From positions 1 through 46,475 of the forward strand of contig JABMMV010000219.1 in the NCBI GenBank assembly GCA_013205145.1: a DNA stretch of 46,475 nucleotides. Direction: 5' to 3'. Positions 1-46,475 of this stretch are shown in pieces. The DNA comes from a bacterium. Its GTDB lineage: Bacteria; Actinomycetota; Acidimicrobiia; Acidimicrobiales; Ilumatobacteraceae. The position numbers and the translations under genes were made by a program. Under the pieces are notes generated by a model. The model was not told the origin of the DNA, ran no database searches, and saw only the letters and a list, made by a program, of their open reading frames with translations. Positions within the stretch are counted from its first letter, which is position 1; every line of letters begins with the position of its first letter.

Positions 1-95
1 GTGTTGAGCTGTTCACCAGCAGCACGTGCAAGTGCAGCGGCAAGCAAATGATCATCGAGTATGAGCTCTTGCGTCAATTCAACGTTTGTGGTCAT
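1..95 (-). CDS. N-terminal fragment of a protein, possibly inositol-monophosphatase/CysQ family (truncated by window edge)
   Basis: Reverse strand reads ATG...MTTNVELTQELILDDHLLAAALARAAGEQLNT, open to the window edge. ATG overlaps the stop of the upstream ORF (ATGA). Family assignment is weak, based on the N-terminal pattern only. Confidence 0.45.
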   Translation of the reverse strand, partial: MTTNVELTQELILDDHLLAAALARAAGEQLN

Positions 96-406
96 GCGGA
101 GCGTTGCCCTAGAGCAATGGCGCGCCGCACAAGGTCGCGAAGGTCTTCTTCTGAAGCACCTTTTTTTACTTGTTCGTCTATTTTTGCTTCGAGGTATTCA
201 GCTTCCACTTCGTTGAAAGCATGAATGCGCTCTTTCGCGGTCACTGTTGAAACAACAATGAGCACAATGGCAGCAGTGGTGGTGATGAGTCCAATGCTGA
301 CGACCCAGCCTTCGTTGTTTCCAGCAATAGACGAAACGATGATGCCAGCGATGCCGCAAACGAAGGTGACAGCGCATGCCCAACGGAAAATCTTGATGCT
401 GGTCAT
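92..406 (-). CDS. Small membrane protein with two predicted TM helices, unknown function
   Basis: 104 aa ORF. Hydrophobic segments (ACAVTFVCGIAGIIVSSIAG; VVSIGLITTTAAIVLIVVSTV) followed by a charged C-terminus. Tightly spaced after ettA on the same strand. Confidence 0.7.
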   Translation of the reverse strand: MTSIKIFRWACAVTFVCGIAGIIVSSIAGNNEGWVVSIGLITTTAAIVLIVVSTVTAKERIHAFNEVEAEYLEAKIDEQVKKGASEEDLRDLVRRAIALGQRSA

Positions 407-412
407 GGTGTC

Positions 413-2089
413 CTAGCGAGCGATGGGTTTGTACTTAATGCGATGTGGTGTATCGGCAGAAGAACCAAGTTCCTTGCGTCGCCACGATTCGTATTCACTA
501 AAGTTGCCTTCAAACCAACGCACTTGGCTATCGCCTTCAAAGGCGAGAACATGCGTGGCAATACGGTCGAGGAACCAACGGTCGTGGCTGATGACAACGG
601 CGCATCCGGGGAAACTTTCAAGGGCTGTTTCTAGTGCGCGCAAAGTATCGACATCGAGGTCGTTCGTCGGTTCGTCGAGAAGAAGCAGGTTGCCGCCACG
701 CTTCAACAACTTGGCAAGGTGCACGCGGTTTCTTTCTCCACCAGAAAGATCACCCACAAGTTTTTGCTGGTCGCTTCCTTTGAAGTTGAAACTAGACACA
801 TATGCACGGCCATGAATTTCACGACCGCCAACCTTCATGTGCTCTACGCCACCAGTAATTTCTTCGTACACGGTGGCAGCGGCGTCGAGGTTGTCGCGGT
901 TTTGGTCGACATAGCTCAACTGCACAGTGTCACCAACAGTGACAGAGCCGGTATCGGGCGACTCTAAACCTGCAAGCATGCGAAACAGCGTGGTTTTACC
1001 AGCACCGTTCGGGCCGACGATGCCAACAATGCCCGCGGGTGGCAAGGTGAACGACAAGTCGTCAATGAGCAAGCGATCGCCAAAACCCTTTGACAGGTTT
1101 TTCACTTCAATGACGGTGTCACCGAGGCGAGGACCTGACGGAATAGGAATTTCCATGCGGTCGGGTCCGCTTTCAGCAGCTTGCGCTTCGGCGTGCAACT
1201 TTTCATAAGCAGACAAACGTGCTTTACCCTTGGCTTGGCGAGCCTTTGGCGACATCTTGACCCATTCAAGTTCGCGTTGCAGTGAACGAGCACGAGTTTC
1301 GTTTGTCTTGTCTTCTTGCAGAAGTCGTTGTTGTTTTTGTTCTAGCCAACTGGAGTAGTTGCCTTCGAAGGGGAAGCCACGACCGCGATCGAGTTCTAAA
1401 ATCCATTTCGCTACATTGTCGAGGAAGTAACGGTCGTGGGTAATTGCGACCACAGTGCCCGAATATTCCTGAAGAAAGCGCTCAAGCCACAACACGCTCT
1501 CGGCGTCGAGGTGGTTGGTGGGCTCATCGAGCAACAACAAGTCGGGATGGCTCAGCAAGAGTCGACATAATGCAACGCGGCGTGCTTCACCACCAGAGAG
1601 TGTGGTGACGTCGGCGTCGTTCGCTGGGCAGCGCAATGCATCCATCGCAATTTCAACATTGCGGTCGAGGCTCCATGCATCGGCGGCAGCAATTTTGTTC
1701 TCAAGGTCGGCCTGCAGCGCGCCTACTTTTTCGTAGTCGGCATCGGGGTCGGCCCACATGGCCATGACCTCGTCGTAGCGGGTAAGCATGTCGCGAATGG
1801 GGGCAACTCCGTCCATGACGTTTCCAAGAACATCCTTGGTGGGGTCAAGCCGGGGTTCTTGTTCGAGCATGCCAACGCTGAAGCCTGGGGTGAGGCGGGC
1901 TTCGCCGGTGTACTCGTCGTCCATGCCCGCCATGATGCGCAACAGGCTGGACTTACCGCTGCCGTTTGAGCCAATGACGCCAATTTTGGCGCCAGGGTAG
2001 AAGGACAGGGAGATATTTTCCAAAATGGTGCGGTCTGGTGGGTAAAACCGAGCCAGTTTGTAGCAGGTGTATATGAATTCATGTGCCAT
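413..2089 (-). CDS. ettA: Energy-dependent translational throttle protein EttA (ABC-F ATPase)
   Basis: 558 aa with two ABC domains (GSNGSGKSS / GPNGAGKTT Walker A; LSGGEARRVALCRLLLSHPDLLLLDEPTNHLD; LSGGERNRVHLAKLLKRGGNLLLLDEPTNDLD) and ABC-F architecture. Confidence 0.95.
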   Translation of the reverse strand: MAHEFIYTCYKLARFYPPDRTILENISLSFYPGAKIGVIGSNGSGKSSLLRIMAGMDDEYTGEARLTPGFSVGMLEQEPRLDPTKDVLGNVMDGVAPIRDMLTRYDEVMAMWADPDADYEKVGALQADLENKIAAADAWSLDRNVEIAMDALRCPANDADVTTLSGGEARRVALCRLLLSHPDLLLLDEPTNHLDAESVLWLERFLQEYSGTVVAITHDRYFLDNVAKWILELDRGRGFPFEGNYSSWLEQKQQRLLQEDKTNETRARSLQRELEWVKMSPKARQAKGKARLSAYEKLHAEAQAAESGPDRMEIPIPSGPRLGDTVIEVKNLSKGFGDRLLIDDLSFTLPPAGIVGIVGPNGAGKTTLFRMLAGLESPDTGSVTVGDTVQLSYVDQNRDNLDAAATVYEEITGGVEHMKVGGREIHGRAYVSSFNFKGSDQQKLVGDLSGGERNRVHLAKLLKRGGNLLLLDEPTNDLDVDTLRALETALESFPGCAVVISHDRWFLDRIATHVLAFEGDSQVRWFEGNFSEYESWRRKELGSSADTPHRIKYKPIAR

Positions 2090-2185
2090 GGCGCCCTTAC
2101 GTTACCCGCCTTCGGCAATGAAGGGTGGTACGTTTCAGGTGTTATCTTTTTCAGGTTTTCTGAACGACACAAAGGGGCATACAAA

Positions 2186-2944
2186 ATGGAGTTGCTGACT
2201 CGCGACTACCTCGGAAACTTTGGCTTCCGCTATCTGCACATCGTGGCCGGCATTTGCTGGATCGGTTTGCTTTATTACTTCAACCTCGTTCAGGTGCCAG
2301 CCTTTGCTGCATTTGGCGATGAGGGCAAGGCGCGCAACATCGCTATCGACAAAGTGGCTCGTCGCGCTTTGTGGTGGTTCCGTTGGGCAGCTATTGCCAC
2401 TTTGGTCACCGGCATTCTCATTACCGGTCTGGTGAAGAACTACTTCAAAGACTTCATGACCAGCGATTCGGGTCTGGGAATTGGTCACAACGTGGCTATC
2501 AGTATTGGAATGGTGCTGGGTATTCTCATGGCCGCCAACGTGTGGATGGTTATTTGGAAGAACCAAAAAATTGTTCTTGCTAACGCGGCAAATGTGCTTG
2601 CCGGTGGAGAAGCAAACCCTGCCGCTCCTGCAGCAGGTCGTAGGGCACTTCTTGCCTCGCGGCAGAACTTCATTTTCTCGTTCTCCATGTTGTTCTTCAT
2701 GGTGGGTGCAGCACACTTCTACAGCGGTGCATTTGCTGGTGCCACTAGTGGCAATGCGTGGACATTCTTCATTATTGGAGTTGTCATCACAGCTATTTTT
2801 CAAATCAATGCATTAGGTCTTCTTGGCGGTACTGCAGCAACCAACAAGTTGCTCTGGCCATATGAAAGTCACAAAAATGCCCTCATCACCGGTGGCGTGC
2901 TGTTGCTCGTATTGTGGATCTTGTCGGAAATTCTTCTCGGCTAA
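2186..2944 (+). CDS. Urate hydroxylase PuuD N-terminal-domain-like membrane protein
   Basis: MELLTRDYLGNFGFRYLHIVAGICWIGLLYYFNLVQVPAF; multiple TM segments. Resembles the PuuD membrane domain, with no C-terminal cytochrome c (no CxxCH). Start moved to the internal ATG at 2186. Confidence 0.7.
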   Translation: MELLTRDYLGNFGFRYLHIVAGICWIGLLYYFNLVQVPAFAAFGDEGKARNIAIDKVARRALWWFRWAAIATLVTGILITGLVKNYFKDFMTSDSGLGIGHNVAISIGMVLGILMAANVWMVIWKNQKIVLANAANVLAGGEANPAAPAAGRRALLASRQNFIFSFSMLFFMVGAAHFYSGAFAGATSGNAWTFFIIGVVITAIFQINALGLLGGTAATNKLLWPYESHKNALITGGVLLLVLWILSEILLG

Positions 2945-2963
2945 TTCACTTTTCGCTCTAGTC

Positions 2964-2999
2964 AAAAAACCCTCGGCTGTAGCTGGGGGTTTTTTGTTT
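2964..2999 (+). terminator. Rho-independent terminator, possibly bidirectional
   Basis: aaaaaaccctcggctgtagctgggggttttttgttt: GC-rich hairpin flanked by A-tract and T-tract, just after the stop of the PuuD-like gene. Confidence 0.85.
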
Positions 3000-3044
3000 A
3001 TATGACCTGTTACGGTGACAATTCCCCAGTGATTGTGGAGAACC

Positions 3045-3917
3045 ATGAGTTCAGTAGTAACGGTGGAGTCCACCGCACCGATTGGTGAGATTCTTGACGT
3101 AATGAAGCGCGATGGCGCTGTCATTGTGGCAAACCTCTTATCGAGCGATTTGGTGCAACGACTTCGCAATGACCTCGATGTGGTCACGCAGAACATGCAC
3201 GTGGGCACGCGCAGCGGCGACCCCATTGTTGAGAAGTTTTGGGGAACCAATACAAAACGTTTTGGGCGACTCGCAGAACGCAGTCCAGCATTTATTGAAG
3301 TGCTCACAAACCCGCTCATGACGGCAATCAGCGATGAACTCATATTGGGGAGTGCAGTTGACTGGTGGTTGAACTCGGCGCAAATGATGGTCATTGGGCC
3401 TGGTCAAGAGGCTCAGGTATTGCACCGCGATGTGAACAACTGGCCGTTTTTTGAAACCCCCGCATCACCTGAAGTGACCGTCAGTTGGATGCTTGCACTT
3501 GGTGCATTCACAAAAGAGAACGGTGCAACAAACGTTGTTCCGGGAAGTCACTTGTGGAAAGATTTTTCAGATCGGTCGTGCGAACATCTGGTGGTGCAGG
3601 CTGAAATGGCCGCTGGCAGTGGACTTCTCTACGCCGGTCGTGCGCTCCATGGTGGAGGGGCAAATACCTCGGTTGACAACTGGCGCATGGGAATGCATGT
3701 GTCGCATGTAGTGGGTTGGCTGACGCCTGAAGAGGCTCTCCCCATTGCGAACCCATGGGAGCTTGTGCGGAAGTTCAGCCCAGAGGTGCAAAGACGCTTG
3801 GGCTGGCGCTGTTACGAAGCCGATTCTGTGAACTCGGGGCGTTTATGGACAATTGACTATGAAGACATTGTTTTGGGCATGGGTCTCGAGGAAAATACGT
3901 CAGACGAAATCGCCTAA
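3045..3917 (+). CDS. Phytanoyl-CoA dioxygenase (PhyH) family protein
   Basis: Fe(II)/2OG-type HxD motif (VLHRDVNNWPFFE) and distal His region (RALHGGGANTS..NWRMGMHVSH). PhyH-like layout. Confidence 0.8.
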   Translation: MSSVVTVESTAPIGEILDVMKRDGAVIVANLLSSDLVQRLRNDLDVVTQNMHVGTRSGDPIVEKFWGTNTKRFGRLAERSPAFIEVLTNPLMTAISDELILGSAVDWWLNSAQMMVIGPGQEAQVLHRDVNNWPFFETPASPEVTVSWMLALGAFTKENGATNVVPGSHLWKDFSDRSCEHLVVQAEMAAGSGLLYAGRALHGGGANTSVDNWRMGMHVSHVVGWLTPEEALPIANPWELVRKFSPEVQRRLGWRCYEADSVNSGRLWTIDYEDIVLGMGLEENTSDEIA

Positions 3918-3953
3918 GGTGTAGTTGCGCAGTGAAATTGCCAAGGGGGAAAC

Positions 3954-6110
3954 ATGAGCATTGAAACACGACGTACTTTTTGTCGGTTCTGTCACGCAGG
4001 TTGTGCCATCGACGTTGATGTTGACACCGTGAGCAATGCAGTGCTTGGTGTTCATGGCGTGCAAGACGACCCCATGTATGAGGGTTACACGTGTGTGAAA
4101 GGTCGCAACTTGGGCGGCCAACATGAGCACCCTGGTCGATTGCGTACCAGCTTGAAGCGCACAGGCGATGTGCTGAGCCCTATTGATACCAACATTGCTT
4201 TCGATGAAATTGCTGACAAGGTCGCGGGCATTTTAGAAAAGTACGGACCACGTTCTATTGCCACTTATTGCGGTACTGCTGCGTATCAAAATGCAACCGG
4301 CCTTCCCATTGCTGCTGCATTCCACAATGCAATTGGTTCAGAGAGTTTTTACACTTCTTCATCTATCGACCAACCAGGCAAGGCAATTGCACCGCTACGT
4401 CACGGAGCATGGGCTGCAGGTGTACAAGGTTTTGAAACCGCCGACGTTGCCATGGTCATTGGGTGCAACACGCTGGTCAGCACTTTTGGTTACCCAGGTG
4501 GCATTCCAGGGTTCAACCCGCTCGTACGATTACGTCAAGCAAAAGAACGTGGTTTGTATCTTATTGTCATTGACCCACGCTTTACCGAAGTAGCGCATTA
4601 TGCCGATTTGTATTTGCCAGTGCGTGCGGGTGAAGACCCCACTTTGCTTGCCGGCATTATTCGTCAAATTCTTGCCACCGATGCGTACGACAAAGATTTT
4701 TGTGGTCGGTATGTAAACGGCCTCGACGAACTACGTATTGCGGTCGACCCATTCACCCTCGACTATGTCAGCCAGCGCGCAGGCGTAGAGCAAGCACTCA
4801 TTGTCACTGCTGCTCAAAAGTTTGCAGAAGGTCCGCGTGGGGCAGTTACTACCGGCACGGGGCCCGACATGGCGCCGCACTCGTCACTCACCGAGCATTT
4901 GGTGTTGGCATTGAACACCTTGTGTGGCCGTTACAACCGCGAAGGCGAAACGATGTACAACCCAGGTGGTCTCATGACCCCTCCTGGGCAAATACGAGCA
5001 GGTGTTATTCCTCCGAAGCCAGAGATGCTCACGAAGGGCTCGAAGTCGCGGATGCGTGACATTTATATGCAGCGTGGGCAGGCAGCCACATCAACGCTTG
5101 CAGAAGAAATTTTGTTAGAAGGCGAAGGGCAAATTCGTGCGCTCTTTACCTTGGGTGGAAACCCTGTGGTGTCGTGGCCAGACCAACGCACCACGGTGGA
5201 AGCATTGCGTGCTCTCGACTTGCATGTGCTCATGGATGTACACGTATCGCCGTCGGCGCAACTTGCCCATTACGTCATTGCGAGCACGTTGAGTTTGGAA
5301 CGACCCGATGTGCCAACCACCATTGACCGTTGGTTCGATCAGCCGTATCAGCACTACACCCCGGCTGTTTTGGAAATGCGTGGCGATATTCGCCAAGAGT
5401 GGCAGGTATATACCGAAGTTGCGGGGCGACTTGGTATCACCATCAAGATGCCAGGTGGAGACATCACACCGGGAATGCAACTCACGGGCGACGATGTGCT
5501 CGATCTCATTTATGCCAATGCGAAGTTGCCACTAATGGAATTGCGCAAACACGTGGGTGGCCATCTTTTCCCTGAGTACATCACCACAGTTCAGCCAGCA
5601 GACCCAACAAGCCAGGCCCGGTTAGAAATGGTTCCGGCAGGTATTGCTGAAGAGATGAACGACGTATTCCGCGAGTCGTCGTCGGGTGCAGTCATTCATG
5701 GTTTCGACCCCGAAGTGCACACGTTCCGGATGACCACGCGGCGCTTAAAGAGCGTGTTCAACTCATCTGGTCGGGAAGTTGAAAAACTGCGCTCGCGCGA
5801 AGGAACCAACTTTGCGCACGTGAACTCGTTAGACCTTGCCGAACTAGGTATTGCCGATGGCGACACCATTGAAGTTGCTTCACCGAAGGGTTCCATTAAG
5901 GCAGTGGTGAAATCGGCTGACGATGTGCGCCGAGGCATGGTGTCACTGGCACATGCCTGGGGAGGGTTGCCCGACACGCCTAACGATTTGTCGGTAGTGG
6001 GCTCAACAACCGGCGCGCTCATTGACCTGCAAAGTGGCTATGACCCCATTACGGGTATTCCAGTGATGAGCGCAATACCGGTGGCGTTGCGCGCCGTTCC
6101 TGTTAGCTAA
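3954..6110 (+). CDS. Molybdopterin-dependent oxidoreductase (MopB family) with N-terminal [4Fe-4S] motif
   Basis: RTFCRFCHAGCAIDVDVD...GYTCVKGRN gives the Cx2Cx3C...C motif. Typical molybdopterin/MGD-binding regions and a C-terminal dinucleotide-binding domain (LRSREGTNFAHVNSLDLAELGIADGDTIEVASPKGSI). No Tat signal seen. Confidence 0.9.
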   Translation: MSIETRRTFCRFCHAGCAIDVDVDTVSNAVLGVHGVQDDPMYEGYTCVKGRNLGGQHEHPGRLRTSLKRTGDVLSPIDTNIAFDEIADKVAGILEKYGPRSIATYCGTAAYQNATGLPIAAAFHNAIGSESFYTSSSIDQPGKAIAPLRHGAWAAGVQGFETADVAMVIGCNTLVSTFGYPGGIPGFNPLVRLRQAKERGLYLIVIDPRFTEVAHYADLYLPVRAGEDPTLLAGIIRQILATDAYDKDFCGRYVNGLDELRIAVDPFTLDYVSQRAGVEQALIVTAAQKFAEGPRGAVTTGTGPDMAPHSSLTEHLVLALNTLCGRYNREGETMYNPGGLMTPPGQIRAGVIPPKPEMLTKGSKSRMRDIYMQRGQAATSTLAEEILLEGEGQIRALFTLGGNPVVSWPDQRTTVEALRALDLHVLMDVHVSPSAQLAHYVIASTLSLERPDVPTTIDRWFDQPYQHYTPAVLEMRGDIRQEWQVYTEVAGRLGITIKMPGGDITPGMQLTGDDVLDLIYANAKLPLMELRKHVGGHLFPEYITTVQPADPTSQARLEMVPAGIAEEMNDVFRESSSGAVIHGFDPEVHTFRMTTRRLKSVFNSSGREVEKLRSREGTNFAHVNSLDLAELGIADGDTIEVASPKGSIKAVVKSADDVRRGMVSLAHAWGGLPDTPNDLSVVGSTTGALIDLQSGYDPITGIPVMSAIPVALRAVPVS

Positions 6111-6492
6111 CGGTGAGGGTTGCTTTCATATTTTGGTGTCCAGGGACATCGCAAATAACGGTGTAGCTACCGGCGGCCAAATTAATTTCGCCGACGTCAA
6201 CTGCACCTTCTTCAGCGACAACAAGTTTGAAGTTGGGTACTTTGATGCCGTCTTGAACGATGAGCAACGTGTGGCGAACAGTGTCTTCATTGACCGTCAC
6301 AACTTTTACATTGCCTGCAGCGGCTTAATATTCACTTTTATCGAAGCGAATGGATTTGACGTTCTTCACAATGAGGCCTGCGTCGCTCGGAATGGTTTGG
6401 GCTGGGGCAGAGGTTCCGCCACCACAGGCCGACAGGGCGGAAATAGCGATAAGAGCAGCAAAAACGTTGCGTAATGAGAGGCGATGGGTCAT
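6103..6492 (-). pseudogene. Cupredoxin-domain lipoprotein gene interrupted by an in-frame TAA (6325-6327)
   Basis: Reverse-strand translation in one frame from ATG 6492: MTHRLSLRNVFAALIAISALSACGGGTSAPAQTIPSDAGLIVKNVKSIRFDKSEY*AAAGNVKVVTVNEDTVRHTLLIVQDGIKVPNFKLVVAEEGAVDVGEINLAAGSYTVICDVPGHQNMKATLTVS. Lipobox LSAC and cupredoxin copper site (C..PGH..M) lie in the same frame either side of the stop. Confidence 0.8.
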
Positions 6493-6612
6493 GAGTGAAC
6501 TCTACAAGTGGAATCTTGTCGATGTCCACAGGGGTGTATGAAAAGGGACTTTCTACGCAGCCCTGCTTTTGAAGACAGTTGTGACGAGGGGCGAAGACTA
6601 CGATCTGAAGCG

Positions 6613-9600
6613 ATGCCGAATAGCAACCCCTCCTCTCCGCAAGATGTCTTTGGCCCAAACTCGTGGCTTGTTGACGAAATGTATGAACAGTTCCGTATTG
6701 ACCCAACAGCGGTGTCTGATACATGGCGTGAGTTTTTCACTGACTATGTGCCAGGCCATGCCGGCGCAGTGCCAGGCGTTACACAAAACGCTCCCTTGGT
6801 AGAAAGTGCACCTGTTGCCAAACCTGCTGTCACGGCGCCAACCTCGGCAGTACCCCCAGAACCCATTCGTGGTTCGGGTGCGGCCATTGTTGCCAACATG
6901 GAACGCAGTTTGACTGTTCCTACTGCAACGAGCTTTCGCAATGTTCCTGCTCGACTTTTAGAAGTAAACCGTCGCGCCATCAACTCGTACATGAACCGTG
7001 GCGGAATGGGCAAAGTGAGTTTCACGCACATCATTGGCTATGCCATCGTGCGCGCTATTGCCGATGCGGTTCCTGCAATGAACAACAGTTTTGCCACCGA
7101 TGAAGCGGGGGCACCGCACATTATTCGTAACCCAGAAGTGAATATGGGCCTAGCCGTTGACGTGGCAAAATCTGATGGTTCGCGCACGCTTGTTGTGCCT
7201 GTATTGCGCAATACAGGCGGGCTCAGTTTTGCCGACTTCCTCAACTCCTATGAAGAGCTCGTACGTAAGGTGAAAACGAACAAACTTGCCGTCACCGACT
7301 TCCAAGGTGCCACCATTACTCTCACGAACCCTGGCACCATCGGCACTGTTCAATCAGTCCCTCGCCTGATGCCAGGACAAGGTGTCATTGTTGGTGTGGG
7401 CTCTATCGATTACCCCGCTGAATTTCAGGGTAGCGACGAACGTGCTTTGTCGAAGTTGGGCGTTTCAAAAGTTGTCACAGTTACAAGCACCTACGACCAC
7501 CGCATTATTCAAGGTGCCGAAAGTGGAATGTTTTTAAAGCGCTTGCATGAATTACTCATGGGGCAGCACGCTTTCTATGACGACATTTTTAAAAGCCTTG
7601 GTGTTCCTTACAAGGCAGAACAGTGGCGTACCGACAACAACGCATCTGACTCCGAAGAGCAAATGTTGCATAAGCAAATGCAGGTGGCAAACCTCATTCG
7701 CGTGCACCGTGTGCGTGGGCATCTCATGGCCGACCTCGACCCCTTGCGTTGGAAAGAGCCAGTACTTCCCGCAGAACTTGACCCGTCAACCTACGGGCTC
7801 ACCATTTGGGATCTCGAGCGTTCGTTTCTTACCGGTGGTGTTGGTGGCGTAGATCGCCAGGAACTTGGCGACCTGTTGTCGGTCTTGCGCGAAACGTATT
7901 GTGGCACCATTGGTGTTGAGTACATGCACATTCGAAACACCGAAGAACACCGCTGGTTCCAAGATCGCTTAGAGGGTGTCACTTTCAATCCATCGTTGTC
8001 GCAGAAAAACCGCATCATGGAGCGTCTCAATGCTGCAGAGGCATTTGAAAAGTTCTTGGCCACAAAGTATGTGGGCACAAAGCGCTTTGGTCTTGACGGC
8101 TGTGAAACCGCTATTCCTGTTATTGATACCATTTTGTCGGCAGCTGCCGCAGAGCATCTCGCAGGCGCTGTTATTGGTATGTCTCACCGTGGTCGTTTGA
8201 ATGTGCTGGCCAACGTAGTGGGGAAGAGCTACGACCAAATCTTCAAAGAGTTCGAAGGACATGTGAAGCCCGATTCCGTGCAAGGTTCCGGTGACGTGAA
8301 ATATCACCTTGGTGCTCACGGCACATTCACATCTGGTGAAGGCGATGCTATTGAGGTTGAATTAGCCGCTAACCCCAGCCATTTGGAAACTGTTGACCCC
8401 ATCGTGATGGGAATGGTGCGTGCTGCTCAAGATGGCATTAACCCGCCACTCGCATTTAGTGTTTTACCTTTACTTATTCACGGTGATGCGGCGTTTGCAG
8501 GCCAAGGTCTCGTTGCCGAATGTCTGGCAATGAGCGACCTCAGTGGCTACCGCGTGGGTGGAACCATTCACCTCATCATTAATAACCAAATTGGCTTTAC
8601 CACCGCGCCACAGTTCTCGCATTCTTCGGTGTATTCAAGTGACGTTGCCAAAACGGTTCAAGCACCCATTTTCCATGTGAATGGTGATGACCCTGAAGCG
8701 TGTGTGCGTGTGGCAAAACTTGCCTACGACTATCGCCAAAAGTTTCACAAAGACGTGGTCATCGACCTCGTTGGTTACCGCCGCTTGGGTCATAACGAAG
8801 GTGATGACCCGAGTTACACACAACCACTCATGTACAAGGCCATTGCAGAACATCGCAGTTCGCGCAAGATGTATGTGGAAACGCTCGTGAAGCGTGGTGA
8901 CATTACTTTGGAACAAGCCGAGCAGTACCTTCTCGATTATCAGAGCAAGTTGCAGTCGGCGCTCGACGAAACGCGCGCACATGCACCTGTACCAATTAAG
9001 GCGCCGAAGCCACCACTGCCTGCAGGCGTGGTTTCTCATGTCAATACAGGTGTCGATCGTTCTGTTATCGAAACCATTTTCGCAAAACTTACTCAATACC
9101 CCGAAGGTTTTACTCCGCACCCCAAGCTTGCAAAACAGTTTGAACTGCGTGAAAAGACCTTCCGTGAAGAAGGCGATGTGGAGTGGGCGGTTGGTGAAGC
9201 ATTTGCAATTGGCTCATTACTGCTTGAAGGCACAAGTGTGCGCCTGACCGGAGAAGACACTCGTCGCGGAACATTTAGCCAACGCCATGCTGCGCTTATT
9301 GATTATGAAAACGAGCGCAACTGGGTACCTCTCGCCGACCTGGCAACGGCAAATGCCAACTTCTGGGTCTACGACTCACTGTTATCTGAGTACGGTGCAC
9401 TCGGATTCGAATATGGGTACGCACACGCCAACCACGAAGCGTTGGTGGCGTGGGAAGCTCAATTTGGCGACTTCGTCAACGGTGCTCAAATTGTTATCGA
9501 CCAATACATCGTTGCAGCAGAAGATAAGTGGGGCCAGCAAAACGGTCTGGTGATGTTGTTGCCACACGGCTACGAGGGTCAAGGCCCAGAACATTCATCT

Positions 9601-10209
9601 GCTCGCATTGAACGCTTCTTGCAGGCTTGTGCCGAAGACAACATTCAAGTGTGCAATGCCACCACCGCTGCGCAGTATTTCCATTTGTTGCGCCGTCAAG
9701 TGCGTCGCGACATACGTAAGCCACTTGTTATTTTCACACCAAAACAACCGTTGCGAATGAAAGAAAGTCGTTCAAAAATTGAAGACTTCACGCATGGTTC
9801 TTTTGAAGAAGTGTTGAGCGACACTGCTGCTCCCGCTGCTGAAACAGTGAAGCGTGTTGTTATTTGCAGCGGCAAAGTTGCATGGGATGCAATGTCAGAG
9901 CGCACCAAGCGCGGTTCGCCTGTTGCCGTGGTACGTGTTGAACAGCTGTATCCGTTCCCACTCGATCAACTTGTTGCAGAAATTGAAAAGTACCCGAATG
10001 CCGAAGAGCTGGTATGGCTACAAGAAGAGCCAGAAAACATGGGGCCGTGGCACTTCGTTGAGCATCGCATTTGGCGCCTCAAAGAACGTGGCTACGACCT
10101 GCGTCATGTTGCTCGTGTTGAGTCGGGGAGTCCTGCAACGGGTTCAATGGCTATTCACCAACAAGAACTTGCCGACCTCATGGATGGCGCTCTCGACTCC
10201 TGGAAATAA
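6613..10209 (+). CDS. kgd: Multifunctional 2-oxoglutarate dehydrogenase/decarboxylase, fused E2-E1 (Kgd/OdhA type)
   Basis: N-terminus MPNSNPSSPQDVFGPNSWLVDEMYEQF; E2 acyltransferase domain (STYDHRIIQGAESGMFL) followed by E1 (MSHRGRLNVLANVVGKSY, THLIINNQIGFTT, YEGQGPEHSSARIERFLQ). No lipoyl domain seen. Confidence 0.95.
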   Translation: MPNSNPSSPQDVFGPNSWLVDEMYEQFRIDPTAVSDTWREFFTDYVPGHAGAVPGVTQNAPLVESAPVAKPAVTAPTSAVPPEPIRGSGAAIVANMERSLTVPTATSFRNVPARLLEVNRRAINSYMNRGGMGKVSFTHIIGYAIVRAIADAVPAMNNSFATDEAGAPHIIRNPEVNMGLAVDVAKSDGSRTLVVPVLRNTGGLSFADFLNSYEELVRKVKTNKLAVTDFQGATITLTNPGTIGTVQSVPRLMPGQGVIVGVGSIDYPAEFQGSDERALSKLGVSKVVTVTSTYDHRIIQGAESGMFLKRLHELLMGQHAFYDDIFKSLGVPYKAEQWRTDNNASDSEEQMLHKQMQVANLIRVHRVRGHLMADLDPLRWKEPVLPAELDPSTYGLTIWDLERSFLTGGVGGVDRQELGDLLSVLRETYCGTIGVEYMHIRNTEEHRWFQDRLEGVTFNPSLSQKNRIMERLNAAEAFEKFLATKYVGTKRFGLDGCETAIPVIDTILSAAAAEHLAGAVIGMSHRGRLNVLANVVGKSYDQIFKEFEGHVKPDSVQGSGDVKYHLGAHGTFTSGEGDAIEVELAANPSHLETVDPIVMGMVRAAQDGINPPLAFSVLPLLIHGDAAFAGQGLVAECLAMSDLSGYRVGGTIHLIINNQIGFTTAPQFSHSSVYSSDVAKTVQAPIFHVNGDDPEACVRVAKLAYDYRQKFHKDVVIDLVGYRRLGHNEGDDPSYTQPLMYKAIAEHRSSRKMYVETLVKRGDITLEQAEQYLLDYQSKLQSALDETRAHAPVPIKAPKPPLPAGVVSHVNTGVDRSVIETIFAKLTQYPEGFTPHPKLAKQFELREKTFREEGDVEWAVGEAFAIGSLLLEGTSVRLTGEDTRRGTFSQRHAALIDYENERNWVPLADLATANANFWVYDSLLSEYGALGFEYGYAHANHEALVAWEAQFGDFVNGAQIVIDQYIVAAEDKWGQQNGLVMLLPHGYEGQGPEHSSARIERFLQACAEDNIQVCNATTAAQYFHLLRRQVRRDIRKPLVIFTPKQPLRMKESRSKIEDFTHGSFEEVLSDTAAPAAETVKRVVICSGKVAWDAMSERTKRGSPVAVVRVEQLYPFPLDQLVAEIEKYPNAEELVWLQEEPENMGPWHFVEHRIWRLKERGYDLRHVARVESGSPATGSMAIHQQELADLMDGALDSWK

Positions 10210-10216
10210 ATTTTAG

Positions 10217-10879
10217 TTACAACGACAGTTGTAAAGCAGTACTAAGAGCAATAAGTGCATCGTCGGGGTGAATGACCTTGATGGTGTGCATGCCCATGGC
10301 GGCAGCAGGCTTTAAGTTCACGCCCAGGTCATCGAGAAAGATGCATTCATGTGGCGACACCTGCAAAGTTTCGCAGGCAATTTCATAAAATCGCGTTTCG
10401 GGTTTACGGCAGCCAACTTTGCTGCTTTCAACAACGGCATCAAAGCGAGACATGATGGCTGCAATAGCTTCACGACGCTCTTGTGATGCTCCGTCGCCAC
10501 CCACCACATTGTTGGTGAGGCACGCCATGCGATAACCGGCTGCTTTGACCGTGTCGAGAGCCTGCACCATTGCAGGGCGAATTTCACCTGCCAAGAGCGC
10601 TAAGACATCGGATCCGGGTACCGGGTGGCCAAGGGCCGTGCTTTCGGCCATAAAGAGATCGTTGAAGTCGCGCGGTGAGACCTCATTTCGCTCGAGGAGC
10701 GCCCAGGCATTGGTATCGGGGTTGGTGGCGTTCACTTTGCGTAAAAAGCCCTGTGGAAGGTCCTTTTTGGCCTCATATTGCAAAAAAGCATCGAAAGGAC
10801 TCGACAAGATGACCCCTCCGAAGTCCCAGAAAACGGCGCGAAATGAGGAAGTGGTCACAGTGCCCAATGCTACGAGCAA
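10217..10879 (-). CDS. HAD-superfamily hydrolase (IA subfamily-like)
   Basis: Degenerate HAD motif I (AVFWDFGGVI), motif II (MACLTNN), and ECIFLDDLGVNLKPAAAMGMHTI near the C-terminus. Confidence 0.85.
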   Translation of the reverse strand: MLVALGTVTTSSFRAVFWDFGGVILSSPFDAFLQYEAKKDLPQGFLRKVNATNPDTNAWALLERNEVSPRDFNDLFMAESTALGHPVPGSDVLALLAGEIRPAMVQALDTVKAAGYRMACLTNNVVGGDGASQERREAIAAIMSRFDAVVESSKVGCRKPETRFYEIACETLQVSPHECIFLDDLGVNLKPAAAMGMHTIKVIHPDDALIALSTALQLSL

Positions 10880-10921
10880 TGATCCACGAAGAGAGAGCCA
10901 AGGGGTGCTTGACTACAACTT

Positions 10922-12043
10922 ATGCCTCAATCACGCAGCCCGCACCACGTGGTGGTCGACGGGTCCAACATTGCTACCGAGGGCCGTAGTGCTCCGAGCC
11001 TGAAACAACTCAATGAAGCAGTCTTGGCGTTCATGGACGAACATCCCACCTCGAAAATTACGGTGGTTGTCGATGCCAGTTTTGGTCATCGCATCGACAA
11101 GAAAGAAGTTGCCGACTTCGATGATGCCGTGAACAACAACGAACTCGTCACCCCACCTGCTGGGGCCATTGGTCGCGGCGATGCATTTGTATTGGCAATT
11201 GCCGACAAGGTGAAGGCGTCCATCATTTCCAATGACAGTTACCAGGAATTCCATGGCGAACACACGTGGCTCTTCGATGAAGGTCGACTCATGGGTGGCA
11301 AACCCGTTCCGCATGTGGGCTGGGTATTTGTTGCTCGCTCACCCGTGCGTGGACCAACAAGCAAAAAAGCAACGCGTGGTGTGCAGGCACAAAAGCGCAC
11401 CAGTGAAGATGCGCGTCCTGCGAAAAAGGCAAGTCGTGAAGCAAGTGGCCCGATGCCCACACCGAAGACCCCACCTCCGGGTGCACGTATGGCGCCGCGG
11501 ACGCCCGAGAAAGTAGTTCCTGAAAAGCGTGACTCTGGTTCAGTCAATGAAGTCTTACCGTTCCTTGCCTTTGTCGAGAAACAGCCGGTAGGGAGCAAAG
11601 TGAAAGGCGTTGTCGATAGCTACAGCGCGCACGGAGCGTATGTGAAAGTAGGCGATATCAAGGGCTATGTTCCCTTGCGTCTTTTGGGCAACCCTGCTCC
11701 ACGGAGTGCACGAGAAGCCATTCACATTGGCGACACATTGGCACTCGTCGTAGCCGGGTACACACCAGCACGGCGCAGCGTTGAACTTGGGGTTCCTGAA
11801 GCTGTGAAAATTGCCGCGAAAGAGACCAAAGTAAAAGCATCGGTGAAAGCAGAAAAGAAACCACCAGTGCCAGCAAAGAAAGCAGCGCCATCGGCAAAGA
11901 AGGCTGCTATGCCGAAAAAAGCCGCAGCCGTGGTGAAAAAGGCTGCAGCGGCGGTGAAAAAAGCGGCGACACCCACGAAGAAATCTGTAGCGAAAAAAGC
12001 TGCGGCTCCGGCAAAAGCCGTATCGAAGGCCGCAAAGAAGTAA
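10922..12043 (+). CDS. Predicted NYN/Zc3h12a-like ribonuclease fused to an S1 RNA-binding domain and a histone-H1-like Lys/Ala-rich tail
   Basis: N-term HHVVVDGSNIATEGRSAPSLKQL...ITVVVDASFGHRID...GRGDAFVLAIADKVKASIISNDSYQEF has PIN/NYN acidic residues. Middle GSKVKGVVDSYSAHGAYVKVGDIKGYVPL is S1-like. C-term is a run of KKAA/AKKA repeats. Confidence 0.8.
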   Translation: MPQSRSPHHVVVDGSNIATEGRSAPSLKQLNEAVLAFMDEHPTSKITVVVDASFGHRIDKKEVADFDDAVNNNELVTPPAGAIGRGDAFVLAIADKVKASIISNDSYQEFHGEHTWLFDEGRLMGGKPVPHVGWVFVARSPVRGPTSKKATRGVQAQKRTSEDARPAKKASREASGPMPTPKTPPPGARMAPRTPEKVVPEKRDSGSVNEVLPFLAFVEKQPVGSKVKGVVDSYSAHGAYVKVGDIKGYVPLRLLGNPAPRSAREAIHIGDTLALVVAGYTPARRSVELGVPEAVKIAAKETKVKASVKAEKKPPVPAKKAAPSAKKAAMPKKAAAVVKKAAAAVKKAATPTKKSVAKKAAAPAKAVSKAAKK

Positions 12044-12052
12044 ACAGTATTC

Positions 12053-12823
12053 ATGCTTATTGCTACATGGAACGTGAATTCACTCAAAGCTCGTTTGCCG
12101 CGGGTGACAGCTTGGCTTGAAGAAGTGCAGCCCGATGTTGTGTGTATGCAGGAAACGAAAATGAACGATGCTGCATTTCCAGCATTGACCTTTGAAGAGA
12201 TGGGCTATTCCACGGCGCACTTTGGGCAAGGCCAGTGGAACGGCGTAGCTCTTCTTTCTAAAGTTCCTATGAAAAATGTGGTGGTGAATTTCGCGGTTGG
12301 CGAACCAGATCACGAAGCTCGCATTATTACGGCCGACTGTGGCGGCGTATTGGTTACTTCTGTATACGTGCCAAATGGCCGCGCGCTCGACAACGATCAT
12401 TACCAATACAAATTACGTTGGATGAAACAACTGCGTGCGCATGCAGAGGCGCTCACTACGCCACAGGGAAAATTGGTCATTGCGGGCGACTACAACATTG
12501 CGCCGGAAGATCGTGATGTTCCTGACCCAGCAAAACTTGTGGGGCAAACACACGTGAGTGATGCCGAACGCGAAGTTCTTGCCGATCTTTGTGGCTGGGG
12601 TTTACGTGATGTTTTTCGCGACCACTACCAGGAAAGCAAGTTGTACTCATGGTGGGACTACCGCGGTGGAGACTTTCACCAAGGTCGCGGCATGCGCATC
12701 GATCTCATGCTGGCAACACAAGCCGTTGCTAGCAAAACATCGTGGGTGGGTATCGATAGAAACTCACGCAAGGGCGAACAGCCAAGTGACCATGCTCCTG
12801 TTTTGATGATGGTCGATGCGTGA
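12053..12823 (+). CDS. xth: Exodeoxyribonuclease III
   Basis: MLIATWNVNSLKARLPRVTAWLEEVQPDVVCMQETK, GDYNIAPEDRDV, SDHAPVLM: AP endonuclease/ExoIII motifs. Confidence 0.95.
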   Translation: MLIATWNVNSLKARLPRVTAWLEEVQPDVVCMQETKMNDAAFPALTFEEMGYSTAHFGQGQWNGVALLSKVPMKNVVVNFAVGEPDHEARIITADCGGVLVTSVYVPNGRALDNDHYQYKLRWMKQLRAHAEALTTPQGKLVIAGDYNIAPEDRDVPDPAKLVGQTHVSDAEREVLADLCGWGLRDVFRDHYQESKLYSWWDYRGGDFHQGRGMRIDLMLATQAVASKTSWVGIDRNSRKGEQPSDHAPVLMMVDA

Positions 12824-13575
12824 GCGACGAGTCATTTGAAACCAGTACTTTCAGCTCTGAAGCTGTAGAGAAAATGTTTCAAGGCTTCCACGAGCGAACG
12901 CTTGGGAAATCTCCGGAAGAAATTGCACGCGATGAACTTGCCACAGCTGCCCGCAACATGTCTGATGCAATAATGAAATTGTCGGCAAGTGTAGAAGTGG
13001 TGAATGAACTCACTGCAAAGGTGCAAGAGGTGGAACAACTCATGCGCGAGTACCCCTTTGCCGGCAAAAGTGGAACATCGTTAGCGCCTCGTGCCGACGG
13101 TTCGTATGGCGTAGGTAGTTCATTTCTCGATCGCAGCCCACTCATTGGCTCAATGAACCCCATCGCGCCACCTATTGCTATTGAAATACATCACCCTGCT
13201 GCAGGAGGGCACTCCACGGCACGAGTGGTAGGCCGTGTGAGTTTTGCCGATGTGTTTGAGGGCCCTCCCGGGTGTGTGCACGGAGGCGTTATAGCTTCAG
13301 CATTCGATGAAGTACTTGGTATCACGCAGTCGCTTACAGGAAACCCTGGAATGACGGGGCAGTTAACGGTGCGTTATTCCTCGCCAACGCCGTTGCATGC
13401 TGAGCTTGTTTTTGAAGGGCGCATTGACCGTATTGAAGGCCGAAAAATTTTCACTGTGGCAACTCTGATGAACGGCGAAACGAAGTGCGCTGAAGCCGAG
13501 GGGCTTTTTATTTCCATGCGACCCGAAGTTTTTGAGCGCCTGTTACGTATTCGGCGCGGTGAACTGAGCGAGTAG
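12820..13575 (+). CDS. Hotdog-fold (PaaI-type) thioesterase family protein with N-terminal helical extension
   Basis: GTG start overlapping the xth stop. PPGCVHGGVIASAFDEVLG...GQLTVRYSSPTPLHAELVFEGRID is a typical hotdog motif. Confidence 0.8.
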   Translation: MSDESFETSTFSSEAVEKMFQGFHERTLGKSPEEIARDELATAARNMSDAIMKLSASVEVVNELTAKVQEVEQLMREYPFAGKSGTSLAPRADGSYGVGSSFLDRSPLIGSMNPIAPPIAIEIHHPAAGGHSTARVVGRVSFADVFEGPPGCVHGGVIASAFDEVLGITQSLTGNPGMTGQLTVRYSSPTPLHAELVFEGRIDRIEGRKIFTVATLMNGETKCAEAEGLFISMRPEVFERLLRIRRGELSE

Positions 13576-15423
13576 CGGCAAGAGGCTTGGCGCAAGTGAC
13601 TCTGCAGTAAGCGCTCCAAAAATTGTGGCGAGCTCTTCTAGGGAAGTTGGCATTTCTTTTTCGAGGCGAGCAAGTGTTGCATCGTTGCAAATGCCTACCT
13701 CGGTGGTTTTCAGCTGGCGCGCACGCTCTTTACGCCATACCCGCAGTGCCCCTTTAGGTGTGGTACTGCTCACAGCTTTTGCGTATTGCATCATTTCTTC
13801 TGGCATGCGAACTGCAGTGGTTTCACCGAGGGGAAGGTTCACAAAATATTTGCTCGGGCGAGCTTTACGGCTATTGCGTTCGGCGGCATGGGTAACAAAC
13901 AGCTTTTCTGCAGCACGAGTAATAGCAACGTAGGCCAAGCGCACTTCTTCAGCCTTTTGGGCCGCCGTACGTGAAGAGGAGTGTGGGAGCAAACCCTGTT
14001 CGGCTCCGGCAATAAAAACAGTATTCCATTCGCGACCTTTAGCGGCATGAAAAGTGAGCAACTCAATGCCATCTTCGCTGGGGTTGGTGCGCTGACCAAC
14101 GGTAGATAGCCACGTCATAAACATGGAGCCATGCGCGGCACCCGTGGGATGATCTTGAAGAAATTCATTCACTTGTTCAGACAAGAGAAACTCTGGAGAC
14201 TCGGGTTCTGATGCCATGCGCAGTTCTAAGGACCAGTCGGCAAGTGCATAGCGGTGAGTGAGCGCGGCAACTTCTTGCAACAAGGGAGCAACTACTGCCG
14301 ATTGACCTCGCGCAAGAACAGGTATGTGGTGTTTCTTTAAGGCGCTGGCAACAATTTCGCGCTGAGTATTGGTGCGAACGAGAACGGCGATATCGCTCCA
14401 CCTGGCAAGTGAGCGATGAGATTGCGTAGCAAGAAGCGCAATGCCATTTGCTTCGTCGTGTTCATTGGCGTAACCCTGGATAGTGATTGCGTCGCCGTCG
14501 AGTTTGGTAGACCGTGCCGTTGCGGGAATGCCGTTGTTGGTGAGAACATGCAAGCCAGCGGCAACAATGACAGGGGAGCAGCGATAGTTGTTGACCAAGT
14601 GCACAACGTGTGCTCCACCAAGCTTTTCGGGAAGCGTGTCGAACAGCGATGGCTCTGCTCCGTTCCACCCATAGATAGATTGCAGTGGGTCACCCACAAC
14701 AAACACGTCGCGATTTTTTCCACGCAGTGCAGAAAAGAACGCAAATTGCTGAGGGTTCATGTCTTGAGCCTCGTCGACAAGTAGATGCCTATATCGCCAC
14801 CTCGTTGCTTCGGCATAGTCAAAATCGTTTGCAATATCGTGAGTAGTGCGCGTCAACAGATCGCCCAAGTCGACCACACCACGCTTTGCCTTTGTTTTTT
14901 CGTATTCCGAAAATACCTTTTCCAGATCTTCCGGCTTGGCGGTTGTGGTGCGCTTTGCTGCCGTAGCGGCTGCGCTGTAAGCAGGTGGGGTTAGTGCTCT
15001 AGCTTGCAGCCATTCAAGTTCGCTGAGTGCTTCATTAACGTTGACTCGCGAGCGAATGAACTTGATGGATTCATTGACGATGCCGTACCGATTGGTGAGC
15101 ACCGTGGGCAAGGGTCGACCTTGGTCGGTGCAGCGCTGGCGTAAGAGAGCAAAAGCAATTGCATGAAAAGTGCCAGTATGAATTCCGCGCGGTGTGCGGC
15201 GGCGGAGTTGGGCTGCTGCTTCACGGGTGAAGGTAATTGCGAGTGTGTGTTCAGCGTCGGCGGTGGCATTGTCGATGCGGTAGTCGATGCGTTGAGTGAG
15301 AACTGTTGTTTTGCCCGAACCAGCACCTGCCAGAACAATGACGGCGTCGGCAGGAGCGGTGACCGCCTGGTGCTGTTCAGCGTCTAAAGCATAGAGGAGC
15401 GACGAATGGGGCATTGCCTTCAC
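13543..15423 (-). CDS. UvrD/Rep-family ATP-dependent DNA helicase, UvrD2-like with C-terminal HRDC domain
   Basis: VLAGAGSGKTTVLTQRI, AITFTREAA, LLVDEAQDMN, LTFHAAKGREWNTVFIAG, VRLAYVAITRA. C-term LRVWRKERARQLKTTEVGICNDATLARLEKEMPTSLEELATIFG resembles HRDC. Confidence 0.88.
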   Translation of the reverse strand: MKAMPHSSLLYALDAEQHQAVTAPADAVIVLAGAGSGKTTVLTQRIDYRIDNATADAEHTLAITFTREAAAQLRRRTPRGIHTGTFHAIAFALLRQRCTDQGRPLPTVLTNRYGIVNESIKFIRSRVNVNEALSELEWLQARALTPPAYSAAATAAKRTTTAKPEDLEKVFSEYEKTKAKRGVVDLGDLLTRTTHDIANDFDYAEATRWRYRHLLVDEAQDMNPQQFAFFSALRGKNRDVFVVGDPLQSIYGWNGAEPSLFDTLPEKLGGAHVVHLVNNYRCSPVIVAAGLHVLTNNGIPATARSTKLDGDAITIQGYANEHDEANGIALLATQSHRSLARWSDIAVLVRTNTQREIVASALKKHHIPVLARGQSAVVAPLLQEVAALTHRYALADWSLELRMASEPESPEFLLSEQVNEFLQDHPTGAAHGSMFMTWLSTVGQRTNPSEDGIELLTFHAAKGREWNTVFIAGAEQGLLPHSSSRTAAQKAEEVRLAYVAITRAAEKLFVTHAAERNSRKARPSKYFVNLPLGETTAVRMPEEMMQYAKAVSSTTPKGALRVWRKERARQLKTTEVGICNDATLARLEKEMPTSLEELATIFGALTAESLAPSLLPLLAQFTAPNT

Positions 15424-15493
15424 GATAGAGGTTGGGTGCCACAGTGGGCGACAAGAGAGGTGTTACGTGGGAAATCTTTACTATTGTGGGCGT

Positions 15494-16102
15494 ATGCCGT
15501 TGCCGCAAGACATGCTGAACCAGAACGAAGATCTTATTCTCGACATTCACCCCCATTGGTGGTACTTCGCCGAGTCGGTAGGAGTACTTATTCCTGTTGT
15601 CGTCGCCGAAGTATTTATTGCATCAAAAATTGATGACGGATTTTGGAACTTTCTGCCCAAGATCTCGGCTGGCGTATTAGCTCTTACGGCTCTGTGGGTG
15701 GGATGGAAGTACCTCTTGTGGCGCAACACGCATTTTGCTGTCACTTCCTACCGCGTGATTTACCAAAGCGGCTTTTTCTCGAAACAAGGAATTGAAATTC
15801 CTATAGAGCGCGTGAACAATGTGAATTTCAACCAAAGCATTATTGAACGCATACTTGGTGCAGGCGACTTGCTCATTGAATCTGGTGGGCAAGACGGGCA
15901 GCAGCGATTCTCCGACATTCAACGGCCGCAAATTGTGAAGAAAATGTTGCTCGAACAAGTGCAACTTCGCATGGATGGTCGTACCGGAATGCGCACCAAC
16001 GATGTGGCAACTCAATTGGAAAAACTTGAGGGCTTATTGCAGCGTGGTGCAATTACTCGTGAAGAATTCGAAAGAGAAAAACGCAAGATTATTGATTCAT
16101 GA
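15494..16102 (+). CDS. PH-domain (bPH2/DUF304) membrane protein with C-terminal SHOCT motif
   Basis: Two TM segments, then HFAVTSYRVIYQSGFFSKQGIEIPIERVNNVNFNQSIIERILGAGDLLIESGGQDG. C-term KLEGLLQRGAITREEFEREKRKII is SHOCT-like. Confidence 0.85.
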   Translation: MPLPQDMLNQNEDLILDIHPHWWYFAESVGVLIPVVVAEVFIASKIDDGFWNFLPKISAGVLALTALWVGWKYLLWRNTHFAVTSYRVIYQSGFFSKQGIEIPIERVNNVNFNQSIIERILGAGDLLIESGGQDGQQRFSDIQRPQIVKKMLLEQVQLRMDGRTGMRTNDVATQLEKLEGLLQRGAITREEFEREKRKIIDS

Positions 16103-16782
16103 AAATTGTTAGTCTCGTTCCATCGGTAACGAAAACATTGCTGGCGTGGAATATTGAACCAATTGCATGCACGCGGTTTTGCGAACAGCCCTCCTTGCGT
16201 CATGTAGGAGGTACCAAAGATCCCGATATTGCCGCCATTGTTGCGTTGAAGCCCGACCTTGTGGTTCTTGATCGTGAAGAGAATCGAAAAGAAGATGCCG
16301 AGTCGCTCATTGCGCATGGCCTAGCGGTGTGTGACCTGCACGTGGTGTCGGTGCACGATGTGCAACGTGAAATGCAGCGCTTGTCAGACCTTGTTAGTGG
16401 GCCAACACTGCCGCTCGGCGAACTAGTAGAGCAGGAACAGCGCAGTGTTGCATTTGTTCCTATATGGCGGCGACCATGGATGACCATCAGCCGGGAAACT
16501 TATGGTGCCACCTTGTTGCGGTGTCTCGGCATCCACGTTTTTCAACCCAATTCTCCCGACGCTTACCCCACGCTGCGCGATGAAGATCTCGTGGGTCTCA
16601 ATGCGCAAATGGTTTTGTTGCCAACGGAGCCTTACGTATTTGCCGAGCGCCACATTGCCGAAGTGCAAGAACGTACAGGCATTTCCGACGTGCGCATTAT
16701 TGATGGCAAAGACCTTTTCTGGTGGGGCACTCGCACAAATGACGCGCTCACACGATTAGGCAAGGATCTCGCTCGTTTGTAA
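16099..16782 (+). CDS. Helical-backbone metal receptor family (BtuF/cobalamin-binding-like), no signal peptide
   Basis: MKIVSLVPSVTKTLLAWNIEPIACTRFCEQP....HVGGTKDPDIAAIVALKPDLVVLDREENRKED. Type III periplasmic-binding-protein pattern, but no secretion signal. Confidence 0.75.
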   Translation: MKIVSLVPSVTKTLLAWNIEPIACTRFCEQPSLRHVGGTKDPDIAAIVALKPDLVVLDREENRKEDAESLIAHGLAVCDLHVVSVHDVQREMQRLSDLVSGPTLPLGELVEQEQRSVAFVPIWRRPWMTISRETYGATLLRCLGIHVFQPNSPDAYPTLRDEDLVGLNAQMVLLPTEPYVFAERHIAEVQERTGISDVRIIDGKDLFWWGTRTNDALTRLGKDLARL

Positions 16783-16809
16783 AAGCACTACACCTTGTAG
16801 TTTGAAGAG

Positions 16810-17850
16810 ATGAAATATTCTCCGCTTGGTCGTACCGGAATGCTCGTTTCGCCGTTGTGCCTGGGCAACATGATGTTCGGGTCTTGGGGCAACAGTGACC
16901 ACGACGACTGTGTGCGCATTGTGCATCGCGCCCTCGATGAAGGCATTAACTTTGTAGATACCGCCGATGTGTATTCGGCTGGCGACAGCGAAGTTATTAC
17001 GGGTAAGGCGCTTGCGGGTGGGCGTCGCGACAACGTTATTTTGGCAACTAAATGTCATTTCCCCATTGAGGGCGGGCCATTTGCGGTTGATCGGGCGCCA
17101 AATACTTGGGGTAATAGTCGGCGCCACATTTTGAAGTCATGCGAAGACAGTTTGCGACGGCTGAACACCGACTACATCGACTTGTATCAATTACACCGCC
17201 CCGACACCAATGTGCCCATTGAGGAATCGTTATCGGCGCTCAATGATCTTGTGCATCAAGGCAAAATTCGCGCCTTTGGTACTTCTACGTTTCCAGCAGA
17301 ACACCTCATGGAGGCTGCATGGGTTGCGAGCGACCATCGGTATATTCCCTTCAGCACCGAGCAGCCCCCGTACAGCATTTTTGTGCGGTGGATCGAACGC
17401 GATCTTTTGCCCACGTGTCAAAAATTGAATATGGGAACTTTGGTGTGGAGCCCACTCAACGGTGGGTGGTTGTCTGGCGTGTATCGCGCAAATGCTGCTC
17501 AGCGCAATGAAGGCCGCGCGCAGCGTGCACCTGCTCGTTTCGATGTCAGCGACCCTGCGAACCAAAAGAAAATGAACCTCGTCGAGGATCTCGTGCTCAT
17601 TGCCGACGAAGTAGGGGTCACGCTGGCTCAACTGTCGTTGGCCTGGGTGCTGCATCACCCGGGGGTCACGAGCGCCATCATTGGCCCGCGCATTATGGAG
17701 CATCTCACCACGGTTCTTGGTGCCGATGAAGTGGTATTGAGCCCGGAAATTCTTGACCGTATCGATGCCCTTGTGGCTCCGGGAACAACGGTGACCCCCG
17801 ATGAAGCGCGCTGGGAGACACCTGCATTACGCGCGGAAAACCGCCGCTAG
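16810..17850 (+). CDS. Aldo/keto reductase
   Basis: MKYSPLGRTGMLVSPLCLGNMMFG, NFVDTADVYSAGDSEVITGKAL, LATKCHFP, DYIDLYQLHRPD motifs. Confidence 0.93.
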   Translation: MKYSPLGRTGMLVSPLCLGNMMFGSWGNSDHDDCVRIVHRALDEGINFVDTADVYSAGDSEVITGKALAGGRRDNVILATKCHFPIEGGPFAVDRAPNTWGNSRRHILKSCEDSLRRLNTDYIDLYQLHRPDTNVPIEESLSALNDLVHQGKIRAFGTSTFPAEHLMEAAWVASDHRYIPFSTEQPPYSIFVRWIERDLLPTCQKLNMGTLVWSPLNGGWLSGVYRANAAQRNEGRAQRAPARFDVSDPANQKKMNLVEDLVLIADEVGVTLAQLSLAWVLHHPGVTSAIIGPRIMEHLTTVLGADEVVLSPEILDRIDALVAPGTTVTPDEARWETPALRAENRR

Positions 17851-17862
17851 TAGAGTAGGGAA

Positions 17863-18741
17863 GTGCCACAACTTTCTCTTCCTACGGGTCTCACAGTTGA
17901 ATACGAAACTTTTGGAAACTCAGCCGACCCTGCGTTGCTCCTCATTTCAGGTTTCTCGGCGCAGCTCACCTCGTGGCATGAAAATTTATGCAGGCTTTTT
18001 GCTGCACAAAACTTTCACGTCATCCGCTTCGACAATCGTGACTGTGGGCTGTCAACCAAATTAGATGGCGTTGTGGTCGACACCTCTGCAGTCATTACGG
18101 CTGCACTTATGGAAGAGCCCATTCCGGAAGTGCCCTACACGCTGTCGCATATGGCAGCTGATGCAATAGGAGTGCTCGATGGTCTGGGCATTGCCAAAGC
18201 CCACGTGATGGGTGCGTCAATGGGAGGAATGATTGCTCAAACAGTTGCCATTGAACATCCGCATCGCGTGTTGTCGCTCACTTCAGTCATGTCGCAGCCT
18301 GGTGAGCCCGAAGTGGGGCAACCCACAGCTGAAGCAATGGAGTCGTTTTTTACGCCTCCTCCTACTTCGCGCGAAGAGTATTTAGATTCTTCGGCTTCGT
18401 GGCTGGTGTGGCACTCGAAGAGATATCGCGACGCTCAACGTACGCGCGCGCAAGCTGCGGTTGATTTCGACAGAAGTTTCTACCCAGAAGGTGGGCCGCG
18501 GCAACTTGCAGCAATTTATGCAAGTGGTCGCCGTGCTGAAGGATTAGCAAAACTCACTATGCCAACGCTTGTGCTACACGGCCTCGACGACACGCTCATC
18601 GCACCAGATGGTGGAGAGCGCACTGCGGAAATTATTCCGGGGGCAAAACTCGTGATGCTGGAAGACATGGGGCATGATCTGCCCGAACCATTGTGGCCGC
18701 GGTATGTTTCAGAATTTCTCGAGTTAACTGCTCGCGTCTAA
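17863..18741 (+). CDS. Alpha/beta hydrolase
   Basis: GTG start. FDNRDCGLSTKLDG, AHVMGASMGGMIAQTVAIEHP nucleophile elbow, LVLHGLDDTLIAPDGG, MGHDLPEPLW catalytic His. Confidence 0.92.
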   Translation: MPQLSLPTGLTVEYETFGNSADPALLLISGFSAQLTSWHENLCRLFAAQNFHVIRFDNRDCGLSTKLDGVVVDTSAVITAALMEEPIPEVPYTLSHMAADAIGVLDGLGIAKAHVMGASMGGMIAQTVAIEHPHRVLSLTSVMSQPGEPEVGQPTAEAMESFFTPPPTSREEYLDSSASWLVWHSKRYRDAQRTRAQAAVDFDRSFYPEGGPRQLAAIYASGRRAEGLAKLTMPTLVLHGLDDTLIAPDGGERTAEIIPGAKLVMLEDMGHDLPEPLWPRYVSEFLELTARV

Positions 18742-18782
18742 CAACTCTTACATCAACAATTCATAGAAAAAGGAATGAAATT

Positions 18783-19940
18783 ATGGCTGGTCCACTGAGC
18801 GGTTATCGGGTCATTGAAATTGCAGGCATCGGGCCGGGTCCTTTTGCTGCAATGTTGTTGTCAGATCTTGGCGCCGAGGTTATTCGCGTTGAGCGGGCAC
18901 AGTCGGTGCGTGGGCCAGTACCCGAAACCCCTCACTTCGACATTTTGTTGCGTGGTCGCCGCAACATCGCCATCGATTTGAAAAACCCCGCAGGAGTAGA
19001 AACGCTGTTAACTCTGGTTGAAGGCGCCGATGCAATTATTGAAGGTTTTCGACCTGGAGTAATGGAGCGCTTAGGTATTGGGCCCGACGTATGTTTGGCG
19101 CGCAACCCGAAAGTGGTGTTTGGTCGCATGACGGGTTGGGGTCAAACTGGTATGTATGGGCCAGCTGCTGGTCACGACATCAACTACATCTCGCTTGCTG
19201 GTGCATTGAAGCACTTTGGCCGTGCTGGTGAAATGCCTACACCTCCACTCAATATGGTGGGCGACTTTGGTGGTGGCGGTATGTTCCTCGCTCTCGGAGT
19301 GGTGGCTGCATTGTTGGAGGCTCAAAAAAGTGGCAAGGGTCAGGTAGTAGACACTGCAATGGTCGATGGCACTGCGGTGCTCATGAGCATGTTCTGGGCA
19401 ATGAAAAATGTCGGAATGTTCAACGAAGATGAGCCCGGAACTAACCTGCTCGATACTGGTGCGCACTTTTATGACGTGTACAAGTGCAAAGACGGTGAAT
19501 ATGTTTCGCTCGGTTCCATTGAGCCGCAGTTTTACGCGGAACTCATGCGCCTTACTGGCCTTGAAGGTGACCCCGAGTTCGCCAAGCAAATGGATAAATC
19601 GCAGTGGCCACATTTGAAGGCGCGTCTTGCTGAAGTGTTTGCAGCAAAAACGCAGCGCGAGTGGTGCGACATTATGGAGGCAACCGACGTGTGTTTTGCA
19701 CCGGTACTTTCAATGAGCCAAGCGGCTCAACACCCACACAACGTTGAACGTAAAACATTTGTTGAGCATGGTGGCGTCATGCAGCCATCGCCTGCACCAC
19801 GTTTTTCTCGCACACAGAGCGAACTCACGTTGACGCCTGCGCATGCTGGTCAGCACACGCGCGAGGTGCTTGAAATTTGTGGCTTTGGCGCTGCAGATAT
19901 AGATGCACTTGTCGCTAGCGGCGCAGTGAAAGAAGCCTGA
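18783..19940 (+). CDS. CaiB/BaiF-type CoA transferase (alpha-methylacyl-CoA racemase-like)
   Basis: MAGPLSGYRVIEIAGIGPGPFAAMLLSDLGAEVIRVER, RNIAIDLKNPAGVETLL, EGFRPGVMERLGIGPD, MTGWGQTG. Confidence 0.92.
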   Translation: MAGPLSGYRVIEIAGIGPGPFAAMLLSDLGAEVIRVERAQSVRGPVPETPHFDILLRGRRNIAIDLKNPAGVETLLTLVEGADAIIEGFRPGVMERLGIGPDVCLARNPKVVFGRMTGWGQTGMYGPAAGHDINYISLAGALKHFGRAGEMPTPPLNMVGDFGGGGMFLALGVVAALLEAQKSGKGQVVDTAMVDGTAVLMSMFWAMKNVGMFNEDEPGTNLLDTGAHFYDVYKCKDGEYVSLGSIEPQFYAELMRLTGLEGDPEFAKQMDKSQWPHLKARLAEVFAAKTQREWCDIMEATDVCFAPVLSMSQAAQHPHNVERKTFVEHGGVMQPSPAPRFSRTQSELTLTPAHAGQHTREVLEICGFGAADIDALVASGAVKEA

Positions 19941-19943
19941 GGC

Positions 19944-20741
19944 GTGGGAGTACTTGTTGCATTTCATGCTCACCCCGACGACGAAAGTATTTCTTCAGGG
20001 GGAACACTTGCCAGAGCAGTGAAAGAAGGGCACACGGTTGTTCTCGTGGTGGCTACGGGTGGAGAACATGGTCAGCGTCCGCCTGACGTTGATGATGCGG
20101 AAGCTCTTGCAGCGGTACGGCATCGCGAAACGCAAGAGTCGTGTGCAGTGCTCGGCATCCAACATTTGGAGTGGCTGGGGTATCACGACAGTGGAATGAC
20201 CGGATGGCCACAAAATAGCGACAAGCGTGCTTTCATGAACGCGCCAGTGGAAGAAGCCGCAGAACAGCTTGCTGCAATTTTAAAAAAGTATGACGCAACG
20301 GTGCTCACCACTTACGACTGGCATGGCAACTATGGCCACCCCGATCATATTTCGGTGCACAAAGTGGGCTACCGCGCTGCAGAAATTGCTGGCGTGAGCG
20401 AAGTGTATGAAGCAACAATGAACCGCGACTCATTTCGCCGCTTGCAGGAAATGGCACGTAGTTCTGGCGAAGTTGCCGAAGGTGAAGAATTCGATGTCGA
20501 TGGGCCAGCCGACGATGGTAACCCAATGGGAATGCCGGAAAATGAGTTAACGCACCGCATCGACGTAAGTAACTATTTAGATCAAAAGCGTGAGTCGTTG
20601 TTCAAACACGCCAGCCAAATTACTGACAGCAGTTTTGTATCGAAAATGCCACCAGAAATTTTTGCCATTGCTTTTGGCACAGAGTGGTTTTTGAAGCGTG
20701 GAGTTCCTACTGAACCAAAACAAGACTGGATTTTTTCATGA
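19944..20741 (+). CDS. PIG-L/LmbE family deacetylase (MshB/Mca-like)
   Basis: GTG start. FHAHPDDESISSGGTLARA (AHPDDE motif), GYHDSGM, YGHPDHISVHKVGYRAAE. Confidence 0.88.
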   Translation: MGVLVAFHAHPDDESISSGGTLARAVKEGHTVVLVVATGGEHGQRPPDVDDAEALAAVRHRETQESCAVLGIQHLEWLGYHDSGMTGWPQNSDKRAFMNAPVEEAAEQLAAILKKYDATVLTTYDWHGNYGHPDHISVHKVGYRAAEIAGVSEVYEATMNRDSFRRLQEMARSSGEVAEGEEFDVDGPADDGNPMGMPENELTHRIDVSNYLDQKRESLFKHASQITDSSFVSKMPPEIFAIAFGTEWFLKRGVPTEPKQDWIFS

Positions 20742-21304
20742 GCGTGCGCTTACACCTTGTGCGTCACGGCAGGGCAGCAGCGGGTTGGAACGTTGACCGC
20801 GACCCAGCACTCGATGAACTTGGTCAGCAACAAGCAGTTGATGTTGCGCAGTTATTAGCGAGCCTTGGCCCGTTGCCGGTGTATTCAAGCCCATTGCGTA
20901 GGTGTCAAGAAACTTCTGGCCCGTTGAGCACACTATGGAACACCGTTCCAATTATTGAAGCGCGTGTGGCTGAAATTCCTTCGCCGGCCGGTGTTGCACT
21001 TGAAGAACGCGGCGAATGGTTGCGTGTTGCAATGGCTGGCACATGGACACAACTAGGAATAAGCGATGGCGATGTTTATACGCAGTATCGCCGAGACCTC
21101 TTAGATACTCTGAGTGCACTACCACACGATGCTGTGATCTTTAGCCACTTCATTGCAATCAACGTGGTCATTGGTGAGGCGTTGTCCGACGATCGCCTTG
21201 TGGTGAAGAGCCTCGATAACTGTTCGGTCACATCAGTGCTCATTCATGAGGGAACATTCACTATTGAAGCAATGGGCCGCGAAGCCGACACCCTCATTCG
21301 CTGA
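20738..21304 (+). CDS. Histidine phosphatase (phosphoglycerate mutase-like) family protein
   Basis: LHLVRHGRAAAG, YSSPLRRCQETSGPL, ATGA overlap with the upstream gene. Late catalytic His in HDAVIFSHF. Confidence 0.88.
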   Translation: MSVRLHLVRHGRAAAGWNVDRDPALDELGQQQAVDVAQLLASLGPLPVYSSPLRRCQETSGPLSTLWNTVPIIEARVAEIPSPAGVALEERGEWLRVAMAGTWTQLGISDGDVYTQYRRDLLDTLSALPHDAVIFSHFIAINVVIGEALSDDRLVVKSLDNCSVTSVLIHEGTFTIEAMGREADTLIR

Positions 21305-21326
21305 AAAAATCGGATAGATTTTAAGA

Positions 21327-21695
21327 GTGCTCGCATTACTTTTGAAAGATCTTCACGCCAACTGGACGTGGGTCGTCATTATCGGTAACGGCCTTGCGGG
21401 AGTGTGGTCTTTAGGCGCACATCGCATTGAAAACTTACGCACCCGTGCTTTGTGGTGGTATATCGCATTCGTAGAAGTTGCGGTCTTCGTGCAGGTAGGC
21501 ATGGGCGTTGCCTTGGTGAACCATTACAAACTCGAGTTCCCGCAGTTCCATGCGTTCTATGGCTTCGTTGCCATCATTGCAATTGCCATTATTTACTCTT
21601 ATCGCAGTCAACTGAAAGGCAAGTTGTATTTGCTGTACGGCGGAGGAAGTTTGTTCCTCATGGGTCTTGGGATCCGCGCCATGCTCGTTGGCTAA
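21327..21695 (+). CDS. Small integral membrane protein, unknown function
   Basis: 122 aa, GTG start, about three to four hydrophobic segments. Confidence 0.7.
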   Translation: MLALLLKDLHANWTWVVIIGNGLAGVWSLGAHRIENLRTRALWWYIAFVEVAVFVQVGMGVALVNHYKLEFPQFHAFYGFVAIIAIAIIYSYRSQLKGKLYLLYGGGSLFLMGLGIRAMLVG

Positions 21696-21756
21696 AAAAA
21701 GAGGGTTCTCGGCGCGGTATGTACCGTAAATCGGGACATACCGCGCCGAGAACCCT
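21693..21756 (-). terminator. Strong rho-independent terminator for pckG (minus strand)
   Basis: Perfect 21-bp inverted repeat agggttctcggcgcggtatgt (21702-21722) / acataccgcgccgagaaccct (21736-21756), 13-nt loop. On the minus strand the stem is followed by a T-tract (ctctttttttagc). Confidence 0.9.
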
Positions 21757-21781
21757 TCACAACCCTTGAACTCTTGATTGT

Positions 21782-23572
21782 TTAAGCGAGCGCCTTTTCG
21801 AGCGAGTCGAGGGCTGCTGTCAATTGCTGTGGCAACTTTGCACCAAAGGTTGCATAGTGCTCACGAATTTGTGGAACAGCTTCAAGCCAGCCCGCTGTGT
21901 CGAGCGACAATAACGTGCTCATGTCGGCGGCATCTACTTTCAAACCAGAGGTATCGAGGTCGCTCACAACAGGCAAGTTGCCAATAGGAGTTTCTACTGC
22001 ACCAGCAGTTCCGTCGACGCGCTCAAAGACCCACTTCAACACGCGGCTGTTTTCGCCGTATCCCGGCCACAAGAAACGGCCATCGGTATCGCGGCGGAAC
22101 CAGTTCACAAAGAAGATTTGTGGCAAGTTCTCTGGTTTGGCTTTGCTTCCCAACTTCAACCAGTGACCAAAGTAATCGGCCATGTTGTAGCCGCAGAAGG
22201 GGAGCATTGCCATGGGATCGAATCGCAAGTTGCCAACGGCGCCAGCCTGAGCAGCAGTGGTCTCTGAAGCCATGATGGAGCCAAGGAATACGCCGTGCTC
22301 CCAGTTGAATGCCTGAGTGACGAGAGGAACCGTGGTGCGACGGCGACCACCAAAGAGAATTGCCGAGATCGGCACACCCTTCGGATCTTCCCATTCAGCC
22401 GCAATTGACGGGCACTGTTCTGCCGGTGCGGTAAAGCGTGCATTGGGGTGAGCTGCTGGAGTTTCTGTTTCTGGAGTCCAGGCATTGCCCTTCCAGTCGG
22501 TGGCACGTGCTGGAGCATCGTCGCTCATGCCTTCCCACCACACATCGCCGTCTGGGGTGAGTGCTGTGTTAGTGAAAAGCGAATTGCCCCACAATGTTTC
22601 CATTGCATTGGCGTTGGTGTCGTAGCCGGTTCCTGGTGCAACACCAAAGAAGCCAGCTTCCGGATTGATGGCGTACAAGCGACCATCTTCGCCAAATTTC
22701 ATCCAGCAAATGTCGTCACCAATAGTTTCAGCCTTCCAACCTGGAATGGTGGGAACAAGCATGGCGAGGTTGGTCTTGCCACAAGCCGATGGGAATGCGG
22801 CTGCAATATATTTAGCAACGCCCTGCGGGTTGGTGAGTTTCAAAATGAGCATGTGCTCGGCAAGCCATCCGTCGTCACGAGCCATGACAGAGGCAATGCG
22901 CAACGCAAAGCACTTCTTTCCAAGCAGCGCGTTGCCGCCGTAGCCAGAACCAAAGCTCCAAATTTCACGTGTCTCGGGGAAGTGAACGATGTACTTGTTG
23001 TCGGGGTTGCATGGCCATGAAGAATCGGCCTGACCTGGCGCGAGTGGCGCACCAACAGAGTGAACGCAAGGAACCCATTGGCTGTTGCCGAGTACGTCGA
23101 GTGCGCCTTGACCCATACGGGTCATAATGCGCATGCTCACTGCAACATACGCAGAGTCGGTGAGTTGAACACCAATATGTGCGATGGGTGAACCAAGTGG
23201 GCCCATTGAGAAGGGCACCACGTACATCGTGCGACCCTTCATTGCGCCAGCGTAGAGCGACTTCATTTCTCCACGCATCACTTCTGGCTGACGCCAGTTG
23301 TTGTTGGGGCCAGCATCAGATTCATTAGCTGAACAAATAAAGGTGCGATCTTCTACGCGTGCAACGTCGCCCGGGTCGGAGTGCGCGTAGTAACTGTTGG
23401 GGCGCTTTGCCTCATCGAGTTTGGTGAAGGTTCCCGCATCAACGAGTGACTGGCACAGTTGGTTGTACTCGTCGGCGGTTCCGTCGCACCAGTGAATGTT
23501 TTGAGGTTGCAAAATTGCAGCCCACTCATCTACCCATGATTTTAACTTTGCGTTAGTTGTGGTGGCGCTCAT
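21782..23572 (-). CDS. pckG: Phosphoenolpyruvate carboxykinase (GTP)
   Basis: [14 protein letters not shown]-loop region, [40 protein letters not shown]-dependent PEPCK pattern. Start placed at [10 protein letters not shown]. Confidence 0.95.
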
Positions 23573-23669
23573 AGTGGGCACTCCTGTGTGAAGCCAATGT
23601 CGGCGCGCCGGCATCGAGTGAATTGGGGGATGACATATTCTTACGTACTAGTGACGACAAAGAGAAATG

Positions 23670-23891
23670 TTACGACCCAGGAGTTGCCATGTCAGATTCA
23701 GAGCCAAGGCTGAGACGTGTGGCACGCCCGTTTTCATCGAGGGTGAAAACTACTCGTTGACCTTGACGCAACATCCGAAAGAGGGAACCCTCGAGCGCAT
23801 TGGGCGCAAGGATGTAGTCGGCGAGGTCGGTATCGCACATGATGACTCCGTCGCCGGAGCCTGGGTCGTACGCTTTGACGATCCCTTGCAT
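23670..23891 (-). CDS. Cold-shock-domain-like small protein (degenerate CSD)
   Basis: MQGIVKAYDPGSGDGVIMCDTDLADYILAPNALEGSLFRMLRQGQRVVFTLDENGRATRLSLG follows the CSD G-x-V-K...G-x-I...L-x-x-GQRVxF pattern but lacks a recognisable RNP1/RNP2. Confidence 0.65.
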   Translation of the reverse strand: MQGIVKAYDPGSGDGVIMCDTDLADYILAPNALEGSLFRMLRQGQRVVFTLDENGRATRLSLGSESDMATPGS

Positions 23892-23895
23892 TGGT

Positions 23896-24090
23896 CTATT
23901 GACCGGCCTTAACGACCTTGCCCGACTTGATGCAGCCGGTGCAAACGTTGATGCGACGGGTGGTGCCTGAAATAACGGCACGGATGCGCTGAATATTCGG
24001 GTTCCAACGACGCTTGGTACGCACGTGGGAGTGCGACACTGACATGCCCCACGATGGACCTTTTCCGCAAACTTCACACCTTGACGACAT
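23896..24090 (-). CDS. rpmB: 50S ribosomal protein L28 (four-cysteine form)
   Basis: MSSRCEVCGKGPSWGMSVSHSHVRTKRRWNPNIQRIRAVISGTTRRINVCTGCIKSGKVVKAGQ. Confidence 0.95.
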   Translation of the reverse strand: MSSRCEVCGKGPSWGMSVSHSHVRTKRRWNPNIQRIRAVISGTTRRINVCTGCIKSGKVVKAGQ

Positions 24091-24112
24091 AGGGCATGAC
24101 TCTAACAGCAAG

Positions 24113-24137
24113 ATTTCCTAGACCCCAACTAGGAAAT
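24113..24137. promoter_or_regulatory. Inverted repeat in the rpmB/fakA divergent intergenic region; possible operator
   Basis: atttcctag-accccaa-ctaggaaat: perfect 9-bp arms with 7-nt spacer, between divergent start codons. Confidence 0.4.
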
Positions 24138-24156
24138 TGCGCTAAATAGGCACACC

Positions 24157-25854
24157 GTGCCCGAAATCATTACTGTTAGCCACGTGCCCACACTCGATCG
24201 GCTGTCAGCCGACCATCTCCGCCAGACCGTCGTGACCTTCCGCGACACCATGAAGGCACATGCCGCGGGCATCAACCGACTCAATGTGTACCCCGTTCCC
24301 GATGGTGATACCGGTACCAATATGTCACGCACGCTCGACGCGGTGGTGGCCGAACTCGATGGGGCGCCTGACACCTTCGCAGATACTTGCCAGGCAATTA
24401 GCCATGGCTCGCTCATGGGAGCACGTGGAAATAGTGGCGTCATTTTGTCGCAAATTTTGCGCGGCATCGCCGGCACCTTCTCCACGGTGACAGAAGTGAG
24501 TGGCGCAAAACTTGCTGAGGCGTTGAAAGCTGCCTCAGTTGCCGCCTATGACGCAGTGTTGAAACCCATTGAAGGAACCATTCTTACTGTGGTGCGTGAG
24601 TCTGCCGATGCCGCAGTAATTGCAGCCGACGGTGGGGGTTCGTTACGCGCCGTGTTGTACAGCGCTCGCGTCGCTGGTCGTGCTGCGTTAGCAAACACGC
24701 CAGAACAGTTGCCCGTCCTCAAGCAGGCCGGAGTTGTCGACGCTGGTGGCGCTGGTTTCTTGTTGCTACTCGACTCTGCGATGCATGTCATCGACGGAGA
24801 AGCACTGCCAGAGCCGAGCGAAGAAGCCGGCCCCGATTTAGATGCCATCACCCACGAAGTAAAAAGTGGCGAAGTAGATGTGAGTGAATTGCGCTACGAG
24901 GTGATGTTCCTGCTTGACCTCGACGATGCATTTGCGAAAGATTTCAAAAATGCATGGGGTGAAATTGGCGACTCTATTGTGGTGGTGGGTGGCGACGGTT
25001 TGTACAACTGCCACGTGCACACCAATGACATTGGCGCAGCTATTGAGGCGCCTCTGGCACTAGGCGGACGGCCACGCGCTATTCGTGTCACAGATCTCTT
25101 TGAAGAAGTTGCAGAAGAGCATGCAAAGCGCGATGAGCATGTGCGGGGTACTGGTGTTCATGCAATTGCACGTTCCTCTTCCTCTTTGCCGCCAGTTACA
25201 TGTGCGGTAGTGGCAGTTGCCAGTGGAGAAGGAATCGCCGAGCTCTTTGGGCAACTTGGTGTTCATGGCGTGATTTCGGGTGGTCAAACACTCAACCCAT
25301 CAACAGCAGAGTTGCTTGACGCTGTTGAACATATGAATGCACAACAAGTAATTCTCCTGCCAAATAATAAAAATATCATTCCTGTGGCAATTCAAGTTGC
25401 TGAACTCACCACAAAAGACATTCGCGTTGTTCCCACGTGCTCAATGCCCGAAGCCCTTGCTTGCCTTGTTGTGTACGATCCAGAATCTTCCGCCGAGCAC
25501 AACGCCCGAGAAATGACTGCAGCAGCCAACAGCGTGGCCACAGGTGAAATTACACAAGCAGTGCGCGATACCGATAGCGATGCTGGCGCCATTACTGCTG
25601 GTGACTGGATTGGTATTGTGCGCGGAGACGGCATTGTTTCTATTGGCGGCACATGGCGTGTAGCAGCTACGCAACTTTTAGAAAGCCTCATTACCCCCGA
25701 TCGGGAAATTGTCACCATTTTGGAGGGTGCCGAGGCAACGCCAGCAATGACCGAAGAGTTGCGCGTGTGGCTCGGTGAAAACTTTGGGAATGTTGAAGTA
25801 GAAGTGCATCGTGGTGGGCAACCTCTGTACCCCTACTTGTTTGGTGTTGAATAA
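24157..25854 (+). CDS. DAK2/DegV-associated (FakA-like) kinase-domain protein
   Basis: GTG start. INRLNVYPVPDGDTGTNMSRTLDAV, GSLMGARGNSGVILSQILRG, GVVDAGGAGFLLLLD, and a long C-terminal domain: FakA/YloV-type layout. Confidence 0.9.
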   Translation: MPEIITVSHVPTLDRLSADHLRQTVVTFRDTMKAHAAGINRLNVYPVPDGDTGTNMSRTLDAVVAELDGAPDTFADTCQAISHGSLMGARGNSGVILSQILRGIAGTFSTVTEVSGAKLAEALKAASVAAYDAVLKPIEGTILTVVRESADAAVIAADGGGSLRAVLYSARVAGRAALANTPEQLPVLKQAGVVDAGGAGFLLLLDSAMHVIDGEALPEPSEEAGPDLDAITHEVKSGEVDVSELRYEVMFLLDLDDAFAKDFKNAWGEIGDSIVVVGGDGLYNCHVHTNDIGAAIEAPLALGGRPRAIRVTDLFEEVAEEHAKRDEHVRGTGVHAIARSSSSLPPVTCAVVAVASGEGIAELFGQLGVHGVISGGQTLNPSTAELLDAVEHMNAQQVILLPNNKNIIPVAIQVAELTTKDIRVVPTCSMPEALACLVVYDPESSAEHNAREMTAAANSVATGEITQAVRDTDSDAGAITAGDWIGIVRGDGIVSIGGTWRVAATQLLESLITPDREIVTILEGAEATPAMTEELRVWLGENFGNVEVEVHRGGQPLYPYLFGVE

Positions 25855-25859
25855 ATATT

Positions 25860-28046
25860 GTGGCAACAAGTGCTGATGCTCAAGTAGCTACTGGACCCAT
25901 CACTTTTCGAGATCTGCACCTACGCAAAGTTGAAGAACTGCGTGGTGTCGGGGAAAAGCGCACCGCAGACCTGCACAAGCGCGGCATTGATAGCATTCTC
26001 GACTTGCTCATGGCGTATCCGCGGCGTTGGGTAGACCGCACTCACGAATGCCGCTTGAAAGATCTGCAACCAGGGGTAGAGGCAATGGTGCTTGTAGAAG
26101 TGCGCAGCGTGAATAAGCGCATGACAAAGAATCGTCGTTCGCTCGTCACAGCTGTAGTTGGCGATGGGTCGAGCAGGTTAACCCTCACGTTTTTCAACCA
26201 GCCGTATCGTGAAAAGCAGCTGCGCGAAGGGCTCACCATTTCTGTATTTGGCAAGGCCGACGAGTATCGGGGCTCGTTGCAAATGACAAACCCAGTGGTC
26301 GACCTCATCGGTGATCGAACGGGTCGTATTGTTCCTATTTACCCACAAAGCGAAGAGCACGGAATCAAAACTTGGGAGTTTGCGGGCTGGGTGGAAAATG
26401 CGCTTTCTCGATGTGCGACACGGGGCATTCTCGACCCATTGCCAGAAAGTGTTATTGCTCAGTTGGGTTTAATGCCGCGTCATGAAGCACTGCAAAACAT
26501 TCATATGCCCGACACCATGGATGCCAAAGAGGCGGCACGCCGTCGCTTGGCATTTGATGAATTGTTGCGAGTGCAGTTGGTGCTGGTGGGGCGTAAACAC
26601 CAACTTGAGCGTGAAGCACTAGGTATTAGTCACTCTGCCTCGGGGAAGATGGTGCAGCAATTCATTAGTGCATTGCCCTTTCCTCTGACGGCGGCACAAC
26701 AACGCGCAATAACAGAGATATCGCAAGATCTTGTTGCCGGGCACCCCATGCACCGTTTGTTACAAGGTGACGTGGGCAGCGGAAAAACCGTTGTGGCTGT
26801 AGCTGCTTTGTTGCAAGCAGTTGAAGGAGGCTTTCAAGGGGCGCTGATGGCCCCAACTGAAGTGCTTACCGAGCAACATGCAAGTGGCGTGCGTAAATTG
26901 CTGGAAGATCTAGTGGTGACCGATGGAGAAAATCTTTTCGGTAGCCGGCCATTGCGCGTTGAAATGCTGACGAACCGCATTACCGGTGAACAGCGTCGCG
27001 ATGTTTTGCAGGGTCTTGAAGAAGGAACAGTCGACATTGTTATAGGAACTCATGCGCTCATCCAAGATGCGGTGAAATTCAACAAGCTCGGGGTAGTGGT
27101 CATTGATGAGCAGCATCGCTTTGGTGTTGAACAGCGCGCAGCCTTAAGAGATAAATCAATGCTGAATCCGCAGGGGCTTCCTATAGTGCCCGACGTGCTG
27201 GTGATGACCGCAACGCCCATTCCGCGCACTGCCGCAATGACGGTCTATGGCGACTTAGATGTGAGCGTGCTCGACGAGCTACCGCCGGGGCGCACACCTA
27301 TTGAGACCATGTGGGCAAGTGGCGAGCACAGCGAAGAAAACTTGTGGGGCGAAGTGCGCGCAGCTGTACAGCTTGGCCAGCAGGCTTTTGTGGTGTGTCC
27401 CCTCATTGATGAGAGTGAAAAAATTGAAGCCGCCGCTGCGGAAGATACCTTTCAAAAATTAGGTCTTGGAGAGTTAAAGGGCCTACGGCTTGGTCTGTTG
27501 CATGGGCGAATGTCGTCGCAAGAAAAAGAAACCTCAATGGAAACTTTCCGCCGTGGAGAAACCGATGTGCTGGTGGCAACGACAGTTATCGAAGTAGGCG
27601 TTGATGTTCCTAACGCCACCATGATGGTTGTGCTCGACGCCGATCGCTTTGGCATTGCACAGTTACATCAGTTGCGAGGTCGCGTTGGTCGCGGAAAAAT
27701 TGCATCGCGGTGTTGGCTGGTGACGCAACCACCAGAGTCGGGCGAATTAGTATATGAGCCTGGCCCGCGAGTTGAGGCCTTGGTGCAAACAACCGACGGC
27801 TTTTTACTTGCAGAAATAGACCTAGAACTGCGTGGTGAGGGCACCCTCATGGATTCACGCCAGCGCGGAACAAGCGATTTGCGTCTTGCCTCGTTGCGCA
27901 GCGACAGAGAACTTATTGAGCAGGCTCGCGCAACAGCAATTGCCGTTATTACAGAAGACCCCACGTTGGAAAATCACAGTGCGTTAGCAGACGAGTTGCG
28001 TATTTTGCTCACTGCCTCGGAAGAAGAGTTCCTCGCCCGCAGTTAA
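25860..28046 (+). CDS. recG: ATP-dependent DNA helicase RecG
   Basis: GTG start. LQGDVGSGKTVVAVAALLQAVEGGFQGALMAPTEVLTEQH, VVIDEQHRFGVEQR, MTATPIPRTAAMTVYGDLD, QLHQLRGRVGRG. Confidence 0.96.
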   Translation: MATSADAQVATGPITFRDLHLRKVEELRGVGEKRTADLHKRGIDSILDLLMAYPRRWVDRTHECRLKDLQPGVEAMVLVEVRSVNKRMTKNRRSLVTAVVGDGSSRLTLTFFNQPYREKQLREGLTISVFGKADEYRGSLQMTNPVVDLIGDRTGRIVPIYPQSEEHGIKTWEFAGWVENALSRCATRGILDPLPESVIAQLGLMPRHEALQNIHMPDTMDAKEAARRRLAFDELLRVQLVLVGRKHQLEREALGISHSASGKMVQQFISALPFPLTAAQQRAITEISQDLVAGHPMHRLLQGDVGSGKTVVAVAALLQAVEGGFQGALMAPTEVLTEQHASGVRKLLEDLVVTDGENLFGSRPLRVEMLTNRITGEQRRDVLQGLEEGTVDIVIGTHALIQDAVKFNKLGVVVIDEQHRFGVEQRAALRDKSMLNPQGLPIVPDVLVMTATPIPRTAAMTVYGDLDVSVLDELPPGRTPIETMWASGEHSEENLWGEVRAAVQLGQQAFVVCPLIDESEKIEAAAAEDTFQKLGLGELKGLRLGLLHGRMSSQEKETSMETFRRGETDVLVATTVIEVGVDVPNATMMVVLDADRFGIAQLHQLRGRVGRGKIASRCWLVTQPPESGELVYEPGPRVEALVQTTDGFLLAEIDLELRGEGTLMDSRQRGTSDLRLASLRSDRELIEQARATAIAVITEDPTLENHSALADELRILLTASEEEFLARS

Positions 28047-28246
28047 ACGTCGGGTTGGTCGGCCCGGTTTTCTTCAATGCCTAAGTCTTCGGCAGTGAGA
28101 ACAAGATCCCACCTGTCGCGACAATCACGACATCTATAAGCAACCACATCACCCACGAGCCATTCGTCATCTTCGCGAGGTGGAGTAATGAGGTGGGCTG
28201 GACCTCCACAGTCAACGCAGATAATGGAAGGCGAAGGTGAGGTCAT
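28043..28246 (-). CDS. Small zinc-ribbon-like protein
   Basis: MTSPSPSIICVDCGGPAHLITPPREDDEWLVGDVVAYRCRDCRDRWDLVLTAEDLGIEENRADQPDV, two CxxC pairs. Start moved in from the longer ORF. Confidence 0.65.
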   Translation of the reverse strand: MTSPSPSIICVDCGGPAHLITPPREDDEWLVGDVVAYRCRDCRDRWDLVLTAEDLGIEENRADQPDV

Positions 28247-28264
28247 GCCCGTAGTCTTACTGGT

Positions 28265-28834
28265 ATGCGAGTTGTTGCAGGTGATCTTCGAGGGCGCCGT
28301 ATTGAAGGCCCAGAAGATGAAGCCACCCGGCCCACCACCGACAAAGTGCGCGAAGCGGTCTTCAATGCATTGAACAGTTTGAACGCAGTGCGCGAAGAGC
28401 GAGTGATCGACCTTTTTGCAGGCTCTGGTGCTCTTGGCATTGAAGCGCTGTCGCGTGGGGCTGATCATTGCGTGTTCGTAGAAAACAATCGCTCTGCACT
28501 TGGTGTGTTGCGCGGCAACCTAGCGGCACTTGGCTTAGAGGGAAGATCGACGGTTGTGGTGCTCGACATAGCGGCCAAGAGCTCACGACAGCGCCTGGGT
28601 GAATTGCTCACCTCAACGCATTTGGTGCTCGCCGACCCACCGTATAGATATGAACATTGGGACGCGCTTTTTGACGCTGTGCTCAGTGCGGCCCCGAGCG
28701 ATGTGGTGGTGGTGGCAGAGACGGAAAGTCGGTGTGCAATTCATGAAACTGCGCCAAATGGCTGGGAAATGAGCCGAACTCGTGCCTACGGACGTACATC
28801 CGTCGGTTTTTTCATGCGTAGTGAACTACCGTAG
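28265..28834 (+). CDS. rsmD: 16S rRNA (guanine966-N2)-methyltransferase RsmD
   Basis: MRVVAGDLRGRRIEGP, RPTTDKVREAVFNAL, VIDLFAGSGALGIEALSRGA, LVLADPPY. Confidence 0.94.
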   Translation: MRVVAGDLRGRRIEGPEDEATRPTTDKVREAVFNALNSLNAVREERVIDLFAGSGALGIEALSRGADHCVFVENNRSALGVLRGNLAALGLEGRSTVVVLDIAAKSSRQRLGELLTSTHLVLADPPYRYEHWDALFDAVLSAAPSDVVVVAETESRCAIHETAPNGWEMSRTRAYGRTSVGFFMRSELP

Positions 28835-28842
28835 GAGGCGTT

Positions 28843-29325
28843 ATGGCAACTGTTCTGTACCCCGGGAGTTTTGACCCCATCCATTTAGGGCATCTCGACA
28901 TCATTGAACAGGCGTCTCGTCTTTTTGGAAAAGTGGTTGTGGCTATTTTGCACAACCCAGAAAAGCAAGGGGGCGTATTCAGTGTCGATGAACGTATTGC
29001 TCTCATTCAGACTGCATTGGAAACGGCAAAAGTAAAAAACGTCGAGATCCATGCGTTCCCTGGTTTGGCTGTCGATGCAGCGCGTGTGGTGCAAGCAGAT
29101 TTCATGGTGAAAGGCTTGCGTAACTCTGGAGATTTTGAAATTGAACAGCAAATGGCACACACCAACTTTGCTGTTGCAGGAATTCCAACGGTGTACCTGC
29201 CGTGCAGCCCCGCCTTTACGTCGGTGAGCAGCAGGTTCATTAGGGAAATTGCTCAGTACCGTGGCGATCCATCATCTATGGTGCCGGCCAACGTTGCACA
29301 TGCATTAAAGGAGTTGTTTTCATGA
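28843..29325 (+). CDS. coaD: Pantetheine-phosphate adenylyltransferase
   Basis: MATVLYPGSFDPIHLGHLDIIEQASRLF, VKGLRNSGDFEIEQQMAHTN, SSRFIREIAQYRGD. Confidence 0.96.
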   Translation: MATVLYPGSFDPIHLGHLDIIEQASRLFGKVVVAILHNPEKQGGVFSVDERIALIQTALETAKVKNVEIHAFPGLAVDAARVVQADFMVKGLRNSGDFEIEQQMAHTNFAVAGIPTVYLPCSPAFTSVSSRFIREIAQYRGDPSSMVPANVAHALKELFS

Positions 29326-29882
29326 GTTACGACGAGAGTTACGAAAATGCGCGTCCTGCCGCACCACAAATGGGTGACGCCGAACTGCTACTCAACGATG
29401 TCATCGACATCATCGTTAATGCGCCAAACATGCCGCTGTCGAGTACGCCACGTATTGACCGCGATCAAATTATTGGATACCTGCAAGAAGCGCAAGCATT
29501 ATTGCCAGAAGAGCTGCGCCAAGCGCGGTGGATGCTGAAAGAACGCCAAGAGTTCTTGAATAAAACCAAACGCGAAGGCGATGAAATTCTCGATGCCGCG
29601 CGTGTGCAAGCAGAGCGCATGGTGCAGCGCACCGAAGTGGTTCGTGCAGCCGAGTCACGGGCACGCAGCATTTTGGAAGCTGCAGAAACAGATGCGCGTC
29701 GTATACGTATGGAAACAGAAGACTTCCTCGACCAACGCTTGGGGAGTTTCGAAATTTTGCTCGACCGACTCATGAAAACAGTTGCCAGTGGTCGTCAGCG
29801 TTTGTCAATTGGTCAAGAAGAAGAACAAGTCAAAGAACCAACCGGCGAGATGCAGGTGTTCTTCGACCAAGACCGTTTCTAG
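29322..29882 (+). CDS. SepIVA-like DivIVA-domain coiled-coil protein
   Basis: IDRDQIIGYLQEAQALLPEELRQARWMLKERQEFLNKTKREGDEILDAARVQAERMVQRTEVVRAAESRARSILEAAETDARRIRMETEDFLDQRLGSFEILLDRLMKTVASGRQRL. Pattern and position next to DUF177 match mycobacterial SepIVA as recalled. Confidence 0.7.
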   Translation: MSYDESYENARPAAPQMGDAELLLNDVIDIIVNAPNMPLSSTPRIDRDQIIGYLQEAQALLPEELRQARWMLKERQEFLNKTKREGDEILDAARVQAERMVQRTEVVRAAESRARSILEAAETDARRIRMETEDFLDQRLGSFEILLDRLMKTVASGRQRLSIGQEEEQVKEPTGEMQVFFDQDRF

Positions 29883-29889
29883 AGGGCCC

Positions 29890-30435
29890 ATGTCGTCAAA
29901 CGCACGCCACCCTTCTCCTCTCACCGGGTTGTTAGTGAATGCGGCAGAACTTCTGCGGCGTCCCGGCAACTGGAAAGATGTCGAAATCGACGTCGAGTCG
30001 AAACATTTTGAATTCGAGGACCCGCGACTCTTGCCACAACTCATTGGCATTCACCTCCATTTAGAGTGCAGCAACAATGGAATAGTGCTCTCGGGCAATG
30101 TGAGCGCGCAGTGGCACGACCAATGTTGTAGGTGCTTAAAAGATATTTCAGGTGTTGCAGTGGGCGAGGTCGGCGAGATCTACCAACGCGAAATCACCGA
30201 CCCCGATGCGTACCGATTGGAAAGCGATCAGCTCAATTTGGCCCCCATGGTGCGTGAGTATGTGCTCTTGGCAGTGCCCGACACCCCTGTGTGCCGGCCC
30301 GACTGCCCAGGCTTGTGCCCAGTGTGCGGCATCGACAGGTCGACTCCAGATGGGGCAAATTGTGGCTGTTCTCAGACCCCAGTCGACCCACGGTGGGACG
30401 CTTTGCGAGATCTTGGCAGCCAGTTTCCTCAGTAA
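29890..30435 (+). CDS. DUF177 (YceD) family protein
   Basis: LECSNNGIVLSGNVSAQWHDQCCRCLKDISG...VCRPDCPGLCPVCGIDRSTPDGANCGC, immediately upstream of rpmF. Confidence 0.9.
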   Translation: MSSNARHPSPLTGLLVNAAELLRRPGNWKDVEIDVESKHFEFEDPRLLPQLIGIHLHLECSNNGIVLSGNVSAQWHDQCCRCLKDISGVAVGEVGEIYQREITDPDAYRLESDQLNLAPMVREYVLLAVPDTPVCRPDCPGLCPVCGIDRSTPDGANCGCSQTPVDPRWDALRDLGSQFPQ

Positions 30436-30536
30436 TTCTCGCCGTTCGGGGTTGCCGATGAGGGGGAGTGCGCCGATATCATCAAACGGCTAGTTGAGCG
30501 CACATCCAGGTGGCGCCAAGTTCGACGGAGAAAATT

Positions 30537-30716
30537 GTGGCTGTTCCTAAAAAGAAAACTTCCAAAATGAAGAGCCGTAGCCGTCGTTCGGCGAATATGA
30601 AGATGACGGTGCCTTCACGCAGTGTGTGCCCACGTTGTGGTGTGGCAAAAAAGCCACACATCGTGTGTGGTGGTTGCGGCTGGTACAAAGGTCGCACCGC
30701 GGTAGAAGTCGCTTAG
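30537..30716 (+). CDS. rpmF: 50S ribosomal protein L32 (four-cysteine form)
   Basis: GTG start; VAVPKKKTSKMKSRSRRSANMKMTVPSRSVCPRCGVAKKPHIVCGGCGWYKGRTAVEVA. Confidence 0.95.
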   Translation: MAVPKKKTSKMKSRSRRSANMKMTVPSRSVCPRCGVAKKPHIVCGGCGWYKGRTAVEVA

Positions 30717-30720
30717 TCCC

Positions 30721-31716
30721 GTGTTGCCAGTCGCGGTTGACGCGATGGGTGGCGACCGCGCCCCCGAGGAAATTATTCAGGGTGTTATTGAAGCTATTGC
30801 GTTAGGCATTCCTTGTGTTCTTGTTGGCCCCGACAATCTTGGTTCGCTCACGTCGCTAGACATTTCTGGCATCCCTCACATCGTTGCTAATGAAGTTATA
30901 GCAATGGATGAAGACGCTGCGGGTGGCGTGCGACGCAAAAAAGATTCCACATTGGTGCGCAGCGCTGAAGCAGTACGCGACGAAGCCGCAAGCGCCATGA
31001 TCTCTGCCGGAAACACCGGAGCAACCATGGCTTCGGCTCTGTTACGCATGGGTCGCATCAAAGGCGTTAATCGTCCGGCAATTGCTACTCCAATTCCCGT
31101 TCCTGGTGGTCGTCCAACTGTTCTCCTCGACGCTGGCGCCAATGCCGATGTGCAGGCCGAGTGGCTCACACAGTTTGCGCTCATGGGCAGCATCTATTCG
31201 AAAAATCGCTACGGCATAGAAACTCCTCGCGTTGGTCTGTTGTCTATTGGCGAAGAGCCAGGCAAGGGCGACTCGTTACGTAAGGAAGCTTTTGAACTCT
31301 TGTCAGCGGCATCGGGTTTTCACTTCATTGGAAATGTGGAAGGTCGCGACATCATGTCTGACGATGTCGACGTGGTGGTGACCGACGGCTTTACAGGCAA
31401 CGTGGTGTTAAAAACCCTTGAAGGAAGTTTGAAGACAGTTATCAAGGCGCTGTTTGGTGCATTTGGTTCCACCCCTGAATACCAAGAACACGCCAATGCT
31501 CTTTTGCCAGCGCTTCTTCCGTTATATGAATCTCTTGACCCCGATTCCACGGGTGGGGCCATTTTGCTGGGCGTCGATGGCGTTTGCATCATTTCTCATG
31601 GGTCCTCTGGTGCACGAGCCATGTTGAATGGCATCAAAGTGGCCAAAGAAATGGTCGACTGCAACATAGTCAACGAGATTCGTCAGGCCATTGGTCTACA
31701 GTCAACAGATCAGTAA
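30721..31716 (+). CDS. plsX: Phosphate acyltransferase PlsX
   Basis: GTG start. VAVDAMGGDRAPEEIIQGV, SAGNTGATMASALLRMGRI, LLDAGANADVQAEWL, VTDGFTGNVVLKTLEG. Confidence 0.96.
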   Translation: MLPVAVDAMGGDRAPEEIIQGVIEAIALGIPCVLVGPDNLGSLTSLDISGIPHIVANEVIAMDEDAAGGVRRKKDSTLVRSAEAVRDEAASAMISAGNTGATMASALLRMGRIKGVNRPAIATPIPVPGGRPTVLLDAGANADVQAEWLTQFALMGSIYSKNRYGIETPRVGLLSIGEEPGKGDSLRKEAFELLSAASGFHFIGNVEGRDIMSDDVDVVVTDGFTGNVVLKTLEGSLKTVIKALFGAFGSTPEYQEHANALLPALLPLYESLDPDSTGGAILLGVDGVCIISHGSSGARAMLNGIKVAKEMVDCNIVNEIRQAIGLQSTDQ

Positions 31717-31729
31717 AAGGAGTCATTCC

Positions 31730-32005
31730 ATGTCATCAATCGATCGTGCCGGAGTATTCACCATCATCCGCGACCAACTCTCAGAGATTCTTGAAATTGA
31801 ATCGAGTGCAATTTCGGAAGGTCAGTCATTTTCCGACGATCTCGATGCCGACTCGTTGGCTCTCATTGAACTCGTAGAGGCATTAGAAGAAGAACTCTCC
31901 ACCATTGTCCCGAACTTCCGCATAGACGACGAAGATCTTCAAGACCTCAAAACTGTGCGCGATGCCGTTGACTATGTGTTCGGGCGCATCTCGAAGGGCG
32001 CTTAG
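31730..32005 (+). CDS. acpP: Acyl carrier protein
   Basis: FSDDLDADSLALIELVEALEEEL contains the DSL phosphopantetheine attachment motif. Confidence 0.94.
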   Translation: MSSIDRAGVFTIIRDQLSEILEIESSAISEGQSFSDDLDADSLALIELVEALEEELSTIVPNFRIDDEDLQDLKTVRDAVDYVFGRISKGA

Positions 32006-32010
32006 CTTCC

Positions 32011-32721
32011 ATGGGCGACTCTGCTTCGCTCGGTGTTTCCTCTTCAGAGTCGTTGCGTGCTGTATGTGCCGCGTTCCAATACGAGTTTCGTGACCCACAA
32101 TTGTTGCAGGATGCCTTCTTACATCGTTCCTGGCAGTCGGAAAATGGTGCCGAGCGTTCGAATGAACGTTTGGAGTTTCTTGGCGATGCAGTCTTGGGTT
32201 GGGTAGTTGCCGATATTGCGTATCGACAGTTTTCTGAACTTCCCGAAGGTCGCTTAACCGACTTACGTAAGAGTGTGGTCAGTGCAGCCGCGCTCGCACG
32301 CATTGCACGCGGTATTCACCTTGGCGACGCTTTGTTGCTGGGTAAAGGTGAAGATGCTGCGGGTGGGCGCGACAAAACTTCATTGTTGTCTGATGCTTTT
32401 GAAGCAGTTGTTGGCGCTATCTATCTCGACGGAGGAGCCGAGGCCGCATTTAGTTCAGTAGAAGCGGTGTTGCTTCCTGCAATGCAAGAAGCCCTCCCCA
32501 ATATTGATCGCCTCGATTTTAAAACAGTATTGCAAGAGATGGTGGCGCGCATGGGCCTCAACCCACCTGAGTATTCGGTGGAAAGTATTGGCCCCGACCA
32601 CGATAAAACCTTTACCGCATCTGTGCGTGTGGGGAAAATAGAGACCTTTGGTGTAGGTCGTTCAAAAAAAGCAGCAGAGCAAGTTGCGGCGCAAGCTGCG
32701 TGTGATCTTCTCGATGCCTGA
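32011..32721 (+). CDS. rnc: Ribonuclease III
   Basis: NERLEFLGDAVLGWVVADIAYRQF signature, SLLSDAFEAVVGAIYLDGG, C-terminal dsRBD. Confidence 0.96.
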   Translation: MGDSASLGVSSSESLRAVCAAFQYEFRDPQLLQDAFLHRSWQSENGAERSNERLEFLGDAVLGWVVADIAYRQFSELPEGRLTDLRKSVVSAAALARIARGIHLGDALLLGKGEDAAGGRDKTSLLSDAFEAVVGAIYLDGGAEAAFSSVEAVLLPAMQEALPNIDRLDFKTVLQEMVARMGLNPPEYSVESIGPDHDKTFTASVRVGKIETFGVGRSKKAAEQVAAQAACDLLDA

Positions 32722-33580
32722 ACTTCCCGAGGTGGAGACAGTACGCCGTAGTGTGGAAAATGCAGTGGTAGGTGCGCGCATTACGCATGTAGAGGTGGGT
32801 CGCGAACGTACAGTGCGGCGCAGTAGCAAACAAGCGCTCATTGCTGGTTTGCATCAGGAAACTATTGTTGCTGTGCGGCGTCACGGTAAGTATTTGCTGT
32901 TCGATCTGTCGTCAGGAAATGTGATGATGGTGCACCTGCGCATGAGTGGTCGACTGCTCCTTGCCGCACCCGGTGATGTTCGAGAAAAACACACACACGT
33001 CGTGCTGACCCTTGAGAAGAAAAATGAAGATGTGCGTGAGTTGCGCTTTGTTGACCCACGAACATTCGGGGAAGTCGTGGTCTACAACCCCGACGATGAC
33101 AACCCAGACGCGGGAACCGTGTCACTTGTGCCCGAGGTGTCGCGTCTTGGGCTCGACCCGCTCACGGGCAACTTCACCTTCGATGCTTTTCGCGAGCGCT
33201 TTGCTCGGGGAAATCGTGGGGTTAAGGCATTGTTGCTCGATCAGTCGGTGGTGGCCGGAATCGGCAATATTTACGCCGATGAAATTTTGCATCGTGCACG
33301 CCTGCGCTGGAATCATCTCAGTGCCACGCTGTCGGCAAAGCAACTACGAGAGCTTCACGGTCATATTGGCGAAGTACTCGCCGAGGCAGTGGCAGCGGGC
33401 GGGTCAACCTTGGCCGACACTCAATATGTTGATGCCCTCGGTAAGGAAGGGATCTTCCAAACCGAGCACCGGGTCTATGCCCGCCAAGGTCAGAGGTGCC
33501 GCACCTGCGGGCGCGGAATCATTAAAAGGGTGATGGGTGCAGGCAGATCAACGCACTTTTGCCCTGTTTGCCAGAAATAG
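32714..33580 (+). CDS. mutM: Formamidopyrimidine-DNA glycosylase
   Basis: MPELPEVETVRRSVENAVVGARITHVEVG, C-terminal zinc finger CRTCGRGIIKRVMGAGRSTHFCPVCQK. Confidence 0.96.
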   Translation: MPELPEVETVRRSVENAVVGARITHVEVGRERTVRRSSKQALIAGLHQETIVAVRRHGKYLLFDLSSGNVMMVHLRMSGRLLLAAPGDVREKHTHVVLTLEKKNEDVRELRFVDPRTFGEVVVYNPDDDNPDAGTVSLVPEVSRLGLDPLTGNFTFDAFRERFARGNRGVKALLLDQSVVAGIGNIYADEILHRARLRWNHLSATLSAKQLRELHGHIGEVLAEAVAAGGSTLADTQYVDALGKEGIFQTEHRVYARQGQRCRTCGRGIIKRVMGAGRSTHFCPVCQK

Positions 33581-33639
33581 AGGCTGTTCGGCAATCGGAA
33601 TCTAGATCAGGGTGCCATTTCGGATACTGTCAAAACGCT

Positions 33640-36600
33640 GTGTTTTTGAAAACTCTCACCATGAAAGGCTTCAAGTCTTTTGCCGATACAACGGCAATGG
33701 AACTTGAGTCTGGCGTCACTGTCGTTGTTGGCCCAAACGGCTCGGGTAAATCTAACGTGGTCGATGCCATTGCTTGGGTGCTTGGTGCTCAGGCCCCATC
33801 TTCGGTGCGTAGCCAAAAAATGGATGACGTTATTTTCGCAGGTACAGCGAAGCGTCCGGCACTGGGCCGCGCTGAAGTGCTCCTCACCCTCGATAACTCT
33901 TCGGGCCTATTGGCAATCGATTTCACCGAAATTACGGTGGGTCGCACGCTGTTTCGTAGCGGTGAAAGTGAATACACCATCAACGGTGTGGAATGTCGAT
34001 TGCTCGATGTTCAAGAACTTTTGTCTGATGCAGGCGTAGGTCGCCAGCAACACATCATCATTGGTCAAGGCCAAATTGATGCAGTGCTGAATGCGCGTCC
34101 TGAAGATCGCCGGGCAATTATTGAAGAAGCTGCTGGCGTTTTGAAATATCGCAAGCGCAAAGAAAAAGCTGAGCGTCGTCTTGACGGTACAGAGGCAAAC
34201 CTCTTGCGCGTACAAGATCTCATTCGTGAAGTACGGCGTCAGTTGCGTCCTTTAGAGCGTCAAGCAGATGCTGCTCGCCGACACGGAGCATTGGTTGCTG
34301 AATTAAATATTTTGCAGCTCTATATTGCCGGTCAGGAAATTTTGGCGGCAAAAGCGAAACTGTCAAACATCGCAGTTGAGAGAAATGCTTCGGTAGAAAA
34401 AGAACAAGCTATTCGTACCCGCATGGCTGAGCTCGATGTCTTAGTTGCCGCGAGCGAGGTTGAACTGACCGCTCTTGGCGACACTGGGGTGAGTGACCAG
34501 TTGGTGCGTGTTGAGCAATTGCGTGAACGTTCACGTGGTCTTTCAGCTCTCTTGGCAGAACGACGTCGCTCAATGGAACGCGATCGCAGTCAGTTCATGG
34601 ACTCCGATGTTATGGCATCGCTCGAAACTGATGCCTTTGCATTGCGCAGCGAGCTCGAAGAAATTGATTCTGCACTTTCAGCATTGTCACCAGAGTCCGA
34701 TGATCTTGCTCTACAAATTTCCAACTTTGAAGCGCGACGCGAAGTCGATGGAGAAGACACACTGCCTGAATTGCCTGTACCAGTAGCCGCAAGTGCTGCA
34801 GCAGAAGTACGCGGTGAATTACGCACTTTGCGTAATAATGACGAGCGCGACCGTGCCGAGCTGCAGCGGGTCAGCACGCGCATTGCGCAACTTGAAGATC
34901 GTGCAGAGCGTTTGTTGCAAGATATTGAACGACTAGGTAACGAATACGAAAACGCCGAGGCCGCCGCAGAGCTTTTAGAAAACCAAGTAGGTGGGGCCTC
35001 AGAACGTCGCTCCGCCGCCGAGGTGGCCTTCGACTCCATGACGCAAGTTGCCTCTATTGCAAGTGCGCAACGCGCGCATTGGAGTGCTCGTGTAGAAGTT
35101 CTGCGCGAAGCTCTTGAGGCAGCACGTAGCCGTGCGGGTTTGCAGCATTTGAAAGATGTTTCTGGAGTGGTTGGTGCGCTGGTCGACCTGGTCACTATTG
35201 ATGCTGGTCGTGAAGAAGCGGTCAACGCTGCACTCGGCGATGCAATTGCTGGCATCGTCATGTCTGATGTTGACGCTGCTCGCAATGCGCTCAATCAACT
35301 TGACATAAAGAGTTTGCAAGGCGCAGTGCTTGCTTTGGGTGGCACCAGTGCTGTTCAGCCAGCACAGCAGCCGGCTGGTGCGCTGCTGGTACGTCAATTC
35401 GTGCGTGCCAATGGTGGTCAATACGAAGCATCGGTGAATGCGCTACTCGATCGTCTGCTTTCCAACAGCGTGTGTGCAACATCGTGGGGTGCAGCAGTAG
35501 AAATTGCCCTGAATAGCCCTCAGCTATTCGTAGTCACCGAGCGCGGCGACCGCTTTGGTGCAACGGGTTGGCGTCTTGGTGCTCAGGGCGATGCCGTCAC
35601 GGCAAGCGCGCTAGAAGATGCCATTGAAAGTTCGGCTATTGCGACCACGGAAGCCGAGCGACGTGAAGGCGAGTTGAGCCGTGCGCGAGCTGAAGTTCTC
35701 ACCGCTCGTGAAGCACTTTCCGATATTGAACGTCGACATGATGTATTAAAAACAGCTCGCTTGTTGGCAGCCGATTCGTTATCTAAAGTCACGTCTGAGC
35801 GTCGTGAAGTTGTTGCTGAATCCGACGCCGTTCGCTCACAACGTGACGATGTGGGCGCTCGCGTAGAACGTGCTGCTCAGCGCATCAACGAACTTGAAGC
35901 ACTTTTGCCAAGGTTGGAAGCCGACGAAGCTCAAGAAGCAGAAACGATGCGCGCTATTGGTGCTGCTCGTGCGAGCCTCGACGCACAGGCCTCCGATTTT
36001 GCTCTGCGACAAAAAGACCTTGAAGTGCGCTCTGTTGGATTGCGCGAACGCAAGCAGTTCGTCGAGCGACGTTTAAGTGAAACAGAATCTCGCCTCACGG
36101 CCGATACTGAAGCACGTGCTGCTGCATCGGGGCAACGTGAACGCATTGAGAAATCTTTTACCGCAATTGTTGCTTTAAGCGAACTCGTCGACCAGCATCG
36201 CATTACTACCGAGGCACTATTGCAACAACTGCACGAAGCTCGTCGCAAGCAAAGTGATGAAGTGCGGTCTATTGCGCAACGACTCGATGAGGCACGGCGT
36301 GAACGTAGCGGCAGTGAAAAGGCGCTTGACGATGCGCGTGAGCGTGGGCGGCGCACAGAAATTGAAGAAGCGGAAATGCGAATGCGCCTAGAGGCTTCTA
36401 TTGAAGCGCTGCGCCGCGATCTTGAAGTGGAGCCTGAAGTTGCTGAAGCAGCCGAGGCACCTGAAGTTCCTGCGGGTCTCACTCCTGTTGTTCGTGCTCG
36501 CGATCTCGAGCGTGAACTGCGTTTGATGGGCCCTATCAACCCATTGGCACTTGAAGAATTTACTGAGTTGCAAAAGCGTAATGAATTTCTTGAGGCACAA

Positions 36601-37134
36601 CTTGAAGATGTGCGCAATACGCGCCGCGATCTTTTGCGAGTCATCAAGGCAGTTGATGAAGAAATCCAAACTGTCTTCACTACCGCGTACGCCGATGTGG
36701 CCCGCAACTTTGGAGAACTTTTCGAAATGCTCTTCCCAGGTGGCAAGGGAGCACTCGTTCTCACGAGCCCACAAGACATGTTGAACACCGGCATTGAAGT
36801 AGAAGCAAAGCCCGGTGGAAAGAATATTAAGAAATTATCGTTGCTTTCCGGTGGAGAACGTTCGCTTGCGGCGTTGGCATTTTTGTTCGCGGTTTTCCGC
36901 AGCCGCCCATCTCCGTTCTACGTAATGGATGAAGTTGAAGCAGCACTGGACGACCCGAACCTCACTCGCTTTTTGAGTTTGCTCTCAGAGTTCCGCAACG
37001 ATGCGCAACTCATTGTGGTGAGCCATCAAAAGCGAACTATGGAAGCTGCCGATTGTCTTTTAGGTGTCACGATGCAACCAGGCGGTTCATCAAAAGTGAT
37101 CGTGGAGCGCAATTCGTCTTCCGGCAATGAATGA
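33640..37134 (+). CDS. smc: Chromosome segregation protein SMC
   Basis: GTG start (VFLKTLTMKGFKSFADT), VVGPNGSGKSNVVDAIAWVLG, long coiled coils around a hinge, LSGGERSLAALAFLFAVFRSRPSPFYVMDEVEAALDDPN. Confidence 0.95.
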   Translation: MFLKTLTMKGFKSFADTTAMELESGVTVVVGPNGSGKSNVVDAIAWVLGAQAPSSVRSQKMDDVIFAGTAKRPALGRAEVLLTLDNSSGLLAIDFTEITVGRTLFRSGESEYTINGVECRLLDVQELLSDAGVGRQQHIIIGQGQIDAVLNARPEDRRAIIEEAAGVLKYRKRKEKAERRLDGTEANLLRVQDLIREVRRQLRPLERQADAARRHGALVAELNILQLYIAGQEILAAKAKLSNIAVERNASVEKEQAIRTRMAELDVLVAASEVELTALGDTGVSDQLVRVEQLRERSRGLSALLAERRRSMERDRSQFMDSDVMASLETDAFALRSELEEIDSALSALSPESDDLALQISNFEARREVDGEDTLPELPVPVAASAAAEVRGELRTLRNNDERDRAELQRVSTRIAQLEDRAERLLQDIERLGNEYENAEAAAELLENQVGGASERRSAAEVAFDSMTQVASIASAQRAHWSARVEVLREALEAARSRAGLQHLKDVSGVVGALVDLVTIDAGREEAVNAALGDAIAGIVMSDVDAARNALNQLDIKSLQGAVLALGGTSAVQPAQQPAGALLVRQFVRANGGQYEASVNALLDRLLSNSVCATSWGAAVEIALNSPQLFVVTERGDRFGATGWRLGAQGDAVTASALEDAIESSAIATTEAERREGELSRARAEVLTAREALSDIERRHDVLKTARLLAADSLSKVTSERREVVAESDAVRSQRDDVGARVERAAQRINELEALLPRLEADEAQEAETMRAIGAARASLDAQASDFALRQKDLEVRSVGLRERKQFVERRLSETESRLTADTEARAAASGQRERIEKSFTAIVALSELVDQHRITTEALLQQLHEARRKQSDEVRSIAQRLDEARRERSGSEKALDDARERGRRTEIEEAEMRMRLEASIEALRRDLEVEPEVAEAAEAPEVPAGLTPVVRARDLERELRLMGPINPLALEEFTELQKRNEFLEAQLEDVRNTRRDLLRVIKAVDEEIQTVFTTAYADVARNFGELFEMLFPGGKGALVLTSPQDMLNTGIEVEAKPGGKNIKKLSLLSGGERSLAALAFLFAVFRSRPSPFYVMDEVEAALDDPNLTRFLSLLSEFRNDAQLIVVSHQKRTMEAADCLLGVTMQPGGSSKVIVERNSSSGNE

Positions 37135-37161
37135 GTGTGAATACCTACTGAAGAGAGTTGT

Positions 37162-38223
37162 ATGAATTCTGCCCCCGTGATTTTATTAGTTCTTGTTGGC
37201 CTTGTTGTTCTCTTTGGCGTGGGCGTGGTGGTGTACAACCGCCGCAAAGCAGCACCTCAAGAATTACCAGAAGTACCTATTGAGGTCGTAGTCAATGAGC
37301 CCGAGCCCGAGCCAGCACCAGGTGTGGTGCGGCGTTTTGCTCGTGCAGCCGGGGTCTTTAATGGTTCGTTTGCTGTACTTCGCGGGAAAGACAAAATCAC
37401 TTCCGAAACTTGGGAAGAACTAGAAGAAACTCTGTTGCGTGCCGATGTTGGCTTGTCTACCACAACTGCGCTTCTGGAAAGTTTGAAGTCACGAGTAGGG
37501 CGTAAAGACATCAGCAGCCCACACGAATTACTCGACGCTTTGCAGGGTGAAATGGCTGGCCAACTCAGCAGTAATTCGCGGGAATTACATTTTGATTCAT
37601 CGGTGAAGATGCCAAATATTTGGCTCTTTGTTGGCGTTAACGGGGTAGGAAAAACAACCACAATTGGCAAGGTGGCTTTTGCTCAGAAAGCATTGGGCCG
37701 TTCCGTGCTTTTGGCAGCAGGCGATACCTTTCGTGCGGCTGCGGGTGAACAGTTGGAAACGTGGGCGCAGCGAGCCGAGGTTCCCATTGTTCGAGGCAGT
37801 GATGGCGCAGACCCCAGTGCGGTGATCTTCGATGCGGTGCAAAGTGCCGCAGCGAATAGCCGAGATCTTGTATTGGGCGATACTGCCGGTCGTTTGCAGA
37901 ATAAATCGAACCTGATGGAAGAGTTAAAAAAAGTTCGTCGTGTTGCTGAAAAAGAAGCAGGAACAGTGACAGAAGTACTTTTGGTCATTGACGCAACCAC
38001 CGGACAAAATGGTTTGTCGCAAGCAGAGCAGTTTGCTTTGGCAACCAACGTCACGGGCGTAGTCCTTACAAAGCTTGATGGTTCTGCCAAAGGTGGCATT
38101 GTTTTTGCCATTGAAACCCAGTTAGGGATCCCCGTGAAATTAGTGGGTCTTGGTGAAACCATTGGCGACCTTGTGCCGTTCAACCCCGAAGAATATGTGC
38201 GGGAACTTTTCGCAGAGGCGTAA
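37162..38223 (+). CDS. ftsY: Signal recognition particle receptor FtsY
   Basis: N-terminal TM helix, WEELEETLLRADVGLSTT, GVNGVGKTTTIGKVA, GDTFRAAAGEQLETWA, GDTAGRLQNKSNLMEEL, LTKLDGSAKGG. Confidence 0.96.
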   Translation: MNSAPVILLVLVGLVVLFGVGVVVYNRRKAAPQELPEVPIEVVVNEPEPEPAPGVVRRFARAAGVFNGSFAVLRGKDKITSETWEELEETLLRADVGLSTTTALLESLKSRVGRKDISSPHELLDALQGEMAGQLSSNSRELHFDSSVKMPNIWLFVGVNGVGKTTTIGKVAFAQKALGRSVLLAAGDTFRAAAGEQLETWAQRAEVPIVRGSDGADPSAVIFDAVQSAAANSRDLVLGDTAGRLQNKSNLMEELKKVRRVAEKEAGTVTEVLLVIDATTGQNGLSQAEQFALATNVTGVVLTKLDGSAKGGIVFAIETQLGIPVKLVGLGETIGDLVPFNPEEYVRELFAEA

Positions 38224-38235
38224 CGTCTGAGGAGT

Positions 38236-39543
38236 ATGAACACTTCAACATTTCGCTCTCTTGTCAGTTTGTGTGGCGTTGCCATTTTTGGCCTTGTTGC
38301 TTGTGGTGCTCAAGAGTCGCAACCGCAACCCATTTCGTTTTCACTTGACGTGTCAACACGTTCGGCTAGCGATGCGGTGGGTGCTCCTGAATCAAGCAAT
38401 AACGATTCAAAAATGATGGTGCCGAACTACTCGGTGGAATACGTAGTCGACGGTGAACTTGCTGATCTTGGAAAAGATGCTTCAAGTTGGCGGGCACGTA
38501 CCGACGTTGTTGCTAGCGATGGCGATGTGAAAAAAATTGCAACGGCACTTGGTGTGAAAAGTTCCGAGGTGCAGACCTCAGTAGGTGACCCGTACCTCAG
38601 TTGGTATTACTCAGGTGCCAGCACAGTCGGTATGAGTGATTCCGACGGAACAGTTGTAGCCCCGCCCATCCCTGAAAATGTGCCAACGAAAGATGAAACA
38701 AAAACCATTGTGCAGAAAATGCTGGTGAAAATGGGTGTCAAGGTAAATGATGCGAACCTTGAACTGAATGGCGATGAGTACGGCGTATGGGCAACTGCTT
38801 GGGAAACATTCGATGGCATGCGGTCGCCCATGGCGTGGAATATTGGCCTGGGTGCAAATGGCGCCGTGACCTATGCACAAGGCAACTTTTTAAAGTTCGC
38901 GCGAGGTGCAAAATACCCAGTTGTAAGCACCACAGAAGCCGTGACGCGTTTAGGAGACCCGCGCTATTCCGGTTGGTTTGGGTATGGCGCAGTGAGTACG
39001 AAGGCTGCTACTGCACAAGACACCGCAACTATTTCTACAGAGGAAGTTGTAGTGCAAACAATTCGCCTCACCAAGGTTTCTGCGTCGTTAACTCCAGTGA
39101 TTGCCAGCGACAAAACTTTATGGCTTCTTCCGTCGTACGAATATGCAACCGCCGATGGTTCCACAGTGAGCGCACTTGCTCTCAACGACAAATTCATCGA
39201 ACAAACTCCAACAAGCACAGTTCCCGATAACGGTGTCGACGTCACTACTCCTGGTGCAGGTAGTGGCAGCTCGGGCTCATCAACTGGAGGAACTCCGGCA
39301 GTTGATGGGGGTGTAGTGGAGCCCGCACCTACGCCGCAAACCGTTTTGCCTACCGAGAAAGACGCAAAAGCTTTGGTGGGTCTTGGGGAAGATGAAGCAG
39401 TGAAGATTATTGAAGGCAACGGCTGGACCAGCCGCATTGGTTCGCGCGATGGTGAACAGTTCATGCTGACCGAGGACTACTCAACATCGAGGCTCACATT
39501 GGGAATCGAAAAAGCCATTGTGATCACAGCAACTATTGGCTAA
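38236..39543 (+). CDS. Secreted lipoprotein of unknown function with I78-inhibitor-like C-terminus
   Basis: Lipobox FGLVACG, Ser/Gly/Pro-rich linker (TTPGAGSGSSGSSTGGTPAV), C-term LVGLGEDEAVKIIEGNGWTSRIGSRDGEQFMLTEDYSTSRLTLGIEKAIVITATIG. Confidence 0.75.
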   Translation: MNTSTFRSLVSLCGVAIFGLVACGAQESQPQPISFSLDVSTRSASDAVGAPESSNNDSKMMVPNYSVEYVVDGELADLGKDASSWRARTDVVASDGDVKKIATALGVKSSEVQTSVGDPYLSWYYSGASTVGMSDSDGTVVAPPIPENVPTKDETKTIVQKMLVKMGVKVNDANLELNGDEYGVWATAWETFDGMRSPMAWNIGLGANGAVTYAQGNFLKFARGAKYPVVSTTEAVTRLGDPRYSGWFGYGAVSTKAATAQDTATISTEEVVVQTIRLTKVSASLTPVIASDKTLWLLPSYEYATADGSTVSALALNDKFIEQTPTSTVPDNGVDVTTPGAGSGSSGSSTGGTPAVDGGVVEPAPTPQTVLPTEKDAKALVGLGEDEAVKIIEGNGWTSRIGSRDGEQFMLTEDYSTSRLTLGIEKAIVITATIG

Positions 39544-39583
39544 GGGGGCCAATAAGGCCACTTTTCGCTAGCCTCATATTCAC

Positions 39584-41065
39584 ATGTTCGACAATCTCAG
39601 TTCCCGTTTTGAATCCATTCTGAAAAAGGTGCGCGGCAAAGGCCGTCTGACCGAAGCAGATGTCGATGAAGTATTGGGTGAAATTCGTGCTGCACTGCTT
39701 GATGCTGACGTCAACGTTGGGGTAGTACGCACCGTTGTGGAACGCATTCGCGAAGCCGCAATTGGTGCAGAGCTTTCTCAGGCACTCGACCCAGGGCAAC
39801 AAATAGTGAAAATTGTGAGTCAAGAACTCACGGCAATGCTCGGCGGCGAGACCCTCAAAATTTCTTATGCAAGCAAACCGCCAACTGTTGTGCTCATGGC
39901 GGGTTTGCAAGGTTCGGGTAAAACCACCAGTGCGGCAAAGCTTGCCCGTTGGTTCAAGTCGCAGGGTCGCCATCCACTCCTGGTCGGCGCCGACCTTCAG
40001 CGGCCAGCTGCAGTTGAACAGCTACGTACCTTAGGTAAACAAATTGATGTTCCTGTCTTTTCCGAGCCGGGCGACCCTGTAACAACTGCAACACGTGGAC
40101 TCGCTGAAGCGCGACGCATTGGTAAAGACGTGCTCATTGTTGACACCGCCGGACGTTTGTCTATCGACGCCGACCTCATGGATGAAATTCGGCGCATCTC
40201 CGATGCCGTCAGCCCGAATTACACCTTCCTCGTCATCGATGCAATGACGGGTCAAGATGCGGTCAATACCGCCGAAGCATTCCACAACACATTGGCTATT
40301 GACGGTGTCATTTTGTCGAAGCTCGACGGCGATGCACGTGGTGGTGCTGCATTGTCAGTGAAAGAAGTAATTGGTCGCCCCATTGCATTTGCGGCCACCG
40401 GCGAAAAACTCGATGCCTTCGAGCAGTTTCACCCCGACCGTATGGCCGGGCGCATTTTGGGTATGGGCGACATGCTCACGCTCATCGAACAAGCCGAGTC
40501 GGTATTTGAAAAAGAGGAAGCAGAAAAAGCTGCTGCGAAGTTGTTCGAGGGCGATTTCACTCTCGACGATTTCCTCGATCAACTGCAACAAGTAAAAAAG
40601 ATGGGCTCTATGTCAAACATCATGGGCATGATTCCTGGCATGCCGAAGGCAGCCAAGGGCGCCGAAATTGATGATGACATGATCACCGTCACCGAGGCCA
40701 TCATCCGCTCGATGACGTTGGAAGAGCGTCGTCGTCCGGAAATTATCAATGGCTCTCGCCGCACCCGCATTGCCAAAGGCAGCGGAACCACTGTGCCCGA
40801 CATCAACAAATTGGTGAAGCAGTTCACCGAAATGCAAAAAATGATGAAGCGAATGGGCGGAATGGCAGCACTTTCGGGTGGGAAAGCGAACAAAAAGGGT
40901 AAACCCGGCAAAGTGAGCCCTCTGAAGATGGCCAAAGCTATGCGTGAAATGGGTCTGAGTGACCTCGCGGGGCCGGGCGGAGCCATGAAGGGCTTCCCAC
41001 CCCCGGGAAAGAATCCTTCAGGAATACCTTCTGAAGGGTTCCCCGATTTTCGGGACTTCCGATAA
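39584..41065 (+). CDS. ffh: Signal recognition particle protein Ffh
   Basis: MFDNLSSRFESILKKVRGKGRLTEADVDEVLGEIRAALLDADVN, GLQGSGKTTSAAKLA, VDTAGRLSIDADLMDE, Met-rich M domain. Confidence 0.97.
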   Translation: MFDNLSSRFESILKKVRGKGRLTEADVDEVLGEIRAALLDADVNVGVVRTVVERIREAAIGAELSQALDPGQQIVKIVSQELTAMLGGETLKISYASKPPTVVLMAGLQGSGKTTSAAKLARWFKSQGRHPLLVGADLQRPAAVEQLRTLGKQIDVPVFSEPGDPVTTATRGLAEARRIGKDVLIVDTAGRLSIDADLMDEIRRISDAVSPNYTFLVIDAMTGQDAVNTAEAFHNTLAIDGVILSKLDGDARGGAALSVKEVIGRPIAFAATGEKLDAFEQFHPDRMAGRILGMGDMLTLIEQAESVFEKEEAEKAAAKLFEGDFTLDDFLDQLQQVKKMGSMSNIMGMIPGMPKAAKGAEIDDDMITVTEAIIRSMTLEERRRPEIINGSRRTRIAKGSGTTVPDINKLVKQFTEMQKMMKRMGGMAALSGGKANKKGKPGKVSPLKMAKAMREMGLSDLAGPGGAMKGFPPPGKNPSGIPSEGFPDFRDFR

Positions 41066-41122
41066 CCTTTCCGAGTCCCGTCGTTGGGCTTTACCAGCGA
41101 CAACCGTTCCAGGAGTTCTTAC

Positions 41123-41395
41123 ATGTCAGTCAAATTGCGCCTCACCCGTGTTGGAAAGATCAAGCAACCTCATTACCGCATCGTCGTCGCCGACGAGCGT
41201 CGTTCACGCGACGGTCGCTTCATCGAAATTCTTGGTCAGTACAACCCACGTACCGAGCCTTCACATTTGAGTGTCGACAACGACAAAGCAGTGTCATGGT
41301 TGCAACAAGGTGCGCAGCCAACAGAGCGCGTACGTAAGTTGCTTGAAATATCTGGTGCATGGGCGCAGTTCACTGCATCAAAGAGCGCGAAGTAA
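41123..41395 (+). CDS. rpsP: 30S ribosomal protein S16
   Basis: MSVKLRLTRVGKIKQPHYRIVVADERRSRDGRFIEILGQYNP. Confidence 0.96.
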   Translation: MSVKLRLTRVGKIKQPHYRIVVADERRSRDGRFIEILGQYNPRTEPSHLSVDNDKAVSWLQQGAQPTERVRKLLEISGAWAQFTASKSAK

Positions 41396-41400
41396 ATAGC

Positions 41401-41676
41401 GTGTCGTCTTCCGACAACGCCAACCTTCTTCCAGCGCCAACCGCAATTGCTGTACTGGAACACGTCGTACGTTCAATCGTCGACAACCCCGACGCAGTGC
41501 AAGTCGATGCCCGCGAAGATGCCGACAAGGTTTTTCTTGAAGTCCGTGTTGGTGAAGGCGACCTTGGTCGCGTCATTGGTCGCCGTGGTCGCACAGCACA
41601 AAGTATTCGCACAGTAGTGCGTGCGGCAGCAAGCCGTGATGGCGTCTCAATCGACGTCGACTTTGTAGATGAATGA
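41401..41676 (+). CDS. khpA: KH-domain RNA-binding protein KhpA
   Basis: GTG start. LEVRVGEGDLGRVIGRRGRTAQSIRTVVRAAA is a KH GxxG motif; located between rpsP and rimM. Confidence 0.92.
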   Translation: MSSSDNANLLPAPTAIAVLEHVVRSIVDNPDAVQVDAREDADKVFLEVRVGEGDLGRVIGRRGRTAQSIRTVVRAAASRDGVSIDVDFVDE

Positions 41677-42172
41677 GAACACTCCACAAGATCTCCTAGA
41701 AATAGGTCGGGTAGGCCGTTCACATGGCGTGAAGGGCGAAATGTATATTTCGCTCACTTCCGATCGCCCCGAACGTCAGCAGTCGGGCACCACAATTTGG
41801 ATCTCTGACATTGCATACGTGGTGCAAGCAATTCGACCCAGTAACGACCGCTGGCTCGTATTCATTGAAGGAATTCACAGCCCCGAAGCGGCTGCGGCTC
41901 TCACCAACCAGCTTATTTTCGCCGAGCCAATTGACGATGACGATGCGCTGTGGGTGCATGAGCTGGTGGGGTCACGCGTCGTTGGCATTGATGGCACCAA
42001 CTACGGAACGTGTACTGCAGTGCTCGATAACCCAGCGCACCCCATCATTGAAACCGATCTCGATGTCCTCATCCCGCTGCCCTTTGTGGTGGAATATCGT
42101 GATGGGGAAGTACGTGTGAATCCGCCATTGGGTCTCTTGGAACTGGGTAATGACGAGGAAGCGGCGCAGTAA
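41669..42172 (+). CDS. rimM: Ribosome maturation factor RimM
   Basis: LLEIGRVGRSHGVKGEMYISLTSDRPER, ELVGSRVVGIDGTNYGTCTAVLDNP, LIPLPFVVEYRDGEVRVNPPLGLLEL. Confidence 0.93.
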   Translation: MNENTPQDLLEIGRVGRSHGVKGEMYISLTSDRPERQQSGTTIWISDIAYVVQAIRPSNDRWLVFIEGIHSPEAAAALTNQLIFAEPIDDDDALWVHELVGSRVVGIDGTNYGTCTAVLDNPAHPIIETDLDVLIPLPFVVEYRDGEVRVNPPLGLLELGNDEEAAQ

Positions 42173-42960
42173 TGCGTATCGACGTCTTTAGTATTTTCCC
42201 CGAGATGGTCGACGCATTTTGCTCCGACTCTTTACTTGGCCGTGCGCGTCAAGCACAGTTAATAGACCTCCGCACACACGACTTGCGTGCCTATACCTCC
42301 GATGTGCATCGCACGGTTGACGACCCGGTATTCGGTGGCGGAGCGGGCATGCTCATGAAGCCCGAACCCATTTTTGCTGCAGTGGAAGAAGTGCAACCAC
42401 CACGGCCACTTCTTCTCATGGGTCCGGGTGGGCAACAGTTCTCACAAGAAATGGCTCAACACTTGGCAAGCGATATTGCCAATAGCGGAGGCTTCAGCAT
42501 TTTGTGCGGTCGATATGAAGGTGTCGACCATCGCGTGCGTGAGCACCTGGTTGACCACGAAGTCTCGGTGGGCGATGTGGTGTTGGCCGGCGGGGAAGTA
42601 GCAGCCTGTCTGATTATTGAAGCAGTCACCCGGCTCTTGCCAGGGGTGATGGGTAACGCTGAATCACCTATTACCGAGAGTTTTGGCGCCGAAGGTCTAC
42701 TCGAAGAGCCACAGTTCACCCGCCCGGCCGATTTTCGGGGCTGGGTCGTGCCCGAGGTATTGCGCGAGGGAAATCACGCCAAAATTGCTCGCTGGCGACT
42801 CGCCCAGGCTCTCCATCGCACTCTTTTGGCTCGTCCCGACCTTATTGTGGCTCGGGGAGGAATCAGTACAAAAGAGGCTTCCTTGTTGGAAGAGTTCCCT
42901 TCTCTTGCCTATCCTACAATGTTCATCCAGAGCGGGTCAGACCCAGCTCCCAACCAGTAA
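42172..42960 (+). CDS. trmD: tRNA (guanine37-N1)-methyltransferase TrmD
   Basis: [73 protein letters not shown]. Confidence 0.96.
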
Positions 42961-42971
42961 CGGACCGCGCC

Positions 42972-43319
42972 ATGAAGAGCACCGATCTTGTAGACAACCA
43001 GTACTTGCGCACCGACATTCCGCAATTGAAGTCGGGTGACGAAGTGAAGGTACACGTACGCGTGGTGGAAAGCGGCAAAGAGCGCATTCAGATCTTTCAC
43101 GGCAACATCGTGGCTATTCAAGGTTCAGGCATCGCCGAGACCTACACCGTTCGCAAACTTAGCTACGGCGTAGGAGTAGAGCGCACCTTCCCAGTGCACA
43201 GCCCAACGGTTGCCAAGTTGGAAATGCTCAGCCATGGTGATGTTCGTCGCGCAAAGTTGTACTACCTACGCGACCGCACAGGACGTGCAGCAAAAATTCG
43301 CGAAAAGCGCGACAGGTAA
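42972..43319 (+). CDS. rplS: 50S ribosomal protein L19
   Basis: [57 protein letters not shown]...[22 protein letters not shown]. Confidence 0.96.
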
Positions 43320-43409
43320 TTTTTGTTCTGTCGTGTTGCGTACCCGTTCGCACACACTGGTGGTAACTCCTTGCCTATCCCAGCTCCCGCCCAACATCTG
43401 TAGGCCACT

Positions 43410-43703
43410 ATGAACACTGACGACCTTGAAAATTTTGAAGCCGAACGCGAACTGCAATTGGCTCAGGAATATCAAGATGTCGTGGGGATGTTTCGTTTTG
43501 CGGTCGAAACCGAGCGCCGATTTTATTTAGCGAACCACGTTACCTCTACGGTCACCGTCGATGGAACGCGTCCGCTTATTGAAGTGGAGCTCACCGACGC
43601 ATGGGTTTGGGATATGTACCGCAAGAGCCGTTTCGTGTCGACGGTCAAGATCCTGTCTTTCAAAGACGTGAACATCGAGGAGTTGCCCACCGTCGAGGCG
43701 TAG
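43410..43703 (+). CDS. DUF2469 family protein
   Basis: MNTDDLENFEAERELQLAQEYQDVVGMFRFAVETERRFYLANHV...AWVWDMYRKSRFVSTVKILSFKDVNIEEL. Confidence 0.92.
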   Translation: MNTDDLENFEAERELQLAQEYQDVVGMFRFAVETERRFYLANHVTSTVTVDGTRPLIEVELTDAWVWDMYRKSRFVSTVKILSFKDVNIEELPTVEA

Positions 43704-44050
43704 GCAATGCCGCTGCGTCTCGTGCGCGAGGAGAGTGGGGCGAGCGCATCGCGTGTCGCTGGTATGAACAACACGGATACGTGGTTGTGGCACGCAATGT
43801 GCGGGTAGGAAAAGGCGAAATCGATTTCATCGCTACTCGTCATGACATTGTGGTGATCGGCGAAGTCAAAGCACGGGCATCAGAAAAATTTGGTAGTCCA
43901 GCTGAAGCAATGACTCAACACAAGCAGCGCACTGTGCGTCATGCTGGGGTCGAGTGGGCTCGAGCAAACAACATTGCCTATTGGCAATTGCGCTTCGACC
44001 TTGTATGCATTGTTGGAACTCGTGTTGAAGTTCTACCTAATGCCTTTTGA
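43601..44050 (+). CDS. yraN: YraN/UPF0102 family protein (start uncertain)
   Basis: Body from about 43715: RGEWGERIACRWYEQHGYVVVARNVRVGKGEIDFIATRHDIVVIGEVKAR. No in-frame ATG/GTG/TTG after 43607, so the start falls inside the DUF2469 gene. Confidence 0.8.
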   Translation: MGLGYVPQEPFRVDGQDPVFQRREHRGVAHRRGVGNAAASRARGEWGERIACRWYEQHGYVVVARNVRVGKGEIDFIATRHDIVVIGEVKARASEKFGSPAEAMTQHKQRTVRHAGVEWARANNIAYWQLRFDLVCIVGTRVEVLPNAF

Positions 44051-44237
44051 AGGAGCGGCGGTCCCAGCAGCTGTAGTGCCAGTGCCTGCGCAGATCGGGC
44101 TCTTGAGTGGGGACGGCAACATAGTGCCCAGTACGTGCGGGAATATCGCGGTTGCACCCAGGGCAAATGTAGGCCTTGAGCGCCTGGTAGGGCTGTATGC
44201 GCCGCACCTCAATTGGCCCGAAGGCGCCGTCCCACAT
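44037..44237 (-). CDS. Small Cys/His-rich putative zinc-binding protein
   Basis: MWDGAFGPIEVRRIQPYQALKAYICPGCNRDIPARTGHYVAVPTQEPDLRRHWHYSCWDRRSFKRH. Resembles small conserved actinobacterial CPGC...RRHWHxxCW proteins. Confidence 0.65.
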   Translation of the reverse strand: MWDGAFGPIEVRRIQPYQALKAYICPGCNRDIPARTGHYVAVPTQEPDLRRHWHYSCWDRRSFKRH

Positions 44238-44248
44238 AGCAAGTGCCG

Positions 44249-44359
44249 CTAGCCGAACGCGGCCCACGCCACGAGCGCAAACGCGCCAACAACGGCACAA
44301 AGCACAAAAATAATGTCGGTCTTTCGCCGTACTTGTTTGCGTGTTGAGTCAAATCCCAC
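44249..44359 (-). CDS. Putative small single-TM protein (36 aa), below the ORF-track size cutoff
   Basis: GTG GGA TTT GAC TCA ...: VGFDSTRKQVRRKTDIIFVLCAVVGAFALVAWAAFG*. Basic N-terminus then one hydrophobic helix; directly upstream of the Cys/His-rich gene on the same strand. An in-frame GTG at 44365 is an alternative start. Confidence 0.45.
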   Translation of the reverse strand: MGFDSTRKQVRRKTDIIFVLCAVVGAFALVAWAAFG

Positions 44360-44383
44360 CTCCACATTATGTATCGTGAACAG

Positions 44384-45175
44384 ATGTCATCCAACACATT
44401 TGAAACTATTGAAGTCACACGCTCCGCTGGCGTCGTTAGCATCACCCTCAATCGCCCAGAGCGAAAGAACGCTATTAACCAAGTGATGTGGAATGAACTC
44501 CTCGCAAACTTCCACGAAATTGGTCAGAGCGCTGCAGATCGTGTTGTTGTGCTCACCGGAGCAAGTGGCGATTTCTGCTCAGGAGCCGACCTCTCAGGGG
44601 GCGGAGCAGGAAGCCCCGACAAGCATCAGCTTGCCAGCATGCGCCATGTTGGCGATGTTGCTTTGGCTCTTGCTCGTTTACCGCAGCCCACTATTGCCAA
44701 AGTGCGTGGTGTTGCCGTTGGCGCGGGGTGCAATATGGCTCTTGGTTGCGACCTGGTGGTGGCATCTGAAAATGCTCGTTTCTCTCAAATTTTTGCCAAG
44801 CGCGGCCTCAGCCTCGACTTTGGTGGCTCATGGTTGTTGCCACGTCGTATTGGGCTTCATAAAGCCAAAGAGTTGGCATTTTTTGCCGACATTATTAACG
44901 CTGCAGAAGCCGAAAGTATTGGGCTCGTGAATCGTGTTGTGCCCGATGTGGAGATCGATGCATTTGTCGACAACTGGGCACAACGACTCGCCCAAGGCCC
45001 GCCAATTGCTTTGGCAATGACCAAGCGCCTGTTGAACAACTCCATGAATGTCACTTTGGAAGAGGCTCTCGACGACGAAGGCTTGTCGCAAACAGTGAAC
45101 TTTTCAACAAAAGACACCGGAGAAGCAATGAAGGCCTTTACAGAAAAGCGTGACCCGCAATTTAAGGGCAACTAA
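44384..45175 (+). CDS. Enoyl-CoA hydratase/isomerase family protein
   Basis: VVSITLNRPERKNAINQVMWNELL, LTGASGDFCSGADLSGGGAG, AKVRGVAVGAGCNMALGCDLVVASENARFSQIF. Confidence 0.94.
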   Translation: MSSNTFETIEVTRSAGVVSITLNRPERKNAINQVMWNELLANFHEIGQSAADRVVVLTGASGDFCSGADLSGGGAGSPDKHQLASMRHVGDVALALARLPQPTIAKVRGVAVGAGCNMALGCDLVVASENARFSQIFAKRGLSLDFGGSWLLPRRIGLHKAKELAFFADIINAAEAESIGLVNRVVPDVEIDAFVDNWAQRLAQGPPIALAMTKRLLNNSMNVTLEEALDDEGLSQTVNFSTKDTGEAMKAFTEKRDPQFKGN

Positions 45176-45180
45176 ATACT

Positions 45181-45903
45181 GTGAAGTGTGCTCAAGGTGT
45201 GTTGCTCTGCGTAGTGAGCGCCTGTGGCTTTTCATTCTTTAGTCCGTATGTAGTTGTTGCATCGCCAGTAGATGCAACAACAACAACTCTTGCAGTTGTT
45301 GAAGGGGTCATTGACGAACAAGGTGGGGTACCTCTGCCAGCAACGTCAGTAACGCCAAGCACCCTTGCTTCTGCGGTCACAACAATTCCTGCTGGGTGTG
45401 TGCCCCCCGATGCTTCGCAAGCAGTGTTTGTTGGCGCGTTAATTGCCAAAGATTCCACCACGGCAACTTTTACCGATATTCGGTTACGTTCTGGTGTGCT
45501 CGAAGGCTACGTGCTGAACGTCAGTGGAATAGACACCGTGGTCATGTACTACGGCCGCGATGTGAAGTTTCTCGAAGTGGGCACGGAGTATCTGGTGGGT
45601 GCAGGTCTCGATGTAGGAACGGGGCGTATATTTTCTCGGGTAACAGAAGCAACTGAACTTTTTGGTGGTAATCAAGTTGCCGATATCGATAAAACCGGAG
45701 CAACGTGTCCGCTTTTTGCCGACCCCGCACGAACATTGCACGTCAATGGCTCTTCTATTGAGTCGGGAATTCTTTCTACGTTGTCGGGAAGTGGTGGCCG
45801 CTTGGCGCTATCCGTTGTGGTGCCGGCTGGGCTTGTGCTTCTTGGCCTGGTCACACTTGTTCTCGTGCGACGACTCATCGACGCTGCTCGCGCCGAGCAG
45901 TAA
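45181..45903 (+). CDS. Membrane-anchored exported protein of unknown function
   Basis: GTG start, N-terminal signal sequence, C-terminal TM (LALSVVVPAGLVLLGLVTLVLVRRLI). No recognised domain. Confidence 0.7.
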   Translation: MKCAQGVLLCVVSACGFSFFSPYVVVASPVDATTTTLAVVEGVIDEQGGVPLPATSVTPSTLASAVTTIPAGCVPPDASQAVFVGALIAKDSTTATFTDIRLRSGVLEGYVLNVSGIDTVVMYYGRDVKFLEVGTEYLVGAGLDVGTGRIFSRVTEATELFGGNQVADIDKTGATCPLFADPARTLHVNGSSIESGILSTLSGSGGRLALSVVVPAGLVLLGLVTLVLVRRLIDAARAEQ

Positions 45904-45904
45904 C

Positions 45905-46475
45905 TTACGATGCGCGAAATGCAGCTGTTGCGTTTGCGCGAATTTCGCTGACTGCTGCTTGTAATCCATCTGGATGCTTAAACAATGCGCTACCCGCAAT
46001 GAGCACATTTGCTCCGGCGCTTGCTGCGCCTGCAACGGTGGTGGCAGAAATGCCGCCGTCAACTTCAAGATGCACTGCATCGCTTAAGCCTGCAGACTCA
46101 ATCATGTTTCGCACTTCACGAATTTTTGGCTCCATTGTTGAGATGTAGCTCTGCCCACCGAAACCAGGGTTCACGGTCATTACCAACACCATGTCGACAA
46201 GGTCGAGAATGTTTTCAATGGCGCTTGCTGGCGTAGCGGGGTTAAGTGCAACACCAGCGGTGGCGCCCAGGTTGCGAATGTTGGCCAACGTGCGGTGTAA
46301 GTGAGTGCAGGCTTCGGCGTGAACAATGAGGCGTGAGCATCCGGCCTTCACATATTGCTCTGCCATTACATCGGGTGTGAGCACCATGAGGTGAGCTTCG
46401 AAAGGAACGCTGCAGTGCTTGCGCGCTGCGGCAATAACGTCGGGACCAAACGTAAGATTCGGCACAAACTGGCCA
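45905..46475 (-). CDS. rpe: Ribulose-phosphate 3-epimerase (N-terminus truncated by window edge)
   Basis: PFEAHLMVLTPDVMAEQYVKAGCSRLIVHAEA, MVLVMTVNPGFGGQSYI, LEVDGGISATTVAGAASAGANVLIAGSALF. Confidence 0.95.
   Translation of the reverse strand, partial: GQFVPNLTFGPDVIAAARKHCSVPFEAHLMVLTPDVMAEQYVKAGCSRLIVHAEACTHLHRTLANIRNLGATAGVALNPATPASAIENILDLVDMVLVMTVNPGFGGQSYISTMEPKIREVRNMIESAGLSDAVHLEVDGGISATTVAGAASAGANVLIAGSALFKHPDGLQAAVSEIRANATAAFRAS

Follow-up and report, generated by a model that had tools for sequence, protein, structure and literature searches.

A Zc3h12a-type NYN domain joined to an S1 domain and a basic stretch: a conserved candidate endoribonuclease of Acidimicrobiia

Regnase-like NYN ribonucleases have, to our knowledge, been studied almost only in eukaryotes, and we know of no study of RNA decay in the actinobacterial family Ilumatobacteraceae. 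A contig from a genome assembly of that family, 46,475 nt long and referred to here in its entirety as the window, carries on its forward strand an open reading frame (10922..12043, ATG start, 373 amino acids) which the initial annotation had described as a combination of three parts, a PIN/NYN-type N-terminal region, an S1 domain and a histone H1-like tail, and had read as an RNA-processing or RNA decay enzyme. The coordinates, the Pfam domains and the amino acid composition agree with this tripartite organization. The locus thus raises the question of whether an NYN-S1 protein of this kind is likely to cut RNA, what its S1 domain and basic stretch would contribute, and whether the neighbouring genes bear on its role.

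A GTDB scan of one genome per species, conducted with a peptide pattern, returned 92 relatives, and the best 80 of the 92, which were kept, are 42-99% identical to the NYN-S1 protein. Their NCBI titles indicate Ilumatobacteraceae, Acidimicrobiaceae and further Acidimicrobiia; some of the titles, for example 'Bifidobacterium breve' or 'Acidobacteria', probably belong to misnamed metagenome-assembled genomes (MAGs). Against close relatives (L004-L006) the dN/dS ratio was 0.02-0.04 for the NYN domain, 0.01-0.02 for S1, 0.04-0.08 for the linker and 0.11-0.17 for the tail, these values being approximate since several dS estimates lie near or above 1. Because of the range of identities and the low dN/dS the open reading frame is not a chance one; the gene is real and constrained, and it is single-copy in its genome assembly.

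The full profile was matched in 105 of the 295 genomes of a class sample. In eleven of these the match runs through the S1 stretch only, and we take the protein to be ribosomal S1 or a different protein with S1; the other 94 have the NYN-S1 protein, truncated at a contig end in a few cases. Every genome of the window's own family in the class sample has a match, and the remaining matches belong mainly to the same order, where they are patchy; further orders of the class contribute some. In a phylum sample the NYN family (PF11977) stood above the cut-off in 40 of 397 genomes, all of them in the window's class, so that the NYN family and the NYN-S1 architecture coincide within the sampled phylum; other phyla were covered indirectly, by the all-species peptide-pattern scan.

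The N-terminal part of the protein (10943..11350, residues 8-143) is an NYN/PIN domain of the Zc3h12a type by Pfam, AlphaFold2 and Foldseek. PF11977 (RNase_Zc3h12a) matches residues 8-115 with 33.4 bits against a cut-off of 23 (E 4.5e-8), and in the AlphaFold2 model, built on 29 aligned relatives, the NYN core is modelled confidently (pLDDT mostly above 90). Compared with the PDB by Foldseek, the NYN half of the model resembles the PIN domains of ZC3H12C, MCPIP1 and ZC3H12B (E about 1e-6, prob 1.00; TM by target 0.59-0.66 for the ZC3H12 PIN domains), and a profile of the NYN domain only matches ZC3H12A/B/C and KHNYN in the PDB with E about 5e-5, the DGSN, D and SND motifs being aligned. The PIN/NYN-type features first noticed in the N-terminal region thus correspond to a Zc3h12-type PIN fold, and the comparison with Zc3h12a/MCPIP1 by structure prediction, proposed at the same time, returned a PIN-like fold.

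Within this domain the DGSN motif with D13 and N16 (10958..10969) aligns (HMMER, 3V32) with D141 and N144 of MCPIP1, D87 of GRGD (11180..11182) aligns with D226, and N104-D105 of SNDS[FY] (11231..11236) align with N243-D244. The putative acidic catalytic residues which a nuclease reading calls for are present in part: three of the four catalytic aspartates of MCPIP1 (D141, D225, D226 and D244) are matched by sequence alignment, namely by the invariant D13, D87 and D105, and the D225 position is occupied by G86. A further invariant aspartate, D51 of the VVVDA motif (11072..11074), stands where MCPIP1 has no acidic residue and is aligned by profile with the VFDG aspartate of the YacP-type NYN proteins of the same class. 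D13, N16, D51, D87, N104 and D105 do not vary in 78 of 78 relatives.

The D226N/D244N pair kills the activity of Regnase-1 (PMC4772114), and the correspondence of these two residues to D87 and D105 supports reading the NYN-S1 protein as an endoribonuclease. In KHNYN and ZC3H12B, Mg1 is coordinated by the counterparts of D225 as well as of D226 (PMC12709174), and G86 in place of D225 counts against that reading. Three aspartates do not exclude activity, because MARF1 and a CRISPR NYN enzyme, in the latter of which D13A abolished activity, have a conserved set of three aspartates (PMC11346440). The glycine would also suit a catalytically inactive RNA-binding protein that retains the NYN domain as a fold only, but six residues (D13, N16, D51, D87, N104 and D105) stayed invariant in 78 sequences while the rest diverged to about 42% identity, and loss looks different in a divergent NYN-only relative with LDADT for VDGSN, so that we regard an inactive protein as highly improbable.

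This second, NYN-only relative (open frames of about 150-270 amino acids) occurs in some genomes of the same order. It was read on the minus strand of two loci (L150 and L151), both with LDADT, and second matches are present also in G087, G137, G197 and G259. Judging by its altered first catalytic motif, it could be a paralogue that is inactive or acts in a different way.

After the NYN core, outside the Pfam match, the protein carries the motif GGKPVPHVGW (11294..11323, residues 125-134), whose ten positions are all unvarying in the 78-sequence set; in one family of relatives (f4) and in other orders PH is replaced, and GGKPV and GW are retained. Its part may be to cover the active site or to form contacts with S1.

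A low-complexity basic linker (11351..11545, residues 144-208, net charge +9, pLDDT about 50-65) leads to an S1 (OB-fold) RNA-binding domain with an N-terminal helix (11546..11797, residues 209-292). PF00575 (S1) was found at residues 221-289 with 29.6 bits against a cut-off of 22 (E 9.4e-7), and the S1 half of the AlphaFold2 model is very confident (pLDDT above 94). This half matches ribosomal protein S1 (bS1) by profile (E 1e-27) and, as an OB fold, by Foldseek (rmsd about 1.8), in agreement with the S1 RNA-binding region previously recognised in the middle of the protein. The K/A-rich basic tail that follows (11798..12040, residues 293-373, net charge +22) consists of 31% K+R and 43% A+P, its pLDDT drops from 84 to under 50, and its coding DNA contains a 21-bp repeat (11914-11964). 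Among 63 relatives with a complete tail the net charge of the tail has a median of +25 and never falls below +9. The description of the tail as histone H1-like holds for its basic, K/A-rich composition and does not extend to homology with H1, the tail having given no Pfam match at E up to 1.

Nor is the tail an essential C-terminal feature. In family f4 (loci L090-L099 and L103-L105) a K/A-rich stretch with a net charge of +13 to +29 is placed between NYN and S1, and most of these proteins end 7-9 residues past S1, while two genomes of another genus in that family (L108 and L114) have a basic stretch both in the linker and at the C-terminus. That family f4 might use an unusual stop codon or reading frame ('one TGA inside') was considered and rejected: the profile overruns the true C-terminus, and the protein ends after S1. 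The charge of the basic stretch is thus conserved and its position is not, which favours a loose electrostatic tether over a specific histone-like module. The exchange between linker and tail hints that, in the vicinity of NYN and S1, charge outweighs sequence or position.

Two observations on basic repeats may be added. K/A-rich tails in the genome were sampled with one DNA pattern, which misses the tail of the NYN-S1 protein itself, and an apparent topoisomerase I of the window genome, named from its sequence (L152, G000:C141), has a similar K/A-rich end. In an Ilumatobacter MAG (L048:5001-7337) the KKAA-coding repeat shifts frame into an arginine-rich repeat, both frames encoding basic residues, and continues in frame into the exonuclease gene xth to give a fused open reading frame of 778 amino acids; the fusion could stem from a misassembled repeat or from a genuine frameshift.

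The explanation that we favour, with moderate confidence, is that the NYN-S1 protein serves as a housekeeping endoribonuclease which depends on divalent metal ions and which S1 and the basic stretch keep on RNA. The NYN domain would bind one or two Mg or Mn ions via D13, D87, D105 and perhaps D51 and would cleave single-stranded or loop RNA; the ribosomal-S1-type domain and the disordered K/A-rich stretch would keep the enzyme on RNA, perhaps ribosome-associated or structured, and would add affinity that the bare NYN domain lacks. Observed are the fold class, the conserved putative metal ligands, the conserved S1 domain and basic charge and the single-copy conservation across the family; catalysis, an RNA substrate, tethering and any specific target are inferred. 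The protein probably has a housekeeping part in RNA processing or RNA decay. The capacity of S1 domains and basic tails to bind DNA or protein as well counts against this explanation, and the substrate could be DNA instead.

RNase E/G was found in 20 and RNase J in 19 of the 21 genomes searched, that of the window included. RNase P RNA was present in 18 of 21 relatives, among them all 9 of high quality, and was undetected in the window assembly, which is 80% complete. Because these activities are present in the clade, the NYN-S1 protein is an additional RNase candidate, one that would supplement RNase E/G and RNase J and replace neither. A nuclease of rRNA or tRNA maturation, or at the extreme a protein-only RNase P such as PRORP, likewise a protein with an NYN-type PIN domain, would be in keeping with the conserved, housekeeping-like distribution and with the occurrence of PRORP1/2 among the Foldseek matches. 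The Zc3h12 PIN domains, however, outrank PRORP there, and the RNase P RNA of the relatives rules out a replacement of RNase P; we consider a maturation nuclease improbable.

Of 149 genomes examined in the class, 78 carry YacP (PF05991); by profile at E up to 0.001 it was not detected in the window genome or in a near relative that is 96% complete (G177), and the NYN-S1 protein itself has no PF05991 match at E up to 1. These data bear on a special case of the favoured explanation, in which the protein would be a ribosome-associated, Rae1/YacP-like endonuclease, directed to the 30S subunit by S1, whose NYN domain cuts mRNA on stalled or translating ribosomes. Rae1 cuts mRNA in the A site (PMC12320835), and the closeness of the S1 half to bS1 domains, the alignment of D51 in VVVDA with the VFDG motif of YacP and the lack of YacP in the two genomes named point in the same direction. 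Many non-ribosomal proteins have S1-like domains, however, and YacP and the NYN-S1 protein coexist in many genomes of the class, so that the latter is not a simple replacement of the former; we hold this special case to be unlikely. Equally doubtful is the more far-reaching proposal of a class-specific RNase of Acidimicrobiia-type bacteria, in which three parts, a Regnase-like NYN domain whose metal site is altered (D51 present, D225 absent), a domain of the ribosomal-S1 type and a basic stretch not bound to one position, would serve to cut mRNA on or near the ribosome as a further major activity beside RNase E/G and RNase J.

The gene neighbours are as initially described: a HAD-family hydrolase gene (10217..10879, minus strand, by open reading frame and Pfam) lies divergently, and an xth-type gene of the exonuclease III family (PF03372; 12053..12823, plus strand) begins 9 bp past the stop codon. 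Because of this short gap the NYN-S1 gene and xth are likely to be co-transcribed in the window, which is no evidence of a shared function. A promoter scan found none, and terminator-like matches numbered 4 where chance would give 2.6. An open reading frame for a multifunctional 2-oxoglutarate dehydrogenase/decarboxylase-type enzyme (kgd, named from sequence) precedes the NYN-S1 gene on its strand (6508-10209), a position that is kept in most relatives. Among roughly 130 loci compared, many of them too short for all neighbours and some being repeat fetches of one genome, kgd was present in 111, xth in 99 (with a single exception on the strand of the NYN-S1 gene) and the HAD gene, divergently placed, in 91. 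No conserved neighbour with a part in RNA processing was found, which counts against the favoured explanation. The xth/HAD/kgd neighbourhood is absent in other orders with the same architecture (L100, L101, L155 and L156), and since the architecture persists where xth and HAD are missing, they have little bearing on function; reading a function from them was rejected as weak. A phage, plasmid or defence origin was likewise rejected, there being no match in PADLOC or PHROG and none to phages, plasmids or viral contigs.

A PIN-like fold with an aspartate after strand 2 is common to flap nucleases. This likeness, the adjoining xth gene (9 bp downstream in the window) in 99 loci and the tail of the same kind on topoisomerase I of the window genome would accord with a DNA-directed nuclease or nucleoid protein that partners the exonuclease III-type enzyme and binds DNA with its basic tail, as the tails of topoisomerase I do. 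The loss of that neighbourhood in other orders speaks against such a partnership, as does the fact that S1 is chiefly RNA-binding and that the closest solved relatives cut RNA, and we regard it as very unlikely; in view of the S1 domain we see no reason to prefer a role in the nucleoid to one on RNA.

The original reading of the protein as an RNA enzyme therefore stands as a well-supported hypothesis, corrected on the H1 label and on the weight given to the tail and the neighbours. What we describe is a bacterial branch of Regnase-like proteins whose tether is fixed and of another kind, encoded by a single-copy gene and strongly conserved throughout an actinobacterial family; should the protein prove active, it would be a housekeeping RNase that had gone unrecognised, and it would offer a simple system for studying how NYN nucleases gain targets via added RNA-binding parts. 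In line with the statement that no characterised protein of this exact architecture was known, literature searches revealed no characterised bacterial NYN plus S1 protein, although a 2017 classification of the PIN superfamily, which was outside the search, may list it.

Among known systems the closest are Regnase-1/MCPIP1 (ZC3H12A), ZC3H12B/C and KHNYN, which belong to the same PF11977 family, have the same fold and share DGSN, D(226) and SND(244). The NYN-S1 protein differs from this group in that S1 and the K/A-rich stretch replace the CCCH zinc finger, KH or CUE-like parts (the Pfam scan found no CCCH zinc finger of the Regnase/MCPIP type, and the 373 residues include no cysteine), and in its glycine at the D225 position, its extra D51, its GGKPVPHVGW extension and its bacterial host. 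YacP/Rae1 (PF05991, NYN_YacP) is, like it, a bacterial NYN nuclease with a DG.N start and V.D(A/G) after strand 2, but belongs to a different Pfam family, aligns in profile comparison over residues 9-52 only and, in the proteins of the class, has an ADD motif in place of GRGD. The DUF88/LK-nuclease proteins (MARF1-type NYN) with OST-HTH or S1/cold-shock OB domains represent a different NYN family, and the NYN-S1 protein is without OST-HTH. The Lys/Ala-rich tails of actinobacterial nucleic-acid enzymes such as topoisomerase I are built of the same kind of KKAA/AKKA repeat, whereas here the stretch is joined to NYN and S1 and its position is exchangeable with the linker. The combination of a Regnase-type NYN domain, a bacterial S1 domain and a basic tether is limited to one class in the sampled phylum.
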